Shown: piece after piece, positions 1 to 64,000 of the stretch | How the letters are laid out: the number at the start of each line of letters is the position of its first letter | Position numbering within the stretch: the stretch's first letter is position 1 | Assembly: GCA_013216015.1 (NCBI GenBank) | Contig: JABSOI010000017.1 | Coordinates: 1-64,000 of the forward strand | Direction of reading: 5' to 3' | DNA length: 64,000 bases | DNA from: Alteromonadaceae bacterium | GTDB lineage: Bacteria > Pseudomonadota > Gammaproteobacteria > Enterobacterales > Alteromonadaceae | The notes under the pieces: generated by a model | Databases searched by the model: none | Told to the model about the DNA's origin: nothing | Seen by the model: only the letters and a program-made list of their open reading frames with translations | Position numbers and translations under genes: made by a program

Positions 1-1
1 A

Positions 2-94
2 ACGCCCATATCTAGTAATGTTCATCTTGCACCATTGGATCGCCCTCGCTACGACCCCGTTTCTGGACGGACACTAGTTAAGGTCGCAATATAA
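2..94 (+). CDS. 3' end of an unidentified CDS (partial)
   Basis: An open frame enters from the left edge and ends at TAA 92-94, giving about 30 C-terminal residues that end LVKVAI. The reading frame is open throughout, and the ribosome binding site of the next gene (AAGGAG, 93-98) overlaps its stop codon. That tight coupling suggests it is the preceding gene of the same operon as the dehydrogenase and sugar transporter. The tail is too short for me to assign a family; an enzyme of sugar catabolism is only a guess from context. Confidence 0.5.
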   Translation, partial: TPISSNVHLAPLDRPRYDPVSGRTLVKVAI

Positions 95-107
95 GGAGAA
101 TCATACG

Positions 108-1091
108 GTGACTCAGTTGGTTTCAGGTAAAATTATACGATGGGGGATTGTTAGTACTGGTCGTATTGCAGAGCAATTTTGTCAGGACATGGTATTTGTA
201 CCTAATGGTGAGCTGGTTGCAGTGGCAGCTAGAAAAGATCAGGATGCCAAAAATTTTGCCAGAAAGTTCGATATCCCGAGAGCTTATGAAGGTTATCAAA
301 AGATGTTTGATGATCCTGACATTGATGTGGTTTATGTAGCTACGCCCCATAATATTCATTTTGAAAATGTAGTTGCTGCTTTATCAGCAGGTAAATCGGT
401 GCTTTGTGAAAAGCCAATTACCATCAGTAGTGATGAAATGTTACAACTGTCAACATTAGCAAACGAAAAAGGTTTGTTTTTGATGGAAGCTATGTGGACT
501 TACTTTTTACCCGCAATTATTAAGGCTAAAGCATGGGTAGATGAAGGGAGGATTGGTAAGTTAAAGCACATTAAAGCCGATTTTGGTTACCCTTTACCCT
601 ATAGCAGTGAGCGACGGGAATATAATAGCGAACTGTCTGGTGGCTGTTTACTGGAAATGGGAATTTATCCAATAGCAATTGCCTATTATTTTGCTGAAGA
701 TATTATCAATAATATACAGGTAAAAGCACATCTTGCCGAAAATGGCGTTGAAGATGATTTGGTTATTCTGGCAGAAAGTGGCGAGGTGAAATTAACTCTA
801 GCTACCTCATTTCAATGTAAGTTACAAAATTGGGCTTATATCATTGGTGATGAAGGATATATTGCTATTCCCAATTTTTGGCGGGCTGATCAATGCACTT
901 TACATAAACTTGATGAAGAAATTGCACATTTCAGCAACCAGCGTACTAGTCTGGGATTTAACTTTGAAGCACAAGCCGTTGGTGAAGCCATTATCAATAA
1001 TCATTTAGAACACAATGTCATGACTCACCATACCAGTTATTTATTTCAACAAACGATGGAACAGGTCAAAAAGTTAGTTTTTAGCGAGTAG
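108..1091 (+). CDS. Gfo/Idh/MocA-family NAD(P)-dependent sugar dehydrogenase
   Basis: This 327-residue protein has the two-domain Gfo/Idh/MocA architecture. An N-terminal Rossmann fold carries a variant glycine motif (GIVSTGRIA, residues 13-21), and the family's catalytic EKP motif is at residues 101-103 (CEKPIT). The C-terminal half is the alpha/beta substrate domain. The family oxidises or reduces sugars and cyclic diols with NAD(P); some members are D-xylose dehydrogenases. Next to a sugar symporter and xylan hydrolases, oxidation of xylose or a derivative is a reasonable inference but not proven. The start is GTG 108, with AAGGAG at 93-98. It lies 13 bp after the upstream partial gene and 56 bp before the transporter, so one operon is likely. 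Confidence 0.85.
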   Translation: MTQLVSGKIIRWGIVSTGRIAEQFCQDMVFVPNGELVAVAARKDQDAKNFARKFDIPRAYEGYQKMFDDPDIDVVYVATPHNIHFENVVAALSAGKSVLCEKPITISSDEMLQLSTLANEKGLFLMEAMWTYFLPAIIKAKAWVDEGRIGKLKHIKADFGYPLPYSSERREYNSELSGGCLLEMGIYPIAIAYYFAEDIINNIQVKAHLAENGVEDDLVILAESGEVKLTLATSFQCKLQNWAYIIGDEGYIAIPNFWRADQCTLHKLDEEIAHFSNQRTSLGFNFEAQAVGEAIINNHLEHNVMTHHTSYLFQQTMEQVKKLVFSE

Positions 1092-1147
1092 ATTGTTCCT
1101 GTTTTAACCAAACAACAATAAAAAAAGAAAAGTTAGAGAGTTAGAAT

Positions 1148-2572
1148 ATGCGGGAAAATACTTTATTTATCGTCTTAGTTTGCTGTGTGGCTACCATTGG
1201 TGGTTTTTTATTTGGTTTTGATAGCGGTGTTATCAATGGCACAGTTGACGGGCTTCAATTAGCTTTTAACTCTGACAGTATTGGTACTGGCTTTAATGTA
1301 GCTAGTATGTTGCTTGGTTGTGCTTTTGGCGCCTTTGTTGCCGCACAACTTGCGGATAAATTTGGACGTCGTACCATTTTACTTGTTAGTGCTGTGTTAT
1401 TTATAGTCAGTGCTTGGGGATCTGGAATATCCACCTCATCTTTTGAGTTTATTCTTTATCGTATTATTGGAGGTATCGCTGTGGGTGCAGCCTCAGTTTT
1501 GGCTCCAGCATATATCAGTGAAATTGCTCCTGCAAAATATCGAGGTACTTTGTCATCAGTCCAACAGGTGGCTATCATTTGGGGATTGTTTTCTGCCTTT
1601 GTAAGTAATTATTATCTGGCTGATTTGGCTGGCGCTTCTATTTCCCAATTGTGGATGGGTTTTGAAGCATGGCGTTGGATGTTTTGGATAGAACTTTTAC
1701 CAGCATCATTATTTTTAGTCGCCTTAATATTCATTCCTGAAAGTCCAAGATACTTAGTGTTAAATCAGAAATATACTCAGGCAAAGGCTGTACTGACAAA
1801 ACTTTATGGTGTAGATGAAGGTAATAAAAAGTTTGATGAAATTCGAGGTTCATTAGCGGGTGACAAGCATCAACCAAAGCTGTCAAATTTGCTGGATGGC
1901 AATACCAGAAAGATTAGAAAGATAGTCTGGGTAGGTATTGGTTTAGCGACATTCCAGCAACTTGTAGGTATTAATGTTGTATTCTATTACGGTGCTGTAC
2001 TTTGGCAAGCCGTTGGCTTTTCTGAATCTGACGCGTTATTAATCAACATCATCAGCGGTGCCGTCAGCATTTTGGCCTGTATTATCACTATGTATTTTAT
2101 AGATAAAGTTGGTAGGAAGCCCTTCTTGTTGTTTGGTTCGATTGGTATGGCTGCTTCTTTAGCTGGGTTAGTGATAGCGTTTGCTTCGTCAGATGTTGAT
2201 TTTGATGGTAATTTAATACTTGGTGCAATGGGTACTTTTGCCCTAATTTCTGCCAATGCTTATGTGTTCTTTTTTAATCTCTCCTGGGGGCCTGTAATGT
2301 GGGTAATGCTTGGCGAAATGTTTCCAAACAAAATCAGAGGTTCAGGCTTGGCTGTAAGTGGCTTTGCTCAATGGGGAGCAAATTTCGCCATTACAATGAC
2401 ATTCCCAATTTTTCTCAGCACAATTGGTTTAGCTGCTGCCTATGGTTTTTATACTGTTTGCGCTTGTTTTTCTATTGTCTTTGTTTTGAAGTATATTCAT
2501 GAAACTAAAGGGAAAGAATTAGAGGAAATGCAAGGGTGTGATGATTTTGTCACCGGCCTTAACGAACAATAA
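1148..2572 (+). CDS. MFS sugar porter (xylose/H+ symporter type)
   Basis: This 474-residue, 12-helix inner-membrane protein belongs to the sugar porter branch of the major facilitator superfamily (XylE/GalP-like). Signatures include DKFGRR after helix 2, the PESPRYL motif closing the N-terminal half, the QQLVGINVVFYY helix-7 motif, a second DKVGRKP loop, and HETKGKELEEM at the C-terminus. It should take up a monosaccharide by proton symport. Between the dehydrogenase and the xylan hydrolases, D-xylose released by the GH43 enzyme is the obvious candidate. The gene is codirectional with the dehydrogenase and convergent with the phytanoyl-CoA-dioxygenase-like gene. Confidence 0.9.
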   Translation: MRENTLFIVLVCCVATIGGFLFGFDSGVINGTVDGLQLAFNSDSIGTGFNVASMLLGCAFGAFVAAQLADKFGRRTILLVSAVLFIVSAWGSGISTSSFEFILYRIIGGIAVGAASVLAPAYISEIAPAKYRGTLSSVQQVAIIWGLFSAFVSNYYLADLAGASISQLWMGFEAWRWMFWIELLPASLFLVALIFIPESPRYLVLNQKYTQAKAVLTKLYGVDEGNKKFDEIRGSLAGDKHQPKLSNLLDGNTRKIRKIVWVGIGLATFQQLVGINVVFYYGAVLWQAVGFSESDALLINIISGAVSILACIITMYFIDKVGRKPFLLFGSIGMAASLAGLVIAFASSDVDFDGNLILGAMGTFALISANAYVFFFNLSWGPVMWVMLGEMFPNKIRGSGLAVSGFAQWGANFAITMTFPIFLSTIGLAAAYGFYTVCACFSIVFVLKYIHETKGKELEEMQGCDDFVTGLNEQ

Positions 2573-2648
2573 ATACAATTGCTGATATTTAAGAAAGAAG
2601 TTGGTTTTGCATACTTATTTATTCCTCCTTTCTTTATCTATATATTTA

Positions 2649-3401
2649 TCAATCTCTCTCTTTAAGAACTTTAGCCGTTGAGAACTGGTAAAACATATTA
2701 CGGTAGATACCAATATCGGTAATGTCTTCTGGAGTATCTTTGGGAGCAACTCTGTAATTGGTTGATACTCTATATTGGCCAGTTACAGGTTTAACTTTGT
2801 GGTAACAATGTCCGTGAAGTAACACCAGGCTGCCTTTTCTGGGGCTTAAAGTAACGGCTTTGGATTCATCGAAATATTCTGATTGTGCAGGCAAAATACC
2901 TGATCTATGAGAACCCGGAACCACCAAGGTTTGTCCACCTGATGTGTGTTCATCAATATCCATGGTATACATCAATCTGTTCATATTAAATTTTCCAGGA
3001 TCTGTTGGAAAGCAGTCCTGGTGCCAGGCTTGACCTACAGTGCCCTTTTTTGAAAACATCACCATTGAATATTGTTCATACCATCCGTCACCTAAAATCG
3101 CCTGGGTTAAAGCGATTAGTTTTTTATCTTCACTAACGGCGTTGAAACAAGTAACACCTTCCCGTTGTGGAAACCAAGGGATGACTTCGACTCCTGATTT
3201 TTCGATAAATTCTTCAGTATGCTCAAAATCAGGAGTCATACCAAAATGGTCAATAATTTTTTTGCTGTATTTTTCAACTAAATTGATGTTGAAAAAATTT
3301 TCGATAAGGATAAACCCATCTCGCCAAAATAGTTGAGCGTAAGTGTCTATGTCGTTACTATCTCTGTCGCAACTATTTATGTCGTAATGATCAATGTCCA
3401 T
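2649..3401 (-). CDS. Phytanoyl-CoA dioxygenase (PhyH) family protein
   Basis: The protein has 250 residues from ATG 3401, chosen because GGATGGAG lies just upstream; a longer reading would overlap the GH43 gene. It shows the Fe(II)/2-oxoglutarate dioxygenase fold of the PhyH family: an HxD iron pair at H127/D129 (AWHQD), a distal histidine in the LLHGHCYHKV segment (probably H201), and R211 as a plausible 2-oxoglutarate ligand. It follows the GH43 xylosidase by 16 bp on the same strand and is probably cotranscribed with it. The substrate is unknown. PhyH proteins hydroxylate diverse small molecules, and a role in modifying a sugar, a substituent or a signalling compound is conjecture. Confidence 0.8.
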   Translation of the reverse strand: MDIDHYDINSCDRDSNDIDTYAQLFWRDGFILIENFFNINLVEKYSKKIIDHFGMTPDFEHTEEFIEKSGVEVIPWFPQREGVTCFNAVSEDKKLIALTQAILGDGWYEQYSMVMFSKKGTVGQAWHQDCFPTDPGKFNMNRLMYTMDIDEHTSGGQTLVVPGSHRSGILPAQSEYFDESKAVTLSPRKGSLVLLHGHCYHKVKPVTGQYRVSTNYRVAPKDTPEDITDIGIYRNMFYQFSTAKVLKERD

Positions 3402-3417
3402 TATTTTGACTCCATCC

Positions 3418-5037
3418 TTATTGCTCCATTTCAACATATTCAAAATATTGGAAATCAGCATGTTTTGCCTGACCAGAAAGATCCTGACAAGTCATGCCGA
3501 CAAATGCACCAGTAAAGCAGGGGTGAAACCTAACCGTACTGTTTTCTACATAATCGTCAGATAATATACTCCCATCGAGTACAGGACCTATGCTTTGCCA
3601 AACGGGGTTAGTGTCTATTGCTTCAATTGCGAAACAAAATTGTAATTGAGCACCATTAAAATCGGCTTTAAGATAAACTTTTCCTGCTGCGTTTATCTCA
3701 ATCTTTGTCACCGGTTCTGTTGTATCGTGGTTATCGCAGCTAATAATACTTATGTATCGTTTGTTATCTTCTAAGCCAAAGTCACCACCTGAAATATGTA
3801 AATAGTGATAATGGTTAGTATTGTAATAACAAACCAACCCTGCCATTTGTTGAAAATTGTCCGGCATAAATTCTAGTGCTGTTTGTGATACCGTATGGTG
3901 AGCTTGTACGCGTCTTGCAACCAAACTTTGCCTATGGCAAGAGCTTAATGATTCACGACCGGTTAATCTTAAAAATCCGCCACGTTTGTTTAGGCTAACC
4001 CAATCCTCTGTCATTGGTATGCGTAATGATTGAAAATTAATATCTAGTTTTTTTGATTCGAAATTATCTCGTTCCGGTCGGCTTTTAAATGGGTGGGCAG
4101 GTAAATCTGGTGCCTCAATTTCCATTCGTGCCGCTTTATTGCCGTGAGTTGTGTATGGCCAACCGTTTTTATGCCATTCAATTTTTTCTATTGCAGTTTC
4201 TCTGCCGGTAATACAGCGACCTAGTTTAGTTAATGGTCTGGCGGTTAAAAATACCGCATACCATTCATCATTTTGAGTTTGAATTAAGTCGCCATGACCT
4301 GTTTTTTGCAAATAATTGTCCGGGTCATATTTTGCGGTAATGAATGGGTTGTCTGGATGAACTTCATAAGGGCCGGCTAAAGACTTGGATCGAGCTAGAG
4401 ACATACAGTGTTCGTAGCTGGTTCCACCTTCCGCAGTTAATAAATAGTAAGTGTTATTTTTTTTATAAAGGTGTGGTCCTTCTGTACGGCCATGTTCAGT
4501 TCCATAAAATATGTGTTTTATGGAACCTACGAGTTTTTTCGTTGATTTATTGTATTCCTGTAATATTATGCCGCCAAAAAAAGTGTTGTTTCTATGGTCA
4601 AGGATCATATTAACTAAGTAACCTTTCCCATCATCATCGTGAAACAAAGAAGGATCAAAACCGCTGGAATTTAAAAAAATGGGCGCTGACCACGGACCAG
4701 AAATATCCTGGGAGGTTACTAAATAGTTTGGAGTGTCTTTCCATTGTCCGTCAAAGCTTTTAACATTGGTATAGACAAGATAAAAAGTACCTTCGTGATA
4801 ACTTAACTGGGGGGCCCAGACACCACAGGAATCAGGGATACCCAGCATGTCCAGTTGAGACGTTTTGTTTAATATCTGACCAGTCAACCGCCAGTTGACC
4901 AGATCTCTGGAATGATGTATTTGTACCCCCGGAAACCATTCAAAGGTTGAGGTGACAATGTAATAGTCATCATCTACTCGTATTATGTTTGGATCTGGGT
5001 TGAATCCTTTTAAAATAGGATTGATTATCTTATTCAT
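3418..5037 (-). CDS. GH43 family beta-xylosidase
   Basis: This 539-residue protein has the five-bladed GH43 catalytic domain followed by a C-terminal beta-sandwich typical of xylosidases. The likely catalytic residues are D15 (GFNPDPNI), D128 (GFDPS, pKa modulator) and E186 (RTEGPHLY, general acid). No signal peptide is visible, so it probably acts in the cytoplasm or periplasm on xylo-oligosaccharides that have already been taken up. Some marine GH43 enzymes hydrolyse beta-1,3-xylo-oligosaccharides. With the GH26 enzymes alongside, that specificity is the best inference, but beta-1,4-xylosidase or arabinofuranosidase activity cannot be excluded. It lies 49 bp downstream of the cell-bound GH26-like gene. 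Confidence 0.88.
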   Translation of the reverse strand: MNKIINPILKGFNPDPNIIRVDDDYYIVTSTFEWFPGVQIHHSRDLVNWRLTGQILNKTSQLDMLGIPDSCGVWAPQLSYHEGTFYLVYTNVKSFDGQWKDTPNYLVTSQDISGPWSAPIFLNSSGFDPSLFHDDDGKGYLVNMILDHRNNTFFGGIILQEYNKSTKKLVGSIKHIFYGTEHGRTEGPHLYKKNNTYYLLTAEGGTSYEHCMSLARSKSLAGPYEVHPDNPFITAKYDPDNYLQKTGHGDLIQTQNDEWYAVFLTARPLTKLGRCITGRETAIEKIEWHKNGWPYTTHGNKAARMEIEAPDLPAHPFKSRPERDNFESKKLDINFQSLRIPMTEDWVSLNKRGGFLRLTGRESLSSCHRQSLVARRVQAHHTVSQTALEFMPDNFQQMAGLVCYYNTNHYHYLHISGGDFGLEDNKRYISIISCDNHDTTEPVTKIEINAAGKVYLKADFNGAQLQFCFAIEAIDTNPVWQSIGPVLDGSILSDDYVENSTVRFHPCFTGAFVGMTCQDLSGQAKHADFQYFEYVEMEQ

Positions 5038-5086
5038 GATATTTGCTCTGTTGGTACTTCAATTATTTTATAAAGATTAATTCGTG

Positions 5087-6295
5087 TTAATAATTACTAT
5101 TTTGAACCCAACGTTCATGGTTATTGACGTGTTCTAACCATTTATTTTTAATGTATTTATTTGCTTGTACTCGGCTGTCCCCCCAGTTCCCTCCATTGCA
5201 ACCGTTTTGTCCGGCTGGAATGCCTGGTTTGCATTGCCACATTGGTTGAGTTTCCCAATGGGTGTTTATGTAAGCAACAGCTCTGATAATATCTTTATTT
5301 TTATCAATAAAATCAAAAAATGGTTGATACCAGGCTTGCCAAATTTGTTCACCTGTAAATGGGGATTGATCATTAAGTTGAATAAAACTGCGGGTAAGAG
5401 CACCTGTTCTATAACCTTGGGGAGCTGCTTCAGCGATCATTACCGGTTTGTTATGCTTGCGGGCAAAAGCTAATGTTATTTCCTGGGTATCTGCAGGAGA
5501 TATTGGTGGTACATAATTCCATTGAGACAAATCCCGATAAAATACCGACATAGAAACCCAATCTACGACATCGTCACCGGGATACCAGTTTTGCAGATGT
5601 TGCTTTGAACGAAAATCATAGTTTTCATTACCGTAGCTGTCTGCCCATGCAGCTGTTTGCCATACGGTAGCTATATTATCTGCGTGATTAAGTTTGATTT
5701 TTTTTGCAATTCGTTGAAAAGCTAATTTATAATTTTCAGGTGTGTAACAATTCCATGGACCATCAAACTCATAGCCAATTCTCAAGAATACTTTCCGTGG
5801 CGCGAGTGATTTAAAATGGTTGATCATTAAGTCAATATTTTGGTCGTATTCACCTTTAGCTATATTTGATTCATGGCTTTCCTGGTTGCAGTTGTCGAAA
5901 GCTAAACCTACGGCAAGTACTGCATTTGGTGATTCTTTTAATGTTTTGGAAAAGTCTACATCACCTGCTTTCCAATTTGCAGATTCAAAAACAGCAAACA
6001 AAGTTTTAGCTGGGTCTTTATGTTTCATTTGAGTATAAAGCGTAATACCTTCGATGTTATCTTCAGGCACAGCAGAGATATAGGCGCTAATGGTGTCAGA
6101 ATCTTGCCCTATAAATAACAGCGTCTTACCATCATTAGGGGTTAGTGGTCCTGTGATTATTTGTTTATTAATTTTCTTGTTTGCCGAATTTACATTCGTA
6201 TCAGCTTTTGGATTAAAGCACACCAAAACTGATAAAAAGCTAATAATACCCATGGATAATGGAATAAATTTCAAAGGTAGCCTCTCATAGTTCAT
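5087..6295 (-). CDS. GH26-type glycosidase, probable cell-associated beta-1,3-xylanase
   Basis: This 402-residue protein resembles GH26. A general acid/base is seen at E176 (LRIGYEFDGPW) and a nucleophile at E289 (VMIAEAAPQG), with conserved Trp/Asp segments between (DWVSMSVFYRDL) and a C-terminal INTHWETQPMW stretch. Residues about 11-27 are hydrophobic and may be a signal peptide or anchor; the Cys at 26 is not in a convincing lipobox. It shares the fold signature and the TQPMW/TQQPQW end with the larger GH26 enzyme at 7.9 kb but has no binding modules, suggesting it acts on soluble oligosaccharides near the cell. A LacI-type operator lies 12 bp upstream of its start. No strong ribosome binding site is seen, so ATG M15 is an alternative start. 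Confidence 0.75.
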   Translation of the reverse strand: MNYERLPLKFIPLSMGIISFLSVLVCFNPKADTNVNSANKKINKQIITGPLTPNDGKTLLFIGQDSDTISAYISAVPEDNIEGITLYTQMKHKDPAKTLFAVFESANWKAGDVDFSKTLKESPNAVLAVGLAFDNCNQESHESNIAKGEYDQNIDLMINHFKSLAPRKVFLRIGYEFDGPWNCYTPENYKLAFQRIAKKIKLNHADNIATVWQTAAWADSYGNENYDFRSKQHLQNWYPGDDVVDWVSMSVFYRDLSQWNYVPPISPADTQEITLAFARKHNKPVMIAEAAPQGYRTGALTRSFIQLNDQSPFTGEQIWQAWYQPFFDFIDKNKDIIRAVAYINTHWETQPMWQCKPGIPAGQNGCNGGNWGDSRVQANKYIKNKWLEHVNNHERWVQNSNY

Positions 6296-6306
6296 TTTAA
6301 TAAATC

Positions 6307-6320
6307 TGTTAGCGTTAACA
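6307..6320. promoter_or_regulatory. LacI-family operator, site 1
   Basis: The sequence TGTTAGCGTTAACA is a near-perfect palindrome with the central CG typical of LacI-family operators. It sits 12 bp upstream of the GH26-like start codon, so binding would block that minus-strand operon. It shares TGNTAGCGNTAACA with the sites at 6527 and 10442. Confidence 0.7.
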
Positions 6321-6711
6321 TTTTCTATGTAAAGTTATCAATTGTCAATAACAGTATAAAATTTATTAGTTGAAAGTTGTAAAAGAGTAGGTGACAGATA
6401 ATCTTGGATCATTGATCTATAAATTAGTATGTATATAAATTAAATATTAAATTTCTTGATTTTAATGGTTTATATCGTAGGTGGGTTGTTTTTTATTCAA
6501 TTAGTCTTGTTTTTGTGAAAATGTAATGATAGCGTTAACATAGTAAGGTTTGACGTAAGGTGTTAATTATCTCATTCATCGTTAATTTATATGAGTTGGC
6601 GGTTTCTATTTATTATCTTTATTAATTAATTGTGAAACAAAATTTCAACTACAAGTCGTTTGAAACTAGCTTAGTGACACAAAGGAATGGTGTTTCATCG
6701 GAGTGAATAAT
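6321..6711. other. Divergent control region between the GH26 operon and the LacI gene
   Basis: About 390 bp of AT-rich, noncoding DNA separates the minus-strand GH26-GH43-PhyH operon from the plus-strand regulator. Apart from the two operators at its left end and near 6530, I see no open frame and no convincing RNA. The ribosome binding site CGGAG at 6699-6703 belongs to the regulator. Confidence 0.6.
6527..6540. promoter_or_regulatory. LacI-family operator, site 2
   Basis: TGATAGCGTTAACA differs from site 1 at one position. It lies about 170 bp upstream of the regulator start. Paired with site 1 (220 bp apart, centre to centre), it could allow looping or autoregulation. Confidence 0.65.
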
Positions 6712-7749
6712 ATGAGTAAACATACAAAAGCAAAGATAAAAGATGTAGCTGAATTATCTGATGTCTCGATGATGACTGTTTCGAGAGTATTGAATAATGA
6801 TGACAAAGTGTCAGACAAGACCAGAAAGAAAGTGATGGATGCGGCTGAAACTTTAAATTATCAGCCCAATGTATCTGCGCGGAGACTAGCTAGCAACAAG
6901 TCTTTTTTTCTTGGTTTGTTATACGATAATCCAAGTGCTTCCTATGTTAGTCAATTTTTGCTGGGCGTATTAAAACGCTGTAGAGCTAGTGGTTATCATC
7001 TGGTTATTGATGAAGTTGATGAAAATATAGAAAGTACGCTAAATTCTGTAAAAGATATTATCAATGTAACTCAGGTAGATGGCATGATTTTGTTGCCCCC
7101 TGTCTGTGATAGACGTGAAATACTCGAACTCCTCATCTCAAATAAGATACCTTTTGTCAGGGTATCACCTGATACACAAATTAACTTAGCGCCTTATATT
7201 TGTATGGATGATTATCAAGCTGCGTTTGAGTTAACGGAAAAGTTAATTAAGCTAGGGCATAAACAAATTGCCCATATTATTGGGGATATTAAGCAAGGAA
7301 GTAGTCGTTTACGATATCAAGGCTATTTAGATGCATTACGATCAAATCAAATTAATATCCCACCTCAATATATTGAACAGGGTAGTTTCACTTATAAGTC
7401 AGGGTTAGCAGCCGCCAGTAAATTGCTATCTTTAGAAGAAAGACCAACAGCTATTTTTGCAAGTAATGACGATATGGCTGCCGCGACAATATCTGTGGCC
7501 CATATGAAAAAAATAGATGTACCTGATGAACTTACCGTTGTCGGCTTCGATGATACACAAATTGCGACAACAATATGGCCCCGTATTTCCACGGTCAGGC
7601 AACCAATTATGGAAATGGCTGATTTGGCGACGAAAATGCTTGTCTCAGGTAAATTTGACGACCTGTCAAAAGTCAAAGCTCATAATTTCAGACATGTTTT
7701 AGATTTTGAAATTGTAATAAGAGAATCAAGCCGATCTCTGGTTCCTTGA
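6712..7749 (+). CDS. LacI-family transcriptional regulator of the xylan locus
   Basis: The protein has 345 residues from ATG 6712. That start is preferred over GTG 6703 because CGGAG lies eight bases upstream of it and ends at the GTG. The N-terminal helix-turn-helix is classical (KIKDVAELSDVSMMTVSRVL, then a hinge helix with SARRLASNK). The rest is a periplasmic-binding-protein-like sugar sensor domain with the usual GFDD and ISTVRQP motifs. It is expected to repress the locus and release on binding a sugar such as xylose or a beta-1,3-xylo-oligosaccharide. Two matching operators lie upstream and a third precedes the di-haem gene, so its target set can be proposed from sequence. Confidence 0.88.
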   Translation: MSKHTKAKIKDVAELSDVSMMTVSRVLNNDDKVSDKTRKKVMDAAETLNYQPNVSARRLASNKSFFLGLLYDNPSASYVSQFLLGVLKRCRASGYHLVIDEVDENIESTLNSVKDIINVTQVDGMILLPPVCDRREILELLISNKIPFVRVSPDTQINLAPYICMDDYQAAFELTEKLIKLGHKQIAHIIGDIKQGSSRLRYQGYLDALRSNQINIPPQYIEQGSFTYKSGLAAASKLLSLEERPTAIFASNDDMAAATISVAHMKKIDVPDELTVVGFDDTQIATTIWPRISTVRQPIMEMADLATKMLVSGKFDDLSKVKAHNFRHVLDFEIVIRESSRSLVP

Positions 7750-7802
7750 GGTCTTCGGTGTTGAAGATGAAAATATATTTTTTTGTACAAGATATATAAT
7801 CT

Positions 7803-7822
7803 GAGCTTTTTTATAAAAGCTC
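7803..7822 (+). terminator. Hairpin after the LacI gene
   Basis: A perfect 8-bp stem GAGCTTTT/AAAAGCTC with a 4-base loop follows the regulator stop by 53 bp and is followed by TATTTT. It may end the regulator transcript before the GH26-CBM31 gene. The stem is AT-rich, so termination may be partial. Confidence 0.4.
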
Positions 7823-7861
7823 TATTTTGCAGATTTTACTCTGCTAAGAGGGGATATAAAC

Positions 7862-10198
7862 ATGATAAATATAAATACAACAATGAATATCAAGAATTTC
7901 CTGGCTATGGTGGCACTAACCTACATATGCGCCAGCCAGGCTTTTGCGGTTGAGAAGCCAGCCATTCCTGTTGATGGTGAACGTTTTTTTATTTTGGGAC
8001 AAGATCAACAGTCAATCCTGGATTATATGGCTGACAACTCTTTACCTCGACCTCATGGTTTTACCAGCTATACGACTTTAACGCGAGGAGCGACTGAACA
8101 AGTAACTAATTACTGTTTTAAGGGACTTGATGGTCTTAAAGATCTTGATAACTACAATTCAGATTCTGCTGAGGGTTGTGCCGATAGTGAACGAAGAAAC
8201 CAATGGGGCTCTGGTGTACAAAATGCGCAATGGTTGATTGAAACTTATCAACCAGAAGTGGTTTCTATCGGTATGTTTTGCCCGGGTAATAATCAAGCTG
8301 TCGGGGTTTACCAAAATGGTAGTCATGATGATCTACTTACTGAATTGGCTGATTTTTTTAAATTATATCAAGACACCCATTTTTTCCTGAGAACTTGTTA
8401 TGAGTTTAACGGCGATGCTCACGGCCTTAGTTTTGATAGCTTTCGTGGTATTTATAAGCATGTGGTTAGTTATTTAAATTCTCAAGGGGTGACTAATGTC
8501 GCCCATGTCTGGCAGTCTGATGCTTATCATGGCACAGGTCGTTCAACCAGCGCGTTAGGAAATATCGAACAAGGTTATTGGCCTGGAATACAATATGTTG
8601 ATTGGGTTGGGGTTTCTCAATTTAGCAGTGATATAACCGAGGAAGCAAGTATTGCTGAAGCAGAAGGTTTACCTTTGTTTATTGCTGAAGCTACTGTGCA
8701 TGGTGATTTAGGGGTGCAATATGACTTTTCTTTACCTTTTAATAGCAGCGCGTCGCATGCTCAAGGTCAGAGTAACCCGGTTACAGCGATAAATAATTTA
8801 ACCTGGTTTACTGATAAAAATGCTGAGATCATGCGTGTTTCGACTAAGGCCTGGCATTACATCAATGCCAATTGGACACAACAGCCACAGTGGGAAAATT
8901 CTGCTGATCAGGCGGGTGCTAATTTCTTCAAATATACTAATTCGCAGGTTGAGAAAAGTGCTGAGGTCAAGGCCTATTTCAGTGATTTTGTCTCATCTGC
9001 AAATGGTTTTATTCTGGCTGGTGATGGTGGCGGTGATGGCGGGGGTGATGATGTTGAAACTAATAATGGTCCGGTGATTTCTAACTGTACTTTATCCCCC
9101 GGTAGTAATATTAATTTAGGTGACGAGCTAAGCTTAAGTTGCGATATTTCAGATGCACCTGAAGGCGTTAATACCGTAGATTTTAGTGTAAATGGTATTA
9201 GTTATGCCAGCCAAAGCTCAGGGGAGGCGAGTTATTCATGGTCAGTGGTGAGCACTGATTTACAGCTTGGCAGTAATAGTTTAGTCGTTACAGCAGTAGA
9301 TAATAGTGGTGCAAGCTCACAAAGTATTCATTCAGTTGAAGTGAGCTCTGGTGAAGTTGTTACTCCTACCGAAGAATTTGGTGCTAGTTATGTAGATGAT
9401 AACACCATGCGAATTTACCACGTTGATAATGGTTGGAGTGCTGGTTTTCATTACCTATGTGTTAATTCGGATTGCCGAACTACAATCCGTCAGGATGGCT
9501 TATTTTATCGGGATGTTTCAGCAGTATTAGGTCAAAGCTATGATATTGAGTTTAAAGTGCAAGATAACGCAATAGGACAATATATTATCAGCAAGCAAGT
9601 TACTTTCACCAGCGGTACTACTCCTCCTGTTGAACCGCCTGTAAACAGTGATCCAAGTGTTAGTGTTTCTTTATCTGGTGGAGAGTTAACTGCTGGTGAT
9701 AATTTAGTGATAAACGCCAGTGCAACAGATACAGATGGCTCAATCGTCAGTGTTGCCTTTTATGTTACTGCGCCAGGTGGCAGTGAGCAGTTACTGGTAG
9801 TCGATACAGTAGTTCCTTTTTCTGCAACAGTCACCAGTGTTATTGCCGGTAGTTATCAAATAAGGGTTGTTGCCAGTGATGATGATGGCGCAACAGGACA
9901 AGATAGCGCTTCAATCACGGTTAGCCCGGGTGATGTTTCAACACCGGAAGATGAATTTGGGCTTAGTTACGTTAACGATAATACAATGCGTATTTATCAT
10001 CTTGATAGTGGTTGGACAGGCAGTTGGAACTACTTGTGTGTAAATAGTGATTGTCGAGTGGGTACATGGGGAAATGGCCAGTTTTATCGAGATGTCTCTG
10101 GCGTGCTGGGTCAAAGTTATAACCTTGAATTTAAGGTACAAGATAACAGTACAGGCCAATATATAGTGACTAAATTCGGCGTGTTATTCACGCAATAA
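7862..10198 (+). CDS. Secreted GH26 beta-1,3-xylanase with two CBM31-like modules
   Basis: This 778-residue protein begins with a Sec signal peptide (cleavage likely after QAFA, residue 29). A GH26 catalytic domain spans about 35-375, with acid/base E181 (LRTCYEFNG) and nucleophile E276 (FIAEATVHG). A Gly/Asp linker (about 387-397) leads to an Ig-like domain (402-497), a CBM31-like module (505-583), a second Ig-like domain (594-690) and a second CBM31-like module (697-778). Each binding module has a YVxDNTMRIYH start, a YLCVNSDC cysteine pair and a VQDNxxGQYI end. GH26 plus CBM31 is the known architecture of marine bacterial beta-1,3-xylanases, hence the call. AGAGGGG lies upstream of ATG 7862. 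No LacI-type operator is visible directly upstream. Confidence 0.85.
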   Translation: MININTTMNIKNFLAMVALTYICASQAFAVEKPAIPVDGERFFILGQDQQSILDYMADNSLPRPHGFTSYTTLTRGATEQVTNYCFKGLDGLKDLDNYNSDSAEGCADSERRNQWGSGVQNAQWLIETYQPEVVSIGMFCPGNNQAVGVYQNGSHDDLLTELADFFKLYQDTHFFLRTCYEFNGDAHGLSFDSFRGIYKHVVSYLNSQGVTNVAHVWQSDAYHGTGRSTSALGNIEQGYWPGIQYVDWVGVSQFSSDITEEASIAEAEGLPLFIAEATVHGDLGVQYDFSLPFNSSASHAQGQSNPVTAINNLTWFTDKNAEIMRVSTKAWHYINANWTQQPQWENSADQAGANFFKYTNSQVEKSAEVKAYFSDFVSSANGFILAGDGGGDGGGDDVETNNGPVISNCTLSPGSNINLGDELSLSCDISDAPEGVNTVDFSVNGISYASQSSGEASYSWSVVSTDLQLGSNSLVVTAVDNSGASSQSIHSVEVSSGEVVTPTEEFGASYVDDNTMRIYHVDNGWSAGFHYLCVNSDCRTTIRQDGLFYRDVSAVLGQSYDIEFKVQDNAIGQYIISKQVTFTSGTTPPVEPPVNSDPSVSVSLSGGELTAGDNLVINASATDTDGSIVSVAFYVTAPGGSEQLLVVDTVVPFSATVTSVIAGSYQIRVVASDDDGATGQDSASITVSPGDVSTPEDEFGLSYVNDNTMRIYHLDSGWTGSWNYLCVNSDCRVGTWGNGQFYRDVSGVLGQSYNLEFKVQDNSTGQYIVTKFGVLFTQ

Positions 10199-10236
10199 CG
10201 CTAATGAACCATTCGTAGTTAGAAAGGGCAGATAAC

Positions 10237-10270
10237 AATAATGACGACCTTAGGGTTGTCATTATTTGTT
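10237..10270 (+). terminator. Terminator after the GH26-CBM31 gene
   Basis: A 13-bp stem AATAATGACGACC / GGTTGTCATTATT (one G-U pair, short loop) lies about 40 bp beyond the stop and is followed by a T-rich TGTTTC stretch. Confidence 0.6.
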
Positions 10271-10691
10271 TCTAGTCGTCAAATACCACCTGTACCAATC
10301 TCATTAACTAACCTCATTAAGAAATTGGCATTACTCATATTTATCATCAAAGAATAGATATTTGATATTTTAGAAATACGGATAAATGTTCAATAACTTG
10401 AAATAAATCATTTTAACTGCTAGTCTGTTTTTTGGTCGATATGGTAGCGGTAACACGCTTATGTTTGTGAACATTTTCGGGCGTAAGGGGTTAGACATCA
10501 GTAATTAATGGCAGGAAGCGAGAGGTTATAAAATTGGAACTGGTTCTAAGTCAATTATTAGAATGTCTATTCATTTCAATATGATCCAGATGAATTCTGG
10601 AGATTGATTTGAAGAGATTTTTGTTATTAACTTAATTTATAGGGCGTTACCGAATGTTAAGTTGTCGGTATTAACCTGTGTAGGAAGGAAA
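10271..10691 (+). promoter_or_regulatory. Upstream region of the di-haem gene, with LacI-type operator at 10442-10455
   Basis: This is about 420 bp of noncoding DNA. The sequence TGGTAGCGGTAACA at 10442-10455 matches the shared TGNTAGCGNTAACA motif of the two operators near the LacI gene, putting the di-haem gene in the same regulon. AGGAAGG at 10682-10688 is the ribosome binding site. I see no other gene in the stretch. Confidence 0.6.
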
Positions 10692-13600
10692 ATGAAAACA
10701 AGAAAAATAAACAGCTGGCTGGCATTGGCATTGATATTTCTTTGTACTGTCAATGCTAGCCAAGCCTTTGCCGATGAACAGGGGATATTTGTTGATGGCA
10801 GTACCGCAACCCTGTTTTTTAACGATCAGGGCTGGAATGGCAGTTGGAACTATATGTGTATTAACGCCAACTGTGTTGCCGGCAGTAAAGTAGGTAATCA
10901 ATGGCAGCGTGAGGTCAGTAGCTTTAATATTGTGATTGGTAATAGCTATGACATTCAACTTAAAGTGCAAGATAACAATACAGGCCAATATATTTCACCT
11001 ACTTATAATGTGGTCGCTTATGATGCTGGCGGATCAACTCCTCCTCCTGTAAACGTTGCACCAGTAGTTGCTATAGCATCACCAGGAGGGTTAACAGAAG
11101 GTGATAGCACCACTATTACCGTAACAGCAACGGATAGCGATGGTACTATCGCAACTGTTGCTTTTTATGTGACAGCACCAGGGGCGAGTGAGCAATACCT
11201 TGCCAGTGATTCATCATCACCGTATCAATTTACGATTGCAGATCTTATTGCTGGTACTTATAACGTACGTGCAGTAGCTACAGATGACGATGCTGACACC
11301 ACTAGCGCGACTAGCAGCTTTGATGTTGCTGACATAGAGGTTCCTGAAGATCCGCAGGATCCGGTTGACCCTCCAACCAGTACTGCTGATTATGGTATAG
11401 AGGTTAGCGGCGGTACGGCAACGGTGTTTTTCGAAGATCAGGGGTGGAACGGTAGCTGGAACTATATTTGTGTTTCTGATAATTGTGTTGCCGGTAGTAA
11501 ATCGGGCACTCGCTGGCAGCGGGATGTGAGTAGCATGAACATTGTTTCAGGTAATACTTATGTTATTCAGCTTAAAATTCAAGACAACAGCACTGGACAA
11601 TACATTTCACCACAGCATTCTGTAGTGGCAGGTAGTACAGGTAATGAAACGCCACCAGAAGATCCACCGGAAAATCCGCCAACTGAAGGTAATGAAGCGC
11701 CAGTGGTAAGTGTTGCTGGTACCGATGGATTAACTGAGGGTGATAATACTACGGTTGTGGTAACGGCTAGTGATAGTGATGGATCTATTGCCAGTGTTGA
11801 ACTCTTTGTTACTGCGCCGAATATGTCAGAGCAATCGGTAGGTACAGTGATGTCGACGCCATATCAGTTTAACCTGACTAACGTAGTTGCCGGTACATAT
11901 TTTTTGCGTGCTGTTGCCACTGATAATATTGGCGACCAAGCACAAGCCACTGACTCGTTTTTGGTTAGCGGTGGTGGTGGCGGAACAGGTGGCGGCGGTG
12001 GCGGTTCTCCTGATTTTGATCATCTGGACTGGACCTCAAATTCACTAACCGAGCATAATGTTGGTCCTGCACCAAGAGCTAATCCTCCATCAGCGATAGC
12101 AACACCAATGAATGGGACTCTACCAACTTCGCATGGATTTGCTTTCGATATAGAGGGTAGTACGTTGACCTGGCGATGGGGAGAATTTATTGTTAAACAA
12201 GTCGGTGATTCCGGATTGGAAATGCATTGCTCAGTTGATGATAATGCTACGTTTACTAAGGTTGATGTTATTAATTCTCAGGCGAGTATTCCTTGTCAGG
12301 GGGATTACAATTACTTTTTCCGTTATCTGCATCCTAACAAGTTAAATGATGATCCGGGTTCTCAGTGGATTTTCACTGGCTTATTTACAACTGCAGGGTC
12401 GCGGGTTGACGTGAATAATTACACTCCATTTGTTGATGGTTCTGCGAACTGGATGAGATTCCGTCATCCTATTACTCAAGACGGTACTACTGCTGCTGTA
12501 CTTGATGCGCAGCATAACAATGATCGCTTGAGAAATTTAGACAGATATACTATTTGGGTAGAAGATTCGCCAGGTAATGTTCAGTTTAAAGGACAGATTA
12601 ACGGTAATGTTTTACGTAACGAAGCTATGCGTAGACAAGGTTCGCCAAACGGTCAGCAATTTTTTGCCGCAGGTGTCAGCGGCTTGGGTTGGGGTAACTT
12701 GTTTAGCTATGGTCAAGTGATCAGTTTTGAATTTACAGCGGTAGCAGGTGCTACGGGCGCGCAAACGTATAATGATTTCAGTCATTATGTGGTTGGTTGT
12801 GGCTGGTGTGGTAAGTATGGTGATCCACGCTTGAACTCGGCAGGTAAAGCTTCAACTAGTCAGGAGTTTTCTGATGCTGGTGGATATATTGACCTTGAGC
12901 ATAATGCTATCTTCACCCAGCCTTTAGTGACAATCCATAAAGAAGATATGATTGATGACTTCTTACTGGGTCATCACTTGTTCCACGGTGTTGATCCTAA
13001 TAAAACGCGCTCATCTACCTTTGATGATCCTGATGCACAAATAGGTTCAACCACTTGTGGTAATTGTCATTTCCGCGATGGTCGAGGCTCTGAAATTGTT
13101 ACTACGGCAAAAGGGCCGCGTATTGCGCCGCCAATTTATGGTCTTTCGTTGCTTGACCATATGGTTGGTAGAGAAGCAGGCTACACATGGGATGGCTCTG
13201 TAGCAGAGATTTCTGATCAGGTCAGTAATGCTTTATTGGCAGATCACGGTGTTGATTCAGCAGAGTTGCCGGGTAGAGTAGTTGAGTTGTTGACGAGTTA
13301 TGTAACAAGCTTAACGGTTCCTTCCCGTAAGCCGGGTTCTTATGATTTACCGGGCGTTACCGAAGGTGATGTGTTATTTAATCAAGTAGGTTGTAGCAGC
13401 TGTCATACGCCGGTACAACATACCAGTTCAACGGCACCAACTCATCTGAGAGATTTAGAGATCCGACCGTATTCTGATATGAAGCTACATGATTTGGGTA
13501 GCGGTAACTTTAGAACTCCACCGCTTTGGGGCTTAGGTCATAACTTGCATTTGCTTGAGCGAAATAACCGTGCAGTGTTATATATGCATGACGGTTCAGC

Positions 13601-13721
13601 GACTACATTAGAGCAAGCTATCAGTGCTCATGGTGGTGAAGCACAGGCTGTGATTAATAGTTATAACCAATTGAGTAGTGCGGATAAAACGGCATTGCAA
13701 AATTTTGTTAAAACGCTTTAG
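10692..13721 (+). CDS. Secreted CBM31-CBM31 / di-haem cytochrome (DHOR, DUF1111-like) fusion
   Basis: The protein has 1009 residues from ATG 10692 (AGGAAGG just upstream; a TTG at 10662 is less likely). A signal peptide ends near QAFA (27). Then come a CBM31-like module (28-110, YMCINANC), an Ig-like domain (120-214), a second CBM31-like module (233-313, YICVSDNC), a second Ig-like domain (334-426) and a polyglycine linker (427-439). An unrecognised domain spans about 440-735. The di-haem region (735-1009) has haem c sites CGNCH (789-793) and CSSCH (901-905). DHOR signatures include FRDGRG, RIAPPIYGLSLL, RPYSDMKLHDLG, RTPPLWGLG, YMHDGSATTLEQAI and HGGEAQA. The two haem sites are only about 112 residues apart, closer than in typical DHOR proteins. 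It is probably exported and haem-loaded in the periplasm; a redox role on beta-1,3-xylan is inferred. Confidence 0.8.
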   Translation: MKTRKINSWLALALIFLCTVNASQAFADEQGIFVDGSTATLFFNDQGWNGSWNYMCINANCVAGSKVGNQWQREVSSFNIVIGNSYDIQLKVQDNNTGQYISPTYNVVAYDAGGSTPPPVNVAPVVAIASPGGLTEGDSTTITVTATDSDGTIATVAFYVTAPGASEQYLASDSSSPYQFTIADLIAGTYNVRAVATDDDADTTSATSSFDVADIEVPEDPQDPVDPPTSTADYGIEVSGGTATVFFEDQGWNGSWNYICVSDNCVAGSKSGTRWQRDVSSMNIVSGNTYVIQLKIQDNSTGQYISPQHSVVAGSTGNETPPEDPPENPPTEGNEAPVVSVAGTDGLTEGDNTTVVVTASDSDGSIASVELFVTAPNMSEQSVGTVMSTPYQFNLTNVVAGTYFLRAVATDNIGDQAQATDSFLVSGGGGGTGGGGGGSPDFDHLDWTSNSLTEHNVGPAPRANPPSAIATPMNGTLPTSHGFAFDIEGSTLTWRWGEFIVKQVGDSGLEMHCSVDDNATFTKVDVINSQASIPCQGDYNYFFRYLHPNKLNDDPGSQWIFTGLFTTAGSRVDVNNYTPFVDGSANWMRFRHPITQDGTTAAVLDAQHNNDRLRNLDRYTIWVEDSPGNVQFKGQINGNVLRNEAMRRQGSPNGQQFFAAGVSGLGWGNLFSYGQVISFEFTAVAGATGAQTYNDFSHYVVGCGWCGKYGDPRLNSAGKASTSQEFSDAGGYIDLEHNAIFTQPLVTIHKEDMIDDFLLGHHLFHGVDPNKTRSSTFDDPDAQIGSTTCGNCHFRDGRGSEIVTTAKGPRIAPPIYGLSLLDHMVGREAGYTWDGSVAEISDQVSNALLADHGVDSAELPGRVVELLTSYVTSLTVPSRKPGSYDLPGVTEGDVLFNQVGCSSCHTPVQHTSSTAPTHLRDLEIRPYSDMKLHDLGSGNFRTPPLWGLGHNLHLLERNNRAVLYMHDGSATTLEQAISAHGGEAQAVINSYNQLSSADKTALQNFVKTL

Positions 13722-13783
13722 TTTAGGTTTAGGTTTAGGTTTAGTTTAGTTTAGTTTAGTTTAGTTTAGATTTATTTTAGTTT
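13718..13783. repeat. TTTAGG/TTTAG short tandem repeat
   Basis: Starting at the stop codon of the di-haem gene, the sequence runs through three TTTAGG-type units and then about six TTTAG units, ending in degenerate TTTAGATTTATTTTAG. Such low-complexity arrays are prone to slippage. Only the stop codon itself is coding, so length changes would not alter the protein. Confidence 0.85.
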
Positions 13784-13813
13784 GCAAGAATGAATCATCA
13801 GATCGTGAATTAA

Positions 13814-13850
13814 TAACAAAGTTAGGGTGAAATTAGCCTTAACTTTGTTA
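13814..13850. terminator. Bidirectional terminator between the di-haem gene and queG
   Basis: A 14-bp stem (TAACAAAGTTAGGG paired with CCTTAACTTTGTTA, one G-U pair) has a 9-base loop and A/T-rich flanks on both sides. It lies between two convergent genes. Confidence 0.75.
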
Positions 13851-13879
13851 TTTCTGATCTAGCCTATAATATTACCAAT

Positions 13880-15031
13880 TCACGCATCACGTGGAAGTCC
13901 TTTTTCAATAGAACGAATCAAACGCCCGGTCAATCGTTGATTAACTTCAATATATTGCTCTTTAAGTCGTTGTTTATTTGCCTGTTGTTCAATAGCCCAG
14001 CTAATATGTTCGGCTACCATGGCTTCTGATTCAGGTAGTTTTTTATTTAGGGCCGCTACAATTTCTTCGTGGTATGGGGCATTTCCTAATGCCACAGCAA
14101 TGTTTCTTTGCCAGCATTGATAACCAATCCGTCGAATGGGTGAGCCTTCGGTATTATTTAGAAAGCTGTTTTCATCCCATGCAAATAAATTTAATAACGA
14201 TTCCTGATCAAGATTTTGTCTTGGTTGAAAATCATCTTCAACCGATAGCTTGGCAAATTTATTCCATGGACAAATTAGTTGGCAATCATCGCAGCCATAA
14301 ATACGATTTCCCATCAAAGGTCTAAATTCCACCGGAATAGCATCGCGTAATTCTATGGTTAAATATGAAATACAACGGCGGGCATCGACAACATAAGGTT
14401 CTGTAATTGCGCCAGTTGGACAAATTTTCAGACAGGCAACACAAGCACCACAATCATTTTCTACTTTAGTGTCACAAGGAAGCGGAATATCAACTAATAA
14501 TTCGCCAAGGAAAAACCAGGACCCGGCTTGTTTGTTAATCACTAAACTATGTTTTCCCACCCAGCCTAAGCCCGCTTTTTCAGCTAAAGGACGTTCTAAA
14601 ACCGGTGCTGAATCAACAAAAGGCCTATAATTAAATGTTTCGCAATGCTGCTTAATTTTTTCACCAAGTTGCTTAAGACGTTTACGCATTAATTTATGAT
14701 AATCACGCCCCAGCGCATATCTACTTATATAAGCGTGCTCTGGCTGTTTAAGAATTTTTGCGAATTTAGCATTGGTAGGCAGATAATTCATTCGAGCGCT
14801 GATCACACGAATAGCACCTGACACTAATTCATCTGGCCGGGCACGCATTAAACCATGGCGAGCCATGTAATCCATATTACCGTGGTAGTTTTTACTGAGC
14901 CAATCGGTGAAAGATGTTTCATGCTCAGACAGGTCAACATCGGTAATACCAACTTGATCAAAACCAAGTTCTTGTCCCCAGGACTTGATTTTTTCTGCTA
15001 AATCTTGATAGTTAATAGGTGTGATATCCAC
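13880..15031 (-). CDS. queG: Epoxyqueuosine reductase
   Basis: This 383-residue cytoplasmic enzyme reduces epoxyqueuosine to queuosine in tRNA, the last step of the pathway, using cobalamin and two [4Fe-4S] clusters. The ferredoxin-like cysteine clusters are visible (CGACVACLKICPTGAI and CDDCQLICPWNKF), as are the QueG hallmarks ISRYALGRDYHK, VDSAPVLERPLAEKAGLGW and GSWFFLGELL. The length matches the family. Its start codon is only about 10 bp from the most likely start of the divergent nnr gene, so each promoter must lie inside the other gene. Confidence 0.95.
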   Translation of the reverse strand: MDITPINYQDLAEKIKSWGQELGFDQVGITDVDLSEHETSFTDWLSKNYHGNMDYMARHGLMRARPDELVSGAIRVISARMNYLPTNAKFAKILKQPEHAYISRYALGRDYHKLMRKRLKQLGEKIKQHCETFNYRPFVDSAPVLERPLAEKAGLGWVGKHSLVINKQAGSWFFLGELLVDIPLPCDTKVENDCGACVACLKICPTGAITEPYVVDARRCISYLTIELRDAIPVEFRPLMGNRIYGCDDCQLICPWNKFAKLSVEDDFQPRQNLDQESLLNLFAWDENSFLNNTEGSPIRRIGYQCWQRNIAVALGNAPYHEEIVAALNKKLPESEAMVAEHISWAIEQQANKQRLKEQYIEVNQRLTGRLIRSIEKGLPRDA

Positions 15032-15041
15032 AAGTGAGAAA

Positions 15042-16700
15042 ATGATGATTGCTAATAGATTGCCGGGCAGTTTACCACAGCAAGCCTACCAGACTAAACA
15101 AGTTCAAGAAAATGAAGCTTTAGTAGCTGCAAGACAAGGCATTGCTATGCTGGATTTGATGAAAGCTGCAGGTGCGGCTGTATTTGAACAAATACAATTG
15201 AATTATCCCAAAGTAACATCTTTGTTAGTGGTTTGCGGAAAAGGTAATAATGGTGGTGATGGTTTTGTTATTGCCCGTTTAGCGCATCTGGCTGGTTTAA
15301 AGGTTACTACTTTGCTGGTGGTTGAACAGTCAAAAATAAAAGGTGATGCGTTAATTACTTTCACTGAGTTACAGTCTTGTGGTGTAACAATTGTTTGTGT
15401 AGCTGACTGTTTAGCGGGTGATTTATTAAATAGCCACATAGATTCAAAGGAAAGCTCAACGCTTGATATTATTAAAAAATTCCAAGGCCAGTTGATTGTT
15501 GATTGTTTGTTTGGCATAGGGTTTCGAGGGGAATTAGCCAAAGAAATGCAATTAATTGTTGAGCTAATTAATCATCATAAAGCACAAGTACTGAGTGTTG
15601 ATGTGCCGTCAGGTTTGTGTGCCAATACTGGCCGGGTAGGTATTGGCCAGGATGAAAATAGTGTTACTTTTTCTGCCCGTGCGGCAATTTACGCTGATAC
15701 CACAGTTACTTTTATAGCAATTAAACAAGGTTTGCTGACCGGACAAGCGTCAGCTTATATTGGTAAACTGTATTTTGCTGATCTTGGTTTGGGTGTTGCT
15801 TTTGCCGATGCGGTAAAAAATAAAACCTTTATTCAAACCTTGAATAATTTACCTGCTTTGCAGAAACGTTTACCAACAATGCATAAAGGCAATATTGGGA
15901 TGATCTTAGCCATAGGCGGTAATGTTGGTATGCCTGGAGCCATACGTCTGTCGGGCGAAGCGGCATTGCGTGCTGGAACGGCTTTACTGGCTGTTTGCTG
16001 TCACCAGAGTAATCAGTCCTTAGTATTTAATGGTCGTCCTGAAATGATGTTAGCGCCTTGTGAAGCAGCTTCTTTAACAGATGCTCAATCGCTAAATAAA
16101 GCTAAAGCATATATTATCGGCCCTGGCCTTGGACAAGATCAATGGGCACAAGAGTTATTCAATTGTGTAGTTGAAAAACTGATCCCTAGACAAAAAGATG
16201 GGCATCAAAGTATGCCACAAAGCTCTTCACAAGAGATGCAAAAAAAATTAGCTGTTATCGATGCTGATGCTTTGCATTTGTTAGGTAAAACATCACTATA
16301 TTATAAGCATTGGGTATTAACGCCACATCCCGGCGAAGCAGCAGCATTATTAAATTGTTCTATCGCGGAAATAGAAGCGGATAGATTTGCTGCAGTGCAG
16401 AACATTGCCTTAAAATATGGAGGTATTTGTGTATTAAAAGGTGTGGGTAGTTTGGTTTCTGATGGTATCAGTACATGGATAAATACCAGTGGTAATGCAG
16501 GAATGGCAACTGCTGGCATGGGAGATGTATTATCTGGCATAATAGGGGCTGTGCTACTGCAAATGAAATATTCTCTTGATGCAGTACGTTTTGCTGTTTA
16601 TATTCATGGTCAAGCGGCAGATAATATAGCTCAACGAAGTGGTCAGCGAGGTTTGCTGGCAAGCGATTTGTTTAATGAAGTACAAAAACTGGTTAATTAA
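15042..16700 (+). CDS. nnr: Bifunctional NAD(P)H-hydrate repair enzyme (epimerase/dehydratase)
   Basis: The protein has 552 residues from ATG 15042; GTG 15021 would overlap the queG start. The N-terminal YjeF_N domain (to about 215) epimerises R-NAD(P)HX and carries CGKGNNGGDGFVIAR. The C-terminal ribokinase-like domain (from about 235) dehydrates S-NAD(P)HX with ADP or ATP and carries GNVGMPGAIRLSGEAALRAG, LTPHPGEAAALL and the GNAGMATAGMGDVLSGII catalytic/anion-hole motif. It repairs damaged nicotinamide cofactors in the cytosol. The order nnr-tsaE-amidase-mutL is as in Escherichia coli. Confidence 0.95.
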   Translation: MMIANRLPGSLPQQAYQTKQVQENEALVAARQGIAMLDLMKAAGAAVFEQIQLNYPKVTSLLVVCGKGNNGGDGFVIARLAHLAGLKVTTLLVVEQSKIKGDALITFTELQSCGVTIVCVADCLAGDLLNSHIDSKESSTLDIIKKFQGQLIVDCLFGIGFRGELAKEMQLIVELINHHKAQVLSVDVPSGLCANTGRVGIGQDENSVTFSARAAIYADTTVTFIAIKQGLLTGQASAYIGKLYFADLGLGVAFADAVKNKTFIQTLNNLPALQKRLPTMHKGNIGMILAIGGNVGMPGAIRLSGEAALRAGTALLAVCCHQSNQSLVFNGRPEMMLAPCEAASLTDAQSLNKAKAYIIGPGLGQDQWAQELFNCVVEKLIPRQKDGHQSMPQSSSQEMQKKLAVIDADALHLLGKTSLYYKHWVLTPHPGEAAALLNCSIAEIEADRFAAVQNIALKYGGICVLKGVGSLVSDGISTWINTSGNAGMATAGMGDVLSGIIGAVLLQMKYSLDAVRFAVYIHGQAADNIAQRSGQRGLLASDLFNEVQKLVN

Positions 16701-16809
16701 CGGGTTAATAAGTTGGTTAATAAGTGAAAGCTGAAAGTGCCATTTGCTATAAAAGTGTAAAGGGTGCCATTTGGTGTAAAGTTCAAGGGTGCATGTGAAG
16801 ATTGAATTA

Positions 16810-17298
16810 ATGAAAGAAAAAACTTATTTTTTACCCGATGAAGCTGCGACTATTAATATAGGGCGTGCTTTAGCATCGGTAGTGCTATCGAAATTAAAAC
16901 AAGGTATTGTAGTTTATTTAAACGGTGATCTTGGTGCGGGTAAAACCACGCTAACCCGAGGTTTTGTGCAAGGCATGGGGCATAAGGGGAACGTTAAAAG
17001 TCCCACTTATACTTTAGTTGAGCCTTATGATTTAGGCCTGTGGCAAGTTTATCATTTTGACTTATACCGATTAGCTGATCCGGAAGAGCTTGAATATATG
17101 GGAATTCGGGATTATTTTTCAGACAATTGCTGTTGTTTTATCGAATGGCCTGAAAAAGGCGTTGGAATGTTAACGGAAGCTGATCTAATTGTTAATTTGA
17201 TTTATAGTGGTGAACAAAGAAATATAACTTTGCATGCCAAAAGTGAAAAAGGCATTCATGTATTAAAAATATTAGCTACGATGTGGCCTAATACCTAG
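16810..17298 (+). CDS. tsaE: tRNA threonylcarbamoyladenosine biosynthesis ATPase TsaE
   Basis: The protein has 162 residues from ATG 16810. Earlier GTG codons at 16789 and 16795 are in frame, but the family aligns from the LPDEAAT segment just after this ATG. The Walker A motif is GDLGAGKTT. The family block KSPTYTLVEPY followed by VYHFDLYRLADPEELEYMGIRDYF is almost unchanged from E. coli. TsaE works with TsaB, TsaC and TsaD to form t6A37 in ANN-decoding tRNAs. It lies in the conserved nnr-tsaE-amidase order. Confidence 0.95.
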   Translation: MKEKTYFLPDEAATINIGRALASVVLSKLKQGIVVYLNGDLGAGKTTLTRGFVQGMGHKGNVKSPTYTLVEPYDLGLWQVYHFDLYRLADPEELEYMGIRDYFSDNCCCFIEWPEKGVGMLTEADLIVNLIYSGEQRNITLHAKSEKGIHVLKILATMWPNT

Positions 17299-17345
17299 TT
17301 GGTATTAAGTGGCTAGTGATTAATCAGTTAATTTAGGACGGAACT

Positions 17346-18656
17346 GTGCGACAGAATATAATTATTTTAGTGTTTTTAACTTGTTTAGGGGCTTTATTTA
17401 GTGCCGGGGCGGGAGCTACAAATAATATCGAAGGTGTTCGTGTTTGGCCTGCCCCTGAAAATACACGGCTAGTTTTTGATTTAAGTAAAAAACCTGAATA
17501 TAGCTACTTTAGTTTGTCAAACCCCCAACGTTTAGTGATTGATTTTAAAAATAGCCAAAATTTAGTTGAACTAAGTAAATTAGCACAAAAAGATAATCGT
17601 ATTAAACTTATTCGTACCAGTAAAGCCAAAAAGAAGGGTACTACAAGGTTAGTTCTGGAATTAGCTGAAGATTATAAATTAACTGTTTTTTCATTAGCAC
17701 CTGCCGGGCCTTATGGGGATCGATTGGTTATAGATTTATACGATAAAAATAGAATTAGCAGGGTGGTAGAAAAACCTAAAAATGGTCGACGTTCAGTTAT
17801 TATTGGCATTGATGCTGGTCATGGTGGTGACGATCCCGGCTCTATTGGTGCCAAAGGCTCATATGAGAAAAAAGTAACACTCGCCATCGCTAAAAAATTA
17901 CAGTCGTTAATCAATAAAGAAAAAGGCATGAAAGCGGTAATGATCCGCAAAGGCGATTATCATGTAAATTTAGATCGTCGAACGAAAATAGCCCGGCAGA
18001 AACAAGTGGATTTTTTTGTTTCCATTCATGCCGATGCGTTTCGAACCTCTAAGCCAAATGGTGCCGCTGTTTGGGTGGTTTTAAATAAACGTGTTGAATC
18101 TGAAATGGCACTTTGGCTGGCTAATCGTGAAAAAAACTCTGAATTACTTGGCGGTGGCGGTGGTGTTATCAAGAATACAGTCGATGATAATTTAGCTATA
18201 ACATTAGCAGATATGAACAAAGAACATTCATTGGAAGTTAGTGTTAATACCGCAAGTAAAATTCTTAAAGAGTTAAAAAAGGTAACAAGGCTACATAATA
18301 AATTACCTCAGCATGGTAATTTCGCCGTTTTAAAATCTTCTGATATTCCCTCTGTACTGGTAGAAACAGGTTTTATTTCAAACCATAAAGATGAACTAAA
18401 TTTAAATTCTGCCAAACATCAGCAGAAATTGGCCCATGCCATATATACAGGAGTGCGTGACTACTTTGTGGCGCATCCGCCAATGGGCACATATTTAGCC
18501 TCAATTGTTTATCGTCAACATAAAGTGGGTAGTGGTGAATCATTATCAATATTGGCCCAGCGTTACAATGTTACAGTTGGTAGTTTGAAATTGGTTAATA
18601 ATCTAACTTCAAATGTTGTTAAAATTGGTCAAACGTTAAGAATTCCCGCGAGCTGA
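17346..18656 (+). CDS. amiB: N-acetylmuramoyl-L-alanine amidase with AMIN and LysM domains
   Basis: This 436-residue periplasmic cell-wall amidase cleaves the stem peptide from MurNAc for septum splitting. It starts at GTG 17346 after AGGACGG. A signal peptide ends near residue 24, followed by an AMIN targeting domain (about 28-130). The zinc amidase domain (about 150-375) has ligands H159 (DAGHGG), E174 and H228 (SIHAD) and catalytic E340 (LVETGF). A LysM domain (about 390-434) ends the protein. An autoinhibitory insert is likely in the 260-320 region, as in EnvC/NlpD-activated amidases. The symbol follows synteny with E. coli amiB; amiC is an alternative name. Confidence 0.92.
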   Translation: MRQNIIILVFLTCLGALFSAGAGATNNIEGVRVWPAPENTRLVFDLSKKPEYSYFSLSNPQRLVIDFKNSQNLVELSKLAQKDNRIKLIRTSKAKKKGTTRLVLELAEDYKLTVFSLAPAGPYGDRLVIDLYDKNRISRVVEKPKNGRRSVIIGIDAGHGGDDPGSIGAKGSYEKKVTLAIAKKLQSLINKEKGMKAVMIRKGDYHVNLDRRTKIARQKQVDFFVSIHADAFRTSKPNGAAVWVVLNKRVESEMALWLANREKNSELLGGGGGVIKNTVDDNLAITLADMNKEHSLEVSVNTASKILKELKKVTRLHNKLPQHGNFAVLKSSDIPSVLVETGFISNHKDELNLNSAKHQQKLAHAIYTGVRDYFVAHPPMGTYLASIVYRQHKVGSGESLSILAQRYNVTVGSLKLVNNLTSNVVKIGQTLRIPAS

Positions 18657-18712
18657 TCGAACTGATTGGTGATTTTTATAAAAGAATCTAAACACCACAA
18701 GATAAATAATTT

Positions 18713-20794
18713 ATGAGTATAGAAATATTACCAGCCCGTTTAGCGAATCAAATTGCCGCTGGTGAAGTGGTGGAACGTCCTGCTTCAGTCATTAAAGAAT
18801 TAGTTGAAAACAGCTTGGATGCCGGCGCAACAAAAATTCAAATTGACGTAGAGAAAGGCGGCGCTAAAAGGTTACGCATTATTGATAATGGTGCGGGTAT
18901 TGTTAAGGAAGAATTAACTTTGGCGTTAAGCCGCCATGCTACCAGTAAAATAAAAAACATAAATGATCTGGAAGCCATAAGTAGTTTAGGTTTTCGTGGT
19001 GAAGCGCTCGCAAGTATAAGTTCGGTTTCCCGTTTAACGCTCACATCTAAACCTAAAGAACAAACATCGGCATGGCAAGCATGTGCACAAGGCCGGGATA
19101 TGGAAGTGACCATTCAACCAGCGGCACATCCTGACGGCACTACGATAGACGTTAAAGATTTATTTTTTAATACTCCTGCTCGTCGGAAATTTTTACGCAC
19201 CGATAAAACTGAATTTACTAATATTGAAGAAGTGGTGCGAAGAATTGCGTTGGCTTGTTTAAACGTTACTTTTATTCTAACTCATAACGGTAAGGTTATC
19301 CGTCAGTATCGCGGGGCACAAAATGTGTCTCAACATGCTAAACGGGTCGCACAGGTTTGTGGACAAAAATTTGTTGAAAATGCAATTGAGGTAGATTGTG
19401 TTCATGATAATCTGCATTTATGGGGCTGGTTAGCCAAGCCTAGCTATTATCGTAAACAGAATGACTTATGCTATAGCTATGTTAATGGTCGTATGATGCG
19501 CGATAAACTTATCAACCATGCCATACGGCAAGCTTACGCAGATTTATTGCCTGCTGATACTTATTCAGCCTTTGTTTTGTTTCTTGAATTAGATCATCGG
19601 GAAGTCGATGTCAATGTTCACCCGGCGAAACATGAAGTCAGGTTTCATCAAGGGCGATATATTCATGATTTTATTTTTTCGGTATGTAATCAAGCGTTAC
19701 AAAATGAACAAAGGTTGGAGTTTGAGCAAAATGAACCGGTAAATTCGCCCACTTTTCAAAGCACTCAACCGGATACAAATCATTCATCAGCAATGAATAC
19801 CAGCTATTCACAACAAAATCAAGCTGGTGGTCATGATACAGGTAGTTATGACAAGAATGGGTACGTTAAGCCCTTAGTTTCGACAAATCAGCATATTAAC
19901 GACAAGTCGGGCAATACTTATCAAGCTGAACTTATAGTTGATGATGTCAAAGGTGTTTCATCAGGCGCCTCTTTTACTCCTAACCAGAGTACGCAACGTC
20001 AGTCATCAGCTAAGCACTCATCTTCATCACTAAATTTATTCGGTAATAATCAAATGTCGGTGCGTGCTGCAGAGGTTTATCAGGAGTTAATGACACCAAT
20101 AACTGACCCTGTTGGTGGGGAGCAGAAAACTGAGCAATTTACGGAACAATTCAGTGAACAAAGACCTGAACGAATAACTGAGAAAATACCTCAGCAAACA
20201 AGCATCAGCCAAGCGCAAACTGAATTAACAGCAGATTTAGAATGTCCTATTATTCAGTTTGTTGAACAAGGTTATGGGGTGATGTTAGTAAGGGATAAGC
20301 TTAGATTAGTTTCTTTTTTTAAACTTGCCCATGCTTTGCAATTTTTGTCACTGCAACAAAGAGCTCAATCAGAATGGATAAGCCAGCCGTTATTGTTACC
20401 TGTTAAAATAATTTTGTCACCAGAACAATATAATTTAGTACAGCAGTATAATATGCCATTGGGCAATTTAGGTTTTGTATTTATTACTGAGCAGCAATCT
20501 ACTATTCAGATCAGACAATTCCCGGCTTTATTGCGCGGTAAAGATGTTAATGACTGTTTTGCAATTATACTCAATGAAATCCAAAAACGAGATCAGAACC
20601 AGCCATTACAAGAAACTGACTGGTTAAACATTATCGCTCAAGTGATGACGGACAGTGAATTTACTCAGGATTCAGCACAAAATTTATTAATTGAAGCACA
20701 AAAATGCTTTTCTTCTGCATTTGAGCACCAATTGCTCTTGAATTCTGTCGTGGTTGACCTTACATCTGAGATAAGCCAACACAATCAAAATTAA
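18713..20794 (+). CDS. mutL: DNA mismatch repair protein MutL
   Basis: This 693-residue GHKL ATPase couples MutS recognition to strand incision. The N-terminal ATPase motifs are intact: [30 protein letters not shown] and NTPARRKF, followed by [15 protein letters not shown] long low-complexity linker (about 345-505), rich in Q, S, T and N, leads to the dimerisation domain. I see no endonuclease motif DQHAxxE, which fits the methyl-directed E. coli type; dam is present at 62.4 kb. It sits between the amidase and miaA. Confidence 0.96.
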
Positions 20795-20810
20795 TTGATA
20801 ATTGCATTAT

Positions 20811-21746
20811 ATGTCTTCGAGTACTAAACAACCGCCAGTAATATGTTTAATGGGGCCAACGGCTTCAGGTAAAACTGCACTGGCCATGGCGTTATACGAT
20901 ACGTTACCGTGCGATATTATTAGTGTTGATTCTGCGCTCGTTTATCGAGATATGAATATTGGCACAGCAAAACCAACAAGCAAAGAGTTACAACAATACC
21001 CTCATCGGCTAATTAATATAAAAGACGCCGCTGAAAGTTATTCTGCCGCTGAATTTTGTAAAGATGCTTTGGCTGAAATCGCAGAAATCCGAGCGAATAA
21101 CCGTATTCCTTTGTTGGTTGGTGGCACTATGATGTACTTTAAAAGTTTGATTGATGGTATTTCGCCGTTGCCAGAGGCTAATGAACAAATTAGAAAAAGT
21201 ATTACGCTTGAAGCTCAGGAAAAGGGTTGGGAGCACATGCATCAGTTACTACAAGCATGTGATCCAAAAGCAGCAGATAGAATTCACCCTAATGATCCAC
21301 AACGTTTAATTCGTGCACTGGAAGTATTTAGGCTCACGGGAAACACTTTGTCACAATTAACACAGACAAAAGGTGATAAGGTGGAAGGTGATGTTTTGCA
21401 GTTTGCCATTGCACCAATTGAACGAAAAACTTTACATGAACGAATCGAATTGCGTTTTAATCAAATGATTGAACAGAATTTCGAACAAGAAGTGGTCAAT
21501 TTAAAGCAACGAGGTGATTTGCATCACGATTTACCATCTATTCGTTGTGTGGGCTATCGTCAGATGTGGCAATATTTAGATGGTGATTTAGACCATGAAG
21601 AAATGATTTTCCGTGGAGTTTGTGCCACTAGGCAATTGGCTAAAAGGCAATTGACCTGGTTAAGAAACTGGCCAAATTTACATTGGCTAAATATGGAAGA
21701 TGAGTTTAATTTGCAACAAATTTTATCTTGTGTAAGCAAACTTTAA
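20811..21746 (+). CDS. miaA: tRNA dimethylallyltransferase MiaA
   Basis: The protein has 311 residues from ATG 20811; TTG 20802 is in frame but unlikely. It transfers a dimethylallyl group to A37 of UNN-decoding tRNAs. The P-loop is GPTASGKT, followed by [25 protein letters not shown] and the C-terminal [18 protein letters not shown] block. It is 16 bp from mutL and heads the miaA-hfq-hflXKC cluster. Confidence 0.96.
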
Positions 21747-21903
21747 ACATTGGTGTATACTTATCTTCGTAGGTAAGAAATTGTTTTATCAGAACTTAGT
21801 AATCTATTTGTAAAAATTAATTATTTTTATTGTAAATAATAGTAAAATTAGCGATAGAAATTACACAAAACATTTAAGTTAAAATAACAAAAGGGGCCAA
21901 ATA

Positions 21904-22164
21904 ATGGCAAAGGGGCAATCTTTACAAGACCCATTTTTGAATGCTTTAAGACGTGATCGCATTCCAGTAGCAATTTATTTAGTTAACGGTATCAAACTAC
22001 AAGGACAAGTAGAGTCGTTTGATCAGTTTGTCATTCTTCTGAAAAATACGGTGAGCCAAATGGTGTATAAACATGCCATTTCGACTGTAGTGCCAGCGCG
22101 AGCAGTGAATACTGCGCCAGTACCAGCAGTGCAGTCGGGTTATAATTCGGATCCTCAAGATTAA
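21904..22164 (+). CDS. hfq: RNA chaperone Hfq
   Basis: This 86-residue hexameric Sm-like protein pairs small RNAs with mRNAs. The Sm1 motif ([27 protein letters not shown], here in part) and the Sm2 motif ([10 protein letters not shown]) are intact, with a short C-terminal tail. AAGGGG precedes the ATG. The 157 bp upstream is very AT-rich and likely holds the promoter. Confidence 0.97.
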
Positions 22165-22227
22165 TGCAAGCATGTTTAACTGTTGGCTATAATTTTATTG
22201 GTTACGGTGTAAATAGGGTTTTCTCAT

Positions 22228-23514
22228 TTGTTTGACCGTTATCAAGCAGGTGAACAAGCAATACTTGTTCATTTAGATTTTCCAGATGAAAATGCGCGTG
22301 AAGATTTACAAGAGTTTGAAATGCTTGTAGATTCTGCGGGCATTACTGCGCTTAATATAATAACTGGCAAGCGTAGTACTCCTCATGTTAAGTTTTTTGT
22401 TGGAAGTGGTAAAGCAACTGAAATTGCAGAAGCTGTCAGGTTGTTTGATGCTAATGTGATTTTATTTAATCACATCTTGTCACCTTCACAAGAAAAAAAC
22501 ATTGAAGCTTTGTGTGAATGCAGGGTTGTTGATCGCACCTCTCTTATTTTAGATATATTTGCCCAGCGTGCCCGTACGTATGAAGGTAAATTACAGGTTG
22601 AATTAGCACAGCTTCGTCATATTAGCACTCGATTAATTCGGGGTTGGACTCATTTAGAGCGGCAAAAAGGCGGTATAGGTTTACGTGGCCCGGGTGAAAC
22701 ACAACTTGAAACAGACAGACGTTTATTACGTGAACGTATGGTTAATATTCGTAAACGTTTGGCAAAGGTTGAAAAACAAAGGCAACAAGGACGACGGGCC
22801 AGAAATAGAGCTGAAATTCCGACGGTTTCTCTGGTTGGTTATACCAATGCGGGTAAATCGACGTTATTTAACTGTATTACTAATGCTGAGGTTTATGCTG
22901 CAGATCAGCTATTTGCTACACTGGACCCAACTTTGCGTAAAATTGAGGTTGAAGAAGTTGGCAGAGTTATACTTGCTGACACGGTTGGATTTATTCGACA
23001 TTTACCACATGACTTAGTCGCTGCATTTAAAGCAACATTAACGGAAACCCGTGAAGCAGAATTGCTATTGCATGTAGTTGATATAGCTGATGAACGGCGT
23101 GCTGAAAATATTGAACAAGTTGAACATGTACTTAAAGAAATTGATGCGGGTGAAGTACCTCAACTTCTGATTTGCAATAAAATTGATATATTGCACGATG
23201 TTGAACCTCGTATCGACCGTGATGAACATGGAACACCTATTCGTGTTTGGCTGTCGGCGCAAGCAAGTATTGGCATTGATTTGCTTTTTCAAGCGTTGGC
23301 TGAGCGTTTAGGAAAGCAGGTTGTTACACATAATTTAAAGATACCACCCAATGAGGGTAAATTTCGTGGTGAACTTTATCTATTAAACTGTATTGATAAG
23401 GAACGTTACGATGAAGATGGCAATTGTCTGGTAAAGATAAAATTGCCGGCACGCGAGTGGAATCGATTAATGAAACAAGATAAAGAAAGGTTTGAAGGCT
23501 TTATTGAAAGTTAA
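22228..23514 (+). CDS. hflX: Ribosome-associated GTPase HflX (TTG start)
   Basis: This 428-residue GTPase rescues stalled 70S ribosomes. The only start that gives the family N-terminus MFDRYxAGEQA is TTG at 22228, preceded by AGGG at a normal distance, so the TTG start is supported by homology. The glycine-rich segment GGIGLRGPGETQLETDRR, the P-loop GYTNAGKST, the G3 motif DTVGFIRHLP and G4 NKID are intact. It is followed by hflK and hflC. Confidence 0.95.
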   Translation: MFDRYQAGEQAILVHLDFPDENAREDLQEFEMLVDSAGITALNIITGKRSTPHVKFFVGSGKATEIAEAVRLFDANVILFNHILSPSQEKNIEALCECRVVDRTSLILDIFAQRARTYEGKLQVELAQLRHISTRLIRGWTHLERQKGGIGLRGPGETQLETDRRLLRERMVNIRKRLAKVEKQRQQGRRARNRAEIPTVSLVGYTNAGKSTLFNCITNAEVYAADQLFATLDPTLRKIEVEEVGRVILADTVGFIRHLPHDLVAAFKATLTETREAELLLHVVDIADERRAENIEQVEHVLKEIDAGEVPQLLICNKIDILHDVEPRIDRDEHGTPIRVWLSAQASIGIDLLFQALAERLGKQVVTHNLKIPPNEGKFRGELYLLNCIDKERYDEDGNCLVKIKLPAREWNRLMKQDKERFEGFIES

Positions 23515-23578
23515 CAGACTGATATATTAAGTTTTAAAAGTGAACAGATATTTTTTTAAATTTAACGCGGAGAGCGCT

Positions 23579-24727
23579 ATGGCTTGGAATGAACCGGGGA
23601 ATAATGATAAAGACCCCTGGAAAAAGAAAGGTGGTAATAACCAAGGCCCACCAGATTTAGACGATTTATTGAAAGATCTCGGTGAAAAGTTCGGAGGTAT
23701 TTTCGGTGGAAAATCAAAAGGTGGCGGTAAGGGAGGTAAAAGTTTTTCCACGGTAGGTATTTTACTTGCTTTAGGTGTTGCCATTATTACTTATGTATTT
23801 AGTGGTTTTTACACAATTAAAGAAGCACAAAAAGGCATTGTATTACGCTTTGGTCAGTATGCTGGTGTTGTTGAACCGGGCTTGCGCTGGAAATTGACTT
23901 TTGCAGAACGTATTATTCCGGTTGATATTCAAAGCACACGTGATTTACCAGCGTCTGGCTTTATGTTGACACAAGACGAAAATGTTGTCCGTGTTGAAAT
24001 GCAAATTCAATATCGTGTTACTGATCCCCGTAAGTATATTTTCAGTGTTACTAATGCTGATGATAGTTTGAGTCAGTCATTAGATAGCGCATTACGTTAT
24101 GTTATTGGTCATGCAAAGATGGATGATATTTTAACTAGTGGTCGTGAGCAAGTGCGTCAGTCTGTATGGCAAGAGCTTGAAAAAATAATCAAACCTTATA
24201 ACTTAGGTTTGATTATTGTCGATGTTAACTTTAAAGATGCTCGTCCTCCTGAAGAAGTTAAAGATGCGTTCGATGACGCGATTGCAGCTCAGGAAGATGA
24301 AGTGCGGTTTTTGCGTGAAGCTGAAGCTTATGCCAGAGGCTTAGAGCCAAAAGCACGTGGACGTGTTAAACGTATGGAACAGGAAGCATTAGCTTATAAA
24401 GAGCAAACTGTTTTAGACGCTCAAGGTGCGGTAGCAAGGTTTGAAAAAATATTGCCGGAGTATCAGGCAGCGCCAGAGGTTACCCGTCAGCGTATGTACT
24501 TAACCACAATGGAAAAAGTATATAGCAATACCAGCAAAGTGATGGTAGATGTTGATGGTGGTAATAATATGATGTACTTGCCGTTGGATAAAATTATGCA
24601 GCAGCAAAATACAATCAACAGAAACTTACCTCAGACCATTCAAAGTCTCAATCAACAGCCAAGATCTAATAATACCTCGCCGTCTAGTTCGGGTCGAAGT
24701 GATAGATTTAATACAGGAAGGAACTAA
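23579..24727 (+). CDS. hflK: FtsH protease modulator HflK
   Basis: The protein has 382 residues from ATG 23579 (GCGGAGAG upstream); an earlier in-frame codon lacks a ribosome binding site. A Gly/Lys-rich cytoplasmic N-terminus precedes one transmembrane helix (about 57-78) and a periplasmic SPFH/band-7 domain. HflK forms a membrane cage with HflC around FtsH and tempers its proteolysis. The tail is Q/N/S-rich. hflC starts 3 bp after the stop. Confidence 0.95.
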   Translation: MAWNEPGNNDKDPWKKKGGNNQGPPDLDDLLKDLGEKFGGIFGGKSKGGGKGGKSFSTVGILLALGVAIITYVFSGFYTIKEAQKGIVLRFGQYAGVVEPGLRWKLTFAERIIPVDIQSTRDLPASGFMLTQDENVVRVEMQIQYRVTDPRKYIFSVTNADDSLSQSLDSALRYVIGHAKMDDILTSGREQVRQSVWQELEKIIKPYNLGLIIVDVNFKDARPPEEVKDAFDDAIAAQEDEVRFLREAEAYARGLEPKARGRVKRMEQEALAYKEQTVLDAQGAVARFEKILPEYQAAPEVTRQRMYLTTMEKVYSNTSKVMVDVDGGNNMMYLPLDKIMQQQNTINRNLPQTIQSLNQQPRSNNTSPSSSGRSDRFNTGRN

Positions 24728-24730
24728 GCG

Positions 24731-25612
24731 ATGAAGAATTTTTTAATTATCCTGGTTGTTGCATTAGCTGTTTTATCTGTATCTTCGGTTTTTATTATTT
24801 ATGAAGGCCAACGTGGCATTGTTTTTCAATTTTCAAAAATTAAGCGTGATGGCGATACTGGCGAAATGAAAGTATATAAGCCGGGTTTGCACTTTAAAAT
24901 ACCAATGATTGAAAAAGTCATTAAAATGGATGCACGTATTCAAACGTTGGATGAGTCACCTGATCGTTTTGTTACTTCTGAGAAGAAAGATTTAATGGTC
25001 GACTCTTTTGTAAAATGGCGCATCATTGATTTTTCTACTTATTACCTACGTACTTCTGGTTCGATTGATAATGCGAGAGCATTATTGAAACAAAAAGTAA
25101 ATAATGGTTTACGTACTGAATTTGGTACGAGAACGATAAAAGAAATTGTTTCAGGGGATCGTGCCAACATTATGGCTAAGGCATTGGAAAGTGCTTCAAG
25201 CAGCCGCGGAGATCTTGGTATTGAAGTGGTTGACGTTCGTATTAAAGCTATTAACCTGCCTGTGGAAGTGAGTACTTCAATTTATGCACGAATGCGTGCA
25301 GAACGTACAGCGGTAGCTAAAGAGCATAGATCAAAAGGGGCAGAGCAGTCAGAGATCATTCGTGCAACTATTGATGCAAAAGTAACGGTAATGTTAGCAA
25401 AGGCACAAAAAGAAGCATATGAAGTGCGCGGTGAAGGTGATGCAGTGGCGGCAAAAGTTTATGCTGACTCTTACAAGAAAGACGCCGAGTTCTATAGCTT
25501 CTATCGAAGTCTTGAGGCTTATGAAAAGAGCTTTAACAGTAAAAGTGATATTATGGTTATTAAACCTGATAGTGATTTCTTTCGTTATTTGAAAGATATT
25601 AAAGTTAAATAA
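24731..25612 (+). CDS. hflC: FtsH protease modulator HflC
   Basis: This 293-residue SPFH-domain protein has one N-terminal membrane helix (about 3-22) and the characteristic FVTSEKKDLMVDSFVKWRI and ARMRAERTAVAKEHRSKG blocks. It is the partner of HflK and is translationally coupled to it. Confidence 0.96.
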   Translation: MKNFLIILVVALAVLSVSSVFIIYEGQRGIVFQFSKIKRDGDTGEMKVYKPGLHFKIPMIEKVIKMDARIQTLDESPDRFVTSEKKDLMVDSFVKWRIIDFSTYYLRTSGSIDNARALLKQKVNNGLRTEFGTRTIKEIVSGDRANIMAKALESASSSRGDLGIEVVDVRIKAINLPVEVSTSIYARMRAERTAVAKEHRSKGAEQSEIIRATIDAKVTVMLAKAQKEAYEVRGEGDAVAAKVYADSYKKDAEFYSFYRSLEAYEKSFNSKSDIMVIKPDSDFFRYLKDIKVK

Positions 25613-25649
25613 TTTTACACAGTCTGCATTATGCCGATTGGTATCAGTT

Positions 25650-25676
25650 CAAAGCCATGACCTTGTCATGGCTTTG
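25650..25676 (+). terminator. Terminator after hflC
   Basis: A perfect 12-bp stem CAAAGCCATGAC/GTCATGGCTTTG with a 3-base loop is followed by TTGTTTGTG, 37 bp after the hflC stop. Confidence 0.7.
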
Positions 25677-25732
25677 TTGTTTGTGTAGTTGTTGAATGTG
25701 TATTTGTTGTATGTGAAATAACGGGAATAATA

Positions 25733-25921
25733 ATGGATAGTAATACAATCGTCATGGCGATTGCTTTAGCTTTTATCATAGAAGGTTTGATGCCGGCACT
25801 TTTCCCAAATAAATGGAAATCTTATGTAGAAAAGCTCTGTCAAGAGCCAATATCGTCGATTCGAACGATGGGGATCACTGTGGTTTTACTGGGCAGTGTT
25901 ATTTTATGGTTAATAACTTAG
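25733..25921 (+). CDS. DUF2065 (YjeT-like) small membrane protein
   Basis: This 62-residue protein has two predicted membrane helices (about 5-22 and 42-60) and the family signature IEGLMPALFPNKW. A gene of this family commonly lies between hflC and purA in gammaproteobacteria, as here. Its function is not known to me. Confidence 0.85.
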   Translation: MDSNTIVMAIALAFIIEGLMPALFPNKWKSYVEKLCQEPISSIRTMGITVVLLGSVILWLIT

Positions 25922-25990
25922 TGACGTTTTGGTACGATTTATTGTGAATATAACTGATTATGTTTATTGAATATTTCATAATGGTACTAA

Positions 25991-27367
<1,377 letters not shown>

Positions 27368-27379
27368 CCGTTAGAATTT

Positions 27380-27407
27380 AAAAAACCAGCATTTAGCTGG
27401 TTTTTTT
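27380..27407 (+). terminator. purA terminator
   Basis: A stem AAAAAACCAGC / GCTGGTTTTTT with loop ATTTA and a T7 run is a textbook rho-independent terminator 13 bp after the purA stop. Confidence 0.9.
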
Positions 27408-28001
27408 ATGTCTGAAGAAAAATAATTCAAATTTTTCTATATTTATTAGGGACTGTATTTATTACAAATGTATTGATTTCTTCGTACTAAAGAAATCATT
27501 AATATTGCGTAAACAATAGTTTTTGATGGATGTTGGCTATAATAATGTTGATAAATATAACCATATTTAACCAGCCTTATAATTGGCTCTGTTAAAACAA
27601 CTTCTGAAATCTACGATGAAATGTTTCGATATAAAGCTTAATTTCAGTTATTGAGCTTAACCTTGAGGTACAGTGAAACTTCGGTTAATTAGCTCATCAA
27701 ATCGATTGTTTTAATAAGACTACTCAAGTGAAAATGTCCAATATTCAGATAGTTTATATAATTTTGTTATATTAAATGTAGATTAATTATAGCTTTTTGC
27801 AAATTAACGTGTACGAATGGGCTTGATATTCTAAAGCACTATGCAATAACATATATATACCAAACTGGTTTGGCTTCGGATATTAATAATAACAATAAAA
27901 ATAGTAATTAACGCCGAAAGAGGTTCTAAACAATGTTCATAAGATTAGAGCGATTACCATAAGAACTTATTAATTACACCTTCACGTATCAGGACATCAT
28001 C
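27408..28001. other. Long noncoding region upstream of the malic enzyme gene
   Basis: About 590 bp is AT-rich and has no credible open frame. It holds a perfect 9-bp hairpin (TGATTTCTT 27474-27482 with AAGAAATCA 27490-27498), an imperfect TGAGCT...AGCTCA hairpin (27652-27696) and a CCAAAC/GGTTTGG palindrome near 27861. It could hold a long leader or a small RNA, but no known family was recognised. Confidence 0.4.
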
Positions 28002-29243
28002 ATGAAAGATTTACGCCAAGCAGCACTTGATTATCACCAATTCCCAACACCAGGTAAAATTAGTGTTGAATTAACAACTTCAGCAGAAACCAGCCTCGAT
28101 TTATCACTTGCTTATAGCCCCGGAGTTGCTGAGCCTGTGCGCGCAATTGCGGAAAATCCTGATGATGTATATAAGTATACGGGTAAAGGAAATACTGTTG
28201 CGGTTATTACTAATGGTACGGCGATATTAGGTTTGGGTAATCTTGGACCAATGGCATCTAAGCCTGTTATGGAGGGTAAGGCGTTATTATTTAAACGTTT
28301 TGCTAATATTAATTCATTTGACATAGAAGTTAAGCATAAAAGCGTTGAAGATTTTATTAGCACGGTTGCTAATATTGCTGATAGTTTTGGTGGTATTAAC
28401 TTAGAAGATATTAAAGCTCCGGAATGTTTTGTAATTGAAAAAGCACTAAAAGAACGTTGTCAGATACCTGTGTTTCATGATGATCAGCATGGTACCGCTA
28501 TTGTAACGGCTGCGGGTATGCTAAATGCTTTAGATATTCAGGATAAAGATATAAAAAATGTCAATATTGTTTGTTTAGGCGCGGGCGCTGCCGCTATTGC
28601 ATGTATGGAATTGTTGATCAAATGTGGTGCTCAGCGTGAAAAAATTTATATGCTTGATACCAAAGGGGTTCTGCATACACGTCGTGATGATTTAAATGAA
28701 TATAAGAAATTGTTTGCCAACAATACAGATAAACGTACCTTAGAAGATGCTATTGAAGGTGCTGATGTGTTTGTAGGCGTGTCGGGTCCAAATATACTTA
28801 CTGCTGAACATGTTAAATCAATGGCTGATAAGCCGGTTATTTTTGCTTGTTCTAATCCGGATCCTGAAATAAAACCAGAAACTGCTATAGCAGCACGTGA
28901 TGATCTTATAATTGCCACCGGACGTTCAGATTATCCAAATCAGGTGAATAATGTTTTATGTTTTCCGTTTATCTTCAGAGGTGCATTAGATGTTCGTGCC
29001 AGAACGATTAACGACGAAATGAAAATTGCAGCCGTACACGCTATTAGAACTTTGGCCAAAGAGCCTGTTCCGGAAGAAGTATTAAGTGCCAGTGGCAGCA
29101 AGGAGTTAACATTTGGCAAGCAATACATCATTCCAAAGCCTATGGACTCACGCTTGTGTGCTAAAGTTGCCATGGCTGTTGCTCAGGCTGCTGTGGACTC
29201 GGGTGTGGCGGCGTTGCCAATGCCAGATAACTATATGCAATAA
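28002..29243 (+). CDS. Malic enzyme (oxaloacetate-decarboxylating), short form
   Basis: This 413-residue enzyme converts malate to pyruvate and CO2 with NAD(P). It matches the N-terminal malic domains of MaeB-type proteins (YSPGVAEPV, DIEVKHKSVEDF, HDDQHGTAIV, LGAGAAAIA, ACSNPDPEI, GRSDYPNQVNN), but it lacks the phosphotransacetylase-like C-terminal half of E. coli MaeB. Short malic enzymes of this length are common in bacteria and Archaea, so this is probably complete. Cofactor choice cannot be read from sequence alone. The end of the gene lies in a 13-bp tandem repeat. Confidence 0.92.
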   Translation: MKDLRQAALDYHQFPTPGKISVELTTSAETSLDLSLAYSPGVAEPVRAIAENPDDVYKYTGKGNTVAVITNGTAILGLGNLGPMASKPVMEGKALLFKRFANINSFDIEVKHKSVEDFISTVANIADSFGGINLEDIKAPECFVIEKALKERCQIPVFHDDQHGTAIVTAAGMLNALDIQDKDIKNVNIVCLGAGAAAIACMELLIKCGAQREKIYMLDTKGVLHTRRDDLNEYKKLFANNTDKRTLEDAIEGADVFVGVSGPNILTAEHVKSMADKPVIFACSNPDPEIKPETAIAARDDLIIATGRSDYPNQVNNVLCFPFIFRGALDVRARTINDEMKIAAVHAIRTLAKEPVPEEVLSASGSKELTFGKQYIIPKPMDSRLCAKVAMAVAQAAVDSGVAALPMPDNYMQ

Positions 29244-29273
29244 GAACATGCAATAAGAACATGCAATAAGAAT
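29235..29273. repeat. 13-bp tandem repeat over the malic enzyme stop codon
   Basis: ATGCAATAAGAAC occurs three times in a row (the last unit ends AAT). The first copy contains the final Met-Gln codons and the TAA stop. Extra copies therefore do not change the protein. Confidence 0.85.
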
Positions 29274-29296
29274 ATGAAAAAACAAAAAGTTCGATT

Positions 29297-29330
29297 TCAA
29301 CTGTCAATCAGTTATGTCATTGACAGTTGA
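29297..29330. terminator. Hairpin downstream of the malic enzyme gene
   Basis: A perfect 12-bp stem TCAACTGTCAAT/ATTGACAGTTGA with a 10-base loop lies between the convergent malic enzyme and metJ genes. It lacks a strong T run. Confidence 0.5.
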
Positions 29331-29334
29331 TCGT

Positions 29335-29412
29335 TATACCAAAGGGGTTAAAAAGGGGCTAAGTAAATGCGCACTTAGTTAATACAAATGGTATTATCCC
29401 TTTTTGGTATTA
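29335..29412. terminator. Compound palindrome before the metJ 3' end
   Basis: Outer arms ATACCAAAGGGG and CCCTTTTTGGTAT enclose an inner CTAAGT...ACTTAG hairpin. The right arm reaches the metJ stop codon region. On the minus strand it may act as the metJ terminator. The outer ATACCA/TGGTAT ends recur in the hairpin at 63222. Confidence 0.5.
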
Positions 29413-29739
29413 ATCTTCTTCGGTTTCGTAAGAACTAAAATCTGTAATACCTTTAGACTCTAATAGTTTACGCACACTTGCTGGTAACTTCTCATCATTG
29501 TCTTTTGCCAAATCAGCATCGTCTGGCAAAGGCTGACCAGTAAAAGCATGTAAAAAAGCTTCACATAACAATTCGCTATTTGTGGCATGTCGCAAGTTAT
29601 TGATCTGACGTCGAGTTCGTTCATCTGTCAGTACTTTTAGTACACGTAAAGGTATAGAAACGGTAATTTTTTTTACCTGTTCACTTTTCTTACCGTGTAC
29701 GGCGTATGGATTAATATATTCATCATTCCACTCTGCCAT
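29410..29739 (-). CDS. metJ: Methionine regulon repressor MetJ
   Basis: This 109-residue ribbon-helix-helix repressor is S-adenosylmethionine-dependent. The DNA-binding strand is [20 protein letters not shown], followed by [32 protein letters not shown], nearly identical to the enterobacterial protein. It is divergent from metB across an array of met boxes, so it should control itself and metBL. Confidence 0.97.
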
Positions 29740-29825
29740 AGATTTACCTCAATATTTGTTATTATCATTCCTACCGAATTGTACTAGTTGTGGTCAGCGA
29801 GTCAATAACGAATGTGTGGAAGTTT

Positions 29826-29897
29826 GGACGTCTAAAAGTCCTTGACCATTAAAGTCAAAAAGTTTAGAGTTTTAGACGTCTAAACATCTAAAAGTCA
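29826..29897. promoter_or_regulatory. MetJ operator (met box array)
   Basis: Tandem 8-bp met boxes of consensus AGACGTCT are visible. GGACGTCT-AAAAGTCC occupies 29826-29841. The array AGACGTCT-AAACATCT-AAAAGTCA occupies 29874-29897, with weaker boxes between. The array lies between metJ and metB and ends 33 bp before the metB start. Confidence 0.88.
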
Positions 29898-29930
29898 ATA
29901 TTTTGTTAATTAGTGTAATTGGAGAATCTT

Positions 29931-31229
29931 ATGAGCGGACAAAAATTCGCTACAACGGCTGTCAGGGCCGGTATTAATAGTGATAAACATCATGGTGCTG
30001 TTGTTGCTCCTATTCATTTATCGAGCACTTATTCGCTAAAAGGTTTTAACGATAAGCGGCAATTTGACTATTCTCGTACGGGAAATCCAACCCGGGCGAC
30101 TTTTGCACAGGTTATTGCCGATCTGGAACAGGGCAGCGTTGGCATAGTTACCAGTACAGGCCTGTCGGCTGTGCATTTGATCTGTCAGTTATTATCAACC
30201 CAGGACACTATTGTTATTCCACATGATTGCTATGGCGGAAGTTATCGTTTATTTACTCATTTAGAAAAGCGAGGTCAATTTAAAGTAATTGTTGTTGATC
30301 AAAATGATGAAGTTGCGCTGGCTGGAGCGTTAGCTTGTAAGCCTAAATTGGTTTTGTTGGAATCACCAAGTAACCCATTGTTACGTTTGGTGGATATTGA
30401 AAAAGTAGCGAAAGCAAGTCACGCAGTTGGTGCTTTAGTTGCGGTTGATAATACTTTTCTTTCGCCATTACTGCAGCAGCCTCTTCTACTGGGTGCTGAT
30501 ATTGTATTTCATTCAACGACCAAGTACATCAATGGCCACAGCGATGTTGTTGGTGGTGTATTAGTAACAAAAGAGCAAGCATTAGGAGAAGAACTTGCCT
30601 GGTGGGCCAATTGCATTGGTATAACGGGCTCTGCTTTTGATAGCTTTCTTGCTATGCGAGGTTTAAAAACATTGCCGGTACGATTGAAGCAGCATCAAAT
30701 AAATGCTGACCAAGTGGTTAAACTTTTACAGACACATCCGGCTATTGAAGCAGTTTATTATCCAGGTTTGGTAACGCATGTTGGTCATGATATTGCCAAA
30801 CGGCAACAACGTGATTTTGGCTCTATGATGAGCTTTGAAGTTAAAGGTGGAGTTGAAGCGGTCGAAGCCTTATTTGCTAATTTGAAGCTGTTTACGTTAG
30901 CCCAGTCTCTTGGAGGGGTAGAAAGTCTGATCAGTCATCCTTCTACCATGACACATGCCGGTATGGAAATTTCTGCACAAATTGAGGCTGGAATTTCACA
31001 ATCTCTGGTTCGAATTTCTGTTGGTATTGAAGATATTGAAGATATTATTAATGATTTAGTACAGGGCCTTGACGCGAGTCAGATTAATATTGAAAAGTCG
31101 GCGACTATTTCCGACAGCACTACTTCCGACAAAACTAATACCAATAATAAAGAGAGTCAGCAACAGTCAAGTGAATCTAACAGGCTTATTGCTGATCCAC
31201 AAAATCCTGCGCTAAGCGCTACGTGGTAA
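29931..31229 (+). CDS. metB: Cystathionine gamma-synthase
   Basis: The protein has 432 residues from ATG 29931 (GGAGA upstream). This PLP enzyme condenses O-succinylhomoserine with cysteine in methionine synthesis. The PLP lysine is K198 (STTKYINGHSDV), and the SRTGNPTR, LESPSNPL and SLGGVESL motifs are present. Unlike the usual enzyme of about 386 residues, it has a C-terminal tail of about 45 residues rich in Ser, Thr, Asn and Gln. metL begins 4 bp after the stop. Confidence 0.95.
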   Translation: MSGQKFATTAVRAGINSDKHHGAVVAPIHLSSTYSLKGFNDKRQFDYSRTGNPTRATFAQVIADLEQGSVGIVTSTGLSAVHLICQLLSTQDTIVIPHDCYGGSYRLFTHLEKRGQFKVIVVDQNDEVALAGALACKPKLVLLESPSNPLLRLVDIEKVAKASHAVGALVAVDNTFLSPLLQQPLLLGADIVFHSTTKYINGHSDVVGGVLVTKEQALGEELAWWANCIGITGSAFDSFLAMRGLKTLPVRLKQHQINADQVVKLLQTHPAIEAVYYPGLVTHVGHDIAKRQQRDFGSMMSFEVKGGVEAVEALFANLKLFTLAQSLGGVESLISHPSTMTHAGMEISAQIEAGISQSLVRISVGIEDIEDIINDLVQGLDASQINIEKSATISDSTTSDKTNTNNKESQQQSSESNRLIADPQNPALSATW

Positions 31230-31233
31230 AATA

Positions 31234-33723
31234 ATGAATCAGATAAATATCGCACAACAGTTGGACAAGCAGCAATTTGCTGATGTAGAAACATTGACGG
31301 CTGAAAATAACTTAGCGAAACATAGTGTTAATGTTCATAAATTCGGAGGTAGTAGTTTAGCTAATGCACAATGTATTGAGCGGGTGATTGATATTATTCG
31401 CCAAAATTGTCAGCTCAACGATATTATTGTTGTCTCTGCTAATGGTATAACCACTGATAATTTATTTTTAATTTATCAATTAGCGATAGATGAGGAGCCA
31501 CAACTTGGCAGTGCATTAGATAAACTTTCCAAATTACAACAAAATTTGATCTCCATATTATTGAATGAAAATAATGCCAGTCGTTTAACAGACTTGTTAA
31601 CTCAGGATATAGAACAACTTAATATCTTGTTATCAACTAATGCCCGTGCCCATCAAAGCAATATTCTGGCTTTTGGAGAAGTTTGGTCTGCCCGTTTATT
31701 GTCAGCAATATTAAATGAACGTGTCTGCCCAAGTTATATGCTTGATACCCGTGATTTTCTGGTAGTTGATAACATTCATGATTGTCAGGTCGATAAAGCA
31801 TTAAGTGCTGCGCAGTTACGTCAAAATCAGCAGCAAAGTAAATTAGCAGTAGTCACGGGTTATATAGCTAAAGATAGTCATGGTCAAGCTTGTACTTTAG
31901 GACGAAATGGCAGTGATTACTCAGCGACTATTATGGCTTCCTTGACTTTAGCTTCAAATGTGACTTTGTGGACAGACGTTGATGGTATTTATAGTGCTGA
32001 TCCTCGAATAGTCCCAAATGCACGTAAATTACATCGTTTACCCAATGGTGTTGCCAAAGAATTGGGACGTTTAGGTAATCCGGTATTACATGCAAAAACT
32101 TTGCAGCCACTAATGGATGAAAAGAGACATCGCACAATACATTTACATGTTGCCAGTAGTTTTGATGCACAAATAAGCGGTACTGAAATAGGGCTTTTTG
32201 GTCAAATTGCCAAGCAGGAGTTATCGGTTACTTTATTAAATGATTTATTGTTAGCTCAGTCTGACAGCTTTCTTGGTGAGTCAGGCATTCGTGCAAGTAA
32301 AGAATTTTCGGTTAAATGTAATGATACCAAAAAAGGTTTTGTTGTTATTACCCTTGAACAACAAAAAGCATTGAGTCAATGGCTTGCCAGCCATGACACT
32401 GAGGTTACTTTTAAGCCAGTGTCAATTCTTGCAGTAGTAGGTCATAAAGTCGCAAAACAAGGCGATATTAGAGCTCGATTTAATAGATCTCTTAAAAGTG
32501 CTCAGCCACTTGAGTTAGTTAATTCTACCAGTGGTCACAGTATTATTGCTGTGTTATCTCAAGTTTGTACTGGCGAGTTACTTAATAATATTCACCATGA
32601 CATGACCAAAGATGCTAGAAATATTGGTTTAGTTGTTGCGGGATTAGGTAATATTGGACAACGATTTCTTGAAATATTGCCAACACAATTAAATCGGGTT
32701 CCAGCATTGGAAAATTTACATTTGGTTGGTTTGCTCTCATCAAAGAAGGCGTTAATCAATACTGATGGGATAGATGTTGCCCATGCAGAAAGTTTATTTA
32801 ATCACCATGCACAGAAATATGATCATCAAATGTTAATGTCATGGTTGTCTAATCACCCTTACGATGAATTAATTGTTGTTGATGTAACCCCCAGTGAGCA
32901 ATTTAGTAAACTATACGGGGAATTTTTTAAACAAGGAATTCATGTTATCGGCGCAAATAAATGGGCCGCGTCATCGAGTACCGAGCAGTACCAATTTTTA
33001 TTGAAAACGGCTCGTCAAAATCATAGTTTATGGCTGGGTAATGCCACTGTTGGGGCTGGTTTACCCATTAATTATGCTATTGATGATTTGAAAAACAGTG
33101 GTGATGAAATTTTAGAAATTTCTGGTGTTTTTTCTGGAACATTGTCCTGGTTATTTGAAATTTACGACGGCAATAAAGAATTTTCTGTTTTATTGAAAGA
33201 AGCGCGTGCAGAAGGTATTACAGAGCCAGACCCCAGAGAAGATTTATCAGGTCGGGATGTACAGCGGAAATTGCTTATTTTAGCCAGAGCGGCTGGTTTT
33301 ACTTTGTCACTTGAAGATATTGAATGTCAAAACTTAGTATCAGAGGCATTGCAGGAATTAACAACAGAAGATTTTCTAGCTCGCGCCGATGAATTAGATG
33401 CTTATTTTTATCAACAATTAACCGATGCAAAAAATAATAATGCCAGTATTCGTTATGTAGCAAGATTTAAAAGTGATCACCAAACAATCAGTGCCAAAGT
33501 GAGTTTAGAACAATTGCCAGACAGTGATGCTTTCGCTAGTTTAACGCCGGGTGATAATATTTTTCAAATTAGAAGTAACTGGTATCAATCTAATCCGTTA
33601 ATTATTCGAGGCTCTGGAGCCGGTCGTGATGTTACCGCTGGCGGATTACATTCTGATTTGGTGAATATTTGCCAGCAGTTAGCTCATAAACAAAATCAAG
33701 TTAAAATTAAAGGATTAAATTAA
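31234..33723 (+). CDS. metL: Bifunctional aspartokinase / homoserine dehydrogenase
   Basis: This 829-residue fusion catalyses the first and third steps of the aspartate pathway. The kinase half has KFGGSS (about 34-39) and TLGRNGSDYSA. The dehydrogenase half starts near 465 with the NAD(P) motif GLGNIGQRF and has ANKWAAS and GVFSGTLSW. Position after metB under MetJ boxes points to the MetL isozyme rather than threonine-regulated ThrA. Confidence 0.95.
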   Translation: MNQINIAQQLDKQQFADVETLTAENNLAKHSVNVHKFGGSSLANAQCIERVIDIIRQNCQLNDIIVVSANGITTDNLFLIYQLAIDEEPQLGSALDKLSKLQQNLISILLNENNASRLTDLLTQDIEQLNILLSTNARAHQSNILAFGEVWSARLLSAILNERVCPSYMLDTRDFLVVDNIHDCQVDKALSAAQLRQNQQQSKLAVVTGYIAKDSHGQACTLGRNGSDYSATIMASLTLASNVTLWTDVDGIYSADPRIVPNARKLHRLPNGVAKELGRLGNPVLHAKTLQPLMDEKRHRTIHLHVASSFDAQISGTEIGLFGQIAKQELSVTLLNDLLLAQSDSFLGESGIRASKEFSVKCNDTKKGFVVITLEQQKALSQWLASHDTEVTFKPVSILAVVGHKVAKQGDIRARFNRSLKSAQPLELVNSTSGHSIIAVLSQVCTGELLNNIHHDMTKDARNIGLVVAGLGNIGQRFLEILPTQLNRVPALENLHLVGLLSSKKALINTDGIDVAHAESLFNHHAQKYDHQMLMSWLSNHPYDELIVVDVTPSEQFSKLYGEFFKQGIHVIGANKWAASSSTEQYQFLLKTARQNHSLWLGNATVGAGLPINYAIDDLKNSGDEILEISGVFSGTLSWLFEIYDGNKEFSVLLKEARAEGITEPDPREDLSGRDVQRKLLILARAAGFTLSLEDIECQNLVSEALQELTTEDFLARADELDAYFYQQLTDAKNNNASIRYVARFKSDHQTISAKVSLEQLPDSDAFASLTPGDNIFQIRSNWYQSNPLIIRGSGAGRDVTAGGLHSDLVNICQQLAHKQNQVKIKGLN

Positions 33724-34038
33724 TACCAGTCTTGTTAATTATCTGAGTAACTTTATTTATACAAAACAGCAATGAAAACAAATTGCATTAGCGCAGTTTT
33801 AAGGTTTTCGACTAAATACCCTTATAAATATATCTGCAAGGCGGCAGACTAAATAATTGTGTGCTATTGGTATTGAAGGCAATGAAGACAAGGGGCGTGG
33901 GGCGAACGGAGGTTTTATTGGAGTTTTAGGCCCTTTTAATTTGAACGATTAATTATCGTAATTTGTATAATTACTTGTTAGTTATCTAAAACTTAACTAA
34001 ATTATTGTAAGGAGCTAATTTTTTAGATTTGTTATTGC
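33724..34038. other. Noncoding gap after metL
   Basis: This is about 315 bp without a credible gene. Weak outer arms TAATACCAG (33722) and TTGGTATT (33868) suggest a small palindromic element of about 155 bp. An AAGGAG at 34010-34015 is too far from the next ATG (34039) to be its usual ribosome binding site. Confidence 0.35.
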
Positions 34039-35517
34039 ATGGCAAAAAAAATATATAGTGATTCTTTTTATACCGTTCAAGTAAAGGTTTTATTGGACAA
34101 AATCTACGGTCACAGTGTTATCAAAGACTCTGTGCTTGATCGCGCTATTGCTTTTTTTGAAAATCAGCCAAAGGTTCAACAAAAGTTTAAACAATTTAAC
34201 GATATAAAAGTTAGTTTAGAAGAAAAATTACCAAATGTGAGCAATAAAGAGCTTGTCAGCTGTCAACAAAGTCTTAAACAATTAGAACAGAAAATAGTCG
34301 AATATCAGCAGTTACTCAATTCAGAAAAAGATAAAAGGCATCAACATTTATTAGAAATTTGTTGTGAGGTGATCAATCTTACCGAAGCCGATGATTTTGA
34401 TGAATGTAACCAGAAATCGGCTCAGCTATTAGGTACCATTCAACTGTTGGGTCCTTCAGAAGGCAAAAGAGTAGCTGATAATAACCAATTACGAAAACCA
34501 TTATATAAAGCAATATTATGCTGTAGATTACTTGACCGACTCTGTATAGACGAAATATCAAAAGATCCTTACTTCAAAGAATTTCTTGAAGATTTAACAC
34601 CAGAGCAATATCAGGAATTTGGTAAATTAAAACCTGAGCAATATAATAATTTTATCACTATGGTTAAAATTCCTATTGTGATGGCGGCTATTCTACAAGA
34701 CATTGGCTATTATCATCCTGATGCGCAAGCTATTGTTAAAGGAGAATTCGGGGACTTAGACCATTATCGAACTTTAGAATTAACTGAGAGAAAAGCTTTA
34801 CTGCAAATAAAGTATCGGGAAACAATTAAATATGTAAGCGAGGGTATTGGTGAGAGAACTTATGTGGGTAATTCAAAAGCAGACAGAGATGTTCATAATA
34901 AAAACGAGAAGAAAAAAATAACTTTCATAAAATATTTATTAAGATGCAGTATTTCGCCTAAAAATGGTATTGGTAATTTGTTAAAAGTACCGCAAATTTA
35001 TACTTCCCTGATAATGTCTACTAAATCGATCTATAACTATAAGTTGTTACCGAAAGTTTTTATTGTAATGCATCAAAATGCGGATCGTGGTGCCTGTTGT
35101 AAATCTGTTGTGGATGCTTTGTATCAAATCACGGGCAGTTACCCCCAGGGATTCGGCATAACCTATATCCCTACAGATGCTAATGGCAAATTAACAGACC
35201 GTTATGAATATGCCATTGTCACGAAATTAAATCCCCCAAATCCGGATGAACCTCTTTGTAGGTCAGCGACAAAAAATTTAACCTATATTAGCTATGGTCA
35301 AGATATCACCGTTGGCTTAACAAGTAATTTATATCAATTTGAAACAGTAAGTAAATTTTCACGGATCAGTAAAAAGCGGTTGAATGAAATATTAGCGTTA
35401 TTAGCATCGAATTATCAAGAGCGCAAAGAACTCGATTTGATACCGCGTTGCTGGCAAACAGAAGATTACTTTTCTAGCAAAGTTAATCAAAAATTGTGGG
35501 ATAAAAGAAAAGAATGA
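34039..35517 (+). CDS. Hypothetical protein, possibly a degenerate HD-domain protein
   Basis: I do not recognise this 492-residue soluble protein with confidence. Residues about 55-110 are helical and probably coiled-coil. A segment MAAILQDIGYYHP (215-227) looks like an HD-phosphohydrolase helix with Gln in place of the metal-binding His. The C-terminal part (about 345-450) has a GSYPQGFGITYIP stretch faintly like the end of HD-GYP domains. If related, the catalytic metal ligands appear to be lost. No signal peptide or membrane segment is seen. It is followed by a WD40-like lipoprotein gene 120 bp later. The predicted start lacks a good ribosome binding site. Confidence 0.6.
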   Translation: MAKKIYSDSFYTVQVKVLLDKIYGHSVIKDSVLDRAIAFFENQPKVQQKFKQFNDIKVSLEEKLPNVSNKELVSCQQSLKQLEQKIVEYQQLLNSEKDKRHQHLLEICCEVINLTEADDFDECNQKSAQLLGTIQLLGPSEGKRVADNNQLRKPLYKAILCCRLLDRLCIDEISKDPYFKEFLEDLTPEQYQEFGKLKPEQYNNFITMVKIPIVMAAILQDIGYYHPDAQAIVKGEFGDLDHYRTLELTERKALLQIKYRETIKYVSEGIGERTYVGNSKADRDVHNKNEKKKITFIKYLLRCSISPKNGIGNLLKVPQIYTSLIMSTKSIYNYKLLPKVFIVMHQNADRGACCKSVVDALYQITGSYPQGFGITYIPTDANGKLTDRYEYAIVTKLNPPNPDEPLCRSATKNLTYISYGQDITVGLTSNLYQFETVSKFSRISKKRLNEILALLASNYQERKELDLIPRCWQTEDYFSSKVNQKLWDKRKE

Positions 35518-35636
35518 TAAAACCGTTATAAGTCAAATGACTGTGATTTTACTTCACTGATGGTGGAAAATTTAATATTTTTTACTTGACTAGCAGGAGA
35601 ATAATTGTAGATAGTAATAATAGTTTAAGAAGTAAA

Positions 35637-36629
35637 ATGGATGTAAATATAATGGTAAAGGTCATTTTAACTATCGGTCTTTTAAGTCTGTTCGGTTGTT
35701 CACCCAAAGAAGTTTATACTGCTAAGTCAACCTTAGCCTTAAGTCATAGTGAAGGTATAGTTACCGCTTCGGCTCTTTCCAAAGATGGACAATTTAATCT
35801 TGTTGCTGATGGAAAAAGTGTATGCCTATGGAAAAATAGCCAGACAATATTACCACTTCACTGCCTACGCGGGAATGAAGCTGCATTTATTGAAATAGTA
35901 GATATCAGTAAGAATAATCAATTTTATTTTATATCCAACAGGGTATCGGTACGTTTATATTCCTTGTTAAATAAGCAAAAACTTGGGGAATGGCAAGTCG
36001 CTGATAACATCATCAATGACATTGATATATCAGCTAACGGTTCGATTATTTTATTAGGATTTAGAAGTGGTAAAGCAAGCGTGATTGATGTTAATAAAAA
36101 TAAAATCACAACTTTTGATAAACATCGTTTAGATATTAACTCAGTCAGTTTATCAGATAATGGTCAACTGGCTTTCACGGGTTCAAGTGATAAAAAGGCC
36201 ATGTTATGGCAAACACAATCTGGCAATAATATACATGTGTTTGATCATGGCTCGCGGGTCAATCATGTCAGTATCAGTGCAGATGGTACTGTTGGTTTCA
36301 CCCTTGATGCTATTGAGGACAGAACTTTTTGGAATTTATCTTCGGGTGACGTTTTAGCCGAGTTAGATACGTATTTACGCTTTTTTGAATTTAATGATTC
36401 AATTTTTTCGCCGGATAAATCAACATTACTATCTGGCTCTCCCCGACAAGTATTACAATTATGGCGGGTATCAGATGGTGCTTTACTTGCCCAGTGGGAA
36501 TCTGAAGTTACACGTGGAAGATCGTCAGTACTTGGTGTTGCCTTTTCAGATGATGATAAAATTGTTACCACTAACAGTGACGGATTGTTTGAGCGGTGGC
36601 GTTTACCAAATCCTGTAACTCAACATTAA
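35637..36629 (+). CDS. WD40-repeat lipoprotein
   Basis: The protein has 330 residues from ATG 35637 (ATG 35652 is also possible). A hydrophobic signal ends in the lipobox LSLFGC, predicting lipidation at the Cys. The remainder holds about six WD40/YVTN-like repeats, recognisable by DISANGS, SLSDNGQLAFTGSSDKKAMLW, SISADGTVGFTLD and AFSDDDKIVTTNSDGLFERW. Such propellers are binding scaffolds, probably in the periplasm on the inner or outer membrane. No partner can be named; an ECF-type sigma factor lies 1.7 kb downstream. Confidence 0.75.
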   Translation: MDVNIMVKVILTIGLLSLFGCSPKEVYTAKSTLALSHSEGIVTASALSKDGQFNLVADGKSVCLWKNSQTILPLHCLRGNEAAFIEIVDISKNNQFYFISNRVSVRLYSLLNKQKLGEWQVADNIINDIDISANGSIILLGFRSGKASVIDVNKNKITTFDKHRLDINSVSLSDNGQLAFTGSSDKKAMLWQTQSGNNIHVFDHGSRVNHVSISADGTVGFTLDAIEDRTFWNLSSGDVLAELDTYLRFFEFNDSIFSPDKSTLLSGSPRQVLQLWRVSDGALLAQWESEVTRGRSSVLGVAFSDDDKIVTTNSDGLFERWRLPNPVTQH

Positions 36630-36896
36630 TTCAACAGACATGAGTTTTTCATCGCTTATTCAAGTGATTTGTTGTTCTGGATCGCCTATTAAGCAGCCTT
36701 GTCAAGTAGCCAATAAAATTTATCCCCTGTGCATAAAAACTTGCTCCGAACACACCTGAAGCAAGTGTAGGAGTTTCTTCTTTTGTGGAACATTTGAGTT
36801 AACCAAAAACCCATAAAAGAAGTAAATATAAAATCGGTAAGCGGTGTTAGCTCTTAATTTAGTAGTTTCATTATCAAAATTTTATGAGTAAGTATT

Positions 36897-37166
36897 TTAA
36901 TCCAGATATTTAAGCACAAATTCCAGGTTTTCATCAATAACTTGATGAATGGCACTATCAGCCCCTAGAGAATTATCTAAAAGCTTTTCGTTAAAAAGCT
37001 TTGCCTGAACTAATTTATGTTTTAAATCGTCTATTGTTGGGCCAAACAGAGCGTCGGTGGCCATTATGAGATCATCCACATCAAATTTAAGTATGTTCGC
37101 TAATTCTTCAGGACAACGTGTTGTTGCCTGTTTAATGTTTATTAATAACTCCTGATTAGTATCCAT
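36897..37166 (-). CDS. Small hypothetical protein
   Basis: This 89-residue acidic, helical protein (start MDTNQELLINIKQ) has no recognised domain. AAGGGA sits six bases before the start, supporting translation. It lies alone between the WD40 lipoprotein gene and the IS4 remnant. Confidence 0.5.
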   Translation of the reverse strand: MDTNQELLINIKQATTRCPEELANILKFDVDDLIMATDALFGPTIDDLKHKLVQAKLFNEKLLDNSLGADSAIHQVIDENLEFVLKYLD

Positions 37167-37454
37167 TAATATCCCTTTTTACTAATAATAAAATAATGTA
37201 ATGAATAATAGAGGTATTTGATTATTAGTCTATACACGAAATAAAGGGTGGTTTACTGTCACGGGTTATTAAAATAATTAAAAAAAAGTTAATAAGCTGT
37301 GATTTTAGTGGTGTTTTTTAAAACTTGATTGTAAATATTGTTCAAAAATTGGAGTATAGAAACGATTTTTTAATGTGTAGTAATACGTGGTATAGACCAT
37401 TCGGCTTTGTTGTTGGTTTGATATATTTTAGCGATTTGTAAATTATAGATTGGC

Positions 37455-37990
37455 CATTAAGATATAACAGGCTTAAATCGGCCCGTTTTTTATCTCTATC
37501 TCAATGTGCTCGTTTAGCATAATTCGACAGAAAACTTATTGTCTTTCGCCAGACTTTTTTCAGTTTCGGTAACGCATTTACATATATATTTCATCAGTTG
37601 ATAAACCAACCTTGTGTGTTTTCTTCAACCATAAATGTTGATAGCTCAATACCTTTAAATCGCTGGACGCTATATCCTATCAATCGTTTAGCCAACAAAG
37701 GTAATAAAATTTAAGAAATCAATCTTTCCATTATTGTCACTTACGTGTGTTAAATTTTTGCAGGTTTCAATAATATTTCCATTCTTTAAAAAGTAATTCT
37801 ATTTGCCAACGTAAACGATATAAACCAATCACTGAATCTGCGCTAAATTGTGTTCTATCTTAATTGGTTGTCCAGTAAGTAGGTTCACTCTTTCCTTTTG
37901 GCCAACTAGCAATTAGGTGGTAGTTGGTTGTTTTACCTTTTACACCCATATCAACAATGCGACTACGACGAATATATTTTTTCGTATATA
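37455..37990 (-). pseudogene. IS4-family transposase remnant
   Basis: Reading the minus strand gives clear transposase pieces: GVKGKTTNYHLIASWPKGK, then an internal stop, then SVIGLYRLRWQIELLFKEW (the IS4-family YREK-like region), then further stops and frame changes. FKGIELSTFMVEE and a C-terminal SFLSNYAKRAH block follow in other frames. Only the C-terminal half of a transposase is present, so it is inactive. No clean terminal inverted repeats were found. Confidence 0.75.
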
Positions 37991-38362
37991 GACTAAACAT
38001 TAGATTTCATTACTATACAATGTTAATGTTTAGTTACAAAAAAGTTATTGTTGATTATGGTGATAATCTAAATAAAAGAGCCATTGTATTAGCGTTATAC
38101 ATAAATAAACAGCTGATGGTTGGGGTATGTAATTAATTAAGCCTCTATGGATTATATTGGTGGACCTTGGAAATATAATTGTCCATTATGATTTTATCCA
38201 CTAATTCAAGAGTTAACATTAATCGCACTGGAGCGTAGCGAAAGCAGATAAATGCTTTTAAATAAAACGAGTTTGGATAGACACTATAAAAACCAGGAAA
38301 GATCACGATACTAACAACTGTCTTGAAAAACACCGAACAGGTATCCTGTCCAGAGGTTTATA

Positions 38363-38968
38363 ATGCTGAGTAGTAAAGATAAAGATAGTTTAAATAACTT
38401 AATAAAAAGTTGGAATTCGGGCGATGTTAATGCACGAAATGAAGTTGTAACTTTGCTTCAACCTCTAATTAAACACTTTTCCAAAATGGATTACTCAAGC
38501 AGTAAAAAAGTAATACCAACCCCTGTGATCTTGTTTTGCCCTAACGATATTGCACAAACTGTATCCTTGAAACTTGTAGAAAAACAAAAATCTATACATA
38601 TCGAGTCGGTCAATGATCTTTTTATTTTACTGCGTAAAATGGTTTATGGGATCATCGTTGACGAAGTAAGGAAGTTGACTTCGTCGCGACATGGCTTAGG
38701 TAGTCGAACTTTAGCGGATAAATGTGATGATGTTTTATTAGCTGAAGATAAATGTTTTGAACATTCCCATACGTTTATTGAATTTAAAATATTACTTGAT
38801 GACTTAGAAGAGAAATCAAGGGATCAAGCTTTAGCATTTTCCTTTTACCATTTATGGGGGTTTGATATTGCTACAATACAAACCTTACTCAATGACATCA
38901 GTGAACGAACAGTTTGGCGTTATATTGAATTTGCCCATAACTATTTAAGTGAACAACTGAAACAATAG
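38363..38968 (+). CDS. ECF-type RNA polymerase sigma factor
   Basis: This 201-residue protein matches the sigma-70 ECF-like family (Sigma70_ECF) that ends in a helix-turn-helix. The region 2 block includes DIAQTVSLKLVEKQ and VYGIIVDEVRKLTSSRHG. The region 4 helix-turn-helix is near LWGFDIATIQTLLNDISERTVWRYIEFA (in part), at the C-terminus. Such factors in marine bacteria are often linked to kinases or cell-surface proteins. No anti-sigma factor is adjacent, but the WD40 lipoprotein and the unknown 492-residue protein lie upstream, with the transposase remnant in between. Its targets cannot be told from this window. Confidence 0.75.
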   Translation: MLSSKDKDSLNNLIKSWNSGDVNARNEVVTLLQPLIKHFSKMDYSSSKKVIPTPVILFCPNDIAQTVSLKLVEKQKSIHIESVNDLFILLRKMVYGIIVDEVRKLTSSRHGLGSRTLADKCDDVLLAEDKCFEHSHTFIEFKILLDDLEEKSRDQALAFSFYHLWGFDIATIQTLLNDISERTVWRYIEFAHNYLSEQLKQ

Positions 38969-39128
38969 GAATTCACATTTGACGTGCCAGTCAGGTCAGA
39001 TTAAAAGTAAATAAATCAACCGTCGCCTCTTGGTTGATTCTTGATAAAAACAATGACTTGGATTGGTTGGTAGTTAAGTGTGTGTTCCTAACTATAGGTG
39101 AAGCTGATTAAGTGACCCCAAAAACTTC

Positions 39129-40008
39129 TTAGTCAAACTTCTTTTTCTTATCGTGGATATAACCTTTTGACGAATATTTTTCACTCGTGCCGCAATGAAC
39201 TGAGCTTAATATTGAATCTTTCAAACCTTCAATAATACCCACTTCAGTAGAGCTATTCATGTAATCTCTTATCGTATCCGCAATTTCTTCGATAATGATT
39301 TCTGGTCTATCTATGTTGTAATTCTTGCCTAATTTCACCAACTGTTTTTTGTCTGGGAAAAGTTTAGCACCATTGAGCTTAAGAGCCATTTTATTATCTA
39401 TAGTGTCATAAATTAGCGTATGGGTAATGTCATAAGGTGGTGTCAATATGATGTCTTTTCTGCTTTCATCATATTGAACCGAAAAGTTCTTAAGGTGCGC
39501 ATCACCATTTCCAATTAGGCAGTTAAACACGATATATTGATATATACGTCTAAGTTGCGCATCTGATTTAGTAAAGAGATAAGTTGCCTTCATTAACATT
39601 TCATAACTGGACTGGTACTTTTCATCTCCTTGTTTACCCATGAGTACCGTAAAGTCTTCGATACCTAAACGTTTGCCATCCACTTCATCAAATCGCTCAG
39701 TAATAAAGGTTCTCAAGTCATCCGAAAGCCAGCATTGACTCGGTTTTAAACCGCAGTCTCTAGCCACTTCCATGCAAACATATTCATTGACAGTAAGTAG
39801 TGGAAACTCATCATCATAAGTTTTGATGATAAAGTCTTCCTGTTGTAAAACACTGCAGCCTATGGATGGTTTGCCTGTATCGTTAACAGCATTAACTAGC
39901 ACTTTAGGCTGCACGCCTGAAACCAAACCATTGAGGTAATAGCGATCCAACAGCTGAAGAAAGAGATTTTCTTTGCCTTGCCAGTTGAGTATGTCGATTA
40001 AGCCTATT
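39129..40008 (-). pseudogene. hipA-like kinase gene, 5' truncated
   Basis: From TTG 39950 the frame encodes 273 residues of a HipA-family kinase: the loop SGVQPK (11-16), the catalytic segment GNGDAHLKNF and the metal-binding PYDITHT. The frame remains open upstream (an ILNWQGKENLF stretch typical of the family) until a stop inside the REP-like repeats near 40018. No ATG or GTG is available and the N-terminal subdomain is missing. HipA normally phosphorylates glutamyl-tRNA synthetase or similar targets and is paired with HipB; no hipB is seen. It is best read as truncated by the neighbouring element, although translation from TTG cannot be excluded. Confidence 0.65.
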
Positions 40009-40090
40009 GTACTAGCGGGCTACAGCCTATACTAGCGGGGTCGGAGCCTATACTAGCGGGGTCGGACTACTAGCGGGTCGGACCTACATA
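40003..40090. repeat. REP-like repeat cluster, left of the RAYT
   Basis: Four imperfect copies of a unit of about 16-22 bp, CCTATACTAGCGGGGTCGGA, run in tandem and end in CCTACATAAC. The GGGGTCGGACCTACAT core recurs inverted to the right of the transposase (40992-41083). Confidence 0.75.
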
Positions 40091-40159
40091 ACAGATTGAT
40101 TGATCGGTATTTAATATCAGTAAAAGGCCCTGAAAACGGCTTAAACTTATGTTTTCGAC

Positions 40160-40891
40160 CTATAAATCGATTTTGTAAGGCCTACTAGGCTCTTGAACTA
40201 GATGACAATCATCTATTACTTTTACTTCCCGATATTTACTTTTATACCGACCGCATCGATATATTTTTTTGTAAACAATTTTCCACCTACTAGCCTGACT
40301 ACCGGTCCATTTTTCATCACGAACTATCTGACTTTTAATCAAACCTTCTTTAACCCAAGTTAAATGATTTTTCTTCAGTTCATCATCTGATTTTACGTCG
40401 ACTAATTGACAAAGTTTCTTTCGATCGATCAGTTGATATTTTTTAGGGGGCGATTGTATTTAATTGAATCCACTTTGCAAACACTTTGTTGGACTTTGTA
40501 CCACGCCAGCTCGAACCATATTCAAATAAATATAAACAATGCATTTTATAAGATACGCAACACTTTCAACTGCTGTAGCGTGATATCTGTCTTCCCAGAA
40601 CGCGCCTTTACGATTTTTACGTCTATTGAATTCTTGCGCCGTTCGACCAGCAATCAATTGCATACTCTTTGCCACTTCTTGCTTATATCCATCTTGAACC
40701 AATAAATGAATGTGATTGGAAGTGACAATATAATTAAGAATGGTTAAACCAAAGCGCTTTTTAGCTTCCCATAACCAATATAACCAACGGTCTCGATCTC
40801 GTTTGAATTTAAGTAAAAACTCTTGTTTATGACAGCTATGTGTAATATTCCAAATATGGCCGAGGATAAAATAACGATTTGCTATGGGCAT
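40160..40891 (-). pseudogene. REP-associated tyrosine transposase (RAYT, Y1_Tnp) with one internal stop
   Basis: A single frame of 244 codons encodes a RAYT: start MPIANRYFILGHIWNITHSC, HxH metal motif NHIHLLV, KGAFWEDRYHATAVES, the LNMVRAGVV block, and after the break QLIDRKKLCQL, NHLTWVKEGL and VRDEKWTGS. The frame is interrupted only once, by TAA at 40460-40462 (minus strand), where the family usually has a Glu codon (GFN-E-IQ), consistent with a single GAA-to-TAA change. RAYTs are single-copy domesticated IS200/IS605 relatives that mobilise REP sequences. REP-like clusters flank it on both sides. Confidence 0.85.
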
Positions 40892-40991
40892 ATATCTTCT
40901 TCCTTAAAGACTTGATTTTGTACTCAAAAAGAGGCTTTTAAGCCAGTTTATTCGCTTGTTATGGGGTTAATCGTTCATTTATTCAAGAGGT

Positions 40992-41083
40992 TATGTAGGT
41001 CCGACCCCGCAATCAACCCCGCAATCACCACATGTAGGACCCCGCAATCACATGTAGGTCCGACCCCGCAATCATCGTCCGTC
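40992..41083. repeat. REP-like repeat cluster, right of the RAYT
   Basis: About four units of ATGTAGGTCCGACCCCGC plus AATCA, some shortened to ACCCCGCAATCA, lie in inverted orientation to the cluster at 40003-40090. The cluster abuts the 5' edge of the IS30 remnant. Confidence 0.75.
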
Positions 41084-41084
41084 G

Positions 41085-41456
41085 GCACGTGTAGATGACA
41101 AATCAGCGAAAACAGTAACCGCAGCAACCATTGCTTTGTTAAAACCGTTCAAAGATGTAGTAGTAACGATCACGGCAGATAACGGTAAAGAATTTGCCTA
41201 CCATGAAGAGGTAACAAAGGGGTTGGAATGTGATGTTTACTTTGCAGATCCTTATTGTTCGTGACAACGAGGATTGAACGAAAATACCAATGGTTTATTA
41301 CGTCAATATTGGCCGAAATCAACAGACTTCAAAAAAGTATCGCAATCAGAGGTCCAAGATGTAATAGTAAAACTCAATGATCGACCAAGAAAGAAACTCA
41401 ATTACAAAACGCCAGCCAAATTAATGGCTGAACATATGGTGGCTATAGCTGCTTAG
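41085..41456 (+). pseudogene. IS30-family transposase C-terminal remnant
   Basis: The frame gives VDDKSAKTVTAATIALLKPF, ITADNGKEFAYHEE, VYFADPYCS, then a TGA stop at 41262-41264, then QRGLNENTNGLLRQYWPK and LNDRPRKKLNYKTPAKLM. These are the DDE core and C-terminus of an IS30-family transposase. The stop replaces the usual Trp codon (SWxRGL), so one TGG-to-TGA change is likely. The 5' two thirds are absent, cut at the REP-like cluster. A TGCACTTCAAGGTTGAATC stretch after the stop resembles an IS30-type terminal repeat. Confidence 0.85.
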
Positions 41457-41685
41457 TGGTTATGCACTTCAAGGTTGAATCTGCCGATTATTATAAATGA
41501 CAGAATTGGTATTTATTAAATAGGAAGTTACAACTAATTCACAAAGTTTAAGCAAACACCCAACCCTTAGAGCGAATTTACTCTAAAAAAGCGCAGCATC
41601 GCCTTTATTGGCTTAATGCTATAAACAACCAAAGGCCACAGTGTTATCAGCTTAAAGTCGGTAATTACTGGCTTAAAGCCTGCTG

Positions 41686-41898
41686 TTAGTGGCTTAAAGC
41701 TATTATTGCCCCGTCTAAAACATTCCTATCGAAAATGTAACTTTTATGATCAAGCATAATCTCAACTTTATTGTTTTTTAATACGTCTGTTATGTCGAAT
41801 TCATCACCGAAATTAATCTTTAGATTGTTATCGCTAAGTTGAATATTAGTTTTAGACATGTAATGGCCTATTTCAATTTTATTTCTATTAAATTTCAT
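41686..41898 (-). CDS. Small hypothetical protein
   Basis: This open frame of 70 residues (start MKFNRNKIEIGHYM; an inner ATG at M14 is possible) is preceded by a G-rich GGGGTGGGATATG. It has no recognised domain. It may be genuine or chance; it lies between the IS30 remnant and argE. Confidence 0.35.
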   Translation of the reverse strand: MKFNRNKIEIGHYMSKTNIQLSDNNLKINFGDEFDITDVLKNNKVEIMLDHKSYIFDRNVLDGAIIALSH

Positions 41899-42054
41899 AT
41901 CCCACCCCCGTATAATAATACTCCTTTTTGGTGGTTATTGCAGGCAGTAGGTCTTTTTAATTATCATATAAAGAACAGCTACAATGGCGATAAATACTGC
42001 TTTGAGCGGTTTGCCCAAGCTATTTGATACGGTATTTTTAATTAGCTGGGGCCG

Positions 42055-43209
42055 TTAGTCATTTAAGCAATAGTGCTGGATCATTTTCACTAACATAGTG
42101 GTGGTTTTATCTATTTCAGAAAAGGCTAAATATTCATTAGGTTGATGGGCTTGGTCTATTGAACCGGGTCCCATTACTATTGTTTGACAACCTAGTTGCT
42201 GAATAAAAGGAGCTTCAGTGGCGTAATTTACAGCACAGCACTTATGACCACTTATTTCTTCTGCGATATCGACTAAGTGAGTGGGGGTGACTTGTTTAAA
42301 ACTGGGTGAACTGGGATGTAGTTCTTCAAAAGTGATGCGTCCAGGATATTGTTTTGCTAACGATTCTAAACTTTCTGCCAGCTGCTTAATCAGTTCACTA
42401 TCGCTAAGGCCGGGTAATGAACGCATATCAATATCTAATGTGCAATGACCACATATACGGTTCGCATTATCGCCACCATTAATTGCACCAAAATTTAACG
42501 TTGGGTTCGGAACATCAAAATTTTCATTGTTGTAATTTTTCGAGAGTGTTTCTTTGAGGCTAATTAATTTACCTATAACCTGATGGATAATTTCAATGGC
42601 ATTTACACCAAGTTCGGGTTTGCTTGAATGTCCAGACTGACCTTGCACGCTGATACGATGAGACATGTGTCCTTTATGCATGACAACAGGAACTAAGTTA
42701 GTCGGTTCTCCTATAATAGCAACATCAGGTTTTGCCAATTCACTGGCTGCAAAAAAACGGGCGCCTGCCATGGTCGTTTCTTCGTCGGCAGTTGCTAAAA
42801 TATATAAAGGTTTTTTCATTTGCTGTGCAGTTAAACCTTTACATGCCTGCAAAATGAAAGCAAAGAATCCTTTCATGTCGCAGGTACCCAATCCATAAAA
42901 TTTATCATCTTTACTGATAATTTTTAATGGATCAGATTGCCAGCGATTTTCATCAAAAGGCACTGTATCGCTATGTCCCGATAATAATAATCCGCCTGTT
43001 CCACTACCCATTTTGGCTAACAGGTTATACTTATCTTTGGTATCAGGCACTTTTTGAATGGAAATGGAAAAGCCGAGCTGCTCAAACCATGTAGCAAGTA
43101 AATGGATAATATGATGGTTTCCTTGGTCCCAACTAGCCTGTGTTGAACTGATTGAAGGACTGGCGATTAGTTGAGTTAATGCTTCGGTAAAGTTAGGTAA
43201 TTTATTCAT
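42055..43209 (-). CDS. argE: Acetylornithine deacetylase
   Basis: This 384-residue M20-family metallohydrolase releases acetate from N-acetylornithine. Zinc-binding signatures are GHSDTVPF, GTCDMKGF and ATADEETTMAG, with dimerisation-domain motifs MHKGHMSHRISVQGQSGHSS and the C-terminal GPGSIDQAHQPNEY. It is divergent from argC, as in E. coli. Its presence, with no argJ in sight, means the linear rather than cyclic arginine pathway, which needs fresh N-acetylglutamate (argA). Confidence 0.96.
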   Translation of the reverse strand: MNKLPNFTEALTQLIASPSISSTQASWDQGNHHIIHLLATWFEQLGFSISIQKVPDTKDKYNLLAKMGSGTGGLLLSGHSDTVPFDENRWQSDPLKIISKDDKFYGLGTCDMKGFFAFILQACKGLTAQQMKKPLYILATADEETTMAGARFFAASELAKPDVAIIGEPTNLVPVVMHKGHMSHRISVQGQSGHSSKPELGVNAIEIIHQVIGKLISLKETLSKNYNNENFDVPNPTLNFGAINGGDNANRICGHCTLDIDMRSLPGLSDSELIKQLAESLESLAKQYPGRITFEELHPSSPSFKQVTPTHLVDIAEEISGHKCCAVNYATEAPFIQQLGCQTIVMGPGSIDQAHQPNEYLAFSEIDKTTTMLVKMIQHYCLND

Positions 43210-43240
43210 ATAACAATCTCAGGTTACCTATTAATAAAAA

Positions 43241-43280
43241 TTGCATATAGTTATGCTGTTTTGTTGCATAACTACCCATA
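43241..43280. promoter_or_regulatory. Putative ArgR boxes upstream of argE
   Basis: Two ARG-box-like elements lie between argE and argC: TTGCATATAGTTATGC (43241-43256) and TTGCATAACTACCCAT (43264-43279). They resemble the TGAAT-N4-ATTCA consensus only loosely (TGCAT half-sites), but they are adjacent and sit just upstream of argE. Confidence 0.4.
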
Positions 43281-43540
43281 AAATGATATTTTCTCTTTTA
43301 TAGTGTAATTAACCTAATTAAATAAGGCTACTCAAAAATGATAATGGATACAATGATGCTGCGATGATCGGCTTTTTATTATATTGGTAGGAGTTTTGTT
43401 TAGTTAGCTAACTACTGTTTTATTAGATTGTCAAAGTTGAAACTTATTAACTTTGACAAATAAATTTACAAATAGTGTCGAGAAGCTGTAGTTTATATTT
43501 GCATAAAATTGCATTTATTAAAGTGAAATTGAGGATAATT
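43281..43540 (+). promoter_or_regulatory. argC leader with a putative ArgR box at 43499-43515
   Basis: Noncoding upstream region of the argCBFGH operon. TTGCATAAAATTGCAT around 43499-43515 resembles an ARG box and lies 25 bp before the argC ATG, so ArgR bound there would block transcription or initiation. GAGGA (43531-43535) is the argC ribosome binding site. Confidence 0.4.
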
Positions 43541-44650
43541 ATGAAAGTTACGGTTATTGGTGCAAGTGGTTACGCAGGGGCAGAGTTAATAGGTTTACTC
43601 TGCTTACATGAAAAAATTTCGATACAACAATTAGTTGTTTCTGAAAACAGTGTTTCTTCTGGAAAAAAATTTAGTGAACTGCATGCTCGATGGCTGGGTT
43701 TATGTGACCTACCCCTTATTTCTTTTTCTCAACATTGGTTTGAAACGACAGTCAGTAATAAAAAAAATGGCACCGCAGATTCGCTTGATGCGATATTTTT
43801 TGCCACGCCGCATGAATTCAGTGCACAGTGGGCTAAAGCTTTTGTAGATACGGGAATTAAAGTTTTCGATCTTTCAGGTGGTTTTCGTTTAAAAAATCCA
43901 GCAGATTACCCGACCTATTATGGTTTTGAACATCAGTGTAAAAGTACTTTGTCTCAAGCTGTATATGGTTTGGCTGAATGGAATGAAGTTGAAATAGCCA
44001 AGGCAAATTTAGTTGCTGTACCCGGTTGTTATCCTACGGCTAGCTTATTGGCTTTAAAACCAATAAGTATTAATAAACTTCATCTTGAAAATTCTTTGAT
44101 TGTTGTAAACGGCATTAGTGGTGTTACTGGTGCAGGAAGAAAAGCTTCATTAGGTACCAGTTTTTGTGAGGTTAGCTTAACGCCGTACAATATCTTGCAA
44201 CATCGTCATCAACCTGAAATATCGCAAGAAGCTCAGGCAGAAGTTATTTTCAATCCTCATCTAGCACCCTATAAACGTGGTTTACTCACCACAATTACGT
44301 TGCAGTTAAAAGGTGATGTTACTGAACAGCAAATAAATGACGCCTATCATTTAGCATATCATGATAAGTCGCTGGTAAGGCTTGTGTCTACCTGGCCGAA
44401 AATTGACAATGTTGCCCAGACCCCTTTTGCCGATTTACATTGGAAATTTGACGCAGAAAAGCAAGTGTTAGTGGTGAGTTGTGCTATCGATAATTTACTC
44501 AAAGGTGCGGCTTCCCAGGCAGTTCAATGTGCTAATATTTCATTAGGATTGCCTAGTGATTTTGGCTTGATACCCGGTAGCTTGGTACCTACTGGTTTGA
44601 AATCTAATCCCCCAATTAAAAGCGATAGCTCAGGAATAACTCATGAATAA
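43541..44650 (+). CDS. argC: N-acetyl-gamma-glutamyl-phosphate reductase
   Basis: The protein has 369 residues from ATG 43541; a longer reading would run through the promoter. It reduces N-acetylglutamyl phosphate with NADPH. The N-terminal nucleotide motif is IGASGYAGAEL and the catalytic cysteine is in VPGCYPTAS. HRHQPEI and DNLLKGAASQAVQ are conserved. It overlaps argB by 8 bp. Confidence 0.97.
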   Translation: MKVTVIGASGYAGAELIGLLCLHEKISIQQLVVSENSVSSGKKFSELHARWLGLCDLPLISFSQHWFETTVSNKKNGTADSLDAIFFATPHEFSAQWAKAFVDTGIKVFDLSGGFRLKNPADYPTYYGFEHQCKSTLSQAVYGLAEWNEVEIAKANLVAVPGCYPTASLLALKPISINKLHLENSLIVVNGISGVTGAGRKASLGTSFCEVSLTPYNILQHRHQPEISQEAQAEVIFNPHLAPYKRGLLTTITLQLKGDVTEQQINDAYHLAYHDKSLVRLVSTWPKIDNVAQTPFADLHWKFDAEKQVLVVSCAIDNLLKGAASQAVQCANISLGLPSDFGLIPGSLVPTGLKSNPPIKSDSSGITHE

Positions 44651-45416
44651 ACCACTAGTGATTAAAATTGGTGGCGCTATTCTTGAAAAAGAGCAAGCCT
44701 TAGTTGAACTGTTATCTGTAATAGCCACTCTTGAAGATCATCCTGTTGTTTTGGTGCATGGTGGTGGTTGTGTGGTTGATGAAATGCTTGAGCAAGCTGG
44801 TTTTACCACCCAAAAAAAAGCGGGTTTAAGAGTAACGCCTGCTGAACAAATGCCAATTATCAGTGGTGCATTGGCGGGAAGTGTGAATAAGTCAATTGTC
44901 GCTACGGCAACATCTGTAGGTATGCAAGCTGTTGGTTTGTCTTTGTCAGATGGTAATATGATCTCATGTAAATTAAGCGATAAAGATTTAGGTTTGGTGG
45001 GTGAACCAAAACCTAAAGACAGCAAGTTGCTTGATACTTTATTAAAGGCAAAATTCTTACCTATTATTTCATCTATTGGTTCATTAAGCTCAGGTGAATT
45101 AGTCAATGTAAATGCTGATGATGCGGCGGTAGCTATTTGCCAGCTGCTCAATGCTGAACTATTGTTGTTGACAGATGTTAATGGTGTAAAAGATGGTAAT
45201 GGTGAGTATTTGTCATCATTAGATAGCGAACTAGCTAAAATCTTAATAGAACAAGGTGTTATTGCTGGCGGAATGACAGCTAAAGTTAATGCAGCTCTTC
45301 ATGCTGCAAATCAGTTACGACGAAGTATCGCGGTTGCCAGTTGGCAGTCACCCGAGCAAATAATTAATTTGCTCAAAGGTGACAACATTGGCACTCGCAT
45401 TCAACCTGGCCGTTGA
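44643..45416 (+). CDS. argB: Acetylglutamate kinase
   Basis: This 257-residue amino-acid kinase phosphorylates N-acetylglutamate. KIGGAILE, VLVHGGGCVVDEML and the C-terminal GGMTAKVNAALHA motifs are present. The short E. coli-like form lacks the N-terminal helix associated with arginine feedback inhibition, so control probably lies at ArgA. Confidence 0.96.
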   Translation: MNKPLVIKIGGAILEKEQALVELLSVIATLEDHPVVLVHGGGCVVDEMLEQAGFTTQKKAGLRVTPAEQMPIISGALAGSVNKSIVATATSVGMQAVGLSLSDGNMISCKLSDKDLGLVGEPKPKDSKLLDTLLKAKFLPIISSIGSLSSGELVNVNADDAAVAICQLLNAELLLLTDVNGVKDGNGEYLSSLDSELAKILIEQGVIAGGMTAKVNAALHAANQLRRSIAVASWQSPEQIINLLKGDNIGTRIQPGR

Positions 45417-45469
45417 ACTTCACATAACGCAATTAACTTTTAAACACTTTTTCGTACAGGACTTTATTA

Positions 45470-46414
45470 ATGTTTAATCCAACGATCTCTATTTCACATT
45501 TTTTAGCTGATGATCAGTTAAACAAAGAACAATTGCTGGCACTTATTGAGCTGGCTAAAAAAATCAAACAAAACCCTGCGGACTATAAGAATGCATTGGC
45601 TGGCAAGTCAGTTGTTATGTTATTTGAAAAGCCCTCACTTAGAACTCATGTAAGTTTTGATATTGGCATTAATAAATTAGGCGGTCATTCGCTTTATTTG
45701 GGTCAGCAAAATGGCAAATTAGGTGAACGTGAACGGATCAGCGATTATGCAAAAAACCTCTCTTGTTGGGCTGATGCCATTGTAGCAAGGGTTTTTAATA
45801 ACAATGCTATTGAAGAATTAGCTGAACATGCTTCTGTGCCAGTTATTAATGCGTTATGTGATATTTATCATCCGTGTCAGTCATTAGCTGATTTTGTTAC
45901 TTTATCTGAAAATTTTAACGATTTATCAAGCGTTAAGTTAGCTTATGTTGGCGATGGTAATAATGTTTCTAATTCTTTGATGCTCATGGCTGCGATTTTA
46001 GGTGTTGATTTTACTTTGGTATGCCCACAAGGTTTTGCGCCTGATGCGTTAATATTTAATAAGGCAAAATCTTTAGCGCAGGTTTCTGGCAGTAAGTTAA
46101 TACTTACCGACAAAGTTGAGGAAATAGGTCAGCAAGATGCTATTTATACCGATACATGGATTTCAATGGGTGACGATAACTTAGGTGATAAAAGTAAGAT
46201 TAAGGATGTTTTGGCTAAATTTTCACCTTATCAAGTGAATCATAAATTAATGGCTGACACAGGCGCAAGCATTGTTATGCATTGCCAGCCAGTACATTTA
46301 GATGAAGAAATAACAACGGAGCTTTTTGATAGCGACATGTGTGTTGCGTTTCAGGAAGCTGAAAACAGAATGTGGGCACAAAATGCAGTGCTGGTTGCTC
46401 TATTAGCAGAATAA
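45470..46414 (+). CDS. argF: Ornithine carbamoyltransferase
   Basis: This 314-residue enzyme makes citrulline from ornithine and carbamoyl phosphate. The carbamoyl phosphate loop reads FEKPSLRTHVSF (about 52-63), whereas the canonical form is SxRTR. The ornithine loop DTWISMGDD is conserved, favouring ornithine over N-acetylornithine. The catalytic Cys loop is HCQPVHLDEEIT instead of the usual HCLPAHR. It keeps the residues expected for activity but is a divergent member. It sits between argB and argG. Confidence 0.9.
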   Translation: MFNPTISISHFLADDQLNKEQLLALIELAKKIKQNPADYKNALAGKSVVMLFEKPSLRTHVSFDIGINKLGGHSLYLGQQNGKLGERERISDYAKNLSCWADAIVARVFNNNAIEELAEHASVPVINALCDIYHPCQSLADFVTLSENFNDLSSVKLAYVGDGNNVSNSLMLMAAILGVDFTLVCPQGFAPDALIFNKAKSLAQVSGSKLILTDKVEEIGQQDAIYTDTWISMGDDNLGDKSKIKDVLAKFSPYQVNHKLMADTGASIVMHCQPVHLDEEITTELFDSDMCVAFQEAENRMWAQNAVLVALLAE

Positions 46415-46455
46415 TAGCGGAATAATTTTTGTAGGTCGAAATATACTCCAACACG

Positions 46456-46507
46456 TAAGTTATTCGAAATAAGTTATTTGAAATAAGTCGTTGAAAATAA
46501 GCTATAC
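46456..46507. repeat. 14-bp tandem repeat upstream of argG
   Basis: TAAGTTATTCGAAA, TAAGTTATTTGAAA and TAAGTCGTTGAAAA follow each other and a partial fourth copy TAAGCTATAC ends the run, in the 141-bp gap between argF and argG. Confidence 0.7.
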
Positions 46508-46555
46508 ATACATATGTAAGTAATTTAAGAAATTAAGAATTTAGGAATTGAGAAC

Positions 46556-47809
46556 ATGGCTTTAGCAGAAAAGAAAAAGATTAAAAAAGTAGTATTAGCG
46601 TATTCAGGTGGATTAGATACATCGGCTATTATTCCATGGTTAAAAGAAAACTATGATGGTTGTGAGGTTGTTGCATTTTGTGCAGATGTTGGTCAAGGTG
46701 AAGAAGAGCTTGAAGGCATTAAAGAAAAAGCGATAGCATCAGGTGCTTCACAATGTTATGTGGCAGATCTTAAAGAAGAATACGTAAAAGAATACATTTA
46801 TCCTATCCTTAAAACGGGTGCAGTATATGAAGGCCAATATTTACTTGGTACTTCAATGGCGCGTCCTATTATTGCCAAAGCCCACGTGGAAGTTGCGTTA
46901 AAAGTTGGCGCTGACGCCGTGTGTCATGGTTGTACTGGTAAAGGTAATGACCAGGTACGTTTTGAGTCTTGTTTTGCTGCGCTTGCACCCGAACTTACTG
47001 TTATTGCGCCGTGGCGTGAATGGGATATGGTTTCTCGTGAAGACTTGCTGGACTATTTGGCTGAGCGTGATATTCCCTGTTCGGCTTCATTGACTAAAAT
47101 ATATAGCCGTGATGCAAATGCATGGCATATTTCACATGAAGGTGGCGAATTAGAAGATCCCTGGTGTGAACCTTCTAAAGAAGTCTGGACCATGACGGTT
47201 GATCCTGTGGATGCGCCAGATGAAGCGGGCAAGGTTAGCTTAAGTTTCGATAAAGGAGAATTAGTGTCGGTTGACGGCAAACCAATGTCAGCTTATAAGG
47301 CACTGATGTATTTGAATGAAAAAGCAGCCGCTCATGGTGTGGGTCGTATTGATATCGTTGAAAACCGTTTAGTTGGCATGAAATCACGTGGTTGTTATGA
47401 AACACCGGGTGGTACCGTATTGATGGCAGCGTACAAAGGTTTAGAGTCTTTAATTTTAGACAAAGAATCGTTGAAATTTCGTGAATCGGTTGCCCTGGAA
47501 TTTTCTCACGTAATTTATGACGGTCGTTGGTTCACACCACTGGCAAAAGCACAATTAGCCGCGGCAGCGTCTTTTGCAGAAAAGATCACTGGTGATGTTG
47601 TTGTTAAACTTTACAAAGGACAAGCAACAGTTACTCAGCGTCGTTCTCCTAACAGCCTGTATTCAGAAGCGTTTGCAACTTTTGGTGCTGATGATGTTTA
47701 TGACCAGAAACATGCTGAGGGTTTTATTCGTTTGTTTAGTTTATCTAGCCGTATTACAGCTCTTTCACAAGCTAAAACATCAGATCAAGCCCCGGCAAAG
47801 GAGAAATAA
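46556..47809 (+). CDS. argG: Argininosuccinate synthase
   Basis: This 417-residue enzyme ligates citrulline and aspartate with ATP. The PP-loop-like motif [28 protein letters not shown], and SPNSLYSE are conserved. argH begins 2 bp after its stop, so the two are translationally coupled. Confidence 0.97.
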
Positions 47810-47811
47810 TA

Positions 47812-49758
47812 ATGGCGTTATGGGGCGGTAGGTTTAAAGAAAAAGCTAGTGCACAGTTTAAAGCGTTTAATGACTCGTTGCCTGTTGATTATCGGATGGC
47901 AGTACAAGATATTGTTGGATCAATTGCCTGGGCAGAGGCTTTACACAAAGTTAATGTTTTAAGTAAAGATGAATTAACCAGGCTGCAATTTGCATTGAAT
48001 GAGTTAAAAGACTCAGTAGAACAAGATCCAAAACAAATTTTAACCTCTGATGCAGAAGATATTCACAGCTGGGTTGAAATTAACCTGATAGAAAAAACAG
48101 GTGATTTGGGGAAAAAGCTACATACGGGTCGTAGTCGTAATGATCAGGTTGCCACCGATTTAAAACTTTGGTGTAAAGAAACCGGTGGTGATATTTTATT
48201 TGCTCTGGTTAATTTGCAACAGGCATTAATGAACTTGGCTGAACGTGAAAGTAATACGGTTTTACCTGGTTATACTCATTTGCAGCGGGCTCAACCTGTA
48301 ACTTTTGGTCACTGGTGTTTAGCTTATGTGGAAATGTTCAACCGGGATATTGGTCGTTTAAAAGACTCCCTTTATCGTGCCGACACGTCTCCGCTTGGAT
48401 CTGGAGCATTGGCAGGTACTGCTTACCCGATTGACAGAGAAGAACTTGCTCAAAATTTAGGTTTTCGTTGCGCAACGATCAACAGTTTAGATGCTGTTTC
48501 TGATCGTGACCATGTGATTGAATTATTATCCAGCGCTAGCATAAGCATGATGCATTTATCACGTTTTGCTGAAGATTTGATTTTTTACAATTCAGGTGAA
48601 GCTGGTTTTATTGAATTAAGTGATCTAGTTACCTCTGGTTCTTCATTAATGCCACAAAAGAAAAACCCGGATGCATTAGAACTTATTCGTGGTAAAACAG
48701 GGCGGGTGATGGGATCGCTTGCCGGCATGATTATCACCATGAAAGCCTTACCTCTTGCTTATAATAAAGATATGCAAGAAGACAAAGAAGGTTTATTTGA
48801 TGCGCTTGATACATGGCAAGAATGTATGGAAATGGCGGTTTTAGTCGCTGATGGGCTTAAAGTTAATAGGGTAAGAACATTGGCTGCGGCACAACAAGGT
48901 TACGCTAATTCGACCGAACTTGCTGATTATCTGGTGAGTAAAAACATTCCGTTTCGAGAAGCTCATCATATAGTTGGTGAAGTTGTTTTAGCTGCAATTG
49001 AAGCTGGACACGCCCTTGAAGATTATACCGTTGCTCAGTTGCAAGAATTTTCTCCTAAGATTGAGCAAGACGTTTATCAGCATTTGTCGGTAGAATCTTG
49101 TCTTGATAAGCGTGAAGCTTTAGGAGGCACATCAAGAGTACAAGTGCAAAAAGCGCTTGCAGATATTCAAGCAGGGAATAACGATAATTTTAATACCCAG
49201 GTTTTGGGCGCGCCAGGTAAAGACCAAATCAATATGGCACTTAAACAAGTTAAACAGCGTTTAAATGCCCAGCGTGCTGCTGCGTTATCGGTACGTCGAG
49301 CAAGAATGTCTGATGTTGACAAAATTTATCAATTGGTAGATTTTTGGTCTGATAAGGGTGAAATTTTACCACGCTGCAGAGAAAATATAATTCATGATAT
49401 TCAAAACTTTGTTGTTGCTGAAGTTGATGGTTTTGTTGTTGGTTGTGCTTCGCTTTTTATTTATCAAACAGAGCTGGCTGAAATTCGTTCTACTGTTGTT
49501 GATGAAGAAGCACATGGCCAGGGTCAAGGGCAGGCTATGGTGCAATACTTATTAGAATTTGCTCATCAAATAGAATTGCAGAAAATTATTGTACTGACCT
49601 ATGTGCCTGAATTCTTCAATAAGCTGGGGTTTGCACTTATAGATAAAAATTCTTTGGCAGAAAATATTATTGAAGACAGTGAGCAAAGCCCGCATAAAAA
49701 TCCAGACGATGAAGTGGCAATGGAATATATAGTTGATCGTAGTGATGGTGGTGCTTAG
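47812..49758 (+). CDS. argH: Argininosuccinate lyase fused to a GNAT acetyltransferase, ArgH(A)
   Basis: This 648-residue protein has a lyase part (about 1-465) and a GNAT part (about 490-648). The lyase carries [34 protein letters not shown] and the catalytic loop [20 protein letters not shown]. The GNAT part begins [16 protein letters not shown] and has the acetyl-CoA site [17 protein letters not shown]. The ArgH(A) fusion is known from marine gammaproteobacteria such as Moritella and Vibrio, where the GNAT domain can make N-acetylglutamate. Here a separate argA follows, so acetylglutamate synthesis may be duplicated. Confidence 0.95.
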
Positions 49759-49831
49759 TTAACTCTTTAGGTTTCATGTCTGGTTAAGTATTTGCTTAAG
49801 CGTTTGTTTAAGTTAGCAGTTAGGCTTGTGT

Positions 49832-49845
49832 TGAAGTATATGCAT
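49832..49845 (+). promoter_or_regulatory. Possible ArgR box before argA
   Basis: TGAAGTATATGCAT fits a TGAAT-N4-ATTCA-like ARG box and lies about 73 bp before the argA start in the 159-bp gap after argH. This suggests that argA has its own ArgR-controlled promoter. The single match is weak. Confidence 0.3.
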
Positions 49846-49917
49846 GGGTTTAATACCATTTCCATTAGTTCGTGGAACCCGTACAGGTATCAGTGTAATA
49901 AATTGTGATAAAAACTT

Positions 49918-51228
49918 ATGGATAACAGCAGTATAGATAACGTTAAATGGTTCAGAAATGCAGCACCATATATTAATGCTCATAGGGGTAAAACCTTTGT
50001 TTTAATGTTTGGTGGTGAAGCAATTCAACATCAAAATTTTGCCAATATTATTCATGATATAGCTCTGCTGAGAAGTCTGGGTGTTAAATTAGTGCTGGTT
50101 CATGGGGCTCGTCCGCAAATTGAACAACGGGTAAAAGCGTATGGCTTAAAACAGCAAATAGATAATAATTTACGTATTACTGATGCGGATACTTTATCGG
50201 CTGTAAAAGATGCGACGGGTTCGCTGCGTATTCATATTGAAGCATTGTTAACTATGGGTTTGGTCAATTCACCAATGCATGGTTCACAAATCAGGGTGAG
50301 CACAGGCAACTTTGTTATTGCTAAACCTATTGGTGTCAGAGGCGGTGTTGATTTTAAATTTACAGGTTTAGTCAGACGTATAGATAGCACTGGGATCAAT
50401 ACCCAACTCGATTATGGCTCCATAGTGTTACTTTCGCCGATAGGTTATTCACCTACAGGTGAAGTATTTAATTTGTCATTGGAAGACGTAGCAACACAAG
50501 CAGCGATATCTTTAAAAGCGGATAAATTAATTGCGTTAACACAAAGTGCTGGTTTTATTGGTGAAGACGGAAAACTAATCCGTAGTTGTGGATTAGCTAC
50601 CATCAAAAAACTTGCCAACAGCAGTGGTGATCATGTTGAGCGGTTACTCATGCGGGCTATTTCGCAAAGTGCCGAGCAAGGTGTTGAACGTTGTCATTGT
50701 GTAAGTTATCAAAGTGATAGTGCACTTTTGAAGGAGCTATTTACCCGTGACGGTGCAGGAACATTGATCGCCAAAGATCACAAAGAATTGCTTTGCAGGG
50801 CGACAATAGAAGATGTTGGTGGAATATTAGAACTGATTAAACCGCTAGAGTCAGAAGGAATACTTGTTAAGCGCTCGCGCGAATTGCTTGAAGTAGAAAT
50901 AGGATTATTCAACGTTATCAAAAAAGAAGACGTTATTATCGCTTGTGCGGCTTTGTACCCATATCCGGAAGCTAATGCCGGAGAAATTGCCTGTGTGGTT
51001 ATCCATCCCGATTACCGGGGCGGCAATCGTGGGGTTCGCTTGATTGATTCTCTTGAAAAAGAAGCGAAAAAACAGAAGTTAGCGTCTATTTTTATTTTAA
51101 CGACGGTTAGTTCTCATTGGTTTATAGAACAGGGATATGTAGAACAGCCAATTGAAAAATTACCTGAAGGTAAGCAAAAAATGTATAACTTTCAGCGTAA
51201 ATCTAAAATTTTCATTAAAGATGTATAG
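49918..51228 (+). CDS. argA: N-acetylglutamate synthase (classical ArgA)
   Basis: The protein has 436 residues. An amino-acid kinase-like N-terminal domain (about 15-285, LVLVHGARPQIEQR, RGGVDFKFTGLVRRID) binds arginine for feedback control. A GNAT domain (about 290-436, CVVIHPDYRGGNRGVRLIDSLE) transfers acetyl from acetyl-CoA to glutamate. The length matches E. coli ArgA. No strong ribosome binding site is seen before ATG 49918. It is the first enzyme of the linear pathway and lies last in the cluster. Confidence 0.95.
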   Translation: MDNSSIDNVKWFRNAAPYINAHRGKTFVLMFGGEAIQHQNFANIIHDIALLRSLGVKLVLVHGARPQIEQRVKAYGLKQQIDNNLRITDADTLSAVKDATGSLRIHIEALLTMGLVNSPMHGSQIRVSTGNFVIAKPIGVRGGVDFKFTGLVRRIDSTGINTQLDYGSIVLLSPIGYSPTGEVFNLSLEDVATQAAISLKADKLIALTQSAGFIGEDGKLIRSCGLATIKKLANSSGDHVERLLMRAISQSAEQGVERCHCVSYQSDSALLKELFTRDGAGTLIAKDHKELLCRATIEDVGGILELIKPLESEGILVKRSRELLEVEIGLFNVIKKEDVIIACAALYPYPEANAGEIACVVIHPDYRGGNRGVRLIDSLEKEAKKQKLASIFILTTVSSHWFIEQGYVEQPIEKLPEGKQKMYNFQRKSKIFIKDV

Positions 51229-51299
51229 TTTTGGATGGGTTACTCGAAGCAGTATCCCATCTCTAAAATAAACGGTAAAGAAACAGCAAAGAAACGATA

Positions 51300-53978
51300 T
51301 TAAAAAATATCTTCATCCTCAGTAGAATCATCCCCATCAAGAATCTCACCGCTATTATCGAACGTTACATATTCTGTAGGTGGTGTACCTATCTGAAAAT
51401 ATTCAAATAAACTGGTTTTATCGGTCTTTTTACTGAGTTTGCCGCTGACTTTATCAATGCGAACAGAAACTATATCTAAAGGTTGTTCAAAAGGTTCAAT
51501 TGGAAGTTCTGCCAACGCAGTATTCATAAAAGTGATCCATGCAGGTTGAGCAGATTTTGCGCCAAACTCTTTACCTGTAATTTGATTTTTCCCCAAATTT
51601 GCATTGGACCGTGACTGACCCAGATTTCGACTAGGGTTATCAAAACCAATCCAGGATGTTGCCACCAATCTGCGGCTAAAGCCAGAGAACCAAGCATCTT
51701 TGGCTTCGTTGGTTGTGCCAGTTTTTCCTGCAATATCCGTGCGGTTTAATGCTCTAGCTCTGAAGCCTGTACCTCGCCAACTAGGATTTACTGACCTATC
51801 AAATCCCCAAATAGCACTGTTTAGTGCTTCAGTGATTAAAAATGCATTTTGGGGTGAAATTACCCGTTCAGCTCTATTAACAATAAATTCATTGGCGTAG
51901 TCTTCGGAGTTGTCTCTGGAAGTATTAATCGTTTCAAATTCACCAGATATGCTATCCGAAGATAAGGGGTTTATACCTGCAGTTAAATTCTTTTGAAATT
52001 CAAGATCTGTTTGTGACTGAAAATCATCGATTTGTGAGAGATTTTTACAATCATCACAAGCTAATAATGGCTCAGCTTGAAAAATAACATTACCTAATGA
52101 ATCTTCTATTCGATCAATGAGATAGGGGTCAATTAGAAAACCTCCGTTGGCAAAAGTCGCAAATCCTGTTACAACTTCCAAGGGAGTTAATGAAGCAGAG
52201 CCTAAAGCTAAAGATTCATCACGGGGAAGTTCATCCGGAGCAAACCCAAAGGATGATAAGTGGTCGATAATTTTTCTTAAGCCAACGGATCTTAATAAGC
52301 GAACAGCAATAACATTTTTGGATTCTGCTAAAGCGCGACGCACTCTGATTGGGCCAATATAAATTGGAGGCGAATTTTCGGGACGCCAGACAAAACCTGT
52401 ACTTGTATCTGCTTGATTTATCGGAGCATCGTTAACCATAGAAGCCAGGGTGAAACCATTTTCTAATGCCGCTGAATAAATAAATGGTTTTATATTTGAA
52501 CCTACCTGACGTTTAGCTTGAGTGACCCGGTTAAATTGACTTTGCTTAAAGCTAAAACCACCAACAACGGCTTTAATAGCCCCGTTGTCAGGTGAAATAG
52601 CAACTAATGCTGAACTGACTTGAGGCAATTGATTTAAATGGTAGCTGTTGTCATCAATATTATTTTTTGTGACCCAGATAACATCACCAAAAGAGAGTAT
52701 ATCACTGGCTAATTTAGGCGGAAGTCCTTGTTTTTGATCACTGATAAATTCACGCGCCCAAGACATGCCCTGCCAGGGAATGATGCCATCCATGTTATTA
52801 ATGAGCTTGATTGTCACCTCATTGTCAAATACTTCACTGACAACTGCAGGTATTAAGTTTTGATAGCCAGATAATTCAGCTACTGCAGCATTTACTTCAT
52901 CAGAGGTTAGCGGTAAAAATCCCGATGAATCAACACCATCTTCAACTTGAATATTTGCAGAGCTGTTTGTGGCAATACCTGCTGTGTTTTCACCATTTAG
53001 TTCAGGTCGCAAAGATGTTATTGGCCCACGGTAACCGTGGCGTTGATCATAACTGAACAAATTGCTGATCACTGCTTGCTGAGCCGTTTTCTGTAAATGT
53101 GCCGGAACCGTAGTGAAAACTCTGTAACCACCCGTATAAGCTTGTTCTTTTCCATATAAGCTGATCATTTCCTGATGAGCCATTTCTGCAATATAAGGAG
53201 CATCAAGTTCAATTTCGGCACCGTGGCGTTTACCTGTTATTGGTGCATTAAGTGCTGTTGTGTATTCTTCTTCTGAAATGTAATCACTCACTAACATGCG
53301 TTTTAGTACCACAGCACGACGAGCTTTGGCGCGTTTAGGTGAGCGAATTGGATTAATGGCTGAAGGGGCTTTTGGCAGACCGGCCAACACAGCAAACTGT
53401 GGCAGAGTTAATTCATGGAGTTCTTTACCATAATAAACTTGTGCAGCAGCACCAAAGCCGAAAGCTCGGTGTCCTAGTGGAATTTTGTTCAGATAAAGTG
53501 AAAGAATTTCATCTTTAGTCAGTAAATATTCAATATGAAAAGCGGTAAAAATTTCCCGAAGTTTACGTATATAAGTTATTTCCCTTGAACCAAAAAAGTT
53601 ACGTGCAACTTGCATGGTGATCGTACTGGCTCCACCTCTGCTGCTACCTGTGATTTGACCTATCACTGCTCTGGCCATACCTATAGGGTCAACACCAAAA
53701 TGCAGATAAAAACGATCGTCTTCAGTAGCTAAAATAGCATTGATTAATGGTTGGGGAAATTCTTCAAGCGGCAGTGGCATACGTTTTTTTTCACCGTACT
53801 GAGAGATTAATTGGCCATCAACGGTAAATATTTTCATTGGCGTTTGCCACTGTACATTTTTTAAAGATTCAACACTGGGCAGGCTATCTTTAATGCTGAA
53901 ATAGGCAATAATTAATGCCAGTACTAGTAAAAAACACGAAATAAGACCAAATTTTACTAGTCGTTTGAATGAAAACAT
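51300..53978 (-). CDS. mrcA: Penicillin-binding protein 1A
   Basis: This 892-residue class A PBP has an N-terminal membrane anchor (about 8-28). The glycosyltransferase domain has catalytic E86 (ATEDDRFYLHFGVD) and GGASTITMQVARNFF. The family's OB-like insert is followed by a transpeptidase domain with S494 in SNIK, SKN and KTGTTNEAKDAW. It polymerises and cross-links peptidoglycan in the periplasm. It is divergent from pilM, as is typical in gammaproteobacteria. Confidence 0.96.
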   Translation of the reverse strand: MFSFKRLVKFGLISCFLLVLALIIAYFSIKDSLPSVESLKNVQWQTPMKIFTVDGQLISQYGEKKRMPLPLEEFPQPLINAILATEDDRFYLHFGVDPIGMARAVIGQITGSSRGGASTITMQVARNFFGSREITYIRKLREIFTAFHIEYLLTKDEILSLYLNKIPLGHRAFGFGAAAQVYYGKELHELTLPQFAVLAGLPKAPSAINPIRSPKRAKARRAVVLKRMLVSDYISEEEYTTALNAPITGKRHGAEIELDAPYIAEMAHQEMISLYGKEQAYTGGYRVFTTVPAHLQKTAQQAVISNLFSYDQRHGYRGPITSLRPELNGENTAGIATNSSANIQVEDGVDSSGFLPLTSDEVNAAVAELSGYQNLIPAVVSEVFDNEVTIKLINNMDGIIPWQGMSWAREFISDQKQGLPPKLASDILSFGDVIWVTKNNIDDNSYHLNQLPQVSSALVAISPDNGAIKAVVGGFSFKQSQFNRVTQAKRQVGSNIKPFIYSAALENGFTLASMVNDAPINQADTSTGFVWRPENSPPIYIGPIRVRRALAESKNVIAVRLLRSVGLRKIIDHLSSFGFAPDELPRDESLALGSASLTPLEVVTGFATFANGGFLIDPYLIDRIEDSLGNVIFQAEPLLACDDCKNLSQIDDFQSQTDLEFQKNLTAGINPLSSDSISGEFETINTSRDNSEDYANEFIVNRAERVISPQNAFLITEALNSAIWGFDRSVNPSWRGTGFRARALNRTDIAGKTGTTNEAKDAWFSGFSRRLVATSWIGFDNPSRNLGQSRSNANLGKNQITGKEFGAKSAQPAWITFMNTALAELPIEPFEQPLDIVSVRIDKVSGKLSKKTDKTSLFEYFQIGTPPTEYVTFDNSGEILDGDDSTEDEDIF

Positions 53979-54121
53979 TAATAACTACTCAATAAATTAT
54001 TCGAAAAATAAAAGAAAAAACACTTATTAGTACTAGTATATCCTGTAAAAGCATGTAATAAATGTATTTATATCGATATTATGCCTAATATTATAATAAA
54101 TATAAGATCTAGTAGGACGTT

Positions 54122-55201
54122 ATGTTAAGTAATCTATGGAAAAAGAAGACATCATTGATGGTTGGGATAGATATAGGTTCCCACTCTGTTAAGGCTGTTT
54201 TGTTGAACCAGGGAAATGAAGGTTACATTTTAGAAGCTTTGGCAATTGAACCAATGCCACGAGGAGTGGTGATCGATCGGGAAATTCAAGATATCGAAGC
54301 TGTTGGTAATGTCATTGCAAAAATTCGAAAAAAGTTTTCTTCATCAGTCACTCTGGCAGCAGCAGCTGTTTCGGGGCAAACTGTTATAACCAAAACTATC
54401 TATATGGATGTTGCCCTTAACGAAGATGAACTTGCGGGCCAAATTGAAATAGAAGCTGATAGTTTGATACCTTATCCGCTGGATGAGGTCAGTTTAGATT
54501 TTGAATCTTTAGACGTTAATGAGTCTGATCCCAGTAAAATTAATGTGTTGCTCAGTGCTGCGCGAACGGAATCGGTTGAAACTCGGGTAGCATCACTTGG
54601 AAGTGGTGGTTTCAAAGCTAAAGTGATAGACGTTGAATCCTATGCAATAAGCCGAACACATGATTTAGTTTTACCTCTGTTACCGGATGATGCCGCTGAT
54701 AAAATTATCGCTATTGTTGATATCGGCGCAACGATGACTTTAATTTCTGTGTCTGATGCAGATAAGCATATTTATAGCAGAGATCAAATTTTTGGTGGAG
54801 AACAATATACTCGTTCAATTGCCTCTTATTACAATAAATCTTTCGAAGAAGCTGAAACGTCTAAATTAACGAATGATTTGCCTCCTAATTATACTTTTGA
54901 GGTCCTGGCACCTTTTCACACTGTATTGGTGCAACAAATACGTCGTGCAATTCAAATGTTTTTAACGTCCAGCGGTAAAGAGAAGGTTGATTATTTGATT
55001 ATCTCAGGGGGTTGCGCGTTAATTGAAGGAGCTCATGAGTTATTGACCGAGGAGCTTGGAATTCATACGGTCATTGCTAATCCGTTTGAAAACATGAAAA
55101 TTTCCAAAAATATTGATCAGGATGAATTAAAAACAACTGCCTCGCAATTTATGGTTGCTGCCGGGTTAGCATTGAGGAGTTTTACCCCATGGCATATATA
55201 A
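54122..55201 (+). CDS. pilM: Type IV pilus assembly protein PilM
   Basis: This 359-residue cytoplasmic actin-like ATPase opens with GIDIGSHSVKAVLL, contains IVDIGATMTLISV, and ends IISGGCALIEG with the late AAGLALRSF. It recruits the alignment complex of the type IV pilus by binding the N-terminus of PilN. It overlaps pilN by 13 bp. Confidence 0.95.
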   Translation: MLSNLWKKKTSLMVGIDIGSHSVKAVLLNQGNEGYILEALAIEPMPRGVVIDREIQDIEAVGNVIAKIRKKFSSSVTLAAAAVSGQTVITKTIYMDVALNEDELAGQIEIEADSLIPYPLDEVSLDFESLDVNESDPSKINVLLSAARTESVETRVASLGSGGFKAKVIDVESYAISRTHDLVLPLLPDDAADKIIAIVDIGATMTLISVSDADKHIYSRDQIFGGEQYTRSIASYYNKSFEEAETSKLTNDLPPNYTFEVLAPFHTVLVQQIRRAIQMFLTSSGKEKVDYLIISGGCALIEGAHELLTEELGIHTVIANPFENMKISKNIDQDELKTTASQFMVAAGLALRSFTPWHI

Positions 55202-55761
55202 ATTTACTTCCATGGCGTGAAGAAGCTAGAAAAGCCAAAGAGAAAGAATATTTTACTATTTTAGCTTTGGTCGCATTGATGGCTTTTGGACTGGTATTTA
55301 TGGTCAGTCAATTCTATCAGGCTAGAATTGATGGTCAGGTATCACGAAATCAATTTCTGAAAGATGAGATTAAAGTACTTGATATTAAAATTGCTGAAAT
55401 TCAAACATTGAATCATAAAAAAACGGCCTTGCAGCAAAGGATCAGTGTTATTGAACAATTACAGCGTAGCCGTAATGTCGGCACTCAGGTATTGAACGAA
55501 ATATCAAAGATCGTGCCTGGTGGTATTTATTTAACCAAATTAGATAAACAAGGTAGTAGCATTTTATTAATTGGCAAAAGTGAATCGAATAACCACTTAG
55601 CAAATATGATCAGGGAAATTGAAGCTTCTGATTTATTTGTTAATGCTGTGTTAGAATCTATTATCTCTAATGATGCAGAGAGTAAATTACTTAGCGAGTT
55701 TAAAATGCGCGTTCGCATTGAAGGGTTGAAAGATGAAACCGCAATTCAAGGAGCGAAATAG
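55189..55761 (+). CDS. pilN: Type IV pilus assembly protein PilN
   Basis: This 190-residue inner-membrane protein carries the PilM-binding motif INLLPWREEARK at its N-terminus, one transmembrane helix (about 21-40), a coiled-coil, and a periplasmic ferredoxin-like domain. The stop TAG shares its last base with the GTG of pilO. Confidence 0.94.
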   Translation: MAYINLLPWREEARKAKEKEYFTILALVALMAFGLVFMVSQFYQARIDGQVSRNQFLKDEIKVLDIKIAEIQTLNHKKTALQQRISVIEQLQRSRNVGTQVLNEISKIVPGGIYLTKLDKQGSSILLIGKSESNNHLANMIREIEASDLFVNAVLESIISNDAESKLLSEFKMRVRIEGLKDETAIQGAK

Positions 55762-56357
55762 TGAATATTGATTTATCGCAATTTGATAACCTTGAACGGG
55801 ATAATATTGGTCAATGGCCACTGATACCAAAAATTACTTTAGCTATTTTTTTGGCAATTATTGTGATGATTTTAGGTTATGTGATGCTTATTCAAGATAA
55901 GCTGGTAAAATTAGATAGTGTTACAGCAGAAGAAGTTACCTTAAAGCGGCAGTACAAAACTAGATATCAGGTTGCTGCAAATCTGGAACTTTTTCAAGCA
56001 CAAATGGTAGAGGCCCAGGAGTTGTTAACTTCACAGTTGAAGAGTTTACCGGAAAGTCTGGAAACACCAGGTTTACTTGATGATATAACTTTTGTTGGTA
56101 CTACAAGTGGTTTGAATTTTGTTAAGATAGATTGGCAACCAGAAATTTCAAAAGAGATTTATGTTGAGTTACCAATAAATATCGAAGTTGTGGGTGATTA
56201 TCATGAATTTGGTGATTTTGTCAGTAAAATTGCTGGCCTGCCAAGAATTGTGACTTTACATGATTTTGATATTAGTCGTGTCAAAGAGGGTGAAAGTCGT
56301 TTAATTTTAAAGTTGCAGGCACGTACTTATAAATATCGCGAGGCTTCTTCAAAATGA
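55761..56357 (+). CDS. pilO: Type IV pilus assembly protein PilO
   Basis: The protein has 198 residues from GTG 55761. It has one membrane helix (about 28-48) and a coiled-coil plus periplasmic domain (AQMVEAQELLTSQLKSLPE and ELPINIEVVGDYHEFGDFVSKIAGLPRIV in parts). It heterodimerises with PilN. It overlaps pilP by 4 bp. Confidence 0.94.
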   Translation: MNIDLSQFDNLERDNIGQWPLIPKITLAIFLAIIVMILGYVMLIQDKLVKLDSVTAEEVTLKRQYKTRYQVAANLELFQAQMVEAQELLTSQLKSLPESLETPGLLDDITFVGTTSGLNFVKIDWQPEISKEIYVELPINIEVVGDYHEFGDFVSKIAGLPRIVTLHDFDISRVKEGESRLILKLQARTYKYREASSK

Positions 56358-56884
56358 AAAAAATAGTCTTCATCTTAATATTGCCGCTTTTTATCAGCGG
56401 ATGTTTTGACAATACGGATGACCTGAAAGCACATATGGCAACCGTTCAGGCAAATACTACAACATATATAGAACCTATGCCATCAGCGCCTGTTTTTCAT
56501 CATTTTGAGTACTCGGCTCATACTTTGAGAAGTCCATTTGTTGCACCAGAGCCTGAAGCGATTCAGGCAAAAGTTCAACAAATGTCTGATTGTTTAAGTC
56601 CCGATCTGCGACGTCGGAAACAGCCGTTAGAAAAATTTTCTTTAAGTGATTTGTCCATGAAGGGTACTTTAGGTGGTTCAGGTACTCTTTGGGCACTGGT
56701 TGAGGCGTCTGATGGCACTTTACATAGAGTGGCTTCAGGTAATTATGTTGGATTATTTAACGGCATTATTATGGCTGTAACACAGGATAAAGTGAAAGTA
56801 GTTGAATTGATCCCGGATGGTGCAGGTTGTTGGGTTAAACGTGAAACAGCGGTTGTAATGGTTAGAGCTGATTTAGAGGGGTGA
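56354..56884 (+). CDS. pilP: Type IV pilus lipoprotein PilP
   Basis: This 176-residue protein has a lipobox PLFISGC (Cys 17). A disordered N-terminal region binds PilN/PilO, and a beta-domain at the C-terminus (LSDLSMKGTLGGSGTLWALVEASDG, in part) contacts PilQ. It links the inner-membrane complex to the secretin. Confidence 0.94.
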   Translation: MKKIVFILILPLFISGCFDNTDDLKAHMATVQANTTTYIEPMPSAPVFHHFEYSAHTLRSPFVAPEPEAIQAKVQQMSDCLSPDLRRRKQPLEKFSLSDLSMKGTLGGSGTLWALVEASDGTLHRVASGNYVGLFNGIIMAVTQDKVKVVELIPDGAGCWVKRETAVVMVRADLEG

Positions 56885-56892
56885 AGGAACTA

Positions 56893-58947
56893 ATGTTGCT
56901 AGTTAAAAATATGAATAAATTAAAAATATTTACCTGTAGCACATGTGTGAAATTTATGATTTCGACAATTTTATTTTTGGTGTCATCAATGGCACTTTCA
57001 GTGGAATTGTCTGAGATAAGATATAATACAATGCAAAATGACGAAATTAAACTCGTTTTTTCACTTTCAGAGAATATTAACGAACCACCTGAGGTTAAAA
57101 CTTTTTTCAGTCCAGCCCGTATTGAAATAGCCTTTGATGCAACCCAATTCACTAATAACCTTACCCGTACAAAAATAGGTCATGCTGGTGTACAGGATAT
57201 TACTGTTCAAAAACTAGGGGGACGGGTAGTTGCGTCGATTAACCTGGAAAAACTTTCAGGATTTAATGTCAGCCAACGGGGAGCTGAATTTTCATTAGTG
57301 TTAAATAAAGCAGTTGCCAATTTCGTTGTTGATGAAGTAGTACAAGGTAGTGATTTTATTAACAATATCAAATCAATAGATTTCAAGCGCGGACAAGAAA
57401 ATGAAGGTCAGTTATTTGTATATTTAGATGACAGCATGGTAGCCGTGGATGTTAGTGATAAATTGGGTAAGTTGTATATTGAATTTCATAATACTCAAAT
57501 AATTGATGATTTATTATATAAGTTAGATGTTACAGATTTTGGTACTTTAGTTACTGGTGTTGAAACGTTCAGGGAAGGTAAAAATGCGAAACTGGTTGTT
57601 GATATAAACAGTAACTTTACTTTCGATTATCGACATACTAATAATGTTTTTTCTTTAGTCATTAAAGAAAAAGTCAAATCTCCTGGTTATTTAGGAAATT
57701 CTGAAGATTTCACTGGCCGGGATATTTCCCTAAATTTCCAGAATATTTCTGTACGCACCGTATTACAAATTATTGCTGATTATAACGGCTTCAATTTAGT
57801 CACCAGCGATTCTGTTGTAGGTAACATAACCTTAAGATTAGATGGTGTTCCCTGGGATCAAGCCTTAGACATAATATTGAAAGTTAAAGGGTTAGATAAG
57901 CGGATGCAGGGCAATATTTTGATGGTTGCCCCGAGCGATGAACTTTCAGCCCAGGAAGCGAGAAATTTACAAGCTAAACAACAAGTAGCTGAGTTGGCGC
58001 CTCTGTATTCTGAGTATGTGCAAGTGAATTACGCAAAAGCGGCTGAATTTGCTAATTTAATTAAAAATGAAGAAAACAGTATTTTATCAGCTCGAGGTAG
58101 TGTCAGTGTTGATGAGCGTACTAATACTTTACTAATTCGTGATACAGCTAAAAGTATTGAAGATATTAAACGTATGGTGAATGTGCTTGATATACCTGTA
58201 AGACAGGTGGTAATTGAAGCGCGAATGGTGACCGTAAAAGATAGTATCAATGAAGAACTTGGTATTCGTTGGGGAGTTACCGATGCAGGAGATGAATTTG
58301 CAACATCAGGGAATATCAAAGGTGCAAATTCAGCAGCGGGCGGAGTTGTACCTTCTTTAGGTGATCGCTTGAATGTAAATCTACCAGTATCAAATGCTGC
58401 CGGCAGTCTTGCTTTTCAAGTGGCTCGTTTAGCTGATGGCATAATTTTAGATTTAGAATTAAGTGCGATGGAAAAAGAAAATAAAGGCGAAATTATTGCC
58501 AGTCCACGTATTACCACAGCGAATCAAAAAGAAGCTTATATTGAACAAGGTGTCGAGATACCCTACCAGGAAGCGTCTTCCAGTGGGGCCACGTCTACAC
58601 AATTTAAAAAAGCGGTACTAAGTTTAACGGTTACACCACATATTACACCTGACGATAGAATTATTTTAGATTTAGTTGTGACTCAAGATACCGTTTCTGA
58701 TGTCTCTAACGGACAAGCGCCGGCGATAGATACTCAACGGATAGGTACTCAGGTTTTGGTTAATAATGGCGAAACTATCGTATTAGGTGGAATATATCAG
58801 CAATCAATTATCAGTACTGTGTCAAAAGTACCTGTTTTGGGTGATATTCCCTATTTTGGTTGGTTATTTAGAAATAGTTCTAACTTTAATGAGAAAAAGG
58901 AATTACTCATTTTTGTTACTCCTCGTATAGTTACAGAGCGTTTTTAA
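56893..58947 (+). CDS. pilQ: Type IV pilus secretin PilQ
   Basis: The protein has 684 residues from ATG 56893 (AAGGA upstream); GTG 56881 overlaps pilP and lacks spacing. A signal peptide ends around residue 32. Two AMIN domains bind peptidoglycan (first part, to about 250). An STN/N0 domain (DISLNFQNISVRTVLQIIADYNGFN, in part), an N1 domain and the C-terminal secretin barrel (GEIIASPRITTANQKEA, GIYQQS, VPVLGDIPYFGWLF) follow. It forms the outer-membrane pore for the pilus. Confidence 0.95.
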   Translation: MLLVKNMNKLKIFTCSTCVKFMISTILFLVSSMALSVELSEIRYNTMQNDEIKLVFSLSENINEPPEVKTFFSPARIEIAFDATQFTNNLTRTKIGHAGVQDITVQKLGGRVVASINLEKLSGFNVSQRGAEFSLVLNKAVANFVVDEVVQGSDFINNIKSIDFKRGQENEGQLFVYLDDSMVAVDVSDKLGKLYIEFHNTQIIDDLLYKLDVTDFGTLVTGVETFREGKNAKLVVDINSNFTFDYRHTNNVFSLVIKEKVKSPGYLGNSEDFTGRDISLNFQNISVRTVLQIIADYNGFNLVTSDSVVGNITLRLDGVPWDQALDIILKVKGLDKRMQGNILMVAPSDELSAQEARNLQAKQQVAELAPLYSEYVQVNYAKAAEFANLIKNEENSILSARGSVSVDERTNTLLIRDTAKSIEDIKRMVNVLDIPVRQVVIEARMVTVKDSINEELGIRWGVTDAGDEFATSGNIKGANSAAGGVVPSLGDRLNVNLPVSNAAGSLAFQVARLADGIILDLELSAMEKENKGEIIASPRITTANQKEAYIEQGVEIPYQEASSSGATSTQFKKAVLSLTVTPHITPDDRIILDLVVTQDTVSDVSNGQAPAIDTQRIGTQVLVNNGETIVLGGIYQQSIISTVSKVPVLGDIPYFGWLFRNSSNFNEKKELLIFVTPRIVTERF

Positions 58948-58953
58948 CTTTAT

Positions 58954-58993
58954 TTGCAAGTAAGTGATGAATTTTTACCACACTTGCTTGCAA
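58954..58993 (+). terminator. Hairpin after pilQ
   Basis: A 13-bp stem TTGCAAGTAAGTG / CACTTGCTTGCAA with one G-U pair and a 14-base loop lies just after the pilQ stop. There is no clear T run, so it may be a partial terminator or processing site. Confidence 0.45.
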
Positions 58994-59094
58994 TCACTGC
59001 CTAACAATTGCGATAATTACGCCCTTAAAAATTTCGAGGGGGTTCCCTCATATCCTGTAACCGTAATTAATTACATTGAGTTTAAGTTAGTCTA

Positions 59095-59613
59095 ATGGCA
59101 GAAAAACGTAATATTTTCCTTGTTGGCCCGATGGGCGCAGGCAAAAGCACCATTGGTAGAGAGCTAGCTGAAAAGCTGCATCTAGATTTTTTCGATTCTG
59201 ATCAAGAGATTGAGCGCAGAACTGGCGCAGATATCGCGTGGGTTTTCGACCTTGAAGGTGAGGAAGGCTTCCGCAAAAGAGAAGAATCGGTAATTGATGA
59301 CCTGAGTGAGAGGCAGGGTATTGTGCTGGCAACGGGTGGCGGTTCAGTGATCAGTCCAGAAGTACGCAATCATCTATCAGCGCGTGGCATTGTTGTCTAT
59401 CTTGAAACTACTATAGATAAGCAAGTTGCCCGTACTCAAAGAGATCGTCGTCGCCCCTTATTACAAACATCGGAAGAGCCGAGAGTTGTACTTGAAAGAT
59501 TAGCGGTAGAGCGTAATCCTTTGTATGAAGAAATCGCTGACGTGATTGTGAAAACGGATGATCAAAGTGCAAAAGTGGTTGCTAATAAAATTGTTGAACG
59601 ATTAAACTTCTAA
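59095..59613 (+). CDS. aroK: Shikimate kinase I
   Basis: This 172-residue kinase phosphorylates shikimate with ATP. The P-loop is [12 protein letters not shown], the shikimate site is [17 protein letters not shown], and the ATGGGSV and RRRPLL motifs are present. The pilMNOPQ-aroK-aroB order is conserved in many gammaproteobacteria. Confidence 0.97.
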
Positions 59614-59628
59614 GCAGAATTTAACAAA

Positions 59629-60693
59629 ATGACCACACTTATTGTTGATCTTGGTGATCGCAGTTATCCCATCAATATAGATTCTGGGCTCTTAAATCAG
59701 AAGAGCCTTTTTACTGCTCATATCCGCGGCAAACGAGTCTGTATTGTTTCAAATACTATTGTTCATCCTTTGTATGCCAATACTCTCAAGCAGGTGTTAA
59801 CGGACTATCAGGTAGATGAAATAATATTACCCGATGGCGAAGCTGAAAAAAATCTCACAAACTTCGACAAAATAATGTCTCACCTGCTGGCAAATGGCCA
59901 CGGCCGAGATTCTACGCTTATTGCTTTAGGTGGAGGGGTTATTGGGGATATCACGGGTTTTGCTGCAGCTTGTTATCAACGTGGTATAGATTTTATTCAA
60001 GTACCTACTACAGTTCTTTCTCAGGTAGATTCATCTGTTGGCGGTAAAACTGCGGTTAATCATGCTTTAGGTAAAAACATGATTGGCGCTTTTTATCAAC
60101 CTAAAGCCGTTGTTATTGATATAAATACATTATCCACTTTGCCGATGCGTGAATTTAACGCGGGAATGGCCGAAGTTATCAAATATGGTATTTTAGGTGA
60201 CGGTGATTTCTTTCAATGGCTTGAAGAAAATATTTCCCTGATTAATAGTCAAGATAGCAATACTCTTGCTGCAATGATTGAAAAATGTTGTCAGTGCAAA
60301 GCAGATATCGTGGCTGAAGATGAAACTGAAGCTGGCGTTAGAGCATTATTAAACTTAGGTCATACTTTCGGACATGCTATAGAAGCTGATCAAGGCTATG
60401 GAAAATGGCTTCATGGTGAAGCAGTTTCTGCTGGCATGGTACTTGCTGCTAAACTGGCAGTAGGAATGAATTTGCTTGAAGTGTCAGATCTCCGTCGTAT
60501 TGAGTCTTTGCTCTTGGCTTTTAACTTACCGTTACACGCTCCTGAATCAATGGGCTTTAACGAGTTTATCTGTCATATGCGTCGTGATAAAAAAAATCTA
60601 GCCGGAAAATTGCGGTTTATTGTTCCAACCGCTATTGGAAAGTCTGAAATTCGTGATGATGTAACCGAGGCCATGCTTCAACAAATTCTGTGA
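59629..60693 (+). CDS. aroB: 3-dehydroquinate synthase
   Basis: This 354-residue NAD- and metal-dependent enzyme forms the first carbocyclic ring of the shikimate pathway. [38 protein letters not shown] and the metal-ligand region [12 protein letters not shown] plus LHGEAV are intact. It follows aroK by 15 bp. Confidence 0.97.
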
Positions 60694-60795
60694 TATTAAT
60701 GGCTGGAAAGCCTGGTGATTATATTGAGTGGGCCCTATATTAAGTGGTGCCTAGGCAGCTTACTTTTGATTACTGTAAAACTCGGAAGGTGAAAT

Positions 60796-62259
60796 ATGTC
60801 CGCATTAGCACAGATAACTAAATTATCAATGAATGCTTCCAGTGTCGAAACTATCAGTACTAATGCGCGTATAGATTACATTTTAAGATTCTCTAAACAA
60901 GCTATTTTAATTGTTGATGAACAAAGCGAAGCTTATTCAAAAGTAGGCAGTTTGTTTCTTGGTGCATTACCTGTAAATCAAAATGCCTGTTTCATTTCTA
61001 TCTCCGTAAAGTTAAATGACATTCAAATAAGATGCCGAATTATCGAACAGTTATTTGGTAGTAGCTTGTTTGATCCTGAACAGTCATTGGCGGTGAGTAT
61101 TTTTAATTTAGCCCAACAATCGGATGAGGCTATTAGCATTGTCATAGAACATGCACATTTATTATCATTACAGTTAATGTATGAGCTATGCCAGTTAAAT
61201 AAAATTTGTCAAAAATCGAATACCAGTATTAATGTCCTAATGTTGGGTACCGCGAAAGCGGGTGCTTTAATTGTAGATAATAAGGCTTTATTTGAAAATA
61301 AAATGTCAATACTGTCTGCAAACACCGGGCAGTTATTATCGTTTAAAGATCCACAGTTCAAGCATCAATCTTCGTTATTCGAGTTCACCATTTTCAAAAA
61401 ATTTTTGTTAGGAGTAACACTATTAAGTATAATTACGGCTGCAATTATAGTTAGTTTATATCAACGGGATACTATGAGCTTTAGCTCTCTTCCTGCACCT
61501 GATACAAGCATGGATAAAAATATTCAACAAAATAATAGTTTGCCACATACTGACACGATGGGTTCCGGGCAAATCTTTGTAACAGACACCTCTAATGTAA
61601 CTAACATATCAACAGCTCTTGCTACGCAAGGCAGCTTAGCTAATAATGAAGATATATTTATATCCCTAACTGGTCAGAATCCATCCTTAGGAGCAGACAA
61701 GTATTTAAAGGAAAGTATTCAACCCGCAAAACCACAAGACATTGTTAACGCACTTGCATTGTTTGAATCAAAGACTGGTTCTGTAGAATACAACAACCTG
61801 GGTGCAAGTAATAAAGTGGCTGAACCAGGTGTGGTAGTTAATAAGGTAGATGCAAACGTAAATAGTAAGGTAAATAGACAAGTAGATAAGAATAAACAGC
61901 TAAGCATTGATAAACCCATTCAGGCCAATTTGTTTGATGCTACTACTGAAAAAAGAACAATTAATTCAGCATATTATCAACAGTTTAATAGTGGGTTTGT
62001 TGTGCAGTTCGACGCTTCTAGAGATCAAAAAGTGTTTGATGCATTAGTAGCTGACTATCAAGACATTAATTTTAATGGTTATTATCGTTTATTAAATAAT
62101 GACCCTTTATTTGTTATTACCTCTGAGCATTTTACCAACCGAGCCGGGGCTGAAGCACTTATTTCAATATTGCCGAATACATTAAAACAGCGTAGACCAT
62201 GGATTAAATCAATTAGTGCGATTAATAATGAAATCAATGTCTTTGAAAGCTCCCAATAA
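60796..62259 (+). CDS. damX: DamX-like SPOR-domain cell division protein
   Basis: This 487-residue bitopic inner-membrane protein has a degenerate AAA-like cytoplasmic domain at the N-terminus, a single membrane helix (about 201-223), a long disordered periplasmic linker and a C-terminal SPOR domain (about 400-483, SGFVVQFDASRDQK onwards). SPOR domains bind denuded glycan at the septum. Position between aroB and dam matches E. coli damX. Confidence 0.85.
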   Translation: MSALAQITKLSMNASSVETISTNARIDYILRFSKQAILIVDEQSEAYSKVGSLFLGALPVNQNACFISISVKLNDIQIRCRIIEQLFGSSLFDPEQSLAVSIFNLAQQSDEAISIVIEHAHLLSLQLMYELCQLNKICQKSNTSINVLMLGTAKAGALIVDNKALFENKMSILSANTGQLLSFKDPQFKHQSSLFEFTIFKKFLLGVTLLSIITAAIIVSLYQRDTMSFSSLPAPDTSMDKNIQQNNSLPHTDTMGSGQIFVTDTSNVTNISTALATQGSLANNEDIFISLTGQNPSLGADKYLKESIQPAKPQDIVNALALFESKTGSVEYNNLGASNKVAEPGVVVNKVDANVNSKVNRQVDKNKQLSIDKPIQANLFDATTEKRTINSAYYQQFNSGFVVQFDASRDQKVFDALVADYQDINFNGYYRLLNNDPLFVITSEHFTNRAGAEALISILPNTLKQRRPWIKSISAINNEINVFESSQ

Positions 62260-62374
62260 GTGTTAATAAAGGATACAATTCTGCTTTAATCTACATATAT
62301 ATATTCCTGTTACTTGAAATGCATTTTCAGTAACCATGGTGTAGTAATAATTAATGTTAAGGCGAACAGGCGGA

Positions 62375-63211
62375 ATGAAAAAAAAACATCGGGCATTTCT
62401 TAAATGGGCTGGAGGTAAATACGGCTTAAGCGATGTTATCAGAAAAATTCTGCCTAAAGGGGATAGATTAATCGAGCCTTTTGTTGGTGCAGGCTCTGTT
62501 TTTTTAAATACAGATTATCCACACTATTTGTTGAATGACATTAATCAAGATTTAATAAACCTTTATCAAATACTACAAAAAAGACCACAACAGTTTATTA
62601 CTGATGCCGCGAAGCTTTTTGATATTTCAAATAATCAATCTGAAGTTTATTACCAGTTAAGAAGTGAATTCAACCAGAGTAAAGACAAATACTTCCGTTC
62701 GTTAATTTTCTTGTATATGAATCGACACGGGTACAATGGTTTGTGTCGTTATAATAAATCGGGTGGTTATAACGTTCCATTTGGAAAATATAAACATCCT
62801 TATTTCCCTGAAGCCGAATTAAATTATTTTGCTGAAAAAGCGAAAAGAGCCACTTTTGTCTGTGAAGGGTATCGTCAGACATTTGAACGCGCAATAAAGA
62901 ACGATGTAATTTACTGTGATCCACCTTATGTACCATTGAGCAAAACGGCAAGCTTTACCAGTTATTCCGGTAATGGCTTTGGCTTGGATGAACAAGCTGA
63001 TTTGGCTAATGCCGCAGAGGAAGTTACCGCCTCATCAAATATATCGGTATTGATCAGTAATCACGATACTATTTGGACCCGCAAAATTTATGAGCATGCC
63101 AATAAAATAAAATCAATTCAAGTCGCACGAACAATTAGTCAAAAAGGAAGTGCCAGAAAGAAGGTATCAGAGTTGTTAGCTTTTTATGACAAAAAAGCAG
63201 TCCATCGTTAA
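62375..63211 (+). CDS. dam: DNA adenine methyltransferase (GATC)
   Basis: The protein has 278 residues from ATG 62375, which gives the family N-terminus MKKKHRAFLKWAGGKYGL. AAGGCG lies about nine bases upstream, and an earlier in-frame ATG is less likely. Key motifs are FVGAGSVFLNT (SAM site) and DPPY at 182-185. It methylates adenine in GATC and, with MutL, supports methyl-directed mismatch repair. Confidence 0.96.
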   Translation: MKKKHRAFLKWAGGKYGLSDVIRKILPKGDRLIEPFVGAGSVFLNTDYPHYLLNDINQDLINLYQILQKRPQQFITDAAKLFDISNNQSEVYYQLRSEFNQSKDKYFRSLIFLYMNRHGYNGLCRYNKSGGYNVPFGKYKHPYFPEAELNYFAEKAKRATFVCEGYRQTFERAIKNDVIYCDPPYVPLSKTASFTSYSGNGFGLDEQADLANAAEEVTASSNISVLISNHDTIWTRKIYEHANKIKSIQVARTISQKGSARKKVSELLAFYDKKAVHR

Positions 63212-63221
63212 ATTTATTTAG

Positions 63222-63255
63222 AATACCAATTTCACTAATGAGTTAAATTGGTATT
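63222..63255. terminator. Bidirectional terminator between dam and the DUF2970 gene
   Basis: A perfect 11-bp stem AATACCAATTT/AAATTGGTATT with a further ACT/AGT pairing in the loop lies between convergent genes and overlaps the DUF2970 stop. Its ATACCA/TGGTAT ends match the palindrome at 29335. Confidence 0.75.
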
Positions 63256-63454
63256 ATCCGGGTAAAACTAAAGAAACAACAGCAACCAATGAAGCAATAA
63301 AAATAAGTACCCCAATAAGCCCAGCAATAATAAAATGACTTAATTTGCCTTGATTAAAATCCCTCTCGCGGTTTTTATTGCTTTGTACGCCAAAAAAAGC
63401 AGCACCAACACTTTTAAAAGTTTCTTTTAAGTTGTTAGTTTTTTTGTCAGTCAT
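63254..63454 (-). CDS. DUF2970 family membrane protein
   Basis: The protein has 66 residues from ATG 63454 (GAGG six bases upstream). The family signature SVGAAFFGVQSNKNRERDF is followed by a C-terminal hydrophobic helix (FIIAGLIGVLIFIASLVAVV). Function unknown. Confidence 0.85.
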   Translation of the reverse strand: MTDKKTNNLKETFKSVGAAFFGVQSNKNRERDFNQGKLSHFIIAGLIGVLIFIASLVAVVSLVLPG

Positions 63455-63535
63455 ATTGTTCCTCAAATAAAATATTAGTATGTTTTCTTTAAGGGACTAA
63501 TTATGATTCATTGGTGCAAACTATTCAATTCTTCC

Positions 63536-64000
63536 TTATAAATCAAAATCAACAGAATAAGAAACGATAAAGTTAACGTCTCCATCAGCGCCATCAATAT
63601 CAGTGTCACCTAGTGAAAATGTAAAATTATCTTTGCTTATATTAATGCTGTATTCAACATAGTCACCACCTGCGCTAAAGTTATAGGTACCGATATGTAA
63701 GCTTAAGGCAATGTCAGAAGTAAGTTCAAATTCAGCATCTGCAGTAATATAGGTATCATCAGAAAATTCACCGCCAGCATCAGAATCGATTAATGTAGCA
63801 TAACCAAAAGTTAAAAATTCATAAGAAACATTTACATATACTTCACTGAAATCTGAATTGGCATTGTTATCATAATTATAATAGATAAAGCCAACATCAT
63901 AACCAATACCATTACTTAATTCACTGGAAAAACCACCGTACAAATCTAACTCATAGCTCATATTTGGAGCCCAATCTGCATTGGAAGTCCAGGCACCAGC
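63536..64000 (-). CDS. TorF-like putative outer-membrane porin (5' end outside the window)
   Basis: The minus-strand frame enters from the right edge and ends at 63536. It encodes at least 154 residues of alternating beta-strands with Gly, Tyr and Asp repeats, WTSNADW near the edge, and a C-terminal aromatic-rich strand ending VDFDL. This matches the TorF family of small outer-membrane barrels. An internal ATG at 63961 is not the start, since the frame stays open upstream. Confidence 0.7.
   Translation of the reverse strand, partial: AGAWTSNADWAPNMSYELDLYGGFSSELSNGIGYDVGFIYYNYDNNANSDFSEVYVNVSYEFLTFGYATLIDSDAGGEFSDDTYITADAEFELTSDIALSLHIGTYNFSAGGDYVEYSINISKDNFTFSLGDTDIDGADGDVNFIVSYSVDFDL

Follow-up and report, generated by a model that had tools for sequence, protein, structure and literature searches.

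The locus described here raises the question of what a secreted di-haem protein does when it carries CBM31 modules and is encoded next to a beta-1,3-xylanase. In the window, i.e., the whole stretch of 64,000 nucleotides that was analysed, the reading frame at 10692-13721 (forward strand) starts with ATG and encodes 1009 amino acids. The protein consists of a signal peptide, two CBM31 modules, two Ig-like domains, a conserved middle domain and a di-haem DHOR end. An earlier note on this DNA had described the signal peptide, the CBM31 pair, Ig-like spacers and a DHOR end with both CxxCH motifs, and the translation and Pfam bear this description out; it had passed over residues ~440-735, which form a conserved domain of their own.

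10692..13721, forward strand: secreted protein of 1009 aa, CBM31x2-Big_7x2-middle-compact DHOR (translation, Pfam)
10692..10772, forward strand: putative signal peptide, residues 1-27, cleavage after ...SQAFA (by eye)
10785..10994, forward strand: CBM31 module 1 (PF11606, 54.9 bits)
11061..11273, forward strand: Ig-like Big_7 domain 1, residues 124-194 (PF17957)
11370..11612, forward strand: CBM31 module 2 (PF11606, 54.2 bits)
11721..11996, forward strand: Ig-like Big_7 domain 2, residues ~344-435 (second Pfam Big_7 stretch; limits by eye)
12006..12983, forward strand: middle domain with the C513/C535 pair (conservation among relatives)
12894..13718, forward strand: compact di-haem DHOR domain, residues 735-1009 (Pfam, alignments)

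The Big_7 match extends over two stretches (Pfam, 1009-aa protein, E=5.8e-15), and NCBIfam gave no match for the 1009-aa protein. No lipobox was seen by eye in the signal peptide. The tail of the middle domain (YGQ..FE..Y..G.G) aligns with the segment that precedes haem 1 in ordinary DHORs, and 21 of the 22 compact members in the alignment retain C513 and C535, the compact group being defined below by haem spacing. The program-made list of open reading frames gives this frame a TTG start 30 bases upstream of the ATG.

The genes that precede the CBM31-DHOR gene, together with three operator-like sites, are as follows.

108..1091, forward strand: GFO/IDH/MocA dehydrogenase (Pfam, locus comparison)
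1148..2572, forward strand: MFS sugar transporter (Pfam, locus comparison)
2649..3461, reverse strand: PhyH-like 2-oxoglutarate/Fe dioxygenase; the Microbulbifer locus has a homologue (Pfam, locus comparison)
3418..5037, reverse strand: GH43 xylosidase (Pfam)
5087..6295, reverse strand: second GH26-like enzyme (sequence comparison; no Pfam match)
6307..6320, no strand: operator-like palindrome TGTTAGCGTTAACA, 11 bases upstream of the second GH26 gene
6527..6540, no strand: operator-like site with 1 mismatch, between the second GH26 gene and lacI
6703..7749, forward strand: LacI-family regulator (Pfam)
7862..10198, forward strand: GH26-Big-CBM31-Big-CBM31 beta-1,3-xylanase (CBM31 and Big by Pfam, catalytic part by identity)
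10442..10455, no strand: operator-like site, 236 bases upstream of the CBM31-DHOR gene

The catalytic part of the GH26 enzyme at 7862..10198 shares 75% identity with its counterpart in Neiella and 61% with the one in Microbulbifer, where a comparable locus is present. Operator-like sites were found six times in 75 further loci, compared to 0.07 expected, and not at all in 53 ordinary-DHOR loci; the motif recurs upstream of DHOR and GH26 genes in other genomes. The CBM31-DHOR protein and the GH26 beta-1,3-xylanase are probably co-produced, both controlled by a LacI-type regulator.

The repeated modules are CBM31, as the earlier note had read them, and not generic Ig folds. The whole protein matches AlcCBM31 (PF11606) in two stretches with E=9.6e-28 and 96.7 bits against a cut-off of 25, each module alone exceeds that cut-off, and module 2 matches 2cov, a CBM31 of known structure from a beta-1,3-xylanase, with E=1.1e-8. 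Four CBM31 copies were found in the genome, two in the CBM31-DHOR gene and the rest in the neighbouring GH26 gene. The note's statement that the two genes carry the same module stands at the level of the family but not of the branch: the CBM31-DHOR modules are 39% and 35% identical to the first GH26 copy, and in a CBM31 tree the DHOR-protein modules lie off the GH26 branch (n=10, including two rows from the Neiella chain that holds both GH26 and DHOR). This tree consists of 19 short rows with few starred branches and a warning of long branches meeting, and was built without the CBM31 of L062, of both L068 proteins (missed by the motif filter) and of the later-fetched loci; as it stands, it disfavours the simple borrowing of the DHOR's CBM31 from the neighbouring GH26. 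The family and the neighbourhood support the note's further proposal that the cytochrome is directed to beta-1,3-xylan, to which the CBM31 modules would tether it.

The relationship of the di-haem end to DHOR, also proposed in the note, is confirmed by a PF06537 match at residues 858-1009 (E=6.3e-24, 84.7 bits against a cut-off of 22, covering profile positions 334-499 only) and by hhalign to ordinary DHORs (327 aligned columns, probability 100%). A weak match to CCP_MauG (PF03150) at residues 785-855 remains below its cut-off (E=4.4e-5, 24.6 bits against 25.6). The two haem motifs are 112 residues apart, within the 112-115 of what we call the compact type, whereas the spacing in ordinary DHORs is 222-298 (42 rows with both motifs, 40 distinct); this short spacing, which the note had likewise passed over, places the protein in a compact branch rather than among typical DHORs. 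The compact DHOR branch is probably related to the CCP/MauG proteins. The following sites are conserved in all 22 compact members.

13056..13070, forward strand: haem motif 1, CGNCH, residues 789-793
13188..13190, forward strand: W833 in TWDG, counterpart of the CCP FWDGR tryptophan (weak alignment to 1iqc)
13392..13406, forward strand: haem motif 2, CSSCH, residues 901-905
13587..13589, forward strand: H966 in YMHDG, resembling the MauG motif described for RoxA (PMC6311187)
13629..13631, forward strand: H980, proposed distal ligand of haem 2, aligned with Met in CCP 1iqc (weak alignment)

Together with the haem-motif histidines H793 and H905, the residues H761, W833, D851, M930, H966 and H980 are invariant in these 22 members, which come from three named phyla and one further genome, and this invariance indicates selection on the haem site. 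Haem 2 would be the electron-transfer haem, with H905 and probably H980 as ligands, and haem 1 (H793) an open site that takes O2 or H2O2, the loop histidine of CCP 1iqc having no conserved counterpart there; W833 may link the two haems. These assignments of ligands and of an open site rely on thin alignments, because the best matches to solved di-haem proteins are weak (5c2v, the hydrazine synthase gamma subunit, E=0.0032; 1iqc, E=0.019). No rubber oxygenase is among the 10 PDB sequence matches up to E=1. Two AlphaFold2 models, from 10 and 12 alignment rows, were poor (mean pLDDT 39.4 and 46.9) and no claim is built on them; when the second was compared with the PDB by Foldseek, the best match had E=0.8.

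The fusion itself, which the note had proposed to seek in other genomes, recurs: 27 of 42 CBM31-bearing frames in 11 other genomes, selected for holding CBM31 or the middle domain, carry two haem motifs. Three of these 27 also hold GH26, one genome has nine CBM31-DHOR proteins, and GH26-like frames without haem number 10. In trees of the di-haem domains, the compact type forms one clade spanning three phyla, and CBM31 is found on DHORs in three separate lineages, the other CBM31-DHORs having spacings of 134-144 and 230; both trees omit L115, L063 (incomplete), L061 (near-copy of L060) and the split L065 frame, and the second also omits L008, L024 and L034 (partial or duplicates). The L125 row was cut at residue 705, leaving out its C-terminal CBM31 modules. 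The CBM31 alignment search (two patterns) yielded at least ten loci, a lower bound, and did not include G034 or G911, which surfaced by other searches; a genome-contig search for relatives of the whole protein with six exact peptide patterns returned none. In G854, a 293-aa frame matched over 55 residues with E=9.6e-4, which was taken as chance.

The fusion as such is not wholly new, contrary to the note, which knew of nothing similar for beta-1,3-xylan. Xyn65 of Gilvimarinus xylanilyticus, a secretome protein characterised as a 1,3-xylanase in 2022, has the layout GH26-CBM31-CBM6-Big-DHOR (PMC9638140) and thus likewise combines CBM31, an Ig-like domain and DHOR in a single secreted chain, made by an organism that degrades 1,3-xylan. 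Compared by description, Xyn65 has its own GH26 and a CBM6, whereas in the present locus DHOR and GH26 belong to different proteins of neighbouring genes, and the DHOR protein has two CBM31 modules. An oxidoreductase role was suggested for its DHOR as speculation, and the parts of that article available to us report no DHOR assay, nor do they treat family, haem spacing, phylogeny or LPMO absence as is done here (PMC9638140). What is new here is the recurrence pattern of CBM31-DHORs.

Other known systems resemble the protein in part. Cbp2D and Cbp2E of Cellvibrio japonicus and TERTU_3803 of Teredinibacter also join a CBM to c-type haem redox domains, and Cellvibrio requires its proteins to grow on insoluble cellulose, where they have been proposed to do more than reduce LPMOs (PMC8981238, PMC12542752, PMC10916295); these redox proteins have single-haem X183/X132 domains and, in Cbp2D, YceI-like ones as well, with an LPMO in Cellvibrio, whereas here a di-haem DHOR is joined to CBM31, no AA10 was found in the genome, and YceI had no match in the Pfam scan. 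RoxA and RoxB are secreted di-haem enzymes of distant structural kinship to CCPs that attack a solid polymer and have a bis-His C-terminal haem and the MauG motif (PMC6311187), but their substrate is rubber, their haem motifs are 199 apart and no sequence match was found, so the likeness is one of analogy only. Fungal Hybrid B haem peroxidases join a haem peroxidase domain to a carbohydrate-binding domain, but belong to the peroxidase-catalase superfamily and are not di-haem c-type proteins (PMC5571214).

The domains, paired haem sites, conserved residues, locus, family and recurrence are established at the level of sequence. Our preferred reading, held tentatively as somewhat short of probable, is that the protein is a secreted compact-DHOR c-type oxidoreductase, anchored by CBM31 on insoluble beta-1,3-xylan, that oxidises the bound polysaccharide in concert with GH26. 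The two CBM31 modules would hold the di-haem part on the polymer, the chain, its ends or attached material would be oxidised, and the oxidation would loosen beta-1,3-xylan for GH26, a role akin to that of LPMOs on cellulose or chitin by other chemistry, comparable to that of the extracellular di-haem oxygenase RoxA on rubber. GH26 relatives, whose co-occurrence the note had proposed to test, are present in each of the 12 genomes that were searched for them. A middle-domain DHOR is absent from one CBM31/GH26 genome, G034, and a 2025 paper on the beta-1,3-xylan pathway never mentions an oxidoreductase, cytochrome or peroxidase, which together suggest that the oxidative step is not indispensable.

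Among the alternatives, a surface peroxidase is the one we would rank next, although we consider it unlikely: sitting on the algal wall, the protein would destroy H2O2 from wounded algae or from the metabolism of the bacterium itself, sparing the xylanases and leaving the sugar alone. The DHOR annotation as putative peroxidase, the sub-threshold CCP_MauG match and the retained CCP-like WDG tryptophan fit this role, but protection does not obviously require a substrate-specific CBM in three lineages, GH26 in one chain or nine proteins in one genome. It is less likely again that the di-haem end oxidises reducing ends or released oligosaccharides and passes the electrons to an extracellular acceptor; the gene adjoins endo-xylanase genes, where new ends arise, and the locus includes a gene of the GFO/IDH/MocA family, to which sugar dehydrogenases belong, but no partner acceptor is evident among the annotated neighbours (1-10691) and we know of no DHOR that acts on sugars.

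The two remaining alternatives appear very improbable. One is that the DHOR end is degenerate or structural and contributes xylan binding or protein stabilisation only, which PMC9638140 gives as its second hypothesis; recombinant Xyn65 from E. coli does hydrolyse xylan and the available parts of that article report no haem test, but both haem motifs and the six further residues are invariant in all 22 compact members. RoxA and MauG could not be produced in E. coli, which the authors attribute to a different maturation route for cytochromes with the MauG motif (PMC6311187); by the same token, Xyn65 from E. coli may have carried an inactive haem part. The least probable is donation of electrons to an LPMO, the role proposed for Cellvibrio Cbp2D: a CBM protein whose cytochrome domain can reduce LPMOs is known (PMC8981238) and three of the ten relatives have AA10 genes, but no AA10 gene was found in 9 of 12 genomes (the set comprising the window's genome, ten with CBM31, and G911), including the window's own (99.9% complete), which makes such a relay unlikely and contradicts it for the window's genome, barring an LPMO outside AA10. 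The note saw no LPMO gene in the window, and no AA10 gene was found in the rest of the genome either; the note's analogy with LPMO-feeding cellulose cytochromes transfers poorly.

Beta-1,3-xylan and beta-1,3-glucan both form triple helices. Ordinary DHORs (PF06537) of relatives, members of the same family, are also fused to polysaccharide modules (CBM56, GH16, GH81 or CBM6/35), often with Lipoprotein_15. The 24 long ones form a separate tree branch with haem spacing 222-263 and no CBM31; 21 bear CBM, GH or F5/8C modules and 10 bear CBM56, GH16 or GH81, in a module scan of frames of at least 600 aa. It is possible, if rather doubtful, that polysaccharide-anchored DHORs make up a new LPMO-independent oxidative class for beta-1,3-polymers, opened by di-haem O2 or H2O2 chemistry, with a CBM31 branch for beta-1,3-xylan and a CBM56/GH16/GH81 branch for beta-1,3-glucan.

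That relatives occur in bacteria of three phyla suggests that an oxidative step in the breakdown of algal polysaccharides has been overlooked. If the preferred reading is true, marine bacteria attack beta-1,3-xylan, and perhaps laminarin-type glucans, by haem rather than by a copper LPMO, which would fill a gap in the account of how algal carbon is turned over and would offer redox enzymes from a new source. The DHOR of Xyn65, left unexplained in 2022 (PMC9638140), becomes a testable question, and the relatives supply named species and many candidate proteins for its study, among them a near relative from Microbulbifer mangrovi. Matches also occur on plasmids, where tblastn with the middle and di-haem parts gave 77 records, none covering >80% of the query and all of <60% identity; the best ten of the 77 are annotated as Thermus di-heme oxidoreductase family proteins and have 28-32% identity.

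Pfam and the motifs themselves confirm the fusion proposed in the earlier note, in which one chain joins a signal peptide, two CBM31 modules, Ig-like spacers and a di-haem DHOR end with two CxxCH motifs. In the 1009 residues encoded, Pfam matches two AlcCBM31 stretches, two Big_7 stretches and a C-terminal DHOR domain, together with a CCP_MauG match below threshold that spans haem 1; NCBIfam gave no match. The second CBM31 module matches 2cov, a solved CBM31 of a beta-1,3-xylanase, and by eye the N-terminus is an evident signal peptide without a lipobox. The proposed domain map was right in the modules it named and left residues ~440-735 blank, yet this middle domain can be aligned in relatives of equal haem spacing, with strong divergence (25% identity) in the Neiella protein L059. 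The features of the locus are as follows:

Further upstream: genes for a LacI regulator, GH43, PhyH, an MFS transporter and a GFO/IDH/MocA dehydrogenase
Upstream of the CBM31-DHOR gene: second GH26-like gene, without a Pfam match, resembling the first
7862-10198, upstream of the CBM31-DHOR gene: GH26 gene with two CBM31 modules
10692-13721, forward strand: CBM31-DHOR gene
Residues 789-793: haem motif 1, CGNCH
Residues 901-905: haem motif 2, CSSCH

A CBM31-bearing GH26 gene thus does lie beside the cytochrome gene, as had been claimed. In Microbulbifer mangrovi a similar cluster occupies a single contig (identities: MFS 30%, GFO 58%, GH26 61%, PhyH 56%, GH43 42%) and includes a compact DHOR without CBM31; the Microbulbifer CBM31-DHOR itself is on another contig than the GH26/GH43 cluster, close to a LacI homologue. 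The comparable clustering and the genes upstream argue that the haem protein is part of a beta-1,3-xylan locus and is not a chance neighbour. The PhyH-like product (2649-3461) is a dioxygenase whose homologue likewise lies in the Microbulbifer beta-1,3-xylan locus.

In the window's type of DHOR, here called compact, 112-115 residues separate the haem motifs, versus 222-298 in 42 rows of ordinary DHORs with both motifs (40 of them distinct). Ten compact CBM31 rows fall to one side of a branch in a 53-row tree (support 99/98), and all 22 compact rows group together in a 67-row tree (100/99), where the long branch of the Neiella row leaves its exact position unsure. Hhalign aligns compact with ordinary DHORs over 327 columns at 100% probability. 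Pseudomonadota, Bacteroidota and Acidobacteriota all contribute named compact members, one of which, from Microbulbifer, has no CBM31 and a CBM6 match below threshold. Over the di-haem domain the closest proteins to that of the window are from Microbulbifer, Spongiibacteraceae and Sulfidibacter, at 61-65% identity, which suggests that compact DHORs have moved between phyla. The middle domain of the window protein also holds a cysteine pair, CGWC (residues 703 and 706; 12798-12809), with a cysteine at 706 in only 3 of the 22 compact rows.

Invariant over the 22 compact members are H761, H793, W833, D851, H905, M930, H966 and H980. The family profile weakly matches two solved di-haem proteins, the hydrazine synthase gamma subunit 5c2v (E=0.0032) and the peroxidase 1iqc (E=0.019). 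In the weak alignment with 1iqc, H980 stands opposite a methionine that we take to bind the electron-transfer haem axially, and at the place where 1iqc carries a histidine in the loop following haem motif 1, the compact family conserves none. These haem-site assignments, drawn from alignment, are putative. A likeness may be seen to RoxA, which is reported to have a bis-His C-terminal haem, a MauG motif and no peroxidase activity (PMC6311187).

CBM31 is rare, occurring in 1 of 369 genomes of a class-wide sample and 2 of 395 of the family, the window's own included; the middle domain was found in 1/369, 1/395 and, in Microbulbifer's order, 3/283 (a chance-like fourth match excluded). Two peptide patterns run against 84,980 species genomes picked out ten CBM31 loci (Neiella, three Flammeovirga, Acanthopleuribacter, Microbulbifer, two Aliagarivorans, Sulfidibacter and a Spongiibacteraceae MAG), and the fusion does recur elsewhere: nine have a CBM31 frame, by Pfam or tblastn, with two haem motifs as well. 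The Acanthopleuribacter frame, with CBM31 and the middle domain, ends just short of haem motif 1, 200 bases from the contig end. Pfam search of the ten genomes and G911, a genome found by its middle domain, gave 53 CBM31 modules in 42 reading frames, 27 of them with two haem motifs, a tally that is no random sample since the genomes were picked by CBM31 or middle domain. Pfam matches DHOR in 20 of the 27, the other seven being called from haem motifs and tblastn similarity, and three of the 27 carry GH26 within the same chain. Twelve frames lack the motif pair (ten GH26-like, one GH81, one trypsin-like); the remaining three are one from G820 that lies outside the stretches read, the truncated frame of Acanthopleuribacter and a split frame of Aliagarivorans taiwanensis. 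In G034, a member of the window's family with a GH26-CBM31x2 protein, no middle-domain DHOR was found, so the association of CBM31 with DHOR is strong and not universal.

Outside the compact branch there are CBM31-DHORs in G911 and Aliagarivorans with spacings of 134-144, and one in Sulfidibacter, whose CBM31 pair is C-terminal, with a spacing of 230; these occupy two other, starred positions in the tree, which makes three lineages of CBM31-DHORs. The label CBM31 requires four changes on the DHOR tree, which we read as probably three gains and one loss, gains and losses being interchangeable on an unrooted tree. In the CBM31 tree, made of 19 short rows and with few starred branches, the 9 rows from DHORs and the 10 from GH26 proteins (two of the latter from Neiella's GH26-DHOR chain) are on separate branches (96/94).

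G911 (4.5 Mb; loci L114-L119 and L128-L134), with its 21 CBM31 modules and its nine proteins of the CBM31-DHOR kind, is apparently a beta-1,3-xylan specialist; its trypsin-like protein with a CBM31 module (L133:3999-6419) reads as a protease aimed at beta-1,3-xylan. In Sulfidibacter, GH81, a beta-1,3-glucanase family, is joined to two CBM31 modules next to a CBM31-DHOR (L125:8656-12012). The second CBM31-DHOR of A. taiwanensis (L065:1572-5144) is split by a frame break, its A. marinus counterpart being intact. Three adjoining genes in G034 (L102:5506-8798) have no Pfam match, and in one of them there is a lone haem motif, CQECH. GH26 proteins and a neighbour (L060:16424, L134:5043, L102:7695-8798) share, by eye, a short motif rich in cysteine (C-P-x-S-H-P with additional cysteines), perhaps an undescribed binding module.

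The absence of an LPMO gene from the window extends to its genome (99.9% complete), where AA10 (PF03067) was not found. AA10 was also not found in G911 or in seven of ten relatives, nine of twelve genomes in all (the completeness figure applies to the window's genome only); the genomes of L063, L064 and L067 have it. GH26 relatives occur in all twelve genomes searched, a set outside which G911 stands, and GH26-like frames are visible in its fetched stretches.

The view that no such fusion had been described is countered by Xyn65 of Gilvimarinus xylanilyticus (GH26-CBM31-CBM6-Big-DHOR), for which hydrolysis was tested; as to its DHOR, the authors conjecture either an oxidoreductase activity or a role in binding alone (PMC9638140). 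Searches on CBM31/cytochrome, DHOR/CBM, DHOR/laminarin, DHOR/peroxidase/polysaccharide and CBM56/DHOR, in literature mostly outside subscription papers, gave such a fusion in that paper alone; oxidoreductase, cytochrome, peroxidase, CBM and LPMO are absent from the main text of a 2025 paper on a beta-1,3-xylan pathway. The CBM31-DHOR finding is real, is better supported than the earlier note could know, and has a precedent in print; we found no published account of a compact family that spans phyla and goes without LPMO, nor of its repeated occurrence. By function, Cbp2D/E are the cellulose counterpart (PMC8981238, PMC12542752, PMC10916295). Oxidation of beta-1,3-xylan by CBM31-DHORs is the likeliest single reading, unproven and rated at a little under even chances.

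The module scan covered all 24 DHOR matches with open frames of at least 600 aa (window's own excluded; several near-copies). CBM, GH or F5/8C modules occur on 21, F5/8C alone on three of these, and CBM56, GH16 or GH81, which we take to be beta-1,3-glucan modules, on ten. A beta-1,3-linked backbone is the theme common to the CBM31 and CBM56 sets. Lipoprotein_15 (PF03640), a secreted repeat of unknown function, occurs in DHOR proteins of the ordinary and the compact type alike (at 11 of the 24 loci L035-L058, and at L059, L060, L062, L065, L066, L114, L117, L119, L120 and L123). It often stands after the sugar-binding modules and before the DHOR end, and is possibly a shared functional partner of DHORs.

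The palindrome TGTTAGCGTTAACA lies 11 bases upstream of the second GH26 gene, with a near-copy at 6527, and TGGTAGCGGTAACA lies 236 bases upstream of the window's DHOR gene. These operator-like sites may be bound by the LacI protein. Since the pattern had been loosened to take in the third site, the test comes from other loci: six sites were found in 75 additional loci with CBM31, GH26 or a compact DHOR (665,718 bases, partly overlapping) versus 0.07 expected from 30 simulations, and 53 ordinary-DHOR loci gave no site. Two are 31 and 421 bases upstream of a Neiella GH26-CBM31-DHOR gene, one is 112 bases upstream of the Sulfidibacter CBM31-DHOR gene whose haem spacing is 230, one is 197 bases upstream of a third GH26 gene in the window's own genome, and the remaining two are distant from a gene start (691 and 1062 bases).
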